Virus record (IMG/VR): IMGVR_UViG_3300041991_000086 | Coordinates: 1 to 32,331 of that record | Source of the DNA: a virus | Reading direction: 5' to 3' (one strand) | Length of the DNA: 32,331 nt | Shown here: one piece after another, positions 1-32,331 of the stretch | How the letters are laid out: the number at the start of each line of letters is the position of its first letter | Position numbering within the stretch: position 1 is the stretch's first letter | Program-made: the position numbers and the translations under genes | Notes under the pieces: model-generated | What the model was told of the DNA's origin: nothing | Database searches by the model: none | The model's input: the letters and a program-made list of their open reading frames with translations, nothing else

Positions 1-276
1 ATTGATTCTAATGAGTAACAAGTACTAAAAGCACTAACACCTATACTTGTTACACCTGAAGAAATTGTAATTGATTCTAATGAGTAACAAGTACTAAAAG
101 CACTAACACCTATACTTGTTACACTTGAAGGAATTGTAATTGATTCTAATGAGTAACAAGTACTAAAAGCACTAACACCTATACTTGTTACACTTGAAGG
201 AATTGTAATTGATTTTAATGAGTAGCAGGTATTAAAAGCGGCGGAAGATATATATGTTACTGTCGAAGGTACATTA
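1..276 (-). repeat. 69-bp tandem repeat encoding 23-residue LRR units
   Basis: Units begin at 1, 70, 139 and 208. The first three differ at only a couple of positions (for example cacctgaagaa versus cacttgaagga); the fourth is diverged. A 69-bp period equals 23 codons, so copies can be gained or lost in frame. The array continues past the left window edge. Confidence 0.93.
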
Positions 277-1037
277 CAACTATTAAGGTTATAGCAATAC
301 CTAAATACATAAACGGGAATAGTTGTTAAATTCGATGGTAGCGCTAAAGTTGTCAATGAAAAACAGTAGTTTAACCCAAATCTCGAAATTGTTACATTGC
401 TACCGCACAGCAACTTAGTAAGGGCGTACCTATAATTGGCATTTCCAAAAATTTGTGATGTACCGGAGTCAAGCCCAATTACCCAACTTACGGTACATTC
501 CACCCGTAAAACATAACTTCCATAATTCAAACCCGACAATGAAAATTGTCTTTTACCAGATCCTGTTGACGTTCCCAGTACACTATCATCTGCATCGTTA
601 TACACGGTAATTGTGCCTGAAGTTGGGAGGTCGCTAAATAATGACGGGCTTGTACCAGTAACCGCCGTTAGTGTAATGAACAGATAGCTATGCCCGTCGG
701 TAGTATTGTAAATTGCCCCTACATCAATGTCTGAAGTAACATTGTCATAATCGTTATTCCACTCGGCAAACGTAAGTAAGTCGTGTACCGGGGTTGCCGG
801 GGCTACAGCACTGCCGCCAGAGGCTACCAATTGCTCCTTCAAAATTGTGCCGTCAAAGTCGATAAACCGTACAAGGTAATCGCCCGTTCCTCCACCACCT
901 TGAGTAATCTCCCCAATCTTAGCCGCATACCCATCCAGCGTTACCGCTGCATCAACAGTAACGCCTTTGGCCTCAATAGCAGCCTTCATAGCGGCCTTGC
1001 TGTTTTGTAATCGTGTTATTTCGCTTGCTACGGTCAT
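1..1037 (-). CDS. Leucine-rich-repeat (BspA-type) tail-fibre-position protein, 3' end outside the window
   Basis: The frame starts at ATG 1037, overlapping the stop of the gene before it (TAATG), and stays open to the window edge, so the protein is at least 345 residues and C-terminally incomplete. Residues 1-45 form a short helical head (MTVASEITRLQNSKAAMKAA...) as seen at the start of many phage LRR proteins. Next come a glycine linker, a segment around FIDFDGTILKEQ and LTFAEWNN resembling InlB/Flg_new-type beta repeats, and a beta-rich domain. From about residue 240 there are 23-residue BspA/TpLRR (LRR_5) repeats with the core SVTSIGVSAFSTC. The place after the baseplate genes points to a receptor-binding tail protein; the LRR would give a binding surface. 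That role is inferred. The last repeats are nearly identical in DNA, so copy number may vary. Confidence 0.8.
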   Translation of the reverse strand, partial: MTVASEITRLQNSKAAMKAAIEAKGVTVDAAVTLDGYAAKIGEITQGGGGTGDYLVRFIDFDGTILKEQLVASGGSAVAPATPVHDLLTFAEWNNDYDNVTSDIDVGAIYNTTDGHSYLFITLTAVTGTSPSLFSDLPTSGTITVYNDADDSVLGTSTGSGKRQFSLSGLNYGSYVLRVECTVSWVIGLDSGTSQIFGNANYRYALTKLLCGSNVTISRFGLNYCFSLTTLALPSNLTTIPVYVFRYCYNLNSCNVPSTVTYISSAAFNTCYSLKSITIPSSVTSIGVSAFSTCYSLESITIPSSVTSIGVSAFSTCYSLESITISSGVTSIGVSAFSTCYSLES

Positions 1038-1270
1038 TATAAAGCTGCTAATGAAGTTTGTATATCGCCCAACTGGTTAGCCCATTGCGCTTCTGTCATT
1101 ACCGGGTTGTCGGTGGTTGTATCAACGTAGCTTTGGTAGGCCGATTTTCCGGCTTGTCCGGGGTCGCCCTTATCGCGGTGAACCTCCACATCGCGGTACT
1201 CGTTTACCTGCGTGGCTTCAACCGCCATTTCCGTTTTGGTTACAAAAACCTCTATACTTCTTTCACTCAT
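1037..1270 (-). CDS. Small tail-fibre-associated protein with a short collagen-like segment
   Basis: A 77-residue protein between the baseplate fusion protein and the LRR tail protein, overlapping the latter start by one base. Residues 1-30 are beta-rich (SIEVFVTKTEMAVEA), followed by a collagen-like stretch (DKGDPGQAGKSAYQSYV) and then DNPVMTEAQWANQLGDI. The pattern G-KSAY-SY...TTTDNP..TE..W is one I recall from short tail-fibre or fibre-adaptor segments of Bacteroidetes phages. It may link the LRR protein to the baseplate; that is inferred from position. No enzyme motif is seen. Confidence 0.65.
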   Translation of the reverse strand: MSERSIEVFVTKTEMAVEATQVNEYRDVEVHRDKGDPGQAGKSAYQSYVDTTTDNPVMTEAQWANQLGDIQTSLAAL

Positions 1271-1283
1271 CTCTTTTCAGTCT

Positions 1284-1964
1284 TTACAAATCGTCGGTAA
1301 CGGTTACAGCTCCTTCAATCCAAGTTTCAACAACGTTGTTTTCAAAAGTCACTTCAACGTCGTAATTGTACGTTCCGCTGGTTAAAGGGCAAATCATTGC
1401 GTCAACCCTAAAGAGGCCGTCAACCGCATTGGTAATGGTAATACCCGCCACGGTTGTAAGCGTTAACGAAATGGTGCTTTGCCCCTGCCGTTTAAACTTC
1501 ATGGTAATTGTTGCCCCGGTTAAGTCAACCGGTTCGCCATTCAACTTCAGCCGGTAGCCAAATGCGGCCACGGTGTCGCCATGCTTCCAAGGCGGAGTTA
1601 TGTTGTAAATAAGTGGTGTCATAATTTCTGGTATTATTGAATTATCGGGTTCAGCAAAATGCGGCACTACCGGGTACACATCGTAAAAGGCATCAGCCAC
1701 CAGCTGTCCGCTGGCATCAACCTTAACGCTGTTCACTGTTTGGCCATCCTGTATAAACTTTCGGCGCACCATCCGGAGCATTGCTTCAGGGGTTTCGTCG
1801 TTTATGAAATCGTGAATGCCCACGCCAGTGGTTGGCGAATGCTTAAGTTCGCCCATGCCCGTAAAAAGCAGATCGCGCTGATGAGCCACCGTACTTTCAA
1901 CGTAATGTATGTCGCCCGCTGTAAGGTCGATATCGCCGTTCGTATCTTGTCTGAAATCAATCAT
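1284..1964 (-). CDS. Baseplate protein: gp25/gp46-like N-terminus with Ig-like BppU-type C-terminus
   Basis: 226 residues. The N-terminal ~110 residues (MIDFRQDTNGDIDLTAGDIHYVEST...HQRDLLFTGMGELKHSPTTGVGI in outline) have the layout of small Mu gp46/T4 gp25-like wedge proteins: a beta start, then a region on matching a row of equations with conserved GELK..P..G. Residues ~118-226 (HGDTVAAFGYRLKLNGEPVDLTGATITMKFK) resemble the Ig-like N-terminal domain of BppU-type upper-baseplate proteins (D.TF.L.LNG.P.DLTGATI.M). The two parts are in one frame, so this looks like a wedge/fibre-adaptor fusion. It lies between the spike gene group and the fibre genes. Family assignments are from motif memory. 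Confidence 0.65.
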   Translation of the reverse strand: MIDFRQDTNGDIDLTAGDIHYVESTVAHQRDLLFTGMGELKHSPTTGVGIHDFINDETPEAMLRMVRRKFIQDGQTVNSVKVDASGQLVADAFYDVYPVVPHFAEPDNSIIPEIMTPLIYNITPPWKHGDTVAAFGYRLKLNGEPVDLTGATITMKFKRQGQSTISLTLTTVAGITITNAVDGLFRVDAMICPLTSGTYNYDVEVTFENNVVETWIEGAVTVTDDL

Positions 1965-1983
1965 AGTAATTAGTCATTGGTCA

Positions 1984-2214
1984 TTAGGAAATTGTTCCTG
2001 TACCTGGTCCCGTTGTCGCACCGGTTTGCGCCGCCGGGCTTCCTGCCGTGGCCACCGGTATTCCGGGGTTTACCGTAATGGTTGCCGTTTTAATGTAGGC
2101 ATCAACCCTGTTGGCAACCGCCTCAGCCACTTTAGCCGCTGCGTCATCACTTCCAAGGTTTATACTTTTAAAATCGGCCTCCAATTGGGCTTTTAATGTT
2201 GCTGATACTAACAT
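1984..2214 (-). CDS. Small conserved phage protein with a Gly/Thr/Pro-rich tail
   Basis: 76 residues. The N-terminal half (LKAQLEADFKSINLGSDDAAAKVAEAVANRV) is helical; the last ~30 residues are rich in Gly, Ala, Thr and Pro (PGIPVATAGSPAAQTGATTG). The place between spike and gp25-like genes makes it a candidate baseplate or spike accessory protein. I do not recognise a named family. The upstream 130-bp gap carries a pair of GC-rich palindromic repeats, so it may not be tightly cotranslated with the spike gene. Confidence 0.6.
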   Translation of the reverse strand: MLVSATLKAQLEADFKSINLGSDDAAAKVAEAVANRVDAYIKTATITVNPGIPVATAGSPAAQTGATTGPGTGTIS

Positions 2215-2218
2215 ATAC

Positions 2219-2253
2219 GGCCTCCCCGACCCCTCCCAAGGAGGGGCTTTTGG
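2219..2253 (-). repeat. GC-rich palindromic repeat (CCCCTCC-type), copy A
   Basis: Reading the minus strand it begins AAGCCCCTCCTTGGGAGGGG and continues GTCGGGGAGG, very close to the copy at 23884-23915. It sits in inverted orientation to copy B, 70 bp away, as in a REP doublet. It may act as a processing or termination hairpin. Confidence 0.75.
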
Positions 2254-2316
2254 TTTCGTTCGTAATTATTGCTTTCGTTCATTGCTCTAAATTTTTAAAT
2301 TTATTCTACCGCCACA

Positions 2317-2347
2317 GCCTCCCCTTGGGGGAGGTTGGTGGGGCTTT
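2317..2347 (+). repeat. GC-rich palindromic repeat (CCCCTCC-type), copy B
   Basis: GCCTCCCCTTGGGGGAGG followed by TTGGTGGGGCTTT. It abuts the stop codon of the spike gene (TTA at 2346-2348) and faces copy A across an AT-rich 63-bp spacer. Confidence 0.75.
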
Positions 2348-2966
2348 AGTGTTTAATTAATTCATCCTTTATACTATCGACCGTTGTTACCGGCTGTATG
2401 GGTTGCGACGCCCAACTTGTTACCGCTCCCTTTAATACCGCGCCGCCATCCATTGGCGCAGGTATCCAAGTGGTAAATACTTGTTTCAGGCTGTTAATCT
2501 CACCTTCAATTGAGCTGATCTTATCAACCAACTTATTTATATCGGTTGCAAAGCTCCCTTTGTCGCCAGCGTTAAAGGTTATGGCCTCCTCAGTTATTTC
2601 AATCGACCGTTCCTTAATCCGGAGGAAAATCTTTTCAGTATCGAAAGTGATTTCCATATCTTCGGTATAGGTGAAAATGATCTTGTCAATTTCGGAAAAC
2701 ATCGAAACAAAGAACTCGTTTGCCCCCCTGATCCGGCTTATCAGCACAATGCTGTCAATGGCGGGAATAAAACAAAAGCCTTTCTTTTCTTTATCGATGA
2801 TCGATCTTAGCCTTACATCTTCAATAATCAAATCGTTATCTAAATCAACCTTGCAGGTGAATTCCTCTTCATCCACCTCGGTAACTTTAGCCTGTATGGT
2901 TGCCGGTTCTGATCCCTGAAGCTCCCTGATCCTCCGCTGTAACTCTTCTGCCGTTCGTCCCATCAC
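2346..2966 (-). CDS. Baseplate spike protein (gpV/gp45-like)
   Basis: 206 residues. The N-terminus is helical (TAEELQRRIRELQGS), followed by an OB-fold-like beta region (ATIQAKVTEVDEEEFTCKVDL...IPAIDSIVLISRI), the layout of Mu gp45/P2 gpV central spikes. The middle alternates short beta strands (KIIFTYTEDMEITF, KIFLRIKERSIEIT), consistent with a triple beta-helix stalk; a helical segment and a Pro/Gly-rich end follow. Its start overlaps the hub gene stop by 4 bp (ATGA type), so translation is probably coupled. The spike caps the tail tube and punctures the outer membrane during injection. Confidence 0.75.
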   Translation of the reverse strand: MMGRTAEELQRRIRELQGSEPATIQAKVTEVDEEEFTCKVDLDNDLIIEDVRLRSIIDKEKKGFCFIPAIDSIVLISRIRGANEFFVSMFSEIDKIIFTYTEDMEITFDTEKIFLRIKERSIEITEEAITFNAGDKGSFATDINKLVDKISSIEGEINSLKQVFTTWIPAPMDGGAVLKGAVTSWASQPIQPVTTVDSIKDELIKH

Positions 2967-3931
2967 ATTTTTATTCCAAGTTCAACAATACGGCGTGCGC
3001 CACTGGTCGAGAATGTTACTTCGGTACTCTCAATGTAATAATTGCCACTCCGGGCAGTATATAGGTTGTCTTCCAAAATTGCCTTCATTGTTGGTTCAGC
3101 ATAAGGTTGCAACATTGTGGTGATCTTGCCCCGGTAACCATCGTAGGTATTCCTCTTCAGCTCCTGATTGGCCAGTTCCTTCAGTGCGGCCATATCTGGC
3201 ACATCGTAGAAATTGAGCGTTTTCACCTCACCTCCCTTGTCGCCAACCGTTGCTTCAATCTTCGACCCATCGCGGTCGTAGCATATTGCCTTCACCTCAA
3301 CAATCAAATCTGAAGCATTGTAATACTTCAGATCACCATCATTTAGCACATTCCACCTAAGCCTGTATTTTACCTTGCCTCCCGTTACATCGTTGGCTTT
3401 ACAGGCGTTTAGCTTGCCATCGTTGTCAATGAATATTGTCAAACCGTAATCGCGTTTTAGCAACTCAAGGGCAGAGTATCCCGATTTGTTATTTAGCACA
3501 AAGTTCTTCAGCTTCAGATTAACCACCGTACCCAATTTTACACCAGTACCTTTGACAACTTCTGTCAAAACATCGCTCAACGTGCCGCTTGGCCAGCTCT
3601 TTTGTATGTTGGTTTCTCGTAGCTTATAAGCCCATCCTTCACACTCAATTTCAAGTGGCGTTTTATAATTAACCCGGCGAACAAAGCCGCTAAACTCGTT
3701 TTTTAGGTTGTCGCCATAACCAAGGTTGATCGATACAGTATCGCCAACCTTGATTTGCCGGGCCGTTTCAATCCGGGTCTTCTCCTTTCCCTTCTGGCGC
3801 AACACAGCTGTTACTGGCAGTTTTATGGTTGCCGTTGTAGCTATCTCGCGCACACTGCGTTTAATGTTCACATCGTTGCAGCCCCGCATCGATGCGCTAC
3901 CTATGGTCATATTGCAGTTAAGGGTTGGCAT
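2963..3931 (-). CDS. Baseplate hub protein (gpD/gp27-like)
   Basis: 322 residues, just downstream of a DUF6046-like gene and upstream of the spike. Order of features: an N-terminal strand-rich domain (NCNMTIGSASMRGCNDVNIKR), a KVGDTVSINLGYGD segment and a FSGFVRRVNY...IECEGWAYKLRE block, which match the usual late-control-D/T4 gp27 layout (K.GD.v.i.lGy, fsG.v..v, i.ceD..y.Lk). A ALELLKRDYGLTIFIDNDGKL block follows, then a C-terminal domain. It forms the trimeric ring joining tube and spike. The size is typical for hub proteins. Confidence 0.75.
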   Translation of the reverse strand: MPTLNCNMTIGSASMRGCNDVNIKRSVREIATTATIKLPVTAVLRQKGKEKTRIETARQIKVGDTVSINLGYGDNLKNEFSGFVRRVNYKTPLEIECEGWAYKLRETNIQKSWPSGTLSDVLTEVVKGTGVKLGTVVNLKLKNFVLNNKSGYSALELLKRDYGLTIFIDNDGKLNACKANDVTGGKVKYRLRWNVLNDGDLKYYNASDLIVEVKAICYDRDGSKIEATVGDKGGEVKTLNFYDVPDMAALKELANQELKRNTYDGYRGKITTMLQPYAEPTMKAILEDNLYTARSGNYYIESTEVTFSTSGARRIVELGIKM

Positions 3932-3932
3932 G

Positions 3933-4475
3933 CTAGTTTATCTCTAATTCAAAGTATTGATCACTCACACAGTCAATCTGTATTACCTGGGCGTGTTGTA
4001 TGCCCTTCATGTCGGGCATAGAAAAACCTTTAAGCACAACCATGTCGCTAAAGTCTCCAGTGTCATCAGTAAAGATTATATCAGTCAAAGCGTTTTTTAT
4101 CCTCACAGATTCGTTTTTATTCCAAAGCTTCATAAACGCGGCCACTTCTTCTTCAGGGTAGTCGTTCGACTCATCGTTGATCCAAAGCCCGGTAATTTTT
4201 ATGTCATAGTCCTCAATGTTGATCAGCTCCTTAATGGTTCCTTTCCTTCCAACCATTGGGGTTTCAACTATATTTTTCTTGCCGGTTACTGTAATAAGTG
4301 CGTTGGGTATCTCGAGATCACCAATCGTTACTGGCAAATACTCAAGCGTTCCCAGTTTTGTTTTCTTCCAAAGCGCAGTGCCTGAACTGGAATACTCCTT
4401 TTCCTCCACTGCATCGGAATATTGCTTCCCAAGCGTTTTTCCGTATATTTTCGATATGTCGAATATGTTGGCCAT
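3933..4475 (-). CDS. DUF6046-like tail/baseplate protein
   Basis: 180 residues. The segment IPNALITVTGKKNIVETPMVGRKGTIKELI with the following IEDYDIKITG matches what I recall as DUF6046, found beside tape-measure and hub genes in Bacteroidetes contractile phages. It starts one base into the tape-measure stop (TAATG), so it is translationally coupled, and it is followed by the hub gene one base later. The likely role is the connector between tube/tape measure and hub, like Mu gp43-gp44 or LysM adaptor proteins. No LysM motif is obvious. Confidence 0.65.
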   Translation of the reverse strand: MANIFDISKIYGKTLGKQYSDAVEEKEYSSSGTALWKKTKLGTLEYLPVTIGDLEIPNALITVTGKKNIVETPMVGRKGTIKELINIEDYDIKITGLWINDESNDYPEEEVAAFMKLWNKNESVRIKNALTDIIFTDDTGDFSDMVVLKGFSMPDMKGIQHAQVIQIDCVSDQYFELEIN

Positions 4476-7375
4476 TAGCTCAATAATTTTAGGATCTCTT
4501 CGGCTAAATTGTCGCGCAAAACCTTTACTACTGCATCGGCAATATTGCCGGGCAATGTTTCAACGCCACCGGTGTTCTGAATCGTGATATTCTGAATAGT
4601 AATGTTGATTGTTGGGGCAACCCGTTGGGGCATCCCTTGCGGTTGCCCAATTATTGGGGCAACCTGTTGGTGCAACCCTTGCGGTTGCCCAGGAGCTGCT
4701 TCACGCTCAACCGTGCGCTCAACAAATGTCTTTTCATTAACGGCCTGCATAGCCTCGCTGGCTTTTGCAGGCATTCCACTCATGGCCGCGATGATGGCCA
4801 CCGAAGCGGCTATTTTGCCCAATGTGGTACCTATGCCGGTAACAAGTTCAAACATGGTAGCTTTTGGCTCTTCTTTGGTGAAATTCTGAACTACCGAAGA
4901 TGAGTTGCTTAGGTTACGAGTGGCATCATTGGCCACACTTTTATCAAGTACCGAATTGTCATTAACAACGCTGTTCGATGTTTTTGAGTAATCTGGAGCA
5001 TTGTTTATAGCTGTTTTTGAGTAATCTGGAGCATTGTTTATCGAGGTGGTTTCTGATGCCTGCCCTGCTAAACTCGAAGCAATGGCCGTATATGAACTAT
5101 CCTCTTTTTTATTCACCCTGTCAAGCCACTCCGAATAAGTGTTCCCGCCATCTCCTCCGGTGGCTGAGCGTGTCGAAGCCTTACCTTTCTTCCCGTCAGT
5201 GAAATCCAATTCCGCAGGGTTAACGGTGTATTTTGGGGTTATTTCGTCCATGTCGGGCGTTGCCTCGGTGGCCAAACCTGCCAACCCTTTTTTGTTCTTT
5301 TTATCTTCCTGTTCCTGCCTGAATTTGTCTATTCCTTTTTGTTTGCCTTCAGCCCACGCATCGCCAACGTTTTCGTACTTTTCGTTTTTGAACAGTTTTC
5401 CCCATAACTTTTGAATGGGTTCGATCAACTTCTGTACTTTGCCCAGTATGCGGTCAAACATCGCTTGTATAGGTGCCCACACTTTTTCTTCTAACCATCC
5501 TGCCAAATCAGGAAAAATCTTCATTAACAACGTGAATGGCCAGAACATGATCTTTGCCCCAAGCCTGAAAGCACTTCCAACAAAATCCCAGAAACTTGTG
5601 AATTTCAAACCCACCATCTCAAGAATGCCGGTTATCCAGTTCCATGCCCCGGAGAACACTTCGCCAAACCATTGCACACCGGCTGCAATGCCGTTCCAAA
5701 CCGAGCCGAAGAAAGTGCCAAGCGGTGCCAGTACCGAGTATTTCACCCAATCAATAACGCTGCCAATAGCAAGAAAAACAGGTTTGATAAGGCTATCCCA
5801 AACTATGCCGAAGAAAACACCTATGTTGTGAAAAATGGCTTTTACCGATCCCCACAAGCCGCCCATCATTCCTCTAAACCATTCGCTTTTATTCCAAAGA
5901 ATTGAAAACAAAGCAATCAGTGCCCCAATTATTGCAGCAATCCAGCCAATAACCGGAATGGCTTTAAATGCCATTCCAACACCCTTAAGGGCTATTGCAA
6001 ACATACCCGCCGCTCCCGATGCCACACCCATGGCCCCGCTCATAAGCATAGTGCCAACTGTGCCCTGGGCCATTGCATTTCTTACCTTCAGTAGTTGTCC
6101 CTTCAAGTAATTCATTACCGCCCCGCTAATGGCAGCCGCCCCATTGTATAACCACATAGCAGCAGCCGAAGCTTTTTGCCAAAATGCCTGTGCTTTTTGT
6201 ACTACCACAAACTTTTTGGTTGCAATACCAGCGGCATCGGTTACCGCCACAGTAGCAAACATTTTTGTTGTCATCCACTGTATGGCCTGGCCAGCACCGC
6301 CAAGTACTGGTGTAAATTGCATGATGGTGCTCGATGCCTGGGCAGCCGTTTGAATGTAGGGCAGCATGGGTTTGGTACTCTCAAAAAAGCTAATGCCAAA
6401 GTCCTTGACCTTTGCTTTCATAATGTCCATGCGGTGGGAAAAAGTGGCGTTCCTGATTTCTGCCTGCTCCATGGCCACATTCGTTCCGGTGACCTGGGCG
6501 GTCATCTCTTCAACGGCCAGCGCATTCTTTGCAAGGAATTGGGCTGCTGCTATGTTCTCAGCCCCAAAGGTTTTGGCCATAAATGTGGCATCGCCCATTT
6601 TAGGGGCCAACCCGGCCAAAGCATCCGAAAGCTTGGTTACTTTAAAATCAACCCCAAGATCGGTCTGCATCTTCAACAGCACGTTCCTTAGTGCTGTTCC
6701 AGCCTCTGAACCTTTAATGTTCATCTTCGACAGAACCTCGAGCGCGCCTGCCGTGCTCTCAACACTTAGCCCGGCAGCGGCAGCCGATGCACCGGCCACC
6801 TTGAACGACTGTGCCAGATCGGGTATTTCGGCAGCCCCGTATTTTGCCCCGGCAGCCAGCACATTTATAACCCGGTTTGCCTCGCCGGCAGCAAGGCCAA
6901 ACTGGTTAATTGTCCCGGCCATTGCATCTGCTGAACCTTGTATCGAAAGCCCCGATGCTTGGGATAATGTTATGGTTTTGGAATGCAGGTTGTTCAAACC
7001 TTCCATCCCTATTTTTGAGACATCAATTTGAGAGGCCAGCAGCTTATAGGCTTCAACAGCACCTGAAGCTCCAAGTCCGCTCTCTTTTCCTACTTCCCTT
7101 GATATTTTGCCAAGGTCTTTAAGCTCCTGCCCTGCTATCCCGGTTATCGAAGAGAGGTCGGCCATCGACGATTCAAACTCAACCCCCGGAGCGGCCATGC
7201 GCTCAATTGCTGCCGCATTGCGCTCAAAAAGCTCAGTTGTTTGGTTTACGGCCATGGCCGACTGCGAAAACATGGCAACGCCCATGTAAGCCGTTGCTGC
7301 CCCTTTGCCAATCTTGCTCAGTACTGGACTAACCTTGTCAACCGCGTTTAATATGTATTCGTAAACCTTGGCCAT
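4475..7375 (-). CDS. Tail tape measure protein
   Basis: 966 residues, the longest gene. The N-terminal ~330 residues match TP901-type tape measures (EFESSMADLSSITGI, ASGLSIQGSADAMAGTINQFGL, STAGALEVLSKMNIKG, GTALRNVLLKMQ). The middle has long hydrophobic or amphipathic stretches (AIPVIGWIAAIIGALIALFSIL near residue 470) and repeated Trp-rich blocks (WNGIAAGVQWFGEVFSGAWNWI), expected for membrane insertion during injection. The C-terminal part is low complexity with two in-frame repeats: NNAPDYSKT twice (DNA 4981-5041) and GQPQG...VAP twice (about 4610-4691). A GTGTCGAAGCC element lies in frame near 5170. Its start is 6 bp beyond a strong terminator-like hairpin. Length sets tail length. Confidence 0.9.
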   Translation of the reverse strand: MAKVYEYILNAVDKVSPVLSKIGKGAATAYMGVAMFSQSAMAVNQTTELFERNAAAIERMAAPGVEFESSMADLSSITGIAGQELKDLGKISREVGKESGLGASGAVEAYKLLASQIDVSKIGMEGLNNLHSKTITLSQASGLSIQGSADAMAGTINQFGLAAGEANRVINVLAAGAKYGAAEIPDLAQSFKVAGASAAAAGLSVESTAGALEVLSKMNIKGSEAGTALRNVLLKMQTDLGVDFKVTKLSDALAGLAPKMGDATFMAKTFGAENIAAAQFLAKNALAVEEMTAQVTGTNVAMEQAEIRNATFSHRMDIMKAKVKDFGISFFESTKPMLPYIQTAAQASSTIMQFTPVLGGAGQAIQWMTTKMFATVAVTDAAGIATKKFVVVQKAQAFWQKASAAAMWLYNGAAAISGAVMNYLKGQLLKVRNAMAQGTVGTMLMSGAMGVASGAAGMFAIALKGVGMAFKAIPVIGWIAAIIGALIALFSILWNKSEWFRGMMGGLWGSVKAIFHNIGVFFGIVWDSLIKPVFLAIGSVIDWVKYSVLAPLGTFFGSVWNGIAAGVQWFGEVFSGAWNWITGILEMVGLKFTSFWDFVGSAFRLGAKIMFWPFTLLMKIFPDLAGWLEEKVWAPIQAMFDRILGKVQKLIEPIQKLWGKLFKNEKYENVGDAWAEGKQKGIDKFRQEQEDKKNKKGLAGLATEATPDMDEITPKYTVNPAELDFTDGKKGKASTRSATGGDGGNTYSEWLDRVNKKEDSSYTAIASSLAGQASETTSINNAPDYSKTAINNAPDYSKTSNSVVNDNSVLDKSVANDATRNLSNSSSVVQNFTKEEPKATMFELVTGIGTTLGKIAASVAIIAAMSGMPAKASEAMQAVNEKTFVERTVEREAAPGQPQGLHQQVAPIIGQPQGMPQRVAPTINITIQNITIQNTGGVETLPGNIADAVVKVLRDNLAEEILKLLS
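4981..5041 (-). repeat. Two 28-bp identical direct repeats (period 33) in the tape-measure gene
   Basis: Copies at 4981-5008 and 5014-5041 are identical; the 33-bp period is 11 codons, so the reading frame is kept. They encode the repeated NNAPDYSKT motif. Slippage here would change tape-measure length slightly. Confidence 0.85.
5162..5181 (+). repeat. TGAGCgTGTCGAAG-type dispersed element in tape measure
   Basis: GGCTGAGCGTGTCGAAGCC is an imperfect palindrome related to TGAGCCTGTCGA copies at 18256 and 18383. It is read through in frame by the tape measure gene (KASTRSATG). Confidence 0.5.
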
Positions 7376-7380
7376 TTGTT

Positions 7381-7413
7381 AAAAAAACGGGTTTAATCAA
7401 TGTTTAAACCCGT
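7381..7413 (-). terminator. Rho-independent terminator between tail chaperones and tape measure
   Basis: On the minus strand ACGGGTTTAA (7404-7413 side) pairs with TTAAACCCGT across a 7-nt loop, a perfect 10-bp stem, followed by seven T. The second chaperone stop codon lies at the loop. The tape-measure ATG begins 6 bp after the T run, so readthrough here would set tape-measure expression. Confidence 0.8.
7391..7409. repeat. Paired TTTAA motif, copy 1 of 6 (11-bp period)
   Basis: GTTTAATCAATGTTTAAAC: a near copy of GTTTAAAC followed by a perfect one 11 bp on. It overlaps the terminator stem, so its inclusion in the motif family is the least certain of the six. Confidence 0.4.
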
Positions 7414-7579
7414 TCTCGTTTTTTAGTTGTTGTTGTATTGTTCTTACTTTAATTGCCCACTCCTCATCGCTCAAGGCAGCGGGATCGATACCGGGCAAAT
7501 AGCGTTGTATCAAATAGTCGCCGAAGTCAATATCGTTTATGGTTTTCACAAACGATTCTGCGGCTTCTAAAGCTCCTTT
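7397..7579 (-). CDS. Downstream tail-assembly chaperone segment, probably made by -1 frameshift
   Basis: This 60-codon frame has no ATG. It is open only from just after a TAG lying 12 nt before the stop of the gene at 7567, so a -1 shift must happen inside GTAAAGGAGCTTTAG. The encoded residues (KGALEAAESFVKTINDIDFGDYLIQRY...LSDEEWAIKVRTIQQQL) read as a real protein with a helical end. Tail-chaperone pairs just upstream of the tape measure commonly use a -1 frameshift (Mu gp41/gp42, lambda gpG/GT). A slip of the AAG-decoding tRNA to AAA at A-AAG is the likely site. The alternative is an independent GTG start giving 47-48 residues. Confidence 0.6.
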   Translation of the reverse strand, partial: KGALEAAESFVKTINDIDFGDYLIQRYLPGIDPAALSDEEWAIKVRTIQQQLKNENGFKH

Positions 7580-7890
7580 ACGCTAACCTCAGCGGCTCCT
7601 ACCACTTCATCAAGTTGTGGCATAATGCCAACTAAAAGTCCGGGTTCGGTTTTCATCTCTTCATCGCCACCAAGCCAGCAGTTGCGCATAATAGAGCCAA
7701 CGTATTCCATCGGGTCTTTTTGCATGCGGGCCAATGCATAAGAATACTCGTTGCGCTTTGGCCTTCGGATATAGGCCATATAGGTTTTACCTTCAGCGGT
7801 AGCTTCAAGGACAAAAACACGACCGTTCTCTTTTTTCCACTGGTCTTTTTGTTCTTGGGTTGGAATTGTAATGTTGTCTTTCTTTGCCAT
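7567..7890 (-). CDS. Tail assembly chaperone (gp41-like)
   Basis: 107 residues, between tail tube and tape measure, the usual chaperone position. The sequence is charged and soluble (MAKKDNITIPTQEQKDQWKK, VFVLEATAEGKTYMAYIRRP, NEYSYALARMQKDPMEYVGSIMRNCWLGGDEEM), a layout typical of Bacteroidetes phage gpG-like chaperones. It ends with VSVKEL-stop in the short window where frameshifting would add the downstream segment. It should bind and keep the tape-measure protein soluble during tail assembly. Confidence 0.7.
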   Translation of the reverse strand: MAKKDNITIPTQEQKDQWKKENGRVFVLEATAEGKTYMAYIRRPKRNEYSYALARMQKDPMEYVGSIMRNCWLGGDEEMKTEPGLLVGIMPQLDEVVGAAEVSVKEL

Positions 7891-7957
7891 TTTTGATTCG
7901 ATTTAAAAATTCAATTTGTTCTTTTTTTCAGTAATTCAATTTTTTGGTTTTGGTTAA

Positions 7958-7987
7958 GGCATCGGCCCCAATTATAAGGCCGATGCC
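7958..7987 (-). terminator. 10-bp perfect hairpin between tail tube and chaperone genes
   Basis: GGCATCGGCC and GGCCGATGCC are separated by 10 nt in a 138-bp gap. No clear T run follows on the minus strand, so it may be an mRNA-processing or stabilising hairpin rather than a terminator, lowering expression after the abundant tube gene. Confidence 0.55.
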
Positions 7988-8028
7988 ATTTCTAACCTAA
8001 CCAAAAATGAACTATGAAAAATTTACAC

Positions 8029-8442
8029 TTATTCGAGTTTTAGGAAGATGAATGGAATTTCAATCTCCATTTTTTTATCGCCCTGGTTAATCCCTTTCGG
8101 GTGTTCGGTGAATTGGGCGTTTTTTAGAACATCTTTTTCCATCATCCCGCCCTCTTCGCGCACATAACTAACATTGATGTCGGTATAACCAATTTCCATC
8201 ATGTTCTTCTTGCCGGTAAGCTCAAGCATCTTTTTGGCAGAGCTTTGAGTAAGCTTCAGCTTACCCTCATAACTCTTATTGCCCTTTTGGATGCTCCGGG
8301 GTTCGTTGCCCCTTCCATAGCTCAACTCCTTGTCTTGCTTGCCCGAATATTCAGCACCCAATAAGCCTTCGATGTCTTCACCTTCGATGGTTACATGCAC
8401 ATCGGCCCATTCAAATTCATCGGTATTAATTGTAGCACTCAT
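8029..8442 (-). CDS. Tail tube protein
   Basis: 137 residues, directly after the sheath gene as in Mu (gp39/gp40) and other contractile tails. Sequence features are beta-rich: an acidic N-terminus (DEFEWADVHVTIEGEDIEGLLG), a charged loop EYSGKQDKELSYGRGNEPRSIQKG, which resembles the tube consensus (Y...a....vyg.g..P.g...G), followed by YEGKLKLTQSSAKKM, and a C-terminal strand pair (MEIEIPFIFLKLE). It forms the rigid inner channel; subunits stack in hexameric rings. The assignment rests on position and motif. Confidence 0.8.
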   Translation of the reverse strand: MSATINTDEFEWADVHVTIEGEDIEGLLGAEYSGKQDKELSYGRGNEPRSIQKGNKSYEGKLKLTQSSAKKMLELTGKKNMMEIGYTDINVSYVREEGGMMEKDVLKNAQFTEHPKGINQGDKKMEIEIPFIFLKLE

Positions 8443-8465
8443 CGTCTATACATTTTACGGGTTAA

Positions 8466-9692
8466 TTATTGGGCCAGTGCCGGGTTTTGAAAACCAAGCG
8501 TAATGGCTATTTCCTTATTGTACCCCATTGGGGTCAGTTTGATAACCACATACTCAATACCTGAAGAAAGAATATTCTGCGCTGGATCGATGAAAACGGT
8601 TTTACCCGAAATCTCCTTTTTGCCAACAGCAGTAGAATACATCTGCAAGTCAAGCGCATTGCTGATTTTACCTTCGTGGTACATCACAATACCAGGGGCC
8701 AGTTTACCTTCCTCGTCAACTTCAACCTCGTCATTCAATTCGCCAACAAAGGTATCGTAGGACACAAGCATGGCTTTGTCGATCACACGGCGGTTAACGA
8801 TGCTGTTGTAGTCATCATCGGCATCAGTGGCAAGGTTGTCGTTGCCCCAGTAGTAGCCCGATCGGCGTGGGTACTGGGCAAACGTGATCCAACCTTTGTC
8901 ATCGATCGAATTGGCTACATCGTTATCGAACTGGCTTCCGTCGCTAAAATAAGCCGTAACCACAGGGGTTGCTCCGTTTTTAACCCGGCCAGCTTTTCGC
9001 ATAACGGGCAGTCCGGCCAGCGTACCAAGCAAAAGCCCAACGGCTGCACTCTTATCGTGCGTGCCAGCCACTACAGCCGCTTCGCTCGACACAATTACAG
9101 CACCAACACGGTTATAGCCCAATCCCTTCAGGTCTTCTAAACCGGCGGAGTCGCTCTGGTATGCCCGTCCTTCAACCAGTATCACAACAGGAGCCATCTT
9201 GGCAGCCTGTTCTTCAGCCAGTAGTTGAGCTTTGGCCAATGCACCTATTACATCATCGTCGATGCCTTTTAGGAATGTTGGCACGTATGCCACTCCCGGT
9301 TTACGGGTGATCCCCAATAGCCTGATCTCTCCACCGGCATCTTTCAACAGCTTTTTGGCATAAGCGTTGTCGCTTGTGCCATCGGCAATATCCTCCATGC
9401 TTTCGGTTGGCGCAACAACCATGATCCACAACTTTGCTCCGTCGCCAGCCACCGAATAGAATTCGGCTACCTGCCTGTAAGCATGTGTGCTGTTGGTAGT
9501 ATCGTAAGCTGCATTAAGCCCGGCATCCTTTACATCTTCAATTGAGTAGAATGCCTTGGCAGTACCAAGCGGCCAGCCCACATTTGGAGCAACTGCTCCC
9601 GAAACGATTAACCCGGCAATGCCATCGTTAAGTCCCGAAACTCCACCCAGCGCGCCATTGGCAATGTTTATAATTACTTTCGAAAGGGCCAT
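8466..9692 (-). CDS. Tail sheath protein (DUF2586-type)
   Basis: 408 residues. The segment list fits DUF2586 sheath proteins of Bacteroidetes phages: N-terminal VIINIANGALGG, then GIAGLIVSG, AYRQVAEFYSVAGDGAKLWIMVV, VILVEGRAY, RVGAVIVSS, a KSAAVGLLLGTLAGLPVMRKAGRV block and WITFAQYPRRSGYYWGNDNLATDADDDYNSI in outline. The conserved YPRRSGYYW..D region is the sheath C-domain core. The C-terminus ends with VVIKLTPMGYNKEIAITLGF, expected for the beta strand that interlocks with a neighbour subunit. Its start overlaps by one base with the upstream gene (TAATGG). It contracts on infection. Confidence 0.88.
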   Translation of the reverse strand: MALSKVIINIANGALGGVSGLNDGIAGLIVSGAVAPNVGWPLGTAKAFYSIEDVKDAGLNAAYDTTNSTHAYRQVAEFYSVAGDGAKLWIMVVAPTESMEDIADGTSDNAYAKKLLKDAGGEIRLLGITRKPGVAYVPTFLKGIDDDVIGALAKAQLLAEEQAAKMAPVVILVEGRAYQSDSAGLEDLKGLGYNRVGAVIVSSEAAVVAGTHDKSAAVGLLLGTLAGLPVMRKAGRVKNGATPVVTAYFSDGSQFDNDVANSIDDKGWITFAQYPRRSGYYWGNDNLATDADDDYNSIVNRRVIDKAMLVSYDTFVGELNDEVEVDEEGKLAPGIVMYHEGKISNALDLQMYSTAVGKKEISGKTVFIDPAQNILSSGIEYVVIKLTPMGYNKEIAITLGFQNPALAQ

Positions 9693-10168
9693 TACTTATT
9701 TTCTTTATTGTCAAAGTACCATTTGATTATGGCGTTACAATCGCTCCAGCTCAATTCGCCATCACTCGCATACTGAAGAACCTTTTTGGCAAACGAGTCC
9801 CAAAAGGCTTCCCGCTGATCATCGTCAAACAGCTTCACACGTTCGACCACAGCAACCAACCGCTCCTGGTCATCCTCAATTTCCAATATCGATTGAGATA
9901 ACGATAGCTTCACCAACAGCACCGGAATAAACTCGCGCGCCTTGGCAAGCATCAAATCATCAATCTTTCCGGGTATTTTCGCTACAATTGCATCAATGAT
10001 ACTTCCGGTGAAGGTTCCTTCCTGGATAACTTCTTTTACGGCCTGGGTCACCTTAACGGCTATGGTAACGTATTCTTTACTTGCGTCCGGAAGTTTAGCC
10101 CACGCCTTTTCAACGGCTTGCCATACCTTGTTGGCAAGTGCTTTGATTTTTGCAAATAACTTTTTCAT
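9692..10168 (-). CDS. Uncharacterised alpha-helical phage protein
   Basis: 158 residues, predominantly helical, with an amphipathic Lys-rich N-terminus (MKKLFAKIKALANKVWQAVEKAW) and an acidic C-terminus (DGELSWSDCNAIIKWYFDNKENK). It contains no transmembrane segment or enzyme motif that I see. It lies between a secreted-looking protein and the sheath, one base from the latter. Such small helical genes often occur in lysis/tail regions of Bacteroidetes phages. Function unknown. Confidence 0.55.
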   Translation of the reverse strand: MKKLFAKIKALANKVWQAVEKAWAKLPDASKEYVTIAVKVTQAVKEVIQEGTFTGSIIDAIVAKIPGKIDDLMLAKAREFIPVLLVKLSLSQSILEIEDDQERLVAVVERVKLFDDDQREAFWDSFAKKVLQYASDGELSWSDCNAIIKWYFDNKENK

Positions 10169-10172
10169 ACGG

Positions 10173-10721
10173 TTAGTTTAAGAAGAATTTAAACCTGAAA
10201 TCTTTAACCAAAAAGGCCGCCCCCGACTTAAGGGGGATGACCACAACTTTGTAAAAAACCGATCGGGTAGCCACCACAGTAGGGTAAACCAACCCAGAGC
10301 TTTCAATAGAATCGGCAACTACATAAGCGGAATAACCTGCGGCATTAAAGTCAATGGCCGTAGTGGTTGTTTTCGCTGTTTTGTAGTAATTTGCTTCCTG
10401 CGCATTCGTTTCGTAAACCATTGCATAAGCTTGCGAATAATAGATGGCCGATGTTACTTTAACAGAATCATCGCTTGCGGTTTCGCCAAACAGTGCGTAC
10501 AGCATAGGTGCTTGTACGGTAGTATGTTTATTGATATCAACCCGAAGGTCGAAGGTCACAGTGTCGCCATACCCAATAGTATCGGCTGCAAACGCCGTAG
10601 TTGGAAACTGGAAGTACGATGCGCTTGCATCAATCGTTTTCTCCAGTGTGTAGGTTCGGTTGGCACTCAGCCCCACCAAACCTATCAAAATCAGAAAAAG
10701 AAATGTTACTAATTTTTTCAT
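10173..10721 (-). CDS. Exported protein of unknown function
   Basis: 182 residues with a clear signal peptide: MKK, then a hydrophobic LVTFLFLILIGLVGL core ending SAN. After the signal the protein is beta-rich (TVTFDLRVDINKHTTVQAP, YYSQAYAMVYETN, SVFYKVVVIPLKSGAAF). There is no lipobox cysteine. It sits next to the lysis genes and before the sheath. It could be a periplasmic/outer-membrane lysis helper or a surface-exclusion factor; the sequence does not decide. It overlaps the next upstream gene by 4 bp (ATGA type). Confidence 0.55.
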   Translation of the reverse strand: MKKLVTFLFLILIGLVGLSANRTYTLEKTIDASASYFQFPTTAFAADTIGYGDTVTFDLRVDINKHTTVQAPMLYALFGETASDDSVKVTSAIYYSQAYAMVYETNAQEANYYKTAKTTTTAIDFNAAGYSAYVVADSIESSGLVYPTVVATRSVFYKVVVIPLKSGAAFLVKDFRFKFFLN

Positions 10722-11128
10722 AATGAATCGTTTTTAATTTTTTCTTTAATCTTCTCAACCATCTCTTCCATGTTTTCATGGTTAAGGTTGTCAAGAAGCG
10801 AAATAATGCGGTTGTTGGTGTTCACAATGCGGTTGTTGGTTCTCGATAAGCTGGCAATCTCTTTCCGTAAGCCTTCGATCTGAAAAGCCATTGCATCCGA
10901 TTTGGTGCGCTGTTCTTCAAGCTCTTTTTTCAAGTCCATTGCCATTTCCTTGTACACAAGGATTGCCTCTTTTACATTCTTGATCTCTTGGCTTTCTGCC
11001 ATAGCTTCAACATTGTTTGCCTCGGCAAACGCTTGTTTTTTCTTTGGCTTGAAAAACAATATTGAACCAAATACGCCCGAAAAAGCTCCTATCAAGGCTG
11101 AAACAGCCATCCAAATCCCGTAACCCAT
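10718..11128 (-). CDS. Membrane-anchored coiled-coil protein, spanin- or holin-like lysis candidate
   Basis: 136 residues: one N-terminal membrane segment (WMAVSALIGAFSGVFGSILFF), a basic KPKKK stop, then ~100 residues of heptad-like coiled coil (EAILVYKEMAMDLKKELEEQRTKSDAMAFQIEGL). This is the topology of inner-membrane spanins, and also of some small phage membrane proteins. It follows the M15 peptidase gene by 2 bp, so the two form a likely lysis cassette. No second membrane segment, as expected of a classic holin, is present. Confidence 0.55.
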   Translation of the reverse strand: MGYGIWMAVSALIGAFSGVFGSILFFKPKKKQAFAEANNVEAMAESQEIKNVKEAILVYKEMAMDLKKELEEQRTKSDAMAFQIEGLRKEIASLSRTNNRIVNTNNRIISLLDNLNHENMEEMVEKIKEKIKNDSL

Positions 11129-11130
11129 AA

Positions 11131-11550
11131 CTACATAATGAAATAATGTCCGTTCCGCATTTTTAAAACCTCACCCCTGTTGAACACAGGGTTAAAGCTT
11201 ACATGAACCCAAGCGGGTTGAAAATCATCACCTGACTCCCAAATAAGTTGATCAAACGGCAATTGCGTTTTGATAATGTTGAACAACATTGCATTGTCAT
11301 CACAAACCAAATCGGCTGCCTGTCCAACCTTATGCTGACTTATAGGCGATCCACCAACGGCATGGTTAACCGTTTGCGACCTGTAACCCGATGTAATCTT
11401 TATCGGCCTTCCGAACCTGTCGCGCAAAGGCTGAAGAACATTAAAAGCCAATGCCTGTAGGTTTTGAATTTCAATGGCCGTGGGCTCATTGGGCAAACCA
11501 GTACTGGTTTTAGTCAGCTCTTCAATAGTAAAGTTCTCGGTGAGATTCAT
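11131..11550 (-). CDS. Peptidase M15 family endolysin
   Basis: 139 residues, a D-Ala-D-Ala carboxypeptidase-like zinc peptidase (Peptidase_M15_3) of phage endolysin size. The motif SQHKVGQAADL gives the zinc ligands H73 and D80, and AWVHVSF gives H116; E105 in LIWESGDD is the likely catalytic base. The upstream ITSGYRSQTVN block is also typical. No signal peptide is seen, so release depends on a membrane partner. It should cleave peptidoglycan stem peptides at lysis. Its 3' end is 2 bp from the coiled-coil membrane gene. Confidence 0.88.
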   Translation of the reverse strand: MNLTENFTIEELTKTSTGLPNEPTAIEIQNLQALAFNVLQPLRDRFGRPIKITSGYRSQTVNHAVGGSPISQHKVGQAADLVCDDNAMLFNIIKTQLPFDQLIWESGDDFQPAWVHVSFNPVFNRGEVLKMRNGHYFIM

Positions 11551-11564
11551 AGTACACGTTTTGC

Positions 11565-11861
11565 TCAGTTATTTTCCTGATCGTCCCCACCTTCTTCCGG
11601 GGCATCAGTTTTCCCCTGGTCGTCCCCATTTGTTGCGGGAGTCACTTTTTTGCCGCCTTTTTTCCCTGATCCGGTCGAGGCATCGCCTAAACCAGCCACC
11701 GGGGCGGCTACGCGGTTTTTTTCTTCCACCTTTTTGTCGGGCAGGGTGCGGGCATGTGCTGTAGCATCCTCCCTTTTGAAAAAGGCCATCCCATCACTGG
11801 TGAAGTAAAACTTGTCTACTCCCGGATGAGCATTAAAATATTTCTGAATGTCTTTAGCCAT
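11565..11861 (-). CDS. Small conserved phage structural-region protein
   Basis: 98 residues. The N-terminal ~45 residues are folded-looking (KYFNAHPGVDKFYFTSDGMAFFKREDATAHA), with the F.tsDg..F...ddA..HA pattern I recall as common in head-completion or tail genes of Bacteroidetes phages. The last ~50 residues are low-complexity and charged (KKGGKKVTPATNGDDQGK...EEGGDDQENN). It lies between the connector gene and the endolysin. Possibly a minor head or tail component; unproven. Confidence 0.55.
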   Translation of the reverse strand: MAKDIQKYFNAHPGVDKFYFTSDGMAFFKREDATAHARTLPDKKVEEKNRVAAPVAGLGDASTGSGKKGGKKVTPATNGDDQGKTDAPEEGGDDQENN

Positions 11862-11901
11862 AATTTTATGTTCTAATTATTTACTGCCCAAAACACCCCA
11901 T

Positions 11902-12411
11902 TCAATGGGCTTCGGGGTTTTCAATTTCTACCGATATACTTGGGGTGGCCTTAACCTTTGTGTATTTGGCCGCCTTGGTATTGTCGTAAACAGTCGTTTC
12001 AAAAACAGTGCTCCAGGTGCTGATTTCGCCGGTGTGCTGGCCTTCGTTGTCACCTGTTCTTTTCAGCGATTCAAAAAAATCGCCCTTAAATCCGCCTAAA
12101 GAGGCGTAAACATCGTCTGAATAATCCAGCAGGTCAAGGGCATTATCAACATCCGAAGCACCTTCGTAAGTATCGTTTATCGCATCCACAAACAATGAAA
12201 CCGTGATGGTTGCCAACCCCTTCTGCACCCGCTTGGCATCGTCTTCCCATTTTATCCTGGTTATCGAAATCAGCGCGCACGGGCGGGGTATTGGGTAACT
12301 TTCACGAAGTCGGGCAAACTGGCCTTTGTTCAGTCCAATCCACTCAAGGTTGGGCATTCCTTCGGCCAGTTTAGCCGAAATTTCATTGTATAGCGTCCGC
12401 TTCACAGTCAT
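11902..12411 (-). CDS. Head-tail connector/tail-terminator-type protein
   Basis: 169 residues immediately after the capsid gene (1-bp overlap). The sequence has the pattern of phage tail-terminator/completion proteins: N-terminal helix (YNEISAKLAEGMPNLEWIGLN), a PRPCALISITRIKWED strand region, ATITVSLFVDAINDT, then a helix with DNALDLLDYSDDVYASLGGF, and C-terminal strands (TWSTVFETTVYD). That alternation suits Mu gp37/gpU-like rings that stop tube growth. Its role is inferred from place and fold pattern rather than a specific motif. Confidence 0.55.
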   Translation of the reverse strand: MTVKRTLYNEISAKLAEGMPNLEWIGLNKGQFARLRESYPIPRPCALISITRIKWEDDAKRVQKGLATITVSLFVDAINDTYEGASDVDNALDLLDYSDDVYASLGGFKGDFFESLKRTGDNEGQHTGEISTWSTVFETTVYDNTKAAKYTKVKATPSISVEIENPEAH

Positions 12412-13325
12412 TAGGCCGGTTCACCAGGTGCGTAATAAATCATTCCGCAGTACTTGTAATTAGCCCTGATCTTACCTGCAGTAAACCGGTGTTGGAAACC
12501 AAACTCGGTAGCGCGCCCTTTGGTGTTTTGCTTGAACGGCAACTCAATCATGTTGAAAGTACCCGAAGCCCTGAAGGTTTCTTCTGTGCAAAAAATGAAT
12601 GCAGCAGGAACAATACCGGTTGCAATTGATGTTGCCGAACCCAAAGCAGCCTTCTTCATGGCATTCAGGTTGAAGTTCACCCCATGTGCATGCTTGTGGA
12701 TAGTCCATCCATAAGCGTCAATGCTGGTCACATCAACTTTCCCGATGGCAGCCTTCAACTCTATCTGCTTTTTAATGGTATCATCTTCGGCCAAATCCCA
12801 CCACATATCGCTGGTTAAAACAACATGACGGTTGCCTTCAGGCCACTTCTGGTTATCGGCAATGCGGGCAGCATCAAGCAACAGTGGGATCGACATCCTT
12901 TTAAAACTGTCGCTTTTGGCAACACCGGTTGTTGGAAGAATAAAAATCTTATCGCCTTCTTCCAGTGGTGCGAAGGCATAAGCAGCATCAATGGCTTCTT
13001 TCTTTCGCAACGATTTAGCACCTTTATCGGTATAGTACTTGATTTTGTCGTACGGCAAGGTTTCAAGCTTACCGTGACGAATCTTGTAGTTTTGAGTGTC
13101 GTAATAGTCGAGCGATATTGAGTTGGGGGTTTCCGTTGGTTCTATCGAGTCAACATCGTCGGTTTTGTTTTTGTAGGTCTCCAACTCGCTACCGCCATCT
13201 TCGGCAGTATGCAACACATCATTTTCAATAAACGCATCCCAGCTTTGGGCTTTGTCAAGCCAGGTATTGGCCTGATCGTAGTCACCTTTTAAAATCGGCA
13301 ACCAAATTTCTTTGCTTACTCCCAT
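12411..13325 (-). CDS. Major capsid protein
   Basis: 304 residues, directly downstream of the protease/scaffold gene (overlap of one base), as in Mu (I/Z then T). It begins without a long leader (MGVSKEIWLPILKGDY). Internal segments such as RMSIPLLLDAARIADNQKWPEGNRHVVLTSDMWWDLAEDD and ITSIDAYGWTIHKHAHGV-like text recall HK97-fold capsid P-domains, where a helix precedes a N..W..P..R..VL strand; the C-terminus (GFQHRFTAGKIRANYKYCGMIYY) gives a final beta sheet. The size fits Mu gpT (about 305). The assignment is from gene order and this pattern. Confidence 0.75.
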   Translation of the reverse strand: MGVSKEIWLPILKGDYDQANTWLDKAQSWDAFIENDVLHTAEDGGSELETYKNKTDDVDSIEPTETPNSISLDYYDTQNYKIRHGKLETLPYDKIKYYTDKGAKSLRKKEAIDAAYAFAPLEEGDKIFILPTTGVAKSDSFKRMSIPLLLDAARIADNQKWPEGNRHVVLTSDMWWDLAEDDTIKKQIELKAAIGKVDVTSIDAYGWTIHKHAHGVNFNLNAMKKAALGSATSIATGIVPAAFIFCTEETFRASGTFNMIELPFKQNTKGRATEFGFQHRFTAGKIRANYKYCGMIYYAPGEPA

Positions 13326-14311
13326 TATTCGTCCTCCCCTTCAAGGTTGTAACTGCCTTCAGCTTTCAAACTTTCAACATGCGAGGCATGTAGTGCTTTA
13401 TAGGCTTCAGGTTCATTTTTCTGCATCAACTGCAATCCTTTCTGGTCTTTTTTGTACCAATCAAGGAACGTCCAATCCTCACGCCCGGCAGCAAGCTTAT
13501 CCTTGCCTTCGCCTTTCTGCGTTTGGTTTGGGAATTTGCCAAAGTCTGGCTTCACGGTCATACCCTCAAGCTGCTTTGCTGTGCCTTCTGGATCGTTTTC
13601 GTAAGCCCTAAGCCAAAAGGCTTCCTGGGCTGTCAGAATAACTCCGCGCTTAATATGAGCACCAACGCAAGCTTTGGCAGCATCGCCTTTAAGCTTCTTG
13701 ATCTCATTATCCTTCGCGCTAAGTAATCCATTGACGGCAGCAGCTGCAACTTCCTCATTCGATCCGGCGGCGAGAGTCAGCCCCGGAATCAATGCATTTA
13801 GTTTTACTACATCCATATCAAGATTTTGTGTTTGTACTGGTGGTAAATTCACCTCTTTTACATCGAAACCGAGCTTTAATTCGGCACCATTTAAGCCAAA
13901 AAGCTTAACCGCATTGCGATTGGCCGGTAGTGGTACGGGCGAACATTCCATAAGGTCACTTTTTGTAACCGTTGGGTATTTCTGCCCTTGAAGCAAATAT
14001 TGAGGATCATCAGAAAGTTCCATTGCATTAAAGCCAATAGAAACAGCATTCATCATACCCTTTTTTGCTTTTTTGTACATGGTCATTGCAAGCTCATCAT
14101 CTTCATCGTACGAAAGCGTTCCAACTAATTGGCCTCTATCGTTCTTCTGTACATCTTTCCAAAGGCCAACCGGCAGAGCTTTTCCATCGTGAATGGCTAA
14201 GGCAACCGGATTTTTAGCAAACGCTGTTAAGTCAATGCCAGTCGTGAGTACCCTAAAGCCGTACCGGTTTATACTTTCGTCACTCATGACGTATGAAATT
14301 TCTGAAGCCAT
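13325..14311 (-). CDS. HK97-type prohead protease fused to a Mu-like scaffold
   Basis: 328 residues in two parts. Residues ~1-140 match prohead proteases (S78-like): FAKNPVALAIHDGKALPVGL with catalytic-type H41, then NAVSIGF with S91, and MECSPVPLPANRNA, the typical end of the fold. Residues ~160-328 are charged and helical (SAKDNEIKKLKGDAAKACVGAHIKRG), a scaffold-like segment corresponding to Mu gpI/Z (gp32). In Mu the protease and scaffold share one gene. It is the first gene of the minus late operon, 24 bp after a predicted transcription start. It should cleave scaffold and capsid precursors during head maturation. Confidence 0.75.
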   Translation of the reverse strand: MASEISYVMSDESINRYGFRVLTTGIDLTAFAKNPVALAIHDGKALPVGLWKDVQKNDRGQLVGTLSYDEDDELAMTMYKKAKKGMMNAVSIGFNAMELSDDPQYLLQGQKYPTVTKSDLMECSPVPLPANRNAVKLFGLNGAELKLGFDVKEVNLPPVQTQNLDMDVVKLNALIPGLTLAAGSNEEVAAAAVNGLLSAKDNEIKKLKGDAAKACVGAHIKRGVILTAQEAFWLRAYENDPEGTAKQLEGMTVKPDFGKFPNQTQKGEGKDKLAAGREDWTFLDWYKKDQKGLQLMQKNEPEAYKALHASHVESLKAEGSYNLEGEDE

Positions 14312-14341
14312 CTTACTCGTCTCGATTTTACATTTGAGTCA

Positions 14342-14372
14342 CAAATATGACATCAAAAAAACAAGCCTCAAA
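14342..14372 (-). promoter_or_regulatory. Bacteroidetes-type promoter of the minus-strand late operon
   Basis: On the minus strand TTTG (14369-14372) is followed after 19 bp by CATATTTG (14342-14349), one mismatch from TAnnTTTG. The spacing is the consensus one. Predicted start of RNA is near 14335 and the first gene begins at 14311. A second promoter faces the other way 70 bp upstream. Confidence 0.65.
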
Positions 14373-14408
14373 ACAAGCTAAACCACAGTTATAGTAATAG
14401 TTGCATGG

Positions 14409-14439
14409 GTTGATTTGTATATATCAATGTGTATTTTAG
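14409..14439 (+). promoter_or_regulatory. Likely promoter of the plus-strand packaging operon
   Basis: GTTG (14409-14412), 19 bp, then TATTTTAG (14432-14439) has one mismatch to each half of the TTTG/TAnnTTTG consensus. TTGAT and ATCAA form a small inverted repeat (14410-14414 and 14422-14426) over the spacer, a candidate activator or repressor site. Confidence is moderate because both boxes are imperfect. Confidence 0.4.
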
Positions 14440-14490
14440 TAGTATGGTTTTTCATTCTACAGCCGGTAAGTTTGCTGAAAAGATACGCGC

Positions 14491-14973
14491 ATGGCTCGAA
14501 TGAGTAACACCGAAAGGGACGATAAAAAGAGGCAGGGTTTCGATATGTACGCCGCCGGTATTTCAGAGCAAATTATCTCTGAAACGCTCGAGGTGAACAT
14601 CAATACCGTTTACCGTTGGAAGAAAGAGGGCGACTGGGAGAACCGCCGTAAAGTGAATCAGCTCACTATGGGCGAAATTCGTAAATCTATCATCGACAGC
14701 TGGGACGACCTGAAGAACGGCAAAAAACCCGCCATTACCCCCGACATGGCCAGCAAGTACGCAGCTGCTTTCGAACGGTTCTCCGATAAGCGCAAAACCT
14801 TGTCGTACATGTTCGAGATTTTTGAAATGTTCACCACCGAACTGCTGCTCGATGTGCAAAATGCCAAAACAGACAAGCAAAGAGACGACTTACTTTCGTT
14901 TGCCAAGCGAGTTAGGGCTAAGCTCGAGCAGGTAACCAGTAAAATGTACAAGGAGGTGCTCGACGATGAATAA
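14491..14973 (+). CDS. Terminase small subunit
   Basis: 160 residues. Residues ~10-45 form a helix-turn-helix (KKRQGFDMYAAGISEQIISETLEVNINTVYRWKKE), the DNA-recognition part, followed by GDWENRRKVNQ, a phrase typical of phage small terminases with a helical oligomerisation region behind it. It overlaps the large-subunit start by 8 bp and both read on the plus strand, so they are coupled. It should recognise phage DNA for headful packaging. It is the first gene of the divergent packaging operon. Confidence 0.82.
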   Translation: MARMSNTERDDKKRQGFDMYAAGISEQIISETLEVNINTVYRWKKEGDWENRRKVNQLTMGEIRKSIIDSWDDLKNGKKPAITPDMASKYAAAFERFSDKRKTLSYMFEIFEMFTTELLLDVQNAKTDKQRDDLLSFAKRVRAKLEQVTSKMYKEVLDDE

Positions 14974-16510
14974 GCGCGAACTAAAAGACGCACGAGAAAA
15001 GTTTAAAGAGCAAAGCCGGTTTATAGCCCGCTGTACTCTCGACAGCCTTCAGAAAGAGAATGCCCACGAAAAAGAGGAACGTATCAAACGGCTTCTGATC
15101 CCTGATAACTATGCCGATTTCTTTGACTATTACTTTGGCTTGGGAACACCCATTCCAATGGCCGACTCGCGTTGTGCGCCCTTCCATACCGAATGGTTGA
15201 CCGAACTTTACGATAATCCTGTTTTAACCCAGTTCCGCCGCGCTTTCCGTGGTGGGGCAAAATCCATACACTCAAACCTTGGCCACCCATTCCACCTAAA
15301 ACAAAACGGGCAAAACAAATTTACAGCTGTAGTTGGTGCAAACGAACTGAGGGGAAAACTGCTATTGGCCGACCTTCAGGTACAATTTGCCAACAATGCC
15401 CGTATCATCGACGATTTTGGGACACAAATGAGCTATGGCGATTGGGCTGACGGCATGTTTGAAACAACCGATGGGGCTTACTTTATGGGAATGGGTATCG
15501 ACCAGCCGTTCAGGGGGCTTCGAAAATATGCCAACCGCCTATACTATGCCGTGGTCGACGATGTGGAAGACCGCAAAAAAGCACTTAACGAAGAACTTGT
15601 ACGCGAAAGGGGCGATAAGGTACTGGGCGATCTTGGGGCTGCGTTCAGCAAGGATATACAACGTTTGGTTATTGCCAACAACATGATCACAAATAACGGC
15701 CTCATTGCCTATCTGCTCAATAAAATAGGCAAATCGCCTTACACCCGCGACCATAAGATCAATATTGTCGATGCCAAAGGAAAACCCACATGGGAAAGGT
15801 TCACACCCAAAGATGTGGCCATTCTGAAGGCCAAAAACGATTATTACACATGGGAACGCGAATACATGAACAACCCCATAGAGGAAGGGCGCATTATCAA
15901 AGAAAAATGGCTTCGCTATGTAAAGCTACCGCCACTGCATGAAATGGAATTGATCCTTGGCCACTGGGATTTGAGCTACAAAACCGACGGCGACTATAAA
16001 GCCTACGCGCTCATTGGGGCATGGAAAGGAAAACTCTACCTCATAGATGTGTTTTGTCGCCAATGCGGGGTTACAGCTGCAACAAACTGGCACTATGACC
16101 GAAAACGTGAACGCAACAACATTGGTATAGGTTCCATTGAGTACTACGATGCCACCGCTGCCCAGGAAGAAGTTTTCCGCCCGGTATGGCAAGCTACTGC
16201 AGCAGCAAAAAGCATGTACGAAATTCCGCTTCCCGACCAGACACAGCACGCAGATAAACACCTGCGCATTGAAGCCACATTGGTAAATGTACTGATGAAC
16301 GGAACACTGCTGATCAACGAAGACTTGAAAGAAAACCCCGATTGGGCTACGGCACGCAACCAGTTGCTTTCTTTCCAAAAAGGCACACGGGCGCACGACG
16401 ATTTTCCCGACACGCTCGAGCGAGCAGTTGCGATGATACAAACCAACTATATGTGGGGGGTCGAGACCTGCGCCCCAATAATTGGGAAACGGAAGGTGAA
16501 GGGATACTGA
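14966..16510 (+). CDS. Terminase large subunit (Mu gp28-like)
   Basis: 514 residues. ATPase part: Walker-A-like RRAFRGGAKS (91-100), FTAVVGANE, and acidic Walker-B-like LYYAVVDDVED (192-202). The RNase-H-like nuclease part has D335 in GHWDLSYKTDGDYKAYALIGAW, D395 in IEYYDAT and HDDFPD (477-482), a usual three-acid set. The WEREYMNNPI motif at ~295 links the two domains, as in other terminases. It cuts and pumps DNA into the prohead through the portal. The length fits the family. A 16-bp GC/AT palindromic pair of GTTTAAAC lies just after the stop. Confidence 0.88.
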   Translation: MNKRELKDAREKFKEQSRFIARCTLDSLQKENAHEKEERIKRLLIPDNYADFFDYYFGLGTPIPMADSRCAPFHTEWLTELYDNPVLTQFRRAFRGGAKSIHSNLGHPFHLKQNGQNKFTAVVGANELRGKLLLADLQVQFANNARIIDDFGTQMSYGDWADGMFETTDGAYFMGMGIDQPFRGLRKYANRLYYAVVDDVEDRKKALNEELVRERGDKVLGDLGAAFSKDIQRLVIANNMITNNGLIAYLLNKIGKSPYTRDHKINIVDAKGKPTWERFTPKDVAILKAKNDYYTWEREYMNNPIEEGRIIKEKWLRYVKLPPLHEMELILGHWDLSYKTDGDYKAYALIGAWKGKLYLIDVFCRQCGVTAATNWHYDRKRERNNIGIGSIEYYDATAAQEEVFRPVWQATAAAKSMYEIPLPDQTQHADKHLRIEATLVNVLMNGTLLINEDLKENPDWATARNQLLSFQKGTRAHDDFPDTLERAVAMIQTNYMWGVETCAPIIGKRKVKGY

Positions 16511-16519
16511 AACCACCGT

Positions 16520-16537
16520 GTTTAAACCTGTTTAAAC
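16520..16537. repeat. Paired GTTTAAAC motif, copy 2 of 6 (10-bp period)
   Basis: GTTTAAACCTGTTTAAAC lies between the terminase and gp36-like genes. Both half sites are perfect palindromes; here the centres are 10 bp apart instead of 11. CCTGTTTAAACAGG also makes a longer dyad. Confidence 0.6.
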
Positions 16538-16608
16538 AGGCATTTTTTGAAGAGTACAGCCAACATTGGTACAAACGGACATTATAAACGATTTTAACGC
16601 ACACAGGC

Positions 16609-17010
16609 ATGTTTTTAACAGTTGACGAAATCAATACAACAGCAAGTTTGAAAAGCAAACTTGGAACCGACGATCAGGTTCAAAACTACATTATCGATGC
16701 GATGGATATTGCGCACAATTATCTGCACGTTCTGTACGATTGTGACAAGGCTTTTGAAACAATCGGCAACAATCGCAATAAGTTGCTTTTACGCCACATT
16801 AAATCGATCGTGAAATACATGATGTACGAAACAAGTGCTATCGATATGAATGCGACAGTTGACAATAACTATGCTGAGGCAATCAAATGGCTTCTCGATG
16901 CCGGGAACGGCACAATACCAACAACACTGCCCACCCACACCGATGAAGCCGGAGAAGAAGAATTATTCATGTTCCTTGGAGGCAAAAAAAAGTACAAAAC
17001 CGATAATTAG
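16609..17010 (+). CDS. Mu gp36-like head-completion protein (DUF1320)
   Basis: 133 residues. The start MFLTVDEINTTASLKSKLGTDDQVQNYIIDAMDIA and the DAMDIAHNYLHVLYDC...RNKLLLRHIKSIVKYMMYE pattern match DUF1320 (Mu gp36), a helical adaptor under the portal. The C-terminal GGNGTIP-like region and Gly/Lys tail are common in the family. Position between terminase and portal differs from Mu, where gp36 lies after the capsid. It is probably a head-tail connector subunit. Confidence 0.75.
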   Translation: MFLTVDEINTTASLKSKLGTDDQVQNYIIDAMDIAHNYLHVLYDCDKAFETIGNNRNKLLLRHIKSIVKYMMYETSAIDMNATVDNNYAEAIKWLLDAGNGTIPTTLPTHTDEAGEEELFMFLGGKKKYKTDN

Positions 17011-17013
17011 TAA

Positions 17014-17035
17014 GGGCGATCCCTTGTGGTCGCCC
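17014..17035. repeat. GGGCGA-type palindromic repeat
   Basis: GGGCGA (17014-17019) pairs with TCGCCC (17030-17035) around CCCTTGTGG-type loop sequence. This resembles a widespread bacterial palindromic repeat family (GGGCGACC...GGTCGCCC). It separates the gp36-like and portal genes. A diverged relative lies at 28337-28359. Confidence 0.55.
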
Positions 17036-17051
17036 ATAGATATAATACACT

Positions 17052-18308
17052 ATGGCATCAATCAGACAAAACATAGCAACACTTGGCGCAAACATCTACC
17101 GTTTGGCCGCCCCAAAACAAACCACGCTCCCAAAGAGCCAGGCCGAGAAAATAGTGATCGACATTATTAAAACGCAGCGCACAATGGCACGCCGCGAAAT
17201 GGACGAGCTGCTAACCGCCCGAACGGTCAGGCATAACCCCACCATGCCCAAAACATTCCAGCTCCAAAACATTTACTTGGATATAATGCAGGATGCCCAC
17301 CTAACGGCCATTATCGAAAACAACCGCATTCTTCCGGTGAAGAACAAAAACTTTGTGATCCGTAACACAAAAGATGAAGCCGATCACGAAAAATCGAAGC
17401 TGCTGAAGAAACGATGGTTCAAAGAAGTGGTGCAGTTTGCCCTCGAGAGCCGCTTCTATGGTTACACCCTTATACACATTGCCGAAGCTGGTAGTGGCCA
17501 AGTTGGAAAAGTGGAGAAACTGCCGCGCCAGCACGTTATCCCGGAGAAGAATTTACTGCTGAAGGAACAGGGCGACGAAAAGGGGATCGATTATACCCAG
17601 TTCCCCGAATGGCTGCTTTATGCGCAGTTGGGCAGCGATGCCATTGGCTTGCTCGAAAAAGCCGCACCGCTCACCATCATCAAACGCCACTCTTGGGCAA
17701 ACTGGGACGAGTTTGAACAGATATTCGGTATCCCCATTCGAATAGCAAAAACGGTAAGCCAAAGCAAAAAGGTGCAAGAGGAAATACAAGGTTGGCTCGA
17801 AGAGATGGGGACAGCTGCCTATGCCATCTTCCCACAGGGAACCGAGGTAGAAATTAAGGAGAACAACTCTAAAGATGCCTTTCAGGTGTTCTTCCAAAAA
17901 ATTCAGGCCGTTAACCAGGAGCTTTCAAAACTGATCCTTGGTCAAACAGGTACCACCGACGAAAAAGCATTTTCGGGCAGTGCCGAAGTCCACAAGGAAA
18001 CCCTCACAGAAATCATTACAGCCGACATCGATGACCTTCTTTTATGGATGGCCGATGTGCTTACACCCGCACTTCGGGTGCATGGTTTCCCCATTGGCGA
18101 CACCGACTACATTAGTGTAGATTCATCCATTGCATACACGCCAAAAGATCGCGTTGAGATAGACAGCAAACTGATGCAGTATTCCGGATATAAGTTCAAA
18201 AAGGAATACCTTGAGAAAACCTACTCGGTAGAATTGGACGATGTTGCACCGGCTGGTGAGCCTGTCGAACCACCCGCCAGCAAAAAAAAAAGCCCGGTGA
18301 AACCTTAA
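17052..18308 (+). CDS. Portal protein (Mu gp29-like, DUF935)
   Basis: 418 residues. DUF935 hallmarks are visible: PKTFQLQNIYLDIMQDAHLTAIIENNRILPVKNKNF in outline, RFYGYTLIHIAEAG, LPRQHVIPEKNLLL, then LTIIKRHSWANWDEFEQIFGIPIRIAK and KLILGQTGTTDEKAFSGSAEVHKETLTEII. The portal is the dodecameric ring at the head vertex through which DNA enters. The C-terminus ends ...PVEPPASKKKSPVKP. It contains an A10 run (18282-18291) from which the -1 frame continues into the MuF gene; see the frameshift entry. Confidence 0.88.
   Translation: MASIRQNIATLGANIYRLAAPKQTTLPKSQAEKIVIDIIKTQRTMARREMDELLTARTVRHNPTMPKTFQLQNIYLDIMQDAHLTAIIENNRILPVKNKNFVIRNTKDEADHEKSKLLKKRWFKEVVQFALESRFYGYTLIHIAEAGSGQVGKVEKLPRQHVIPEKNLLLKEQGDEKGIDYTQFPEWLLYAQLGSDAIGLLEKAAPLTIIKRHSWANWDEFEQIFGIPIRIAKTVSQSKKVQEEIQGWLEEMGTAAYAIFPQGTEVEIKENNSKDAFQVFFQKIQAVNQELSKLILGQTGTTDEKAFSGSAEVHKETLTEIITADIDDLLLWMADVLTPALRVHGFPIGDTDYISVDSSIAYTPKDRVEIDSKLMQYSGYKFKKEYLEKTYSVELDDVAPAGEPVEPPASKKKSPVKP
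18256..18270. repeat. TGGTGAGCCTGTCGA element, copy 1
   Basis: The 15-mer TGGTGAGCCTGTCGA recurs at 18383 and as a variant at 5164, each part of a longer imperfect dyad. It resembles dispersed TGAGCCTGTCGAA-type repeats seen in many bacteria. In the portal gene it encodes GEPVEP. Confidence 0.5.
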
Positions 18309-18323
18309 CGGCTCCCTCCGGGC
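18282..18323 (+). promoter_or_regulatory. Candidate -1 frameshift signal joining portal and MuF frames
   Basis: A run of ten A (18282-18291) in the portal frame reads AAA AAA AAA. It is followed directly by GCCCGG (18292-18297) that pairs perfectly with CCGGGC (18318-18323). The MuF frame is the -1 frame of the portal, opens after a TGA at 18257-18259 and has no ATG, GTG or TTG before 18476, yet its codons look coding. A slip on A-AAA-AAA would join the frames. Ribosomal frameshifting, polymerase slippage at A10, or a one-base error are the alternatives. Confidence 0.45.
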
Positions 18324-18382
18324 ACGAAGATATATGGGCTTTATATTACCCACATGGCTTCACGCTGGCTGCTGATCCGGTT

Positions 18383-18397
18383 GGTGAGCCTGTCGAT
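18383..18397. repeat. TGGTGAGCCTGTCGA element, copy 2
   Basis: Exact 15-bp match to 18256-18270, 127 bp away, inside the start-less part of the MuF frame, where it encodes GEPVDP. Confidence 0.5.
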
Positions 18398-18475
18398 CCA
18401 TCGCCCATTAAGTCGAAGACTTTCAACACCACCATCAAAAAGCTTTACCGGCGCAACAAAATTACCGATGAAGCA

Positions 18476-19651
18476 ATGATGGCCGACGGGCGGCCACTAC
18501 TTGAAGAAACCGCCCGGTCGTTTGAAAAAGCCATGCACGAGGGGTTCAGTTCTATCAACTACCAGCCCGATCCGGTCTTTACACAAAAACTCACCGACGA
18601 TATTTGGGTGTTCTCGGGCTGCAAAACCTACCGTCAACTTAAAGAGGTAACCGCGCTCCTGGTCGATGAAAATGGCAAAAAGAAACCTTTTGCCGATTTC
18701 AAGGCCGATGTTCAGTCCATCTACAAAAGCTACAATGAAAACTACCTGAAGGCAGAGTACAAAAACGCGGTGTCCACCTCGCGCATGGCCGCCAGTTGGA
18801 AAAAGTGGGAAAAAGATGCCGATGCCTACAACCTCCAGTACCGTACGGCCGGCGATTCTGAAGTAAGGGAATCGCACAAGCTGCTAAACCGCATAACGCT
18901 GCCAATGGACGATCCGTTCTGGAACTATTACGTAACGCCGCTCGACTGGGGCTGCCGTTGCCGGATCATCCGTGTACTGAAGGAACGCTACGAGGTAAGC
19001 AACAGCAAAGAAGCCGCTATATTGGCCAACGATGCCACACGTGGGCAGGAAATGTTCAAGTTTAACCCGGGCAAACAGGCCGTGGTATTCCCACCGGCTC
19101 ACCCATACTACCAGCTGAAGGAAAAGGTGGGTAAACTGGTCGACGGGTTACTGAAGGATAAACAGCAGCACATTGAAGAAGGCCGTAAAAAATACAATGG
19201 CTACAATAAGGAGTGGTCAAAGGAAGGTTTCGACGAAGACACAGGCGGGTACAACGTTTACCATATTAAGCACCAATTTAGCGAAACAAAAGGTGGGGGA
19301 GATGCTGAAAAGGTAGTTGGCAAACTACTAAAGAAAAATGGAAAGCAGGTTGAATTCCTGCCAGAAAACGGCAACAAGCAAAAGAAACCCGACATGAATT
19401 TTGATGGCAAAACATGGGACACAAAATACATAAACGATGCTAATGAAAACACGATACGAACCTACATTAAAGATGGCAGAAAGGCTGATTGTGTAATTTT
19501 CTATTGGGATAAAAACAGTAAAATTGATGAGTTAAAGAGTGCCGTAAGTCGTTCTATTGGTCATTTCAAAAAGGACAATAAGTTAAACGAAATGCCAAAT
19601 GTTTACTATATGAACAAAGATGGAGAATTGAAACCTGTTTTTATAAAATAG
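18476..19651 (+). CDS. MuF minor head protein with C-terminal PD-(D/E)xK-like toxin domain
   Basis: 391 residues from the first ATG; coding probably begins upstream (from about 18284) by frameshift from the portal. The MuF part runs to ~residue 215: YKSYNENYLKAEYKNAVSTSRMAASW, YNLQYRTAGDSEVRESHKLLN, PMDDPFWNYY and WGCRCRIIRV (C160, C162), all typical of Mu gp30/F. After a charged linker, residues ~255-391 are AT-richer and unlike the MuF core: HQFSETKGGGDAEKVVGKLLK, then PDMNFDGKTWDTK (D306, D315, K317), a PD-(D/E)xK metal-nuclease pattern shared with CdiA-type toxin ends. So it may be carried in the head and injected. No immunity gene is obvious beside it. Confidence 0.7.
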   Translation: MMADGRPLLEETARSFEKAMHEGFSSINYQPDPVFTQKLTDDIWVFSGCKTYRQLKEVTALLVDENGKKKPFADFKADVQSIYKSYNENYLKAEYKNAVSTSRMAASWKKWEKDADAYNLQYRTAGDSEVRESHKLLNRITLPMDDPFWNYYVTPLDWGCRCRIIRVLKERYEVSNSKEAAILANDATRGQEMFKFNPGKQAVVFPPAHPYYQLKEKVGKLVDGLLKDKQQHIEEGRKKYNGYNKEWSKEGFDEDTGGYNVYHIKHQFSETKGGGDAEKVVGKLLKKNGKQVEFLPENGNKQKKPDMNFDGKTWDTKYINDANENTIRTYIKDGRKADCVIFYWDKNSKIDELKSAVSRSIGHFKKDNKLNEMPNVYYMNKDGELKPVFIK

Positions 19652-19653
19652 CT

Positions 19654-19673
19654 AAGGGAGCCTAAGCTCCCTT
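19654..19673 (+). terminator. Terminator-like hairpin after MuF
   Basis: AAGGGAGC (19654-19661), loop CTAA, GCTCCCTT (19666-19673): a perfect 8-bp stem 3 bp after the stop. The following bases (ACTTTGG) are only weakly T-rich, so it may attenuate rather than stop transcription. Confidence 0.55.
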
Positions 19674-19763
19674 ACTTTGGTGCAGAAAGCGGGGGCATTA
19701 CCTCCCTCATTCTTTCCACATTGCAAATGTACAAATTATTTAATGAATTCCAAATTATTGTAC

Positions 19764-19783
19764 AGACGCGATTTATCGCGTCT
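19764..19783. repeat. Perfect 20-bp palindromic element
   Basis: AGACGCGATTTATCGCGTCT is a 9-bp inverted repeat with a 2-bp centre, followed by a further CGCGTCT. It matches a dispersed palindrome type (GAGACGCGAT...ATCGCGTCTC) I recall from several bacterial genomes. It lies 22 bp before the gpG-like start. Confidence 0.7.
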
Positions 19784-19804
19784 CGCGTCTAAAATTAAAA
19801 AACA

Positions 19805-20302
19805 ATGGCGAAGCCTTTAAAAGATTTTCTCAAGCTGTTCGATAAAGATGCCGTAAGGCAACTGCAACGAATTCCCCGCGATATTGGCAATATTGCCGCT
19901 GATGAGTTCGACCAGAACTTTGAGCGGCAAGCCTTTTTTAACGACCCTTGGAAACCCAGCAAACGTGAAGATGAAGGTGGAGGAAGTACACTCCAGCTCA
20001 CAGGCGACTTGCGTAAATCGGTCGACCACGAAGTAAATGGCCAGCAGATAAAGTTTACCAGCGACCGGGTAGATGCCCAGGCGCACAACGAAGGTGCAAA
20101 AACCAAGGCGCATGTAATACGCGCCAAGCGTGGCCGTGCTTTAAAGTTTCCCGGCAGTGGTGGAGGCGATGTTTACCGCCGTAAGGTAAACCACCCCGGT
20201 AGCGACATCCCCCAAAGACAATTTATTGGAGAACACCCCATGTTAGATGATGAGATTGAAAAGTACCTGAATAAAAAAATGGATAAGCTATTTGATCAGT
20301 AA
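19805..20302 (+). CDS. gpG-like virion morphogenesis protein (Mu gp31-type)
   Basis: 165 residues after the MuF gene, as in Mu (F then G). Features: an N-terminal helical part (LKDFLKLFDKDAVRQLQRIPRDIGNIAADEFDQNF), the phrase FFNDPWKPSKRE that matches F...g..W.p.k., then LQLTGDLRKSVDHEV and ARAHNEG-like AQAHNEG, and IPQRQFIGE, all familiar from phage virion morphogenesis proteins that complete the head-tail join. It is the last gene of the plus operon, ending 34 bp before a convergent gene. Confidence 0.75.
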   Translation: MAKPLKDFLKLFDKDAVRQLQRIPRDIGNIAADEFDQNFERQAFFNDPWKPSKREDEGGGSTLQLTGDLRKSVDHEVNGQQIKFTSDRVDAQAHNEGAKTKAHVIRAKRGRALKFPGSGGGDVYRRKVNHPGSDIPQRQFIGEHPMLDDEIEKYLNKKMDKLFDQ

Positions 20303-20338
20303 CTCCCTCCCCTTGGGGGAGGGCTGGGGTGGGGCTTT
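20303..20338. repeat. GC-rich palindromic repeat (CCCCTCC-type), copy C
   Basis: CTCCCTCCCCTTGGGGGAGG followed by GCTGGGGTGGGGCTTT. It lies exactly between the convergent gpG-like gene (+) and the 20337 gene (-), so it could serve both as a terminator hairpin. Confidence 0.75.
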
Positions 20339-20594
20339 AAAACAAACTCAATTGTAAAACCCTTTTCCTTGTATTGGCCGTTTTAAAAATGTGCTGGTAG
20401 GCCAGCGATGTGTGTTCTGTGTCGAGTTTCACACCGCTCAAGTCCATTGCCAAAATCTTCCAAAACATGCTTTCACTCATAAAGTAGTTGTCTGCAATAA
20501 ATTCAAAAACCTTTTCCGTCCGGTAGGTATCAAGTAGGCTTTGTGCAACCAGTTGAACTTCCTTGTATTTACGTAGGTGGTTTTTTTCTTCCAT
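20337..20594 (-). CDS. Small HTH-like regulatory candidate
   Basis: 85 residues: RKYKEVQLVAQSLLDTYRTEKVFEFIADNYFMSESMFWKILAMDL. The IADNYFMSESMFWKIL stretch reads as a recognition-helix pair (I...Y.vSes..wkIL), as in small phage transcription regulators; the remainder is helical. It is separated from the upstream operon by a strong terminator and has its own promoter box. Location at the junction of early and late regions fits a Mor/C-like late activator, but that is inference and the family is not recognised. Confidence 0.55.
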   Translation of the reverse strand: MEEKNHLRKYKEVQLVAQSLLDTYRTEKVFEFIADNYFMSESMFWKILAMDLSGVKLDTEHTSLAYQHIFKTANTRKRVLQLSLF

Positions 20595-20616
20595 TGGGTG
20601 TGGTTGTTGAACCTTA

Positions 20617-20624
20617 CAAACATA
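20617..20624 (-). promoter_or_regulatory. -7 box for the 20337 gene
   Basis: TATGTTTG on the minus strand is a perfect TAnnTTTG box; predicted RNA start about 20610, 16 bp before the gene. A TTTG is present upstream but the spacing is about 26 bp, longer than usual. Confidence 0.5.
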
Positions 20625-20664
20625 AAAAACAGTTCAATACTATAAAAGCCCAAAAAATTAGGCA

Positions 20665-20702
20665 ATAAAAAAGCCCCTCAGGAAACTGTTCCCTCGGGGC
20701 TT
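20665..20702 (-). terminator. Rho-independent terminator of the antirepressor operon
   Basis: On the minus strand AAGCCCC-GAGGGAAC...GTTTCCT-GAGGGGCTT forms a long stem (outer 7 bp AAGCCCC/GGGGCTT, inner GGGAAC/GTTTCC) followed by a T run (20665-20672 complement). Confidence 0.85.
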
Positions 20703-20734
20703 AGTACTTATATAAATATAAGCGTGGCCTTATT

Positions 20735-20953
20735 TTAATTTGCCGATGTTGGCACGGTGCATATTTGCCCCTCGTCGGGCAGCATATTAAGCAGTAGGTC
20801 GAACAAAAAATAGAATTCTTCCCTTACCTCTTGTGGCGCATTGCTGGCCAACTGCACGGCGGTTACAATATCGCGCATGGTTGCGGTGTAGTCGCTCACA
20901 TCGCCGTTCACCTCAATGGTGTACTTACGGTTTACTTTGTCGAATGTTACCAT
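20735..20953 (-). CDS. Small uncharacterised protein
   Basis: 72 residues: a beta-hairpin start (MVTFDKVNRKYTIEVNGDVSDYTATMRDIV) and helical middle (TAVQLASNAPQEVREEFYFLFDLLLNMLP), acidic overall. It overlaps the antirepressor-like gene by 7 bp (ATGGTAA), so the two are probably cotranslated, and it is the last gene before the terminator. No family recognised. It could be a partner of the antirepressor-like protein. Confidence 0.6.
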   Translation of the reverse strand: MVTFDKVNRKYTIEVNGDVSDYTATMRDIVTAVQLASNAPQEVREEFYFLFDLLLNMLPDEGQICTVPTSAN

Positions 20954-21489
20954 TGCGCCTGCCCTCCCGTAAGTTTATCGACCAAGCTAAGCCTAAGTTC
21001 GCTGTTTTCAACACGGCACACATCGGCCATAATGCTCACCATACGGTCGGGCGTAAGGCGGTTGTGGTGCCTTTTGGCCGGCAGTTGCCGGGCAGGGGTG
21101 TCAAACAGCGTTCCCTGCTGCACCTGGTCCGCCAATTTAATAACCAAATCTTCTGCCCAATCCCTGAAAAGCTTGGCACGTTCGCTCTTGATAAAGAAAC
21201 CCAAGCGAACAACCCCGCGTTTTGTCCAAAGGATTGAATTATGAGGGATTTTCGGATCGTGTTGACAAATTGTCAACGCGGTTGCATAATGTTTACCTTC
21301 AATGAGCTCTGAACTATTTCTGTGAAAAGCTTGTTGAATGGCGTACTTTGTAGTACCATAGCCGCTGGCCACTTCTTTTGTGGTCATTAAAAATTCGTGG
21401 TCTGAATTTGGTAAAACCGCAACCGTCAAACCCTCGGTTACTGTTAGGCTCAAAGCCTTGTTTGAATTTTTTTCCATTTTACAAGTCAT
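20947..21489 (-). CDS. Antirepressor-like protein with Bro-N-type DNA-binding domain
   Basis: 180 residues. The part around residues 15-110 (TVAVLPNSDHEFLMTTKEVASGYGTTKYAIQQAFHRNSSELIEGKHY, ILWTKRGVVRLGFFIKSERAKLFRDWAEDLVIKLA) is a phage antirepressor/Bro-N-type module: MTTKEVA..YG, then TKRGVVRLG and SERAK.FRDWA. The C-terminal region is basic and short (LPAKRHHNRLTPDRMVSIMADVCRVENSELRLSLVDKLTG). Such proteins can overcome repressors or regulate lytic genes. It has a 170-nt leader with a structured RNA and an operator-like inverted repeat at its promoter. DUF3164/GemA context supports middle-gene regulation. Confidence 0.68.
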   Translation of the reverse strand: MTCKMEKNSNKALSLTVTEGLTVAVLPNSDHEFLMTTKEVASGYGTTKYAIQQAFHRNSSELIEGKHYATALTICQHDPKIPHNSILWTKRGVVRLGFFIKSERAKLFRDWAEDLVIKLADQVQQGTLFDTPARQLPAKRHHNRLTPDRMVSIMADVCRVENSELRLSLVDKLTGGQAQW

Positions 21490-21498
21490 TAAAATGTT

Positions 21499-21598
21499 AA
21501 AAAAAGAGCATTGCCGTACTTAGGTGTGACTTGCAATTCCATCGCGGGGCGAAGAATCAGTTAGTTCTTTCGAAGCTAACCACCATATACGACAATGC
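21499..21598 (-). ncRNA. Structured leader RNA with terminator-like closing stem
   Basis: Read on the minus strand: GCATTGTCGTA (21588-21598) pairs with TACGGCAATGC (21508-21518) over 11 bp with one U.G, and is followed by TTTTTTT. Inside are GGTG/CACC extending the stem, a hairpin GTTAG-C-TTC-GAAA-GAA-CTAAC with a GNRA tetraloop and one bulged C, and a second hairpin TCGC-CCC-GCGA flanked by ATTC/GAAT. It looks like a three-way junction. It lies in the 5' leader of the antirepressor-like gene, so it may attenuate its transcription or be an independent RNA. Confidence 0.5.
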
Positions 21599-21627
21599 CG
21601 TTATTTTTACTAAAAAAGTGTCTCAGG

Positions 21628-21695
21628 TATTTGCCCCTGAGGTGTTGAAATTACAAGTCAGGGGCAAATATATAAAAAAGTTTTAATTGTGCAAT
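21628..21695 (-). promoter_or_regulatory. Promoter and 13-bp inverted-repeat operator of the antirepressor operon
   Basis: TATTTGCCCCTGA (21628-21640) and TCAGGGGCAAATA (21658-21670) are perfect inverted copies 17 bp apart. The second overlaps TATATTTG (minus strand, 21665-21672), a perfect -7 box, with ATTG (21692-21695) 19 bp further up as a -33 box (one mismatch). Predicted start near 21658. In the RNA CTCAGG...CCTGAG followed by a T run can also form an early hairpin terminator. A regulator binding the repeat would block the promoter. Confidence 0.6.
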
Positions 21696-21758
21696 TTTTG
21701 CTTAATTTGTACCATGTTAAACCGTTGTGCTTTTTCAAAAAGCAAACAAAATACCGAA

Positions 21759-22199
21759 ATGACCATGAATAATATTCCTAACACAATCATTTCGTCAATG
21801 GTTTCGTCTGTTATAGGCTTTGCCATTGCCGAGATTTTCAAAGCCCTTAAGAAGAAAAACAGGGCTAATGAAAACCAAATCAACCCAAAAACAAGTGTAA
21901 CAATGGATGTGATTTCTAAAATTTTCAAATACAGCTTTATCTTGCTTTCGGGCGTGGCTGTGTTTATTGCCTTCTCATTAAGCAAGTGGTTCGTGGTGGC
22001 AATGTGCGGGGTTTTTTCTGTGTTATTGCTTTCCATAGTGTACGATTGTATTACAATTTTTTTACTTAATACTTTTCGTCAGGCCGACCGTAAAAAGAAG
22101 GATGACGAAATAAACGCCCTTTTATTCGAGATGATGCATAGCGATAAACAACGTCAGGAAAAAATAAGGGCGCGAATTAAAGAACTCCTTAAACCTTAG
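21759..22199 (+). CDS. Membrane protein on the opposite strand (moron candidate)
   Basis: From ATG 21759 the protein has ~146 residues: a helix IISSMVSSVIGFAIAEIFKAL, two transmembrane segments (YSFILLSGVAVFIAF, WFVVAMCGVFSVLLLSIV) and a charged cytoplasmic tail (RQADRKKKDDEINALLFEMMHSDKQRQEKIRARIKELLKP). The tail is a convincing coding signal, unlike the opposite frame. It runs against its neighbours and overlaps the GemA 3' end by 11 bp. Lone reverse-strand membrane genes in prophages often act in superinfection exclusion or host defence; that role is inferred. A first in-frame ATG at 21687 is possible. Confidence 0.6.
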   Translation: MTMNNIPNTIISSMVSSVIGFAIAEIFKALKKKNRANENQINPKTSVTMDVISKIFKYSFILLSGVAVFIAFSLSKWFVVAMCGVFSVLLLSIVYDCITIFLLNTFRQADRKKKDDEINALLFEMMHSDKQRQEKIRARIKELLKP

Positions 22200-22626
22200 C
22201 TAAATGTTTTTCCACCATCTCTTCAAACTGCGTTACCAGCTTTGTTAATTCGGTATACTTATACCCATTTAGAGGCTTGTGCAGGTATCCATACTTTTGG
22301 CACCAGTTGTTGAGCCGGGCAACATCGGCCACATCGCGCTGCGCACGTTCACTAAACTTAGTCCAACCCAATTGGTAACAAAGGCTCATTAGATATTTGC
22401 GTTGCTTGTCGCCCCGCTGGTGGTCGCTGGTTTGCTCTTTTGCCCTAAAACCGGCATCGTTATTTAGTTTCCACACAAGGTCGTCAATTTCCTGGTTCTG
22501 CATCAACCGGCTGCTTTCGGTGCGCCCGTTTGTCCAATCCAAAATCATGCAGTGCCGGGTTTCTTCGTCAATGCCATGCTTACCGCACACGGTCATTAGC
22601 TTTTTAATCATATCAGGGCTGCTCAT
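22189..22626 (-). CDS. GemA-like regulator (Mu gp16-type, DUF1018)
   Basis: 145 residues. The ends contain hallmarks of DUF1018/GemA: MIKKLMTVCGKHGIDEETRHCMILDWTNGRTESSRLM at the start, KQRKYLMSLCYQLGWT in the middle, and a closing YTELTKLVTQFEEMVEK. In Mu GemA modulates host gene expression and DNA supercoiling, and DUF1018 proteins are common between transposition and lysis genes. Its start overlaps the previous gene (ATGA), so it is the last member of the coupled middle operon. Confidence 0.7.
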   Translation of the reverse strand: MSSPDMIKKLMTVCGKHGIDEETRHCMILDWTNGRTESSRLMQNQEIDDLVWKLNNDAGFRAKEQTSDHQRGDKQRKYLMSLCYQLGWTKFSERAQRDVADVARLNNWCQKYGYLHKPLNGYKYTELTKLVTQFEEMVEKHLAKV

Positions 22627-22832
22627 ACCATCAATGAGTTTTCAAGTTCAAAAGCAACACCACATTCAGTCATTAGTAAGCCCACATAACGATTCTCTTT
22701 AAATGGCTCGGTGGCATCGGGGCGCACATGCAAGTACAAAGCCCTGCTTTTGCCATCTTTCCTAAACTCAAAGCCCTGCTGTTTGGCTTTAAACGTTAGG
22801 TAATACTTGCGTTTTTGTTTCTTATTCGCCAT
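22623..22832 (-). CDS. Small basic phage protein
   Basis: 69 residues: MANKKQKRKYYLTFKAKQQGFEFRKDGKSRALYLHVRPDATEPFKE, basic with alternating strands. I chose the ATG at 22832 because it sits at the end of the HAD gene (overlap of 11 bp); the longer frame starts inside that gene. It overlaps the GemA-like start by 4 bp (ATGA). No family recognised. Confidence 0.6.
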   Translation of the reverse strand: MANKKQKRKYYLTFKAKQQGFEFRKDGKSRALYLHVRPDATEPFKENRYVGLLMTECGVAFELENSLMV

Positions 22833-23202
22833 GATCGGTAAAATAAGGTAGGCTACAAATACCAACGCCATCGCTGAACATTTCCCAAAATGGGAGCTGC
22901 GAGCGGTCGTCGATATACATATCGGCATATACCTTGGGCGCAGGGTTAAAACCCAGTCCCGGCACATTGGCATTTACAGCGTCGAATTCAAGTCCGCACG
23001 CGCGGCAAAATGCAACGGCTTCGGTAAGTACTTTGCGGCCTTTATTAGCCGGGTCTTCATCGTTCCGGCATGTCCACAATATCAGTTTGTGCCCTTCGTC
23101 TTTAAAAGCCAGCAGGGCTTCAAAGGCGTTGTCTATCGGCTGCCCGATCTCGGGAAATTGGTGTTCAACTATTGTCCCATCAAAATCTACTGCAATAATC
23201 AT
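22822..23202 (-). CDS. HAD-superfamily phosphatase
   Basis: 126 residues. The catalytic motif I is DFDGTIV (D6, D8); motif II is LILWTCR with the Thr; ADMYIDDRS with DD near residue 100 gives motif IV. The short size with no cap insertion resembles BT0820-like small HAD hydrolases seen in Bacteroidetes and their phages. The substrate is not predicted; nucleotide or phosphosugar processing is possible. It lies in the coupled middle operon. Confidence 0.75.
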   Translation of the reverse strand: MIIAVDFDGTIVEHQFPEIGQPIDNAFEALLAFKDEGHKLILWTCRNDEDPANKGRKVLTEAVAFCRACGLEFDAVNANVPGLGFNPAPKVYADMYIDDRSQLPFWEMFSDGVGICSLPYFTDHGE

Positions 23203-23232
23203 TTTGGTTATATTTATTTGTAAATAATTGTT

Positions 23233-23251
23233 GTTTAAACTTGGTTTAAAC
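23233..23251. repeat. Paired GTTTAAAC motif, copy 3 of 6 (11-bp period)
   Basis: GTTTAAACTTGGTTTAAAC: two perfect GTTTAAAC palindromes 11 bp apart, in the 50-bp gap between the HAD gene start and the gene ending at 23253. Confidence 0.65.
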
Positions 23252-23252
23252 G

Positions 23253-23447
23253 TTAGTCTAAATACCCTTGAATCGTTAAGCTTTTAGGGTCGCACAGTAT
23301 GGCACAATCAGAAAACTTAATTCTAATTTTTGTGTCGCCTTCAAGCAAATACACTGGAACCTTACCGTTAACAAGCCCTTTGGCGTGGTAGGTTCTACCT
23401 TGTTTGCCATCCTTGGTCTCCACTAAATAACCTGCGTTCTCTTTCAT
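23253..23447 (-). CDS. Small beta-rich conserved protein
   Basis: 64 residues: GYLVETKDGKQGRTYHAKGLVNGKVPVYLLEGDTKIRIKFSDCAILCDPKSLTIQGYLD. An SH3-like small barrel with LVETKDGK and KVPVYLLE strands is the likely fold, a pattern common in small Bacteroidetes phage genes. It overlaps the upstream 46-residue gene by 4 bp. Function unknown. Confidence 0.65.
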   Translation of the reverse strand: MKENAGYLVETKDGKQGRTYHAKGLVNGKVPVYLLEGDTKIRIKFSDCAILCDPKSLTIQGYLD

Positions 23448-23584
23448 GACAATTGTTCCTCCACAAACTTTTTTGGTAACTCCATAGCCTTCGAAAACAT
23501 ATCGGCCTGTAAAAGCTGGTATTCAACCATCGCAGCATTTTCGTGAATTATGTCGCTAACATTTTCAATAATTATTATTGCCAT
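23444..23584 (-). CDS. 46-residue acidic helical protein
   Basis: Start ATG 23584, stop TGA 23444-23446, overlapping the next start by 4 bp (ATGA). The sequence MAIIIIENVSDIIHENAAMVEYQL continues LQADMFSKAMELPKKFVEEQ and is mostly helical. The coupled overlap supports a real gene. No family known. Confidence 0.6.
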   Translation of the reverse strand: MAIIIIENVSDIIHENAAMVEYQLLQADMFSKAMELPKKFVEEQLS

Positions 23585-23586
23585 AC

Positions 23587-23682
23587 CTATTTATTTTTAT
23601 TGTGCTTTCTATCAAAAATTTCCCAGAAGAACAGATAGCAAATCATCGCTACTCCAATTATTATTTTTACTACTAACACCAT
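23587..23682 (-). CDS. 31-residue membrane micro-protein
   Basis: MVLVVKIIIGVAMICYLFFW then EIFDRKHNKNK: one hydrophobic helix and a basic cytoplasmic tail. It starts right after a repeat-containing leader (AGCAAAATTGAAAGT before ATG) and ends 2 bp before the next gene. Possible holin-like or toxin-like micro-protein, but nothing beyond size and membrane segment supports this. Confidence 0.45.
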   Translation of the reverse strand: MVLVVKIIIGVAMICYLFFWEIFDRKHNKNK

Positions 23683-23683
23683 A

Positions 23684-23735
23684 CTTTCAATTTTGCTCCA
23701 TCCCAAAGCCCCTCCTTGGAGGGGTTAGGGGTGGG
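23684..23735. repeat. Palindromic repeat copy D with attached 17-bp leader repeat
   Basis: CTTTCAATTTTGCTCCA, then AAGCCCCTCCTTGGAGGGGT. The same pair of elements occurs at 23863-23915, giving a 50-bp imperfect direct repeat ~180 bp apart, each time just upstream of a start codon on the minus strand. It encodes the C-terminal end of the gene at 23687. Confidence 0.75.
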
Positions 23736-23860
23736 TTCTTTTTGTTCATATTGTTAAACATTTCCTTTGCAGTCCGTAAAACCCTAATCATTTCATCGGG
23801 TTTATAACCCATTTTTGTAAGTTGTTTTACCATTTTCTTTGCCACTTCTTGTTCTGTCAT
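23687..23860 (-). CDS. Small helical protein whose C-terminus is a repeat translation
   Basis: 57 residues from ATG 23860; an upstream TTG would add three. The body (MTEQEVAKKMVKQLTKMGYKPDEMIRVLRTAKEMFNNMN) is a helical pair. The last residues, NPPLTPPRRGFGMEQN, are the direct translation of the palindromic repeat, a product often seen where this repeat enters coding frames. So the natural end may be lost. Function unknown. Confidence 0.55.
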   Translation of the reverse strand: MTEQEVAKKMVKQLTKMGYKPDEMIRVLRTAKEMFNNMNKKNPPLTPPRRGFGMEQN

Positions 23861-23862
23861 AA

Positions 23863-23915
23863 CTTTCAATTTTGCTCCACACTAAGCCCCTCCTTGGGAG
23901 GGGTTGGGGAGGCCT
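23863..23915. repeat. Palindromic repeat copy E with attached leader repeat
   Basis: CTTTCAATTTTGCTCCA followed by AAGCCCCTCCTTGGGAGGGG and TTGGGGAGGCCTTTTT. Reads toward the minus strand as a hairpin upstream of the start at 23860. It abuts a tRNA-like fold at 23921-23963. Confidence 0.75.
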
Positions 23916-23920
23916 TTTTG

Positions 23921-23963
23921 TCCCTGCCCCGGCCTCGAACCGGGGTGGATTGACCATTCAGGG
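23921..23963 (-). ncRNA. tRNA-like minihelix 1 (T-arm plus partial acceptor)
   Basis: On the minus strand CCCGG-TTCGAGG-CCGGG (23928-23944) has a canonical T-loop (TTCRANN) on a 5- to 6-bp stem. It is closed by CCCTG (23959-23963) pairing with CAGGG (23922-23926). No D or anticodon arm lies between; only 14 nt separate the acceptor and T arms. Mismatches flank the 5-bp acceptor stem, and no CCA is encoded. It lies between a stop codon and repeat copy E. It may be a degraded tRNA end or a tRNA mimic. Confidence 0.45.
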
Positions 23964-24221
23964 TTACTCTTCGTTTTTCATTGTCATGTTCTCGAAGCAC
24001 AGCATGTTTGCGATATGATTGAATTCCAAAAAATTTATTTTATTCCCTGAAATTTTGCTCCACATATTGCATGGTACTGTTGTAGATAAAGCCCAAATAA
24101 AATCTTTCACCTGTTCTTCATCTGCTACATCTATATTAATTGCGAAATGTGACTCATCATCAAACAATTGTGCCAAACAATTCGAAATTGAGGCGGAAAA
24201 TTGAATTTGTCGTTCTGTCAT
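23964..24221 (-). CDS. Small uncharacterised acidic protein
   Basis: 85 residues: QIQFSASISNCLAQLFDDESHFAINIDVADEEQVKDFIWALSTTVP, acidic, mixed helix and strand; the end is FENMTMKNEE. Start ATG 24221 overlaps the previous small gene stop by 4 bp. The FAINIDVADEEQVKDFIWAL stretch suggests a ferredoxin-like half. Function unknown. Confidence 0.55.
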   Translation of the reverse strand: MTERQIQFSASISNCLAQLFDDESHFAINIDVADEEQVKDFIWALSTTVPCNMWSKISGNKINFLEFNHIANMLCFENMTMKNEE

Positions 24222-24373
24222 TTTTGTTTGTTTTGCTCGTTAATAATTGAAGATAAAAGAGTAATTTTTCCAAATGAAGAGCCATCAATACCATACCCTT
24301 TCAATATTAAAATCAATTCATTGGCTTTCATGCCTTTCAGTTCGTTAATTGTGTATTGCTTCGGCTTGCTCAT
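24218..24373 (-). CDS. 51-residue basic helical protein
   Basis: MSKPKQYTINELKGMKANELI, then LILKGYGIDGSSFGKITLLSSIINEQNKQK. The stop overlaps the next start (ATGA at 24218-24221), and its own start lies inside the upstream gene 3' end (overlap 29 bp). The pattern NELKGMKANELILILKGYGID resembles a small SAP-like helix pair. Function unknown. Confidence 0.55.
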   Translation of the reverse strand: MSKPKQYTINELKGMKANELILILKGYGIDGSSFGKITLLSSIINEQNKQK

Positions 24374-24635
24374 GGTTTTTGAAGTTTTTTCTTTTCATTT
24401 TTTCAACATAGAAAGCAAAAGCAACCACGGCTTCTGCCAGATTTTTAAGCTTAGTGAAAGCATCGTCAAAGTCCTGTTCTGTCTCCAGCTTGCCACGCAA
24501 ACAAATGCCGGTGTAACAATCGTGGATGCGGAACTGGTACGATCCATCGGAATACAGTTTTGCATGGTATGCCGCCATCGAATGCACCCCATCTGGCAAG
24601 AGGAACGCTTTCTTGTTATACTCTTCAAAGTCCAT
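24345..24635 (-). CDS. Uncharacterised protein, 96 residues
   Basis: MDFEEYNKKAFLLPDGVHSMAAYHA then KLYSDGSYQFRIHDCYTGICL, RGKLETEQDFDDAFTKLKNLAEAVVAF. The first part has alternating strands around DGVHSMAAYHAKLYSDGS, the second is a helical tail ending in KRKNFKNHEQAEAIHN. Overlaps the downstream gene by 29 bp. Conserved-looking, no family known. Confidence 0.6.
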   Translation of the reverse strand: MDFEEYNKKAFLLPDGVHSMAAYHAKLYSDGSYQFRIHDCYTGICLRGKLETEQDFDDAFTKLKNLAEAVVAFAFYVEKMKRKNFKNHEQAEAIHN

Positions 24636-24636
24636 A

Positions 24637-24834
24637 CTAATCCATTATAAAAGTGGGTTCATTCAGTAGTTCGTTAAACCTCCGGTCTCTCGAAGCTTTT
24701 GTATCGAAGTTTTCAAGGGTGCGCCACTCGTGGCCACCTTCGCCTTTTACTTTAATGCGGGGCTTTGGCTGGTCATCGCAGCGAATGATGGTAAACCCGG
24801 CATTAATTACTTTTAGTTGACTCGTCACATCCAT
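24637..24834 (-). CDS. Small basic protein
   Basis: 65 residues from ATG 24834: MDVTSQLKVINAGFTIIRCDDQPKPRIKVKGEGGHEWRTLENFDTK, then ASRDRRFNELLNEPTFIMD. An upstream TTG at 24843 would add three residues; the ATG is preferred. Small, beta start and helical end. It overlaps the 52-residue gene 24803-24961 in another frame. Confidence 0.6.
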   Translation of the reverse strand: MDVTSQLKVINAGFTIIRCDDQPKPRIKVKGEGGHEWRTLENFDTKASRDRRFNELLNEPTFIMD

Positions 24835-24961
24835 CTTTTTCAATTATTTTTATTAAAATTTCAATGAATTTGTTCATATTTCTTTGCATCCTGTTGCTTC
24901 TCCATGTTTCATATGCAAGGAACAAATACGGGAAAAGCAGTATTAAATCAAGCCTGTCCAT
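24803..24961 (-). CDS. 52-residue membrane micro-protein
   Basis: Start ATG 24961 is 3 bp after the upstream MazG-like stop. MDRLDLILLFPYLFLAYETW has a hydrophobic N-terminal helix, then a basic amphipathic helix (RSNRMQRNMNKFIEILIKII). It overlaps the next gene by ~31 bp, as do other overlapping pairs in this block. Membrane micro-protein of unknown role; a chance ORF is possible. Confidence 0.4.
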   Translation of the reverse strand: MDRLDLILLFPYLFLAYETWRSNRMQRNMNKFIEILIKIIEKDGCDESTKSN

Positions 24962-24964
24962 CAC

Positions 24965-25387
24965 CTATTTGTTGGGTTTGGTAATTTCGGGAAGGTTCAG
25001 CACATACCGCATGCCCATAGCGGCCACTTGTATGGCTTCTTGCCTTATCCGCTCGGGATCGCCCCCTTCGTGCTTAAACTGTAGTATTGCCTTGGCAAGT
25101 TCGCCCACTTCTTCGGTAACAATGGCCAACGCCTCAAAACCGCTGTTTGGCCAATTGGGGTGTTTCTCCTGGGCGTGTTGCAGCTCTTGGAAAACAAGAA
25201 CAATGTCTTGTTGTGTGCTCGGAACAGCAATTAATATGGAGTTTTCTTGCTCCATTTCCTCTAATGTTTCTGTGAGGTAGGTAAACTCAGCGCACTCATC
25301 AATTGCAATGCCATCTTCATCATAAATACCCCTGTTTTTTAAGTTTTGTAAAGCCGTCTTAAATGTTAATACTTCCATATAATTCAT
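24965..25387 (-). CDS. MazG-like nucleotide pyrophosphohydrolase domain protein
   Basis: 140 residues. The C-terminal half has the all-alpha NTP-pyrophosphatase pattern: ELQHAQEKHPNWPNSGFEALAIVTEEVGELAKAIL (EE..E metal ligands in TEEVGEL) and RIRQEAIQVAAMGMRYVLNL (E..x, helix 4). The N-terminal half is a less familiar helical extension (LQNLKNRGIYDEDGIAIDEC). Phage MazG-type enzymes can lower (p)ppGpp-like or dNTP pools; the substrate here is unknown. Gap of 93 bp upstream holds a tRNA-like fold. Confidence 0.68.
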   Translation of the reverse strand: MNYMEVLTFKTALQNLKNRGIYDEDGIAIDECAEFTYLTETLEEMEQENSILIAVPSTQQDIVLVFQELQHAQEKHPNWPNSGFEALAIVTEEVGELAKAILQFKHEGGDPERIRQEAIQVAAMGMRYVLNLPEITKPNK

Positions 25388-25408
25388 TCTTTATTGGTTA
25401 AAAATCTG

Positions 25409-25452
25409 TGGAGCGGAAAGGAATCGAACCTTTCTAAAGCACCTGCCGCCCC
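25409..25452 (-). ncRNA. tRNA-like minihelix 2 with Ala-type acceptor (G3:U70, A73)
   Basis: On the minus strand GGGGCGG (25446-25452) pairs with CCGCTCC (25410-25416) as a 7-bp acceptor stem. The third pair is G.U, matching the G3:U70 alanine identity element, and the next base (25409 complement) is A as in A73. Between them AAAGG-TTCGATT-CCTTT gives a 5-bp T arm with canonical T-loop; the acceptor and T stems abut, as in real tRNA. Only a 12-nt linker replaces D and anticodon arms. No CCA is encoded. An 8-bp hairpin (25455-25476) lies 2 nt upstream. Confidence 0.55.
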
Positions 25453-25454
25453 GT

Positions 25455-25476
25455 ACCCAGCCGCATGGGGCTGGGT
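25455..25476 (-). other. 8-bp hairpin upstream of the tRNA-like fold
   Basis: ACCCAGCC, loop of six, GGCTGGGT: perfect 8-bp stem just after the stop of the 25481 gene and 2 nt before the minihelix acceptor. No T run follows, so it is not a simple terminator; it may be part of the same RNA or a processing signal. Confidence 0.55.
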
Positions 25477-25480
25477 GTTA

Positions 25481-25858
25481 TTATTTTGCCGAACTCACAA
25501 GAATGGCATGCATGCCACTGTCATCAAATGCCATTTGTGTAGCTATCCTCAAACTTATTGTTCCTGTAAAACCGTGTGACTTTCTGAATGCGCTCACAAT
25601 TGATATTGAATTACAGCACACCGAACCGGTATTGTGTTTTCGCATTACCAAACCTTCCTCTTCGGTTGTTTTCTCTATGTACCAATCGCGTGGGTTATCT
25701 TCGTCCTGAAGGATGTTTATACGGTCGTTAACTTTTATCAAAAGAGCATCTGTAGCGAACTTATTGAGCCTAATAATGCCCTTTTTTTCAAAAGAAATCA
25801 TTGGCAAACCGTCTATCCGATGCCCCGATGTACTCCTGTTAAATTTCTTTAGTTTCAT
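25481..25858 (-). CDS. Conserved hypothetical protein
   Basis: 125 residues: SGHRIDGLPMISFEKKGIIRLNKFATDALLIKVNDRINILQDEDNPRDWYIEKTTEEEGLVMR in outline, beta-rich N-terminal domain with a KKGIIRLNKFA strand-turn and NDRINILQDEDNPRDWYI. It resembles small proteins I recall from Bacteroidetes Mu-like prophages beside DUF3164, but no named family. Ends 1 bp from the DUF3164 gene stop region. Function unknown. Confidence 0.6.
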   Translation of the reverse strand: MKLKKFNRSTSGHRIDGLPMISFEKKGIIRLNKFATDALLIKVNDRINILQDEDNPRDWYIEKTTEEEGLVMRKHNTGSVCCNSISIVSAFRKSHGFTGTISLRIATQMAFDDSGMHAILVSSAK

Positions 25859-25859
25859 A

Positions 25860-26543
25860 TTACTTTGTAGTATTGGTTACAAAATCAACGGCTGAAATAG
25901 AGAGCGGGATGCTAACCCACTTTTGAGATTCAGATTCAAACTCTTCGGCTTCTATAAAGTAACTGCTCCTTTGTGGCTTGTAGCTGTCAACAATGATTTT
26001 TACCCCCTCCTTTAATAGATCAGAATCGCTCTCGCTTGCCCACTTCTGAAGCTCAAGCACCCGGTTGCTTTTAAGGTTATTCTTTGCATCGCGGCGCAAA
26101 AGGCTGTTGAGTCCTTTCACTAATTCGGCTGTCTTTTCGTCGATAGCCAAGCTGTCAATGTATTCGCGAACCTTCGAAATACCTATTTCAGAGGTTTCGT
26201 CGTAGCGATCCAATGCCCTCCACCCAAGTGTGATCCTGCGTGTGCCTTCCTCGTTGCTGAAAGTATGGCTCTGCTGGTCATCCTTCACATTGTACAGTTC
26301 ACACTTCAATTCAATGAGGTGGGCAAAGCTGTCGAATACAATGGTTTTGGCTTCACTCATTTGTTCGCTTACGCATTTAATGCCGTCGAACAGGCTATCA
26401 ACCGTTTCACTACTGAGCTTCTTAAGTGTTTTGCGTTCTTCTACTTTAGCTTGCTCTTTCTTTTGTTCTTCTGCTTTCATTTCTGAAAACAATTGCGCCT
26501 TTTGCTCAGCAGTCAGCGCGGTCAACTCAATTTTATTTTCCAT
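25860..26543 (-). CDS. DUF3164-family protein
   Basis: 227 residues. Sections DSFAHLIELKCELYNVKDDQQSHTFSNEEGTRRITLGWRALDRYDET and EIGISKVREYIDSLA, NSLLRRDAKNNLKSNRVLELQKWASESDSDLLKEGVKIIVDSYKPQRS in outline, are typical of DUF3164, found beside the B-type gene in Mu-like phages (Mu gp5-gp8 region). N-terminal ~45 residues are a charged helix (KAQLFSEMKAEEQKKEQAKVEERKTLKK). Its role in lytic growth is not known; a nucleic-acid-handling role has been proposed for relatives. It starts inside the previous gene by 11 bp. Confidence 0.8.
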   Translation of the reverse strand: MENKIELTALTAEQKAQLFSEMKAEEQKKEQAKVEERKTLKKLSSETVDSLFDGIKCVSEQMSEAKTIVFDSFAHLIELKCELYNVKDDQQSHTFSNEEGTRRITLGWRALDRYDETSEIGISKVREYIDSLAIDEKTAELVKGLNSLLRRDAKNNLKSNRVLELQKWASESDSDLLKEGVKIIVDSYKPQRSSYFIEAEEFESESQKWVSIPLSISAVDFVTNTTK

Positions 26544-26829
26544 TTTTAATGACTTTAATTATTCTTTCAATTTTTCGTTGTGTTTCAATATTCACCGGGG
26601 TAAAAACTTTTTTGTAGTGCTGCTCAAAAAAGCGAAGGAAAACATCTTCAACCTTATAGGCTTTCCCTTCAAATTCTACGGCAAGGGTGTTTACTATTAC
26701 CATTTCTGAGCGGTTGTGGGGTACGCTCACCCATTCCTGATAGTCTTTTCTGAGTACTTTGTAACCATTATCAGTGAGCCATTGTGCTTTTTCTTCTATT
26801 GTGAAAAACACCCTTGTAACTTCCATCAT
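26533..26829 (-). CDS. Small conserved protein
   Basis: 98 residues from ATG 26829, which overlaps the previous stop (ATGA-type); the upstream ATG would make it 104. MMEVTRVFFTIEEKAQWLTDNGYKVLRKDYQEWVSVPHNRSEMVIVNTLAVEFEGKAY in outline: strand-helix-strand with a WVSVPHNRSEM turn. It overlaps DUF3164 by 11 bp. It looks translated in concert with it. No family recognised. Confidence 0.6.
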   Translation of the reverse strand: MMEVTRVFFTIEEKAQWLTDNGYKVLRKDYQEWVSVPHNRSEMVIVNTLAVEFEGKAYKVEDVFLRFFEQHYKKVFTPVNIETQRKIERIIKVIKNGK

Positions 26830-26969
26830 ACTTCTACCTCCTTCCATGTTTTAGCATTTATACGCACCATTTTATACTTCTTTCCTGCACGTGTTGCCTT
26901 AATTTTTCTAAGGTTTTTAAGGGCATCTTCCCTGTACCCAATCTCTACGTTTGTTGTATTGTATGCCAT
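26826..26969 (-). CDS. 47-residue basic protein
   Basis: MAYNTTNVEIGYREDALKNL, then RKIKATRAGKKYKMVRINAK and TWKEVEV. Start ATG 26969 overlaps the previous stop (TAATG), and its stop TGA overlaps the next start. Lys/Arg-rich, possibly nucleic-acid binding. The double coupling supports a real gene. Confidence 0.6.
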   Translation of the reverse strand: MAYNTTNVEIGYREDALKNLRKIKATRAGKKYKMVRINAKTWKEVEV

Positions 26970-27322
26970 TACTTAATTGCTTTTTGGTTCATAATTTTCG
27001 ATGTGATTATTTTACCTGGTAGGTAGCACATGTTTACATGTAAATCCAAGTAAAACCTTTGGGTGCAATTTGAAATTTTGTGCTTTGTTTCGCGTAAATA
27101 CTGCTTGTCTACCAACATATACTCAGCCTTCCACCATTTCCAAAACAAATGGTGCGCCCTTAATGCCCTGGCATAACTGGGCGTGTACCTCAATTCAAGA
27201 AAACGGCATCCGCTTTCGTGAAAAAGTTCATCGTAAGTATCGCCGTTGATGCGTAAGCTCAAGCAAACCCTTTCCTTCAAATCTGCTATTGTATCATTCT
27301 GTTGTGTTATGTGCGATGTCAT
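26969..27322 (-). CDS. Small uncharacterised early protein
   Basis: 117 residues from ATG 27322 (MTSHITQQNDTIADLKERVCLSLR...). I prefer this start to the longer frame, which would begin inside the MuB-like gene. Content: KERVCLSLRINGDTYDELFHESGCRFLELRY, then ARALRAHHLFWKWWKAEYMLVDKQYL and YLDLHVNMCYLPGKIITSKIMNQ. Trp-rich helical middle. No family recognised. It lies 22 bp after MuB. Confidence 0.55.
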   Translation of the reverse strand: MTSHITQQNDTIADLKERVCLSLRINGDTYDELFHESGCRFLELRYTPSYARALRAHHLFWKWWKAEYMLVDKQYLRETKHKISNCTQRFYLDLHVNMCYLPGKIITSKIMNQKAIK

Positions 27323-27331
27323 AAGATGTGG

Positions 27332-27350
27332 GTTTAACCAGTGTTTAAAA
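27332..27350. repeat. Paired GTTTAA motif, copy 4 of 6 (11-bp period)
   Basis: GTTTAACCAGTGTTTAAAA: half sites GTTTAAC(C) and GTTTAAA(A) 11 bp apart, straddling the MuB stop codon. One mismatch in each half to the consensus GTTTAAAC. Confidence 0.45.
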
Positions 27351-28316
27351 CAGTACTTTGCACATATCAAAATCAATCGGCCTGCCAGTTCTAAGGCTCT
27401 CGTCGATCAAGTCAGAAACGCAGCCCTCCAGTTCGCGCATGTTGTCGCAAATGGCAGCCAAATAAGACACAACTTCAGGGTTTGAAATGCCCATTTGTTG
27501 GCATATTATCGTAACATCATCGTCGTCGAAGGGCATTAAGCGTTCAAAGTGACCCTGTTTAAGCCTCGAGTAAATCTGTGGAAAACTGTTCTTTTTCCGT
27601 TCAGCCAGTTTCTTCAGCTTCTCTTCGTAGTCGTTAGCACCTACCAACACAATACCGCAAATTCCCTTAAGGGCATCCATCATAGCTTTGATCCCATCGT
27701 ATGCGCCAACCTTCAGGTTTTCGGCTTCATCAATAACCAAAAGTGGAGAGTCTTTTCTAATCAGGGTTTTTGTAATCCTCTTACGGATGTCGATCTTGGT
27801 ACCTTCGGTTTCGCAACCAACGGCCTCGGCCACCGAAACCACAAAATCTTTCACACTCATATCGCCGTCGCAGGTCACCACATAAGTGTTTCCTGGGTAT
27901 TCCTTCCGATAACGGTCTATTGAATAACTTTTGCCTGCACCAGTGTCGCCATCAATGCAGCCGGGGAGCTTATTGGCACGCATGGCATCAAGCTTATTGC
28001 ACACAAACATGAAGTTGTCTGTGTTGAAATGCCTCCAGCTACTGGTGGTTTCCATTCCAATTGCAGCAGCAAGTTTTAAAAACACACGATCTTTAATCGA
28101 CGAGAAGATCTCTTTGCCTTCACGGGTGCTTTTTACTTCGTCCCACTTACGGTTCTTCATGTAATGCCAAGTGGTTTTGTTATTGTACTCCACCGAGTCG
28201 AGGAAACCAGTAACACTAAAGCCGTCGGGCTTCGATTCGAAGAATTCAATGGCCGTTTGTACAATAAGCTCTTTGCTTTTTGTGTCCAAAGGGTTGCTAA
28301 GTTGTAATTTTTCCAT
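27345..28316 (-). CDS. MuB-like AAA+ ATPase, transposition target activator
   Basis: 323 residues. Walker A is GDTGAGKS (123-130), Walker B LLVIDEAEN (192-200, D196/E197); sensor-1 VGANDY near 228 and Arg R251 complete the AAA core. The N-terminal ~85 residues form an extra helical DNA-binding part (SVTGFLDSVEYNNKTTWHYMKNRKW), as in Mu B. The C-terminal helical lid is GCVSDLIDESLR. It should bind target DNA, give target immunity and stimulate MuA. It directly follows the transposase gene across a 95-bp gap with a hairpin. Start chosen at ATG 28316. Confidence 0.85.
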   Translation of the reverse strand: MEKLQLSNPLDTKSKELIVQTAIEFFESKPDGFSVTGFLDSVEYNNKTTWHYMKNRKWDEVKSTREGKEIFSSIKDRVFLKLAAAIGMETTSSWRHFNTDNFMFVCNKLDAMRANKLPGCIDGDTGAGKSYSIDRYRKEYPGNTYVVTCDGDMSVKDFVVSVAEAVGCETEGTKIDIRKRITKTLIRKDSPLLVIDEAENLKVGAYDGIKAMMDALKGICGIVLVGANDYEEKLKKLAERKKNSFPQIYSRLKQGHFERLMPFDDDDVTIICQQMGISNPEVVSYLAAICDNMRELEGCVSDLIDESLRTGRPIDFDMCKVLF

Positions 28317-28336
28317 ATAATTGTTTATTTATTGTT

Positions 28337-28359
28337 GGGGCTGCCCTCTGTGGCTGCCC
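28337..28359. repeat. Diverged GGGCGA-type palindromic repeat
   Basis: GGGGCTGCCCTCTGTGGCTGCCC has GGGC-T-GCC and GGC-T-GCCC arms with a T.T mismatch, in the MuA-MuB gap. It is similar in shape to the repeat at 17014. Confidence 0.4.
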
Positions 28360-28369
28360 GGTTATTTAT

Positions 28370-28406
28370 GCCCTTCCCGGCTGTATCGTAAACAATAGGG
28401 AAGGGC
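28370..28406 (-). terminator. Hairpin between transposase and MuB
   Basis: GCCCTTCCC (28370-28378) and GGGAAGGGC (28398-28406) are a perfect 9-bp inverted repeat with a 19-nt loop. No strong T run follows on the minus strand, so it probably tunes or stabilises the mRNA rather than ending it. Confidence 0.45.
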
Positions 28407-28411
28407 TATTT

Positions 28412-30694
28412 TTATGCTGTTTTGTCTTTAAATCTTTCCCGTGCGCGGGCTCTCCTGGCATTTTCCTTTTCTATTTCGTTTATTGAAATTACAGGGGTTA
28501 AATGGCCACGTCCTTGCAGTAGGTATTGGGTATAGTAATTGTCAAATTCAATAGCCTCGGGGGTGCTTAAACCTTGTTTAAACCTTTCTACAAACGGTTT
28601 TATATGCTTGTCGCCGCGTTGTTTAATCAACCCTTTAACAGTCTTTTCCATCATATCAGGCTCCATAGAGCTAATATCAATGTCGAAACCGGCGGCAATA
28701 AATTCAAGGAATTTGCGGCGGTTGGCACGTACTATTTTTTGTCGTTTGCCGTGCATTTTGCCTATAAGTTCTTTATCATCATCGGTCTGCTCGGCAATAG
28801 CTCTCTGTGCACGTTTCAAACGCCCTACAGTAGTGATATAAATGTCTTTCGATGTATCGTTCTTTGCTTCAGGGTCATATTTGAAAAGGTGAACCTCACC
28901 GGGGTTGCGAGGGTCAAAACTCACACGTACCTTCATGCCTTTGTTCATCTCGCTGGTACGCTCCATGTAATCGGGCATCCAATACTCAAACTTTTTCTGT
29001 TCAAATTCAACGTTTATTGCCCCGTTGCGTATCGTAGTTATGGTGCTTTCATTAAGAATTGTAGCTCTTTCAAGTGTTTTAATAATTAACGCTTCAGGGT
29101 TTATGTTTTCAATACACGCTGTCCAGCGGTTCTTTTGATAGTCAAACTTCTGCAGGGGTTCAAAATTATAGGCGGCAATAATCTGTTTTACCAGCTCGTA
29201 ACCTGCTTTTAACCCTTTGGCAGGTGTTAAATTATAGTCGGTATTGGGATGGCGGTCGCTTTTTTGCGAGGTTATATTTACCCCTTTCCATGCCGGGTGG
29301 TTCTGACAAATGCGGTTTACTTCTTCAACCAATCTTTCAACGTACCGGCTCTTTGGGTTGGGCGCTTTTTTCCTTCCGGGTATTGAATTTGGGTCGTTGG
29401 GTGCAGGTTGTTTGTAGTATTTACAGCAACGCTCAAAAATTTGTTTTGTCGCCGTGCTAAGGTTACCACTAAAACGGTCACTTTCAATCTCAATGTAGCT
29501 CCTGCCGTTCATCACCTCCAAATGGTTTCGGTACATGTTGCGAACCATCAGGCCGTTTTCAACCAAGCCACAATCGTATCCGGTTATAGCCCCGCTGGCA
29601 TAATCGAAAACGGCCACAACAGTAAGCATTATATTGCAGCCGTCTATCTCGCTGTAAAAGTCAACTTGAAAACCGTCGAACCCTCCTTTTGATAATGAAT
29701 ACATCGGGCGTTCTCCTTTCACATGTGGAAGTACCTTATCAAAAGCCTTCATCCCGTCGCGTTCGTACTTAAGGAAATAATTTACCGCTGGCACGTTTAG
29801 AAAATCGAACATTGCACTTTGTGATAGTGGCTTTTTGTTTTCCTCTACACACCGCTGACAGTATCTGAAGTAAGTTTCTTCGTAATCAAACTTGTTGCCA
29901 GCCCCCGGGTTGCTCCAAATGTAACCCACCTCGTGCGCGTGCCACTCCAGCATGTTTATTCCGGCACCAACGATTAACTGTTTGTCACCTTCATAAATCT
30001 TACCGAACAATCGTGCATAATTGTTGCCTCGTTGGTCGCGTGGTGCAAGATCAAGTATTGCACTTTCGATGTTTAAACCTTGTTTAAAAGGTTTCATTTT
30101 GCGGTACAAAACCTGCTTGTTCGATATTTTGAAGCTGCTAAAACGCTCCATGTACTTCATGGCCTCGTCTATCAGTTCATCTTTACTTGTGTAGCCAATT
30201 TGCTTTACCTTTTGTGGGGTAATAGTGGCCAGCATGTTAATGCAAGCGGCTATGTGGGCAAGTTCGTGGGCGGTTCCAACATGGGTACCGCTTTTAATCA
30301 GCACATCGGCAGCTCCTGCCAGCGGCTTAACCATATCTTCAATGCTAACCTGTGCAATTTGCCGTTTTATCTCGGGCGAAAGCTCGGTTTTTGCGGGAGC
30401 AACTTGTATTGAATACAAACGGGGATCGGTTCCACTACATATCTTCTCCTTCACTTCATCCCTGTAGTTTTGCCGTATCCCCGCGTACTCTATATAAACC
30501 CTGCCTTTCCGGCTATCTGCCGGAAACTCTACCCATTTCTCTCCGTATTTTGCAAACCTCCGGTGAGGCCAGCAATTCACCTTCCCATTTCGTTGTCTCT
30601 TTAGTCCATCTTTCAATGTATGCCAAGAAACAACGCCATTCTCAATAAGCTCATCTGTGGTTAGGTAGATTGTATTGTTAATGAGTGTGGGCAT
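28412..30694 (-). CDS. MuA-type DDE transposase
   Basis: 760 residues. N-terminal ~60 residues (LTTDELIENGVVSWHTLKDGLKRQRNGKVNCWPHRRF) are the end-binding HTH-like domain seen in Mu transposases. The catalytic core has GFQVDFYSEIDG (D345), ESDRFSGN (D406) and SRYVERLVEE (E453), spaced about like Mu D269/D336/E392. A beta-barrel Mu-transpos_C region (GAINVEFEQKKFEYWMPDYM) follows, then a basic C-terminal tail that should contact MuB. It cuts phage ends and joins them to target DNA in replicative transposition. It is longer than Mu A (663). Two paired motif copies lie inside it, both encoding FKQGL. Confidence 0.92.
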   Translation of the reverse strand: MPTLINNTIYLTTDELIENGVVSWHTLKDGLKRQRNGKVNCWPHRRFAKYGEKWVEFPADSRKGRVYIEYAGIRQNYRDEVKEKICSGTDPRLYSIQVAPAKTELSPEIKRQIAQVSIEDMVKPLAGAADVLIKSGTHVGTAHELAHIAACINMLATITPQKVKQIGYTSKDELIDEAMKYMERFSSFKISNKQVLYRKMKPFKQGLNIESAILDLAPRDQRGNNYARLFGKIYEGDKQLIVGAGINMLEWHAHEVGYIWSNPGAGNKFDYEETYFRYCQRCVEENKKPLSQSAMFDFLNVPAVNYFLKYERDGMKAFDKVLPHVKGERPMYSLSKGGFDGFQVDFYSEIDGCNIMLTVVAVFDYASGAITGYDCGLVENGLMVRNMYRNHLEVMNGRSYIEIESDRFSGNLSTATKQIFERCCKYYKQPAPNDPNSIPGRKKAPNPKSRYVERLVEEVNRICQNHPAWKGVNITSQKSDRHPNTDYNLTPAKGLKAGYELVKQIIAAYNFEPLQKFDYQKNRWTACIENINPEALIIKTLERATILNESTITTIRNGAINVEFEQKKFEYWMPDYMERTSEMNKGMKVRVSFDPRNPGEVHLFKYDPEAKNDTSKDIYITTVGRLKRAQRAIAEQTDDDKELIGKMHGKRQKIVRANRRKFLEFIAAGFDIDISSMEPDMMEKTVKGLIKQRGDKHIKPFVERFKQGLSTPEAIEFDNYYTQYLLQGRGHLTPVISINEIEKENARRARARERFKDKTA
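28565..28583. repeat. Paired TTTAAAC motif, copy 5 of 6 (11-bp period)
   Basis: GCTTAAACCTTGTTTAAAC inside the transposase gene, encoding FKQGL on the minus strand. First half has one mismatch; second half is perfect. Confidence 0.6.
30071..30089. repeat. Paired GTTTAAAC motif, copy 6 of 6 (11-bp period)
   Basis: GTTTAAACCTTGTTTAAAA inside the transposase gene, encoding FKQGL again. It shares the central CCTTG with copy 5. Confidence 0.6.
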
Positions 30695-30921
30695 GGGTAA
30701 AAATTTGCTTTATTAGTGCCCCGGCGTGTTCCGGTGTGTACGCTTACAAGGTTTTTTACTACCTTCGGAGCTGTATTCAAAAAATAAAAAGTGTGGTTAC
30801 AAATGATTCTGATACTGCCAGGTGGATGGTTGATTATCATCGCTTCTGTATTGCTTGCCTAACTGGCAAAATTGAAAGTGCAGCTACAATTGTTTTGAAA
30901 ATGGCTGCAAGTTTTTGCGAC
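30695..30921. other. Gap between the switch genes and the transposase
   Basis: 227 bp. A 59-codon minus-strand frame (ATG 30840 to stop 30661) overlaps the transposase start by 34 bp, but its composition does not look strongly coding and I do not call it. A TTTTTTG stretch and an imperfect TAnnTTTG-like box are present, but no well-spaced promoter could be established. Confidence 0.4.
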
Positions 30922-31113
30922 TTACCCAGCAGCAGCATTAAGACCAAGTCCAACTTTCTTTTTCCCGGACTTTGTGAAATGCTCAGGAAATACAAAGGGA
31001 AGGAGGTCAGTGATGGGCTCTTTCATTACATCATCCTCACGCACAGCAAGCTGTTCGATAAACTCTAAATACTTTCTCCTGCGTTCCTGTACTTTCGATT
31101 TTTTTGCGGTCAT
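30922..31113 (-). CDS. Small early charged protein
   Basis: 63 residues: MTAKKSKVQERRRKYLEFIEQLAVREDDVMKEPITDLLPFVFPEHF, very basic N-terminus, then a helix-rich middle. It overlaps the Ner-like gene by 4 bp (ATGA), so the two are coupled. A role in the switch or in transposase control fits its position; sequence does not settle it. The opposite frame gives 127 residues but is less likely (see rejected). Confidence 0.6.
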   Translation of the reverse strand: MTAKKSKVQERRRKYLEFIEQLAVREDDVMKEPITDLLPFVFPEHFTKSGKKKVGLGLNAAAG

Positions 31114-31358
31114 GATATTTTATTTTGATCGATTAAACTTCTTTTTCGGTCAATAATGTACTGGTTCAATAGTTCGTCTACCAGTTTCAGTTCGTCTTTA
31201 TACATCTGTACGCGTTCGGGTGTACATAGGGTTTGTCCGGTTATTACACGGCTCACACTGTCGGTTCTCACACCTAAAATTGTAGCCACCACCTGTATTC
31301 CGGTGAGTGGTTTTTTAATTTTTTCCTTTTTTTGATACTTCGTGTCCATTAATCCCAT
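31110..31358 (-). CDS. Ner-like small HTH regulator
   Basis: 82 residues from ATG 31358 (ATG 31349 is also possible). Longer frames to 31403 would start upstream of the predicted RNA start. The segment LTGIQVVATILGVRTDSVSRVITGQTLCTPERVQMYKDEL is an HTH (GIQVVATILGV turn SVSRVITG). It is the first gene of the early operon. Ner in Mu turns down early transcription; this protein is expected to bind the shared operator region. Its C-terminus is basic. Confidence 0.65.
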   Translation of the reverse strand: MGLMDTKYQKKEKIKKPLTGIQVVATILGVRTDSVSRVITGQTLCTPERVQMYKDELKLVDELLNQYIIDRKRSLIDQNKIS

Positions 31359-31380
31359 AACTTTGATCTGTAATTTTTGG

Positions 31381-31430
31381 TAAATATATGCGGATATTTC
31401 CAAATATCAAATTTTAATGCGGATATTTTC
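31381..31430 (-). promoter_or_regulatory. Early promoter and repressor operators
   Basis: On the minus strand TTTG (31408-31411) is followed, 19 bp later, by TATATTTA (31381-31388), one mismatch from TAnnTTTG. Between them sits the perfect palindrome GATATTT-CC-AAATATC (31393-31408). The 12-mer ATGCGGATATTT occurs at 31388-31399 and 31417-31428, 29 bp apart. These are strong candidates for operators of the repressor and of the Ner-like protein; the second copy also lies 9 bp before the repressor ATG, allowing autoregulation. Confidence 0.7.
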
Positions 31431-31437
31431 TAATTAA

Positions 31438-31932
31438 ATGAGTGAAATAGTTGAAAGAATAAAAGAATTCATTGATAAAGAAGGCATAACAATAGCTATG
31501 CTTGAGAAGCAATTGGGTATGTCCAACAATTCTTTTCGTAAATCGTACAACAACAAGAAGGCTATTGGCACAGATAAGCTGGAGATGTTTATTAGGAAAT
31601 TTCCAAATGTCGATGCAAATTGGTTGCTTTTCGGTGAGACCAATAATGATGCACACCTAAATGCACACCTAAATGCACACCTTGATGCACACCTAAGCCC
31701 CAAAAAAGCAAAAACGCTTTGTTTAAATTGTGCGGCCAAGGCAGGCCAAATTGTGCAGTTAAATAAAGAGCTTGAAATATGTGCAGAGCGCGTTCAAGAA
31801 CACAAAGATCGCGTTCAAGAGTTAAAAGAGTGCGTTGCCAGCAAAAACATGATCATAGCCCAGCAAGAAGCCGAAATACGCCGTTTATCAAGCAATTCAG
31901 GGACTTCTTTCAATCAATCTTACGCATCGTAA
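31438..31932 (+). CDS. CI-type phage repressor with coiled-coil tail
   Basis: 164 residues, reading right, divergent to the early operon. N-terminal HTH: SEIVERIKEFIDKEGITIAMLEKQLGMSNNSFRKSYNNKKAIGTDKLEMFIRKFPNVDANWLLFGE in outline, the layout of Bacteroidetes phage repressors (IAMLEKQLGMS, IGTDKL, WLLFG). Then four DAHL/NAHL repeats (DAHLNAHLNAHLDAHL), a short LCLNCAAKAG segment and a coiled coil (VQEHKDRVQELKECVASKNMIIAQQEAEIRRLS) with repeated RVQE blocks for dimerisation. It should hold lysogeny by binding the 31.4 kb operators. Confidence 0.85.
   Translation: MSEIVERIKEFIDKEGITIAMLEKQLGMSNNSFRKSYNNKKAIGTDKLEMFIRKFPNVDANWLLFGETNNDAHLNAHLNAHLDAHLSPKKAKTLCLNCAAKAGQIVQLNKELEICAERVQEHKDRVQELKECVASKNMIIAQQEAEIRRLSSNSGTSFNQSYAS
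31648..31695 (+). repeat. 12-bp tandem repeat, four units, in the repressor linker
   Basis: The unit gatgcacaccta/aatgcacaccta occurs four times in frame, encoding DAHL/NAHL. The length of the repressor linker may change by slippage in 12-bp steps. Confidence 0.9.
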
Positions 31933-32331
31933 AGAGCAAAAGAATCCCTTACCCAGAGACCACACCACCCACTCATAAGCCCCGAGTTTTAAAAAACAGT
32001 TCATTCTTATTTATTCTTTCTTCAATACTTATACTGAAAATACTCCAAACGAATATTCCTATCGATTATTTCAATCCATTACTACTTTAAATTATATATT
32101 TTTTACTTTTGGTTTTGCTTGGCCGTCACGCCGGAAGTATTGCAATTAGTTGTATTATTGTATGTTGTACTGCATGTTGGTGTTTTGCTTTTATTTTACT
32201 CTGGGTTCTGCCCCTGTTAGTTGCGCCCGCTAGGGAACTAAAAAAATGTTTTTCTCATGATTATTCCATTTATATTTGCAGAAAAAATGTAGTATGTTTC
32301 AGTTTAGGTCGCCAAATGCAAACCGGGTTTT
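31933..32331. other. Noncoding right end, likely holding the phage terminus
   Basis: 399 bp without a gene. It is AT-rich and ends the region behind the repressor, where Mu has attL and transposase sites. TTAGTTG occurs twice (32146 and 32218), and TGT-rich blocks (TTGTATTATTGTATGTTGTA) lie at 32150-32170. Neither a 5'-TG...CA-3' end nor a 5-bp target duplication can be fixed without the other end. At 32271-32278 a perfect TATATTTG box on the plus strand points out of the window, perhaps the promoter of a host gene beginning near 32294. Confidence 0.5.
32271..32278 (+). promoter_or_regulatory. Perfect Bacteroidetes -7 box pointing out of the window
   Basis: TATATTTG fits TAnnTTTG exactly. 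No convincing TTTG -33 box is at 19 bp; the sequence there is T-rich (TGTTTTTC). An ATG at 32294 starts a frame that leaves the window. Confidence 0.45.

Follow-up and report, generated by a model that had tools for sequence, protein, structure and literature searches.

Compact tRNA-like elements on the sense strand of Mu-like Bacteroidota phages

Mu-like phages of Bacteroidota are shown by genome comparison to share a conserved RNA element, recognizable from its sequence as tRNA-like, which lies on the sense strand and at fixed operon positions. In whole phages, two such positions hold most elements: slot A, located ~2.2-2.7 kb upstream of the MuB match and right before the transposase gene, and slot B, located ~2.0-3.1 kb downstream of the MuB match and after DUF3164. 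We estimate a probability of about one half that these elements act in cis as tRNA mimics in phage mRNA leaders, being read by host tRNA-processing enzymes and thereby setting mRNA ends. The family is a conserved structured RNA outside Rfam 15, in which no family matches these elements, and no earlier description was found in the literature searched (subscription papers and screen supplements, e.g. PMC8040213, fell outside the scope of this search, and the elements may go by another name).

Elements of the window and their gene neighborhood

The window, meaning the whole stretch of DNA analyzed, is a 32,331-bp IMG/VR record of a Mu-like phage. Its relevant features, all on the minus strand, are as follows; the parts of the minihelix are read from the sequence.

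30719-30770, minus strand: non-canonical candidate element preceding MuA in slot A, with acceptor-like CTCCG/CGGGG and two inner hairpins
28412-30694, minus strand: MuA-like transposase (phrog_310), landmark of slot A
27345-28316, minus strand: MuB-like transposition ATPase (phrog_296)
25860-26543, minus strand: DUF3164 protein (PF11363), landmark of slot B
25481-25858, minus strand: gene upstream of the minihelix, without family match
25453-25478, minus strand: hairpin of 8 bp, preceded by the upstream ORF's stop codon and adjoining the minihelix
25409-25452, minus strand: minihelix, based on sequence, fold, shuffle control and a slot B position as in the relatives L119 and L120
25452-25446, minus strand: acceptor 5' strand of the minihelix, GGGGCGG
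25445-25434, minus strand: 12-nt linker of the minihelix, CAGGTGCTTTAG, containing GG
25433-25417, minus strand: T arm of the minihelix, AAAGG/TTCGATT/CCTTT
25416-25410, minus strand: acceptor 3' strand of the minihelix, CCGCTCC, with G3:U70
25409, minus strand: A73 of the minihelix, followed by C74 at 25408
24965-25387, minus strand: gene downstream of the minihelix, with weak similarity to a MazG-like PHROG
23921-23963, minus strand: compact mini-tRNA element with acceptor CCCTG/CAGGG, a 13-nt linker with TGG and a 6-bp T arm

Phage records with MuB relatives comprise phages of Bacteroides, Porphyromonas, Flavobacterium and Elizabethkingia. L119 and L120 are close relatives (MuB identity 55-56%); the comparison also took in the named phages fF4 (Flavobacterium), TCUEAP3 (Elizabethkingia) and p00 (Bacteroides). 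A single-protein search with DUF3164 gave no matches, but alignment-based searches did find relatives.

The minihelix is placed between ORF 25481-25858 and ORF 24965-25387. In transcript order, the upstream stop codon is followed by the 8-bp hairpin, the minihelix (GGGGCGG...CCGCTCC), A73 and C74, and the next ATG lies 22 nt past the acceptor. A first-pass annotation of this DNA had described a 7-bp acceptor with G3:U70, an A73, a T arm and a 12-nt linker, and all of these were found where it had placed them; the span it gave, 25409-25476, is correct for the minihelix itself, while 25453-25476 belong to the separate adjoining hairpin. Its view of the element as tRNA-like and part of a phage early operon is supported. 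Both the minihelix and the compact elements described below share with canonical tRNAs a TTCRANN-loop T arm stacked on the acceptor and a purine discriminator; an anticodon arm with a 7-nt loop is absent from both, the linker measuring 12 nt in the minihelix and ~11 nt in compact elements. ARAGORN and Rfam give no tRNA or tmRNA matches in the window.

The T arm and acceptor of the minihelix are both present in the MFE fold, with modest z-scores of -0.96 (51 nt), -1.33 (44 nt) and -2.3 (93 nt, including the upstream hairpin); taken for one element, z-scores of this size carry too little weight to settle the matter. When the anatomy is searched as a TTCRA loop, a 5-bp T stem, a 7-bp acceptor with at most one G-U and a linker of 8-15 nt, the window contains it once, and only 6 out of 2000 dinucleotide-shuffled windows contain it. 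At 25446-25478 (minus strand), GCCCC in the upstream hairpin could pair with GGGGC of the acceptor, giving a second fold that would compete with hairpin plus minihelix and may act as a switch.

The second T-arm fold that the annotation had reported 1.5 kb downstream, as an argument against chance, proves to be real. It corresponds to the element at 23921-23963, which carries the T loop TTCGAGG and the tail A-C-A-A-A and is directly preceded at its 5' end by a TAA stop codon (23964-23966). Covariance model R1, built from 17 relatives with the window sequence kept out of the training set, matches 23914-23966 with 41.7 bits (E 8.6e-11), and this element is, judged on its sequence, a textbook family member and the stronger of the two in the window. 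The minihelix itself has no match to R1 at E<=10. It represents a 7+5 bp variant with the linker GG, the R-C tail and a slot B position in which L119 and L120 carry canonical elements, and it is filed as probably working like the family, with membership assigned by anatomy and position and not by model R1. Just after the second element, a palindrome, CCCCTCCCAAGGAGGGG, lies within 23880-23910, and similar sequences seem to recur, for example near 23740.

In slot A, a leader is common to the window (30719-30770, minus strand), L119 (3096-3148, plus strand) and L120 (251-302, plus strand). It comprises a CCCCG/CGGGG outer stem and two inner hairpins, with CGGAACA in the second loop; its tail in L119 and L120, A-GCAAA, is mini-tRNA-like, and a canonical T loop is absent from all three. 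Because only three sequences represent it, this leader is left unclassified.

Anatomy, covariation and distribution of the family

The common compact form reads UCCCG / A-N-N-G-G-C-A-N-N-C-N / six-pair T stem / UUCGAGU / CGGGA / R-C-A-A-A. Among 49 distinct compact elements, the total helix spans 11 bp in 29, 12 bp in 18 and 10 bp in two; the linker contains GG in 48, at the same place in 42, and nearly every element has a C directly after the discriminator. Double compensatory changes occur at all 11 pairs of the compact form. Since these sequences had been chosen for pairing, 2.9 million viral contigs were searched with a pattern in which the acceptor, the GG and the T loop were fixed and the T stem was left unconstrained. 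This pattern matched 23 contigs, 22 of which have MuA, MuB or DUF3164 relatives nearby. The T stem is fully paired in 26 of the 28 elements so obtained, with 14 different stems and 97.7% of cells pairing, and its covariation reaches 0.97, versus 0.19 in shuffled sequences and at most 0.18 when slid; the linker residues A12 and C15 and the loop residue G28 are invariant, though the pattern did not constrain them. Conservation of stem pairing and T loop in related phages, the point on which the first-pass annotation had staked its proposal beforehand, is strongly borne out. A broader pattern, GGGGC..GGTTCRANNCC..GCTCCA, is uninformative, the 117 stretches that it matches in viral contigs being mostly ordinary tRNA or tmRNA 3' ends.

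A scan for T loops closed by five pairs yields intergenic matches in nearly all relatives read. Across 98 Mu-like loci (1.17 Mb), oriented so that MuB or DUF3164 is on the plus strand, T-arm hairpins number 55 in sense versus 1 in antisense orientation (52 versus 1 without the duplicate loci L125 and L126). The corresponding figures in 20 whole phages are 33 and 1, whereas each shuffled replicate yields 0-1; because most of these phages were chosen for carrying elements, the set informs on strand ratio and positions and not on prevalence. When all TTCGA sites are taken and no pairing is demanded, stems of at least 6 bp occur at 26/582 sense versus 1/535 antisense sites, and other 5-mers under the same control display no such difference between the two orientations. 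Strong matches in whole Flavobacterium and Capnocytophaga genomes fall in Mu-like prophages. At least 5 of 395 random Bacteroidota genomes contain model matches, a lower bound owing to strict filters; those in G007 and G350 sit in Mu-like prophages. At the three remaining loci, L236-L238, Mu-like genes are absent, and two of them, L237 and L238, resemble genuine tRNA genes.

With respect to neighboring genes, the 5' edge of the element lies 0-2 nt from a stop codon in 9 of 33 cases, and typically 13-34 nt separate the acceptor from the following ATG, the start codon being the most constant neighbor. The element is more than the 3'-end signal for the polycistronic mRNA that the first-pass annotation had suggested. 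At 14 sites, a divergent ORF begins 40-46 nt upstream of the element, and at most of these an inverted repeat, e.g. ATTACTAT...ATAGTAAT, lies between the two. From this arrangement we infer a promoter at these sites, whose transcript probably starts at or within a few nucleotides of the element. The inverted repeats upstream of the elements in L313, L317, L326, L330 and L329 may be an operator or facing -10 boxes.

Full-length tRNA-like genes, mostly without a normal anticodon loop, occupy the same slots in some phages. Variants lacking this loop are found at L123:1767-1850 and near L156 2670, L160 1417, L174 1937, L178 4323 and L200 2722; in L156, a CTCCC-GCAA-GGGAG hairpin with a GCAA tetraloop takes its place. 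For several full-length variants ARAGORN proposes 2- or 4-letter anticodons, from which no amino acid is assignable. RF00005-type matches are obtained only for the full-length variants L204:5227-5309 and L160:1356-1436, and neither RF00005 nor ARAGORN matches the compact elements of L204, L209 and L157. Since the normal anticodon loop is missing, acceptor, T arm and elbow appear to be what matters, and this conserved part is the one that tRNA-processing enzymes read.

Alanine identity, in contrast to these features, does not characterize the family. The first-pass annotation had taken G3:U70 to indicate recognition, and possibly titration, of alanyl-tRNA synthetase (AlaRS); only 4 of the 24 seven-bp acceptors carry this pair (those of the window copy, L192, L195 and L204), and the common compact class, with acceptor UCCCG/CGGGA, lacks it. 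Because of this rarity, an AlaRS-directed function is unsupported for the family, and the window copy itself could still be charged by AlaRS.

Putative processing by host tRNA enzymes and alternative explanations

A reading by RNase P and RNase Z is favored because the helix of 11-12 bp, the T loop and the R-C tail are features that RNase P uses, and a processing signal for these enzymes is the best supported of the functions listed at first pass. RNase P cleaves acceptor/T-arm hairpins and recognizes the T loop, a distance of ~12 bp from the T loop is thought to serve it as a ruler, and the GGU of P RNA pairs with R73-C74-C75 of the substrate (PMC11143913). The host RNase P RNA keeps the GGU-containing loop, and the N73-C-(mostly A-rich) 3' context is shared by 32 host tRNA genes of Flavobacterium and Capnocytophaga, in 3 of which CCA is encoded. 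In the proposed mechanism, host enzymes would be presented with a tRNA mimic whose acceptor and T stem stack into a coaxial helix of 11-12 bp, whose canonical T loop can form the tRNA elbow with the linker GG, which has a purine discriminator and C74, and which in the compact form lacks an anticodon arm. RNase P would cut at the 5' edge of the element where a leader exists, and RNase Z would cut after the discriminator; the upstream mRNA would end at its stop codon, and the downstream genes (the transposase and the genes after DUF3164) would gain an mRNA with a defined 5' end. This would constitute tRNA punctuation by mini-tRNAs, and the freed ~44-nt RNA may be stable and CCA-tailed. Three points stand against processing: many helices have 11 bp and thus fall a base pair below the tRNA ruler; the family model does not match the minihelix at 25409-25452; and in promoter-proximal copies RNase P would have little or nothing to trim, because the transcript probably starts at the element. 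A bolder version, which we hold tentatively and with the odds somewhat against it, is that mini-tRNAs without an anticodon both punctuate and cap phage mRNAs, host tRNA maturation gating the transposition operon and releasing CCA-tailed ~44-nt RNAs; the transposase mRNA would then start with a mini-tRNA at the promoter, and internal genes would receive one between stop and start.

The main rival of processing is an uncleaved 5'-leader structure, in which the mini-tRNA stays on the mRNA and would stabilize its 5' end, insulate the AT-rich ribosome-binding region, or serve as an operator through which a tRNA-binding host or phage protein tunes transposase translation. The tRNA-mimicking leader of E. 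coli thrS is comparable to the operator form. The short and constant distance to the start codon, the promoter-proximal copies and the invariant linker residues beyond GG all accord with such a leader, but a passive one needs neither the conserved R-C tail nor interchange with full tRNA-like genes, and acceptor sequences vary from phage to phage more than a single specific synthetase or repressor would allow; we consider it less likely than processing. An excised mini-tRNA could also act in trans as a small RNA, titrating a tRNA-binding factor, becoming charged (the window copy by AlaRS) or serving as a decoy for tRNA-targeting defence. Its tRNA-like ends and the G3:U70 of the four acceptors named above are compatible with this role, which is nevertheless improbable given the scarcity of that pair and the several copies per phage in cis before different genes, which a decoy would not need.

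That the elements are degenerated real tRNA genes without present function, an option also raised at first pass, could explain why full-length and shortened forms occur side by side and why some acceptors are tRNA-Ala-like. The compensatory changes at every pair, the invariant loop and linker residues and the conserved slots point instead to purifying selection, and the copies retain both their sense orientation and their places in the operon, which makes degeneration very improbable. Hardly any weight falls on a DNA site (operator, transposition or attachment site) merely resembling an RNA hairpin: some elements do adjoin inverted repeats at a divergent promoter, but stem letters change pairwise while the loop stays fixed, the orientation is nearly always sense, and many copies lie directly after stop codons; an att site or DNA operator was accordingly rejected on covariation and strand bias. 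An intrinsic terminator was ruled out on the A-rich sequence that follows the elements, with no U run, and a decoding tRNA was also rejected.

Relation to known systems and further observations

In plant mitochondria, t-elements and the tRNA punctuation model provide the precedent of tRNA-like structures that mark cleavage sites in polycistronic transcripts (PMC8003010). The phage elements resemble them in being tRNA-like, in lying between genes on the transcribed strand and, putatively, in marking an endonuclease site; t-elements are organellar and experimentally shown, whereas the phage elements are known from sequence, compact (~44 nt, without an anticodon arm) and repeated per operon. The RNase P model substrates AT1 and pMini have the same acceptor/T-stem/T-loop unit and 3' R-C context (PMC11143913), but they are synthetic with RCCA, while the phage elements are natural, contain a linker with GG, end in R-C-A and often have 11 bp. 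Phage transcripts cut by host RNase P, which resemble the proposed role, include T4 gene 32 mRNA, M3 RNA and the P1/P7-type C4 RNA (PMC11143913); these are single cases, in contrast to one family in fixed slots of many phages. The first-pass comparison with the tRNA-like domain of tmRNA holds for the acceptor, the T arm, a D loop that is not accompanied by a normal anticodon arm and, in the window copy, G3:U70. The phage elements differ in having no reading frame and no pseudoknot domain and in being embedded in mRNA leaders; tmRNA itself was ruled out, ARAGORN and the Rfam tmRNA models giving no match. Among eukaryotes, mascRNA derives from a lncRNA and is larger than the phage elements. It is likewise a small tRNA-like RNA from a longer transcript, MALAT1 (PMC8128908).

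The elements would represent a phage counterpart of tRNA punctuation in organelle transcripts, and a natural tRNA-like domain of unusually small size that selection has retained in phage mRNAs. Whether host tRNA maturases shape phage gene expression becomes directly testable, and the 49 distinct compact sequences offer natural minimal substrates for RNase P, RNase Z, the CCA-adding enzyme and T-loop modification enzymes.

Near-identical copies of the element precede different genes within one phage in L209 (4893, 5789 and 6206), L204 and L329, and the L209 phage has a fourth copy ~17.6 kb downstream of MuB; these look as if they had been copied or kept alike within a genome. Elsewhere in the window, three tandem 12-bp repeats at 31648-31681 lie within a repressor-like ORF (31438-31932, plus strand), where they code for NAHLNAHLDAHL.
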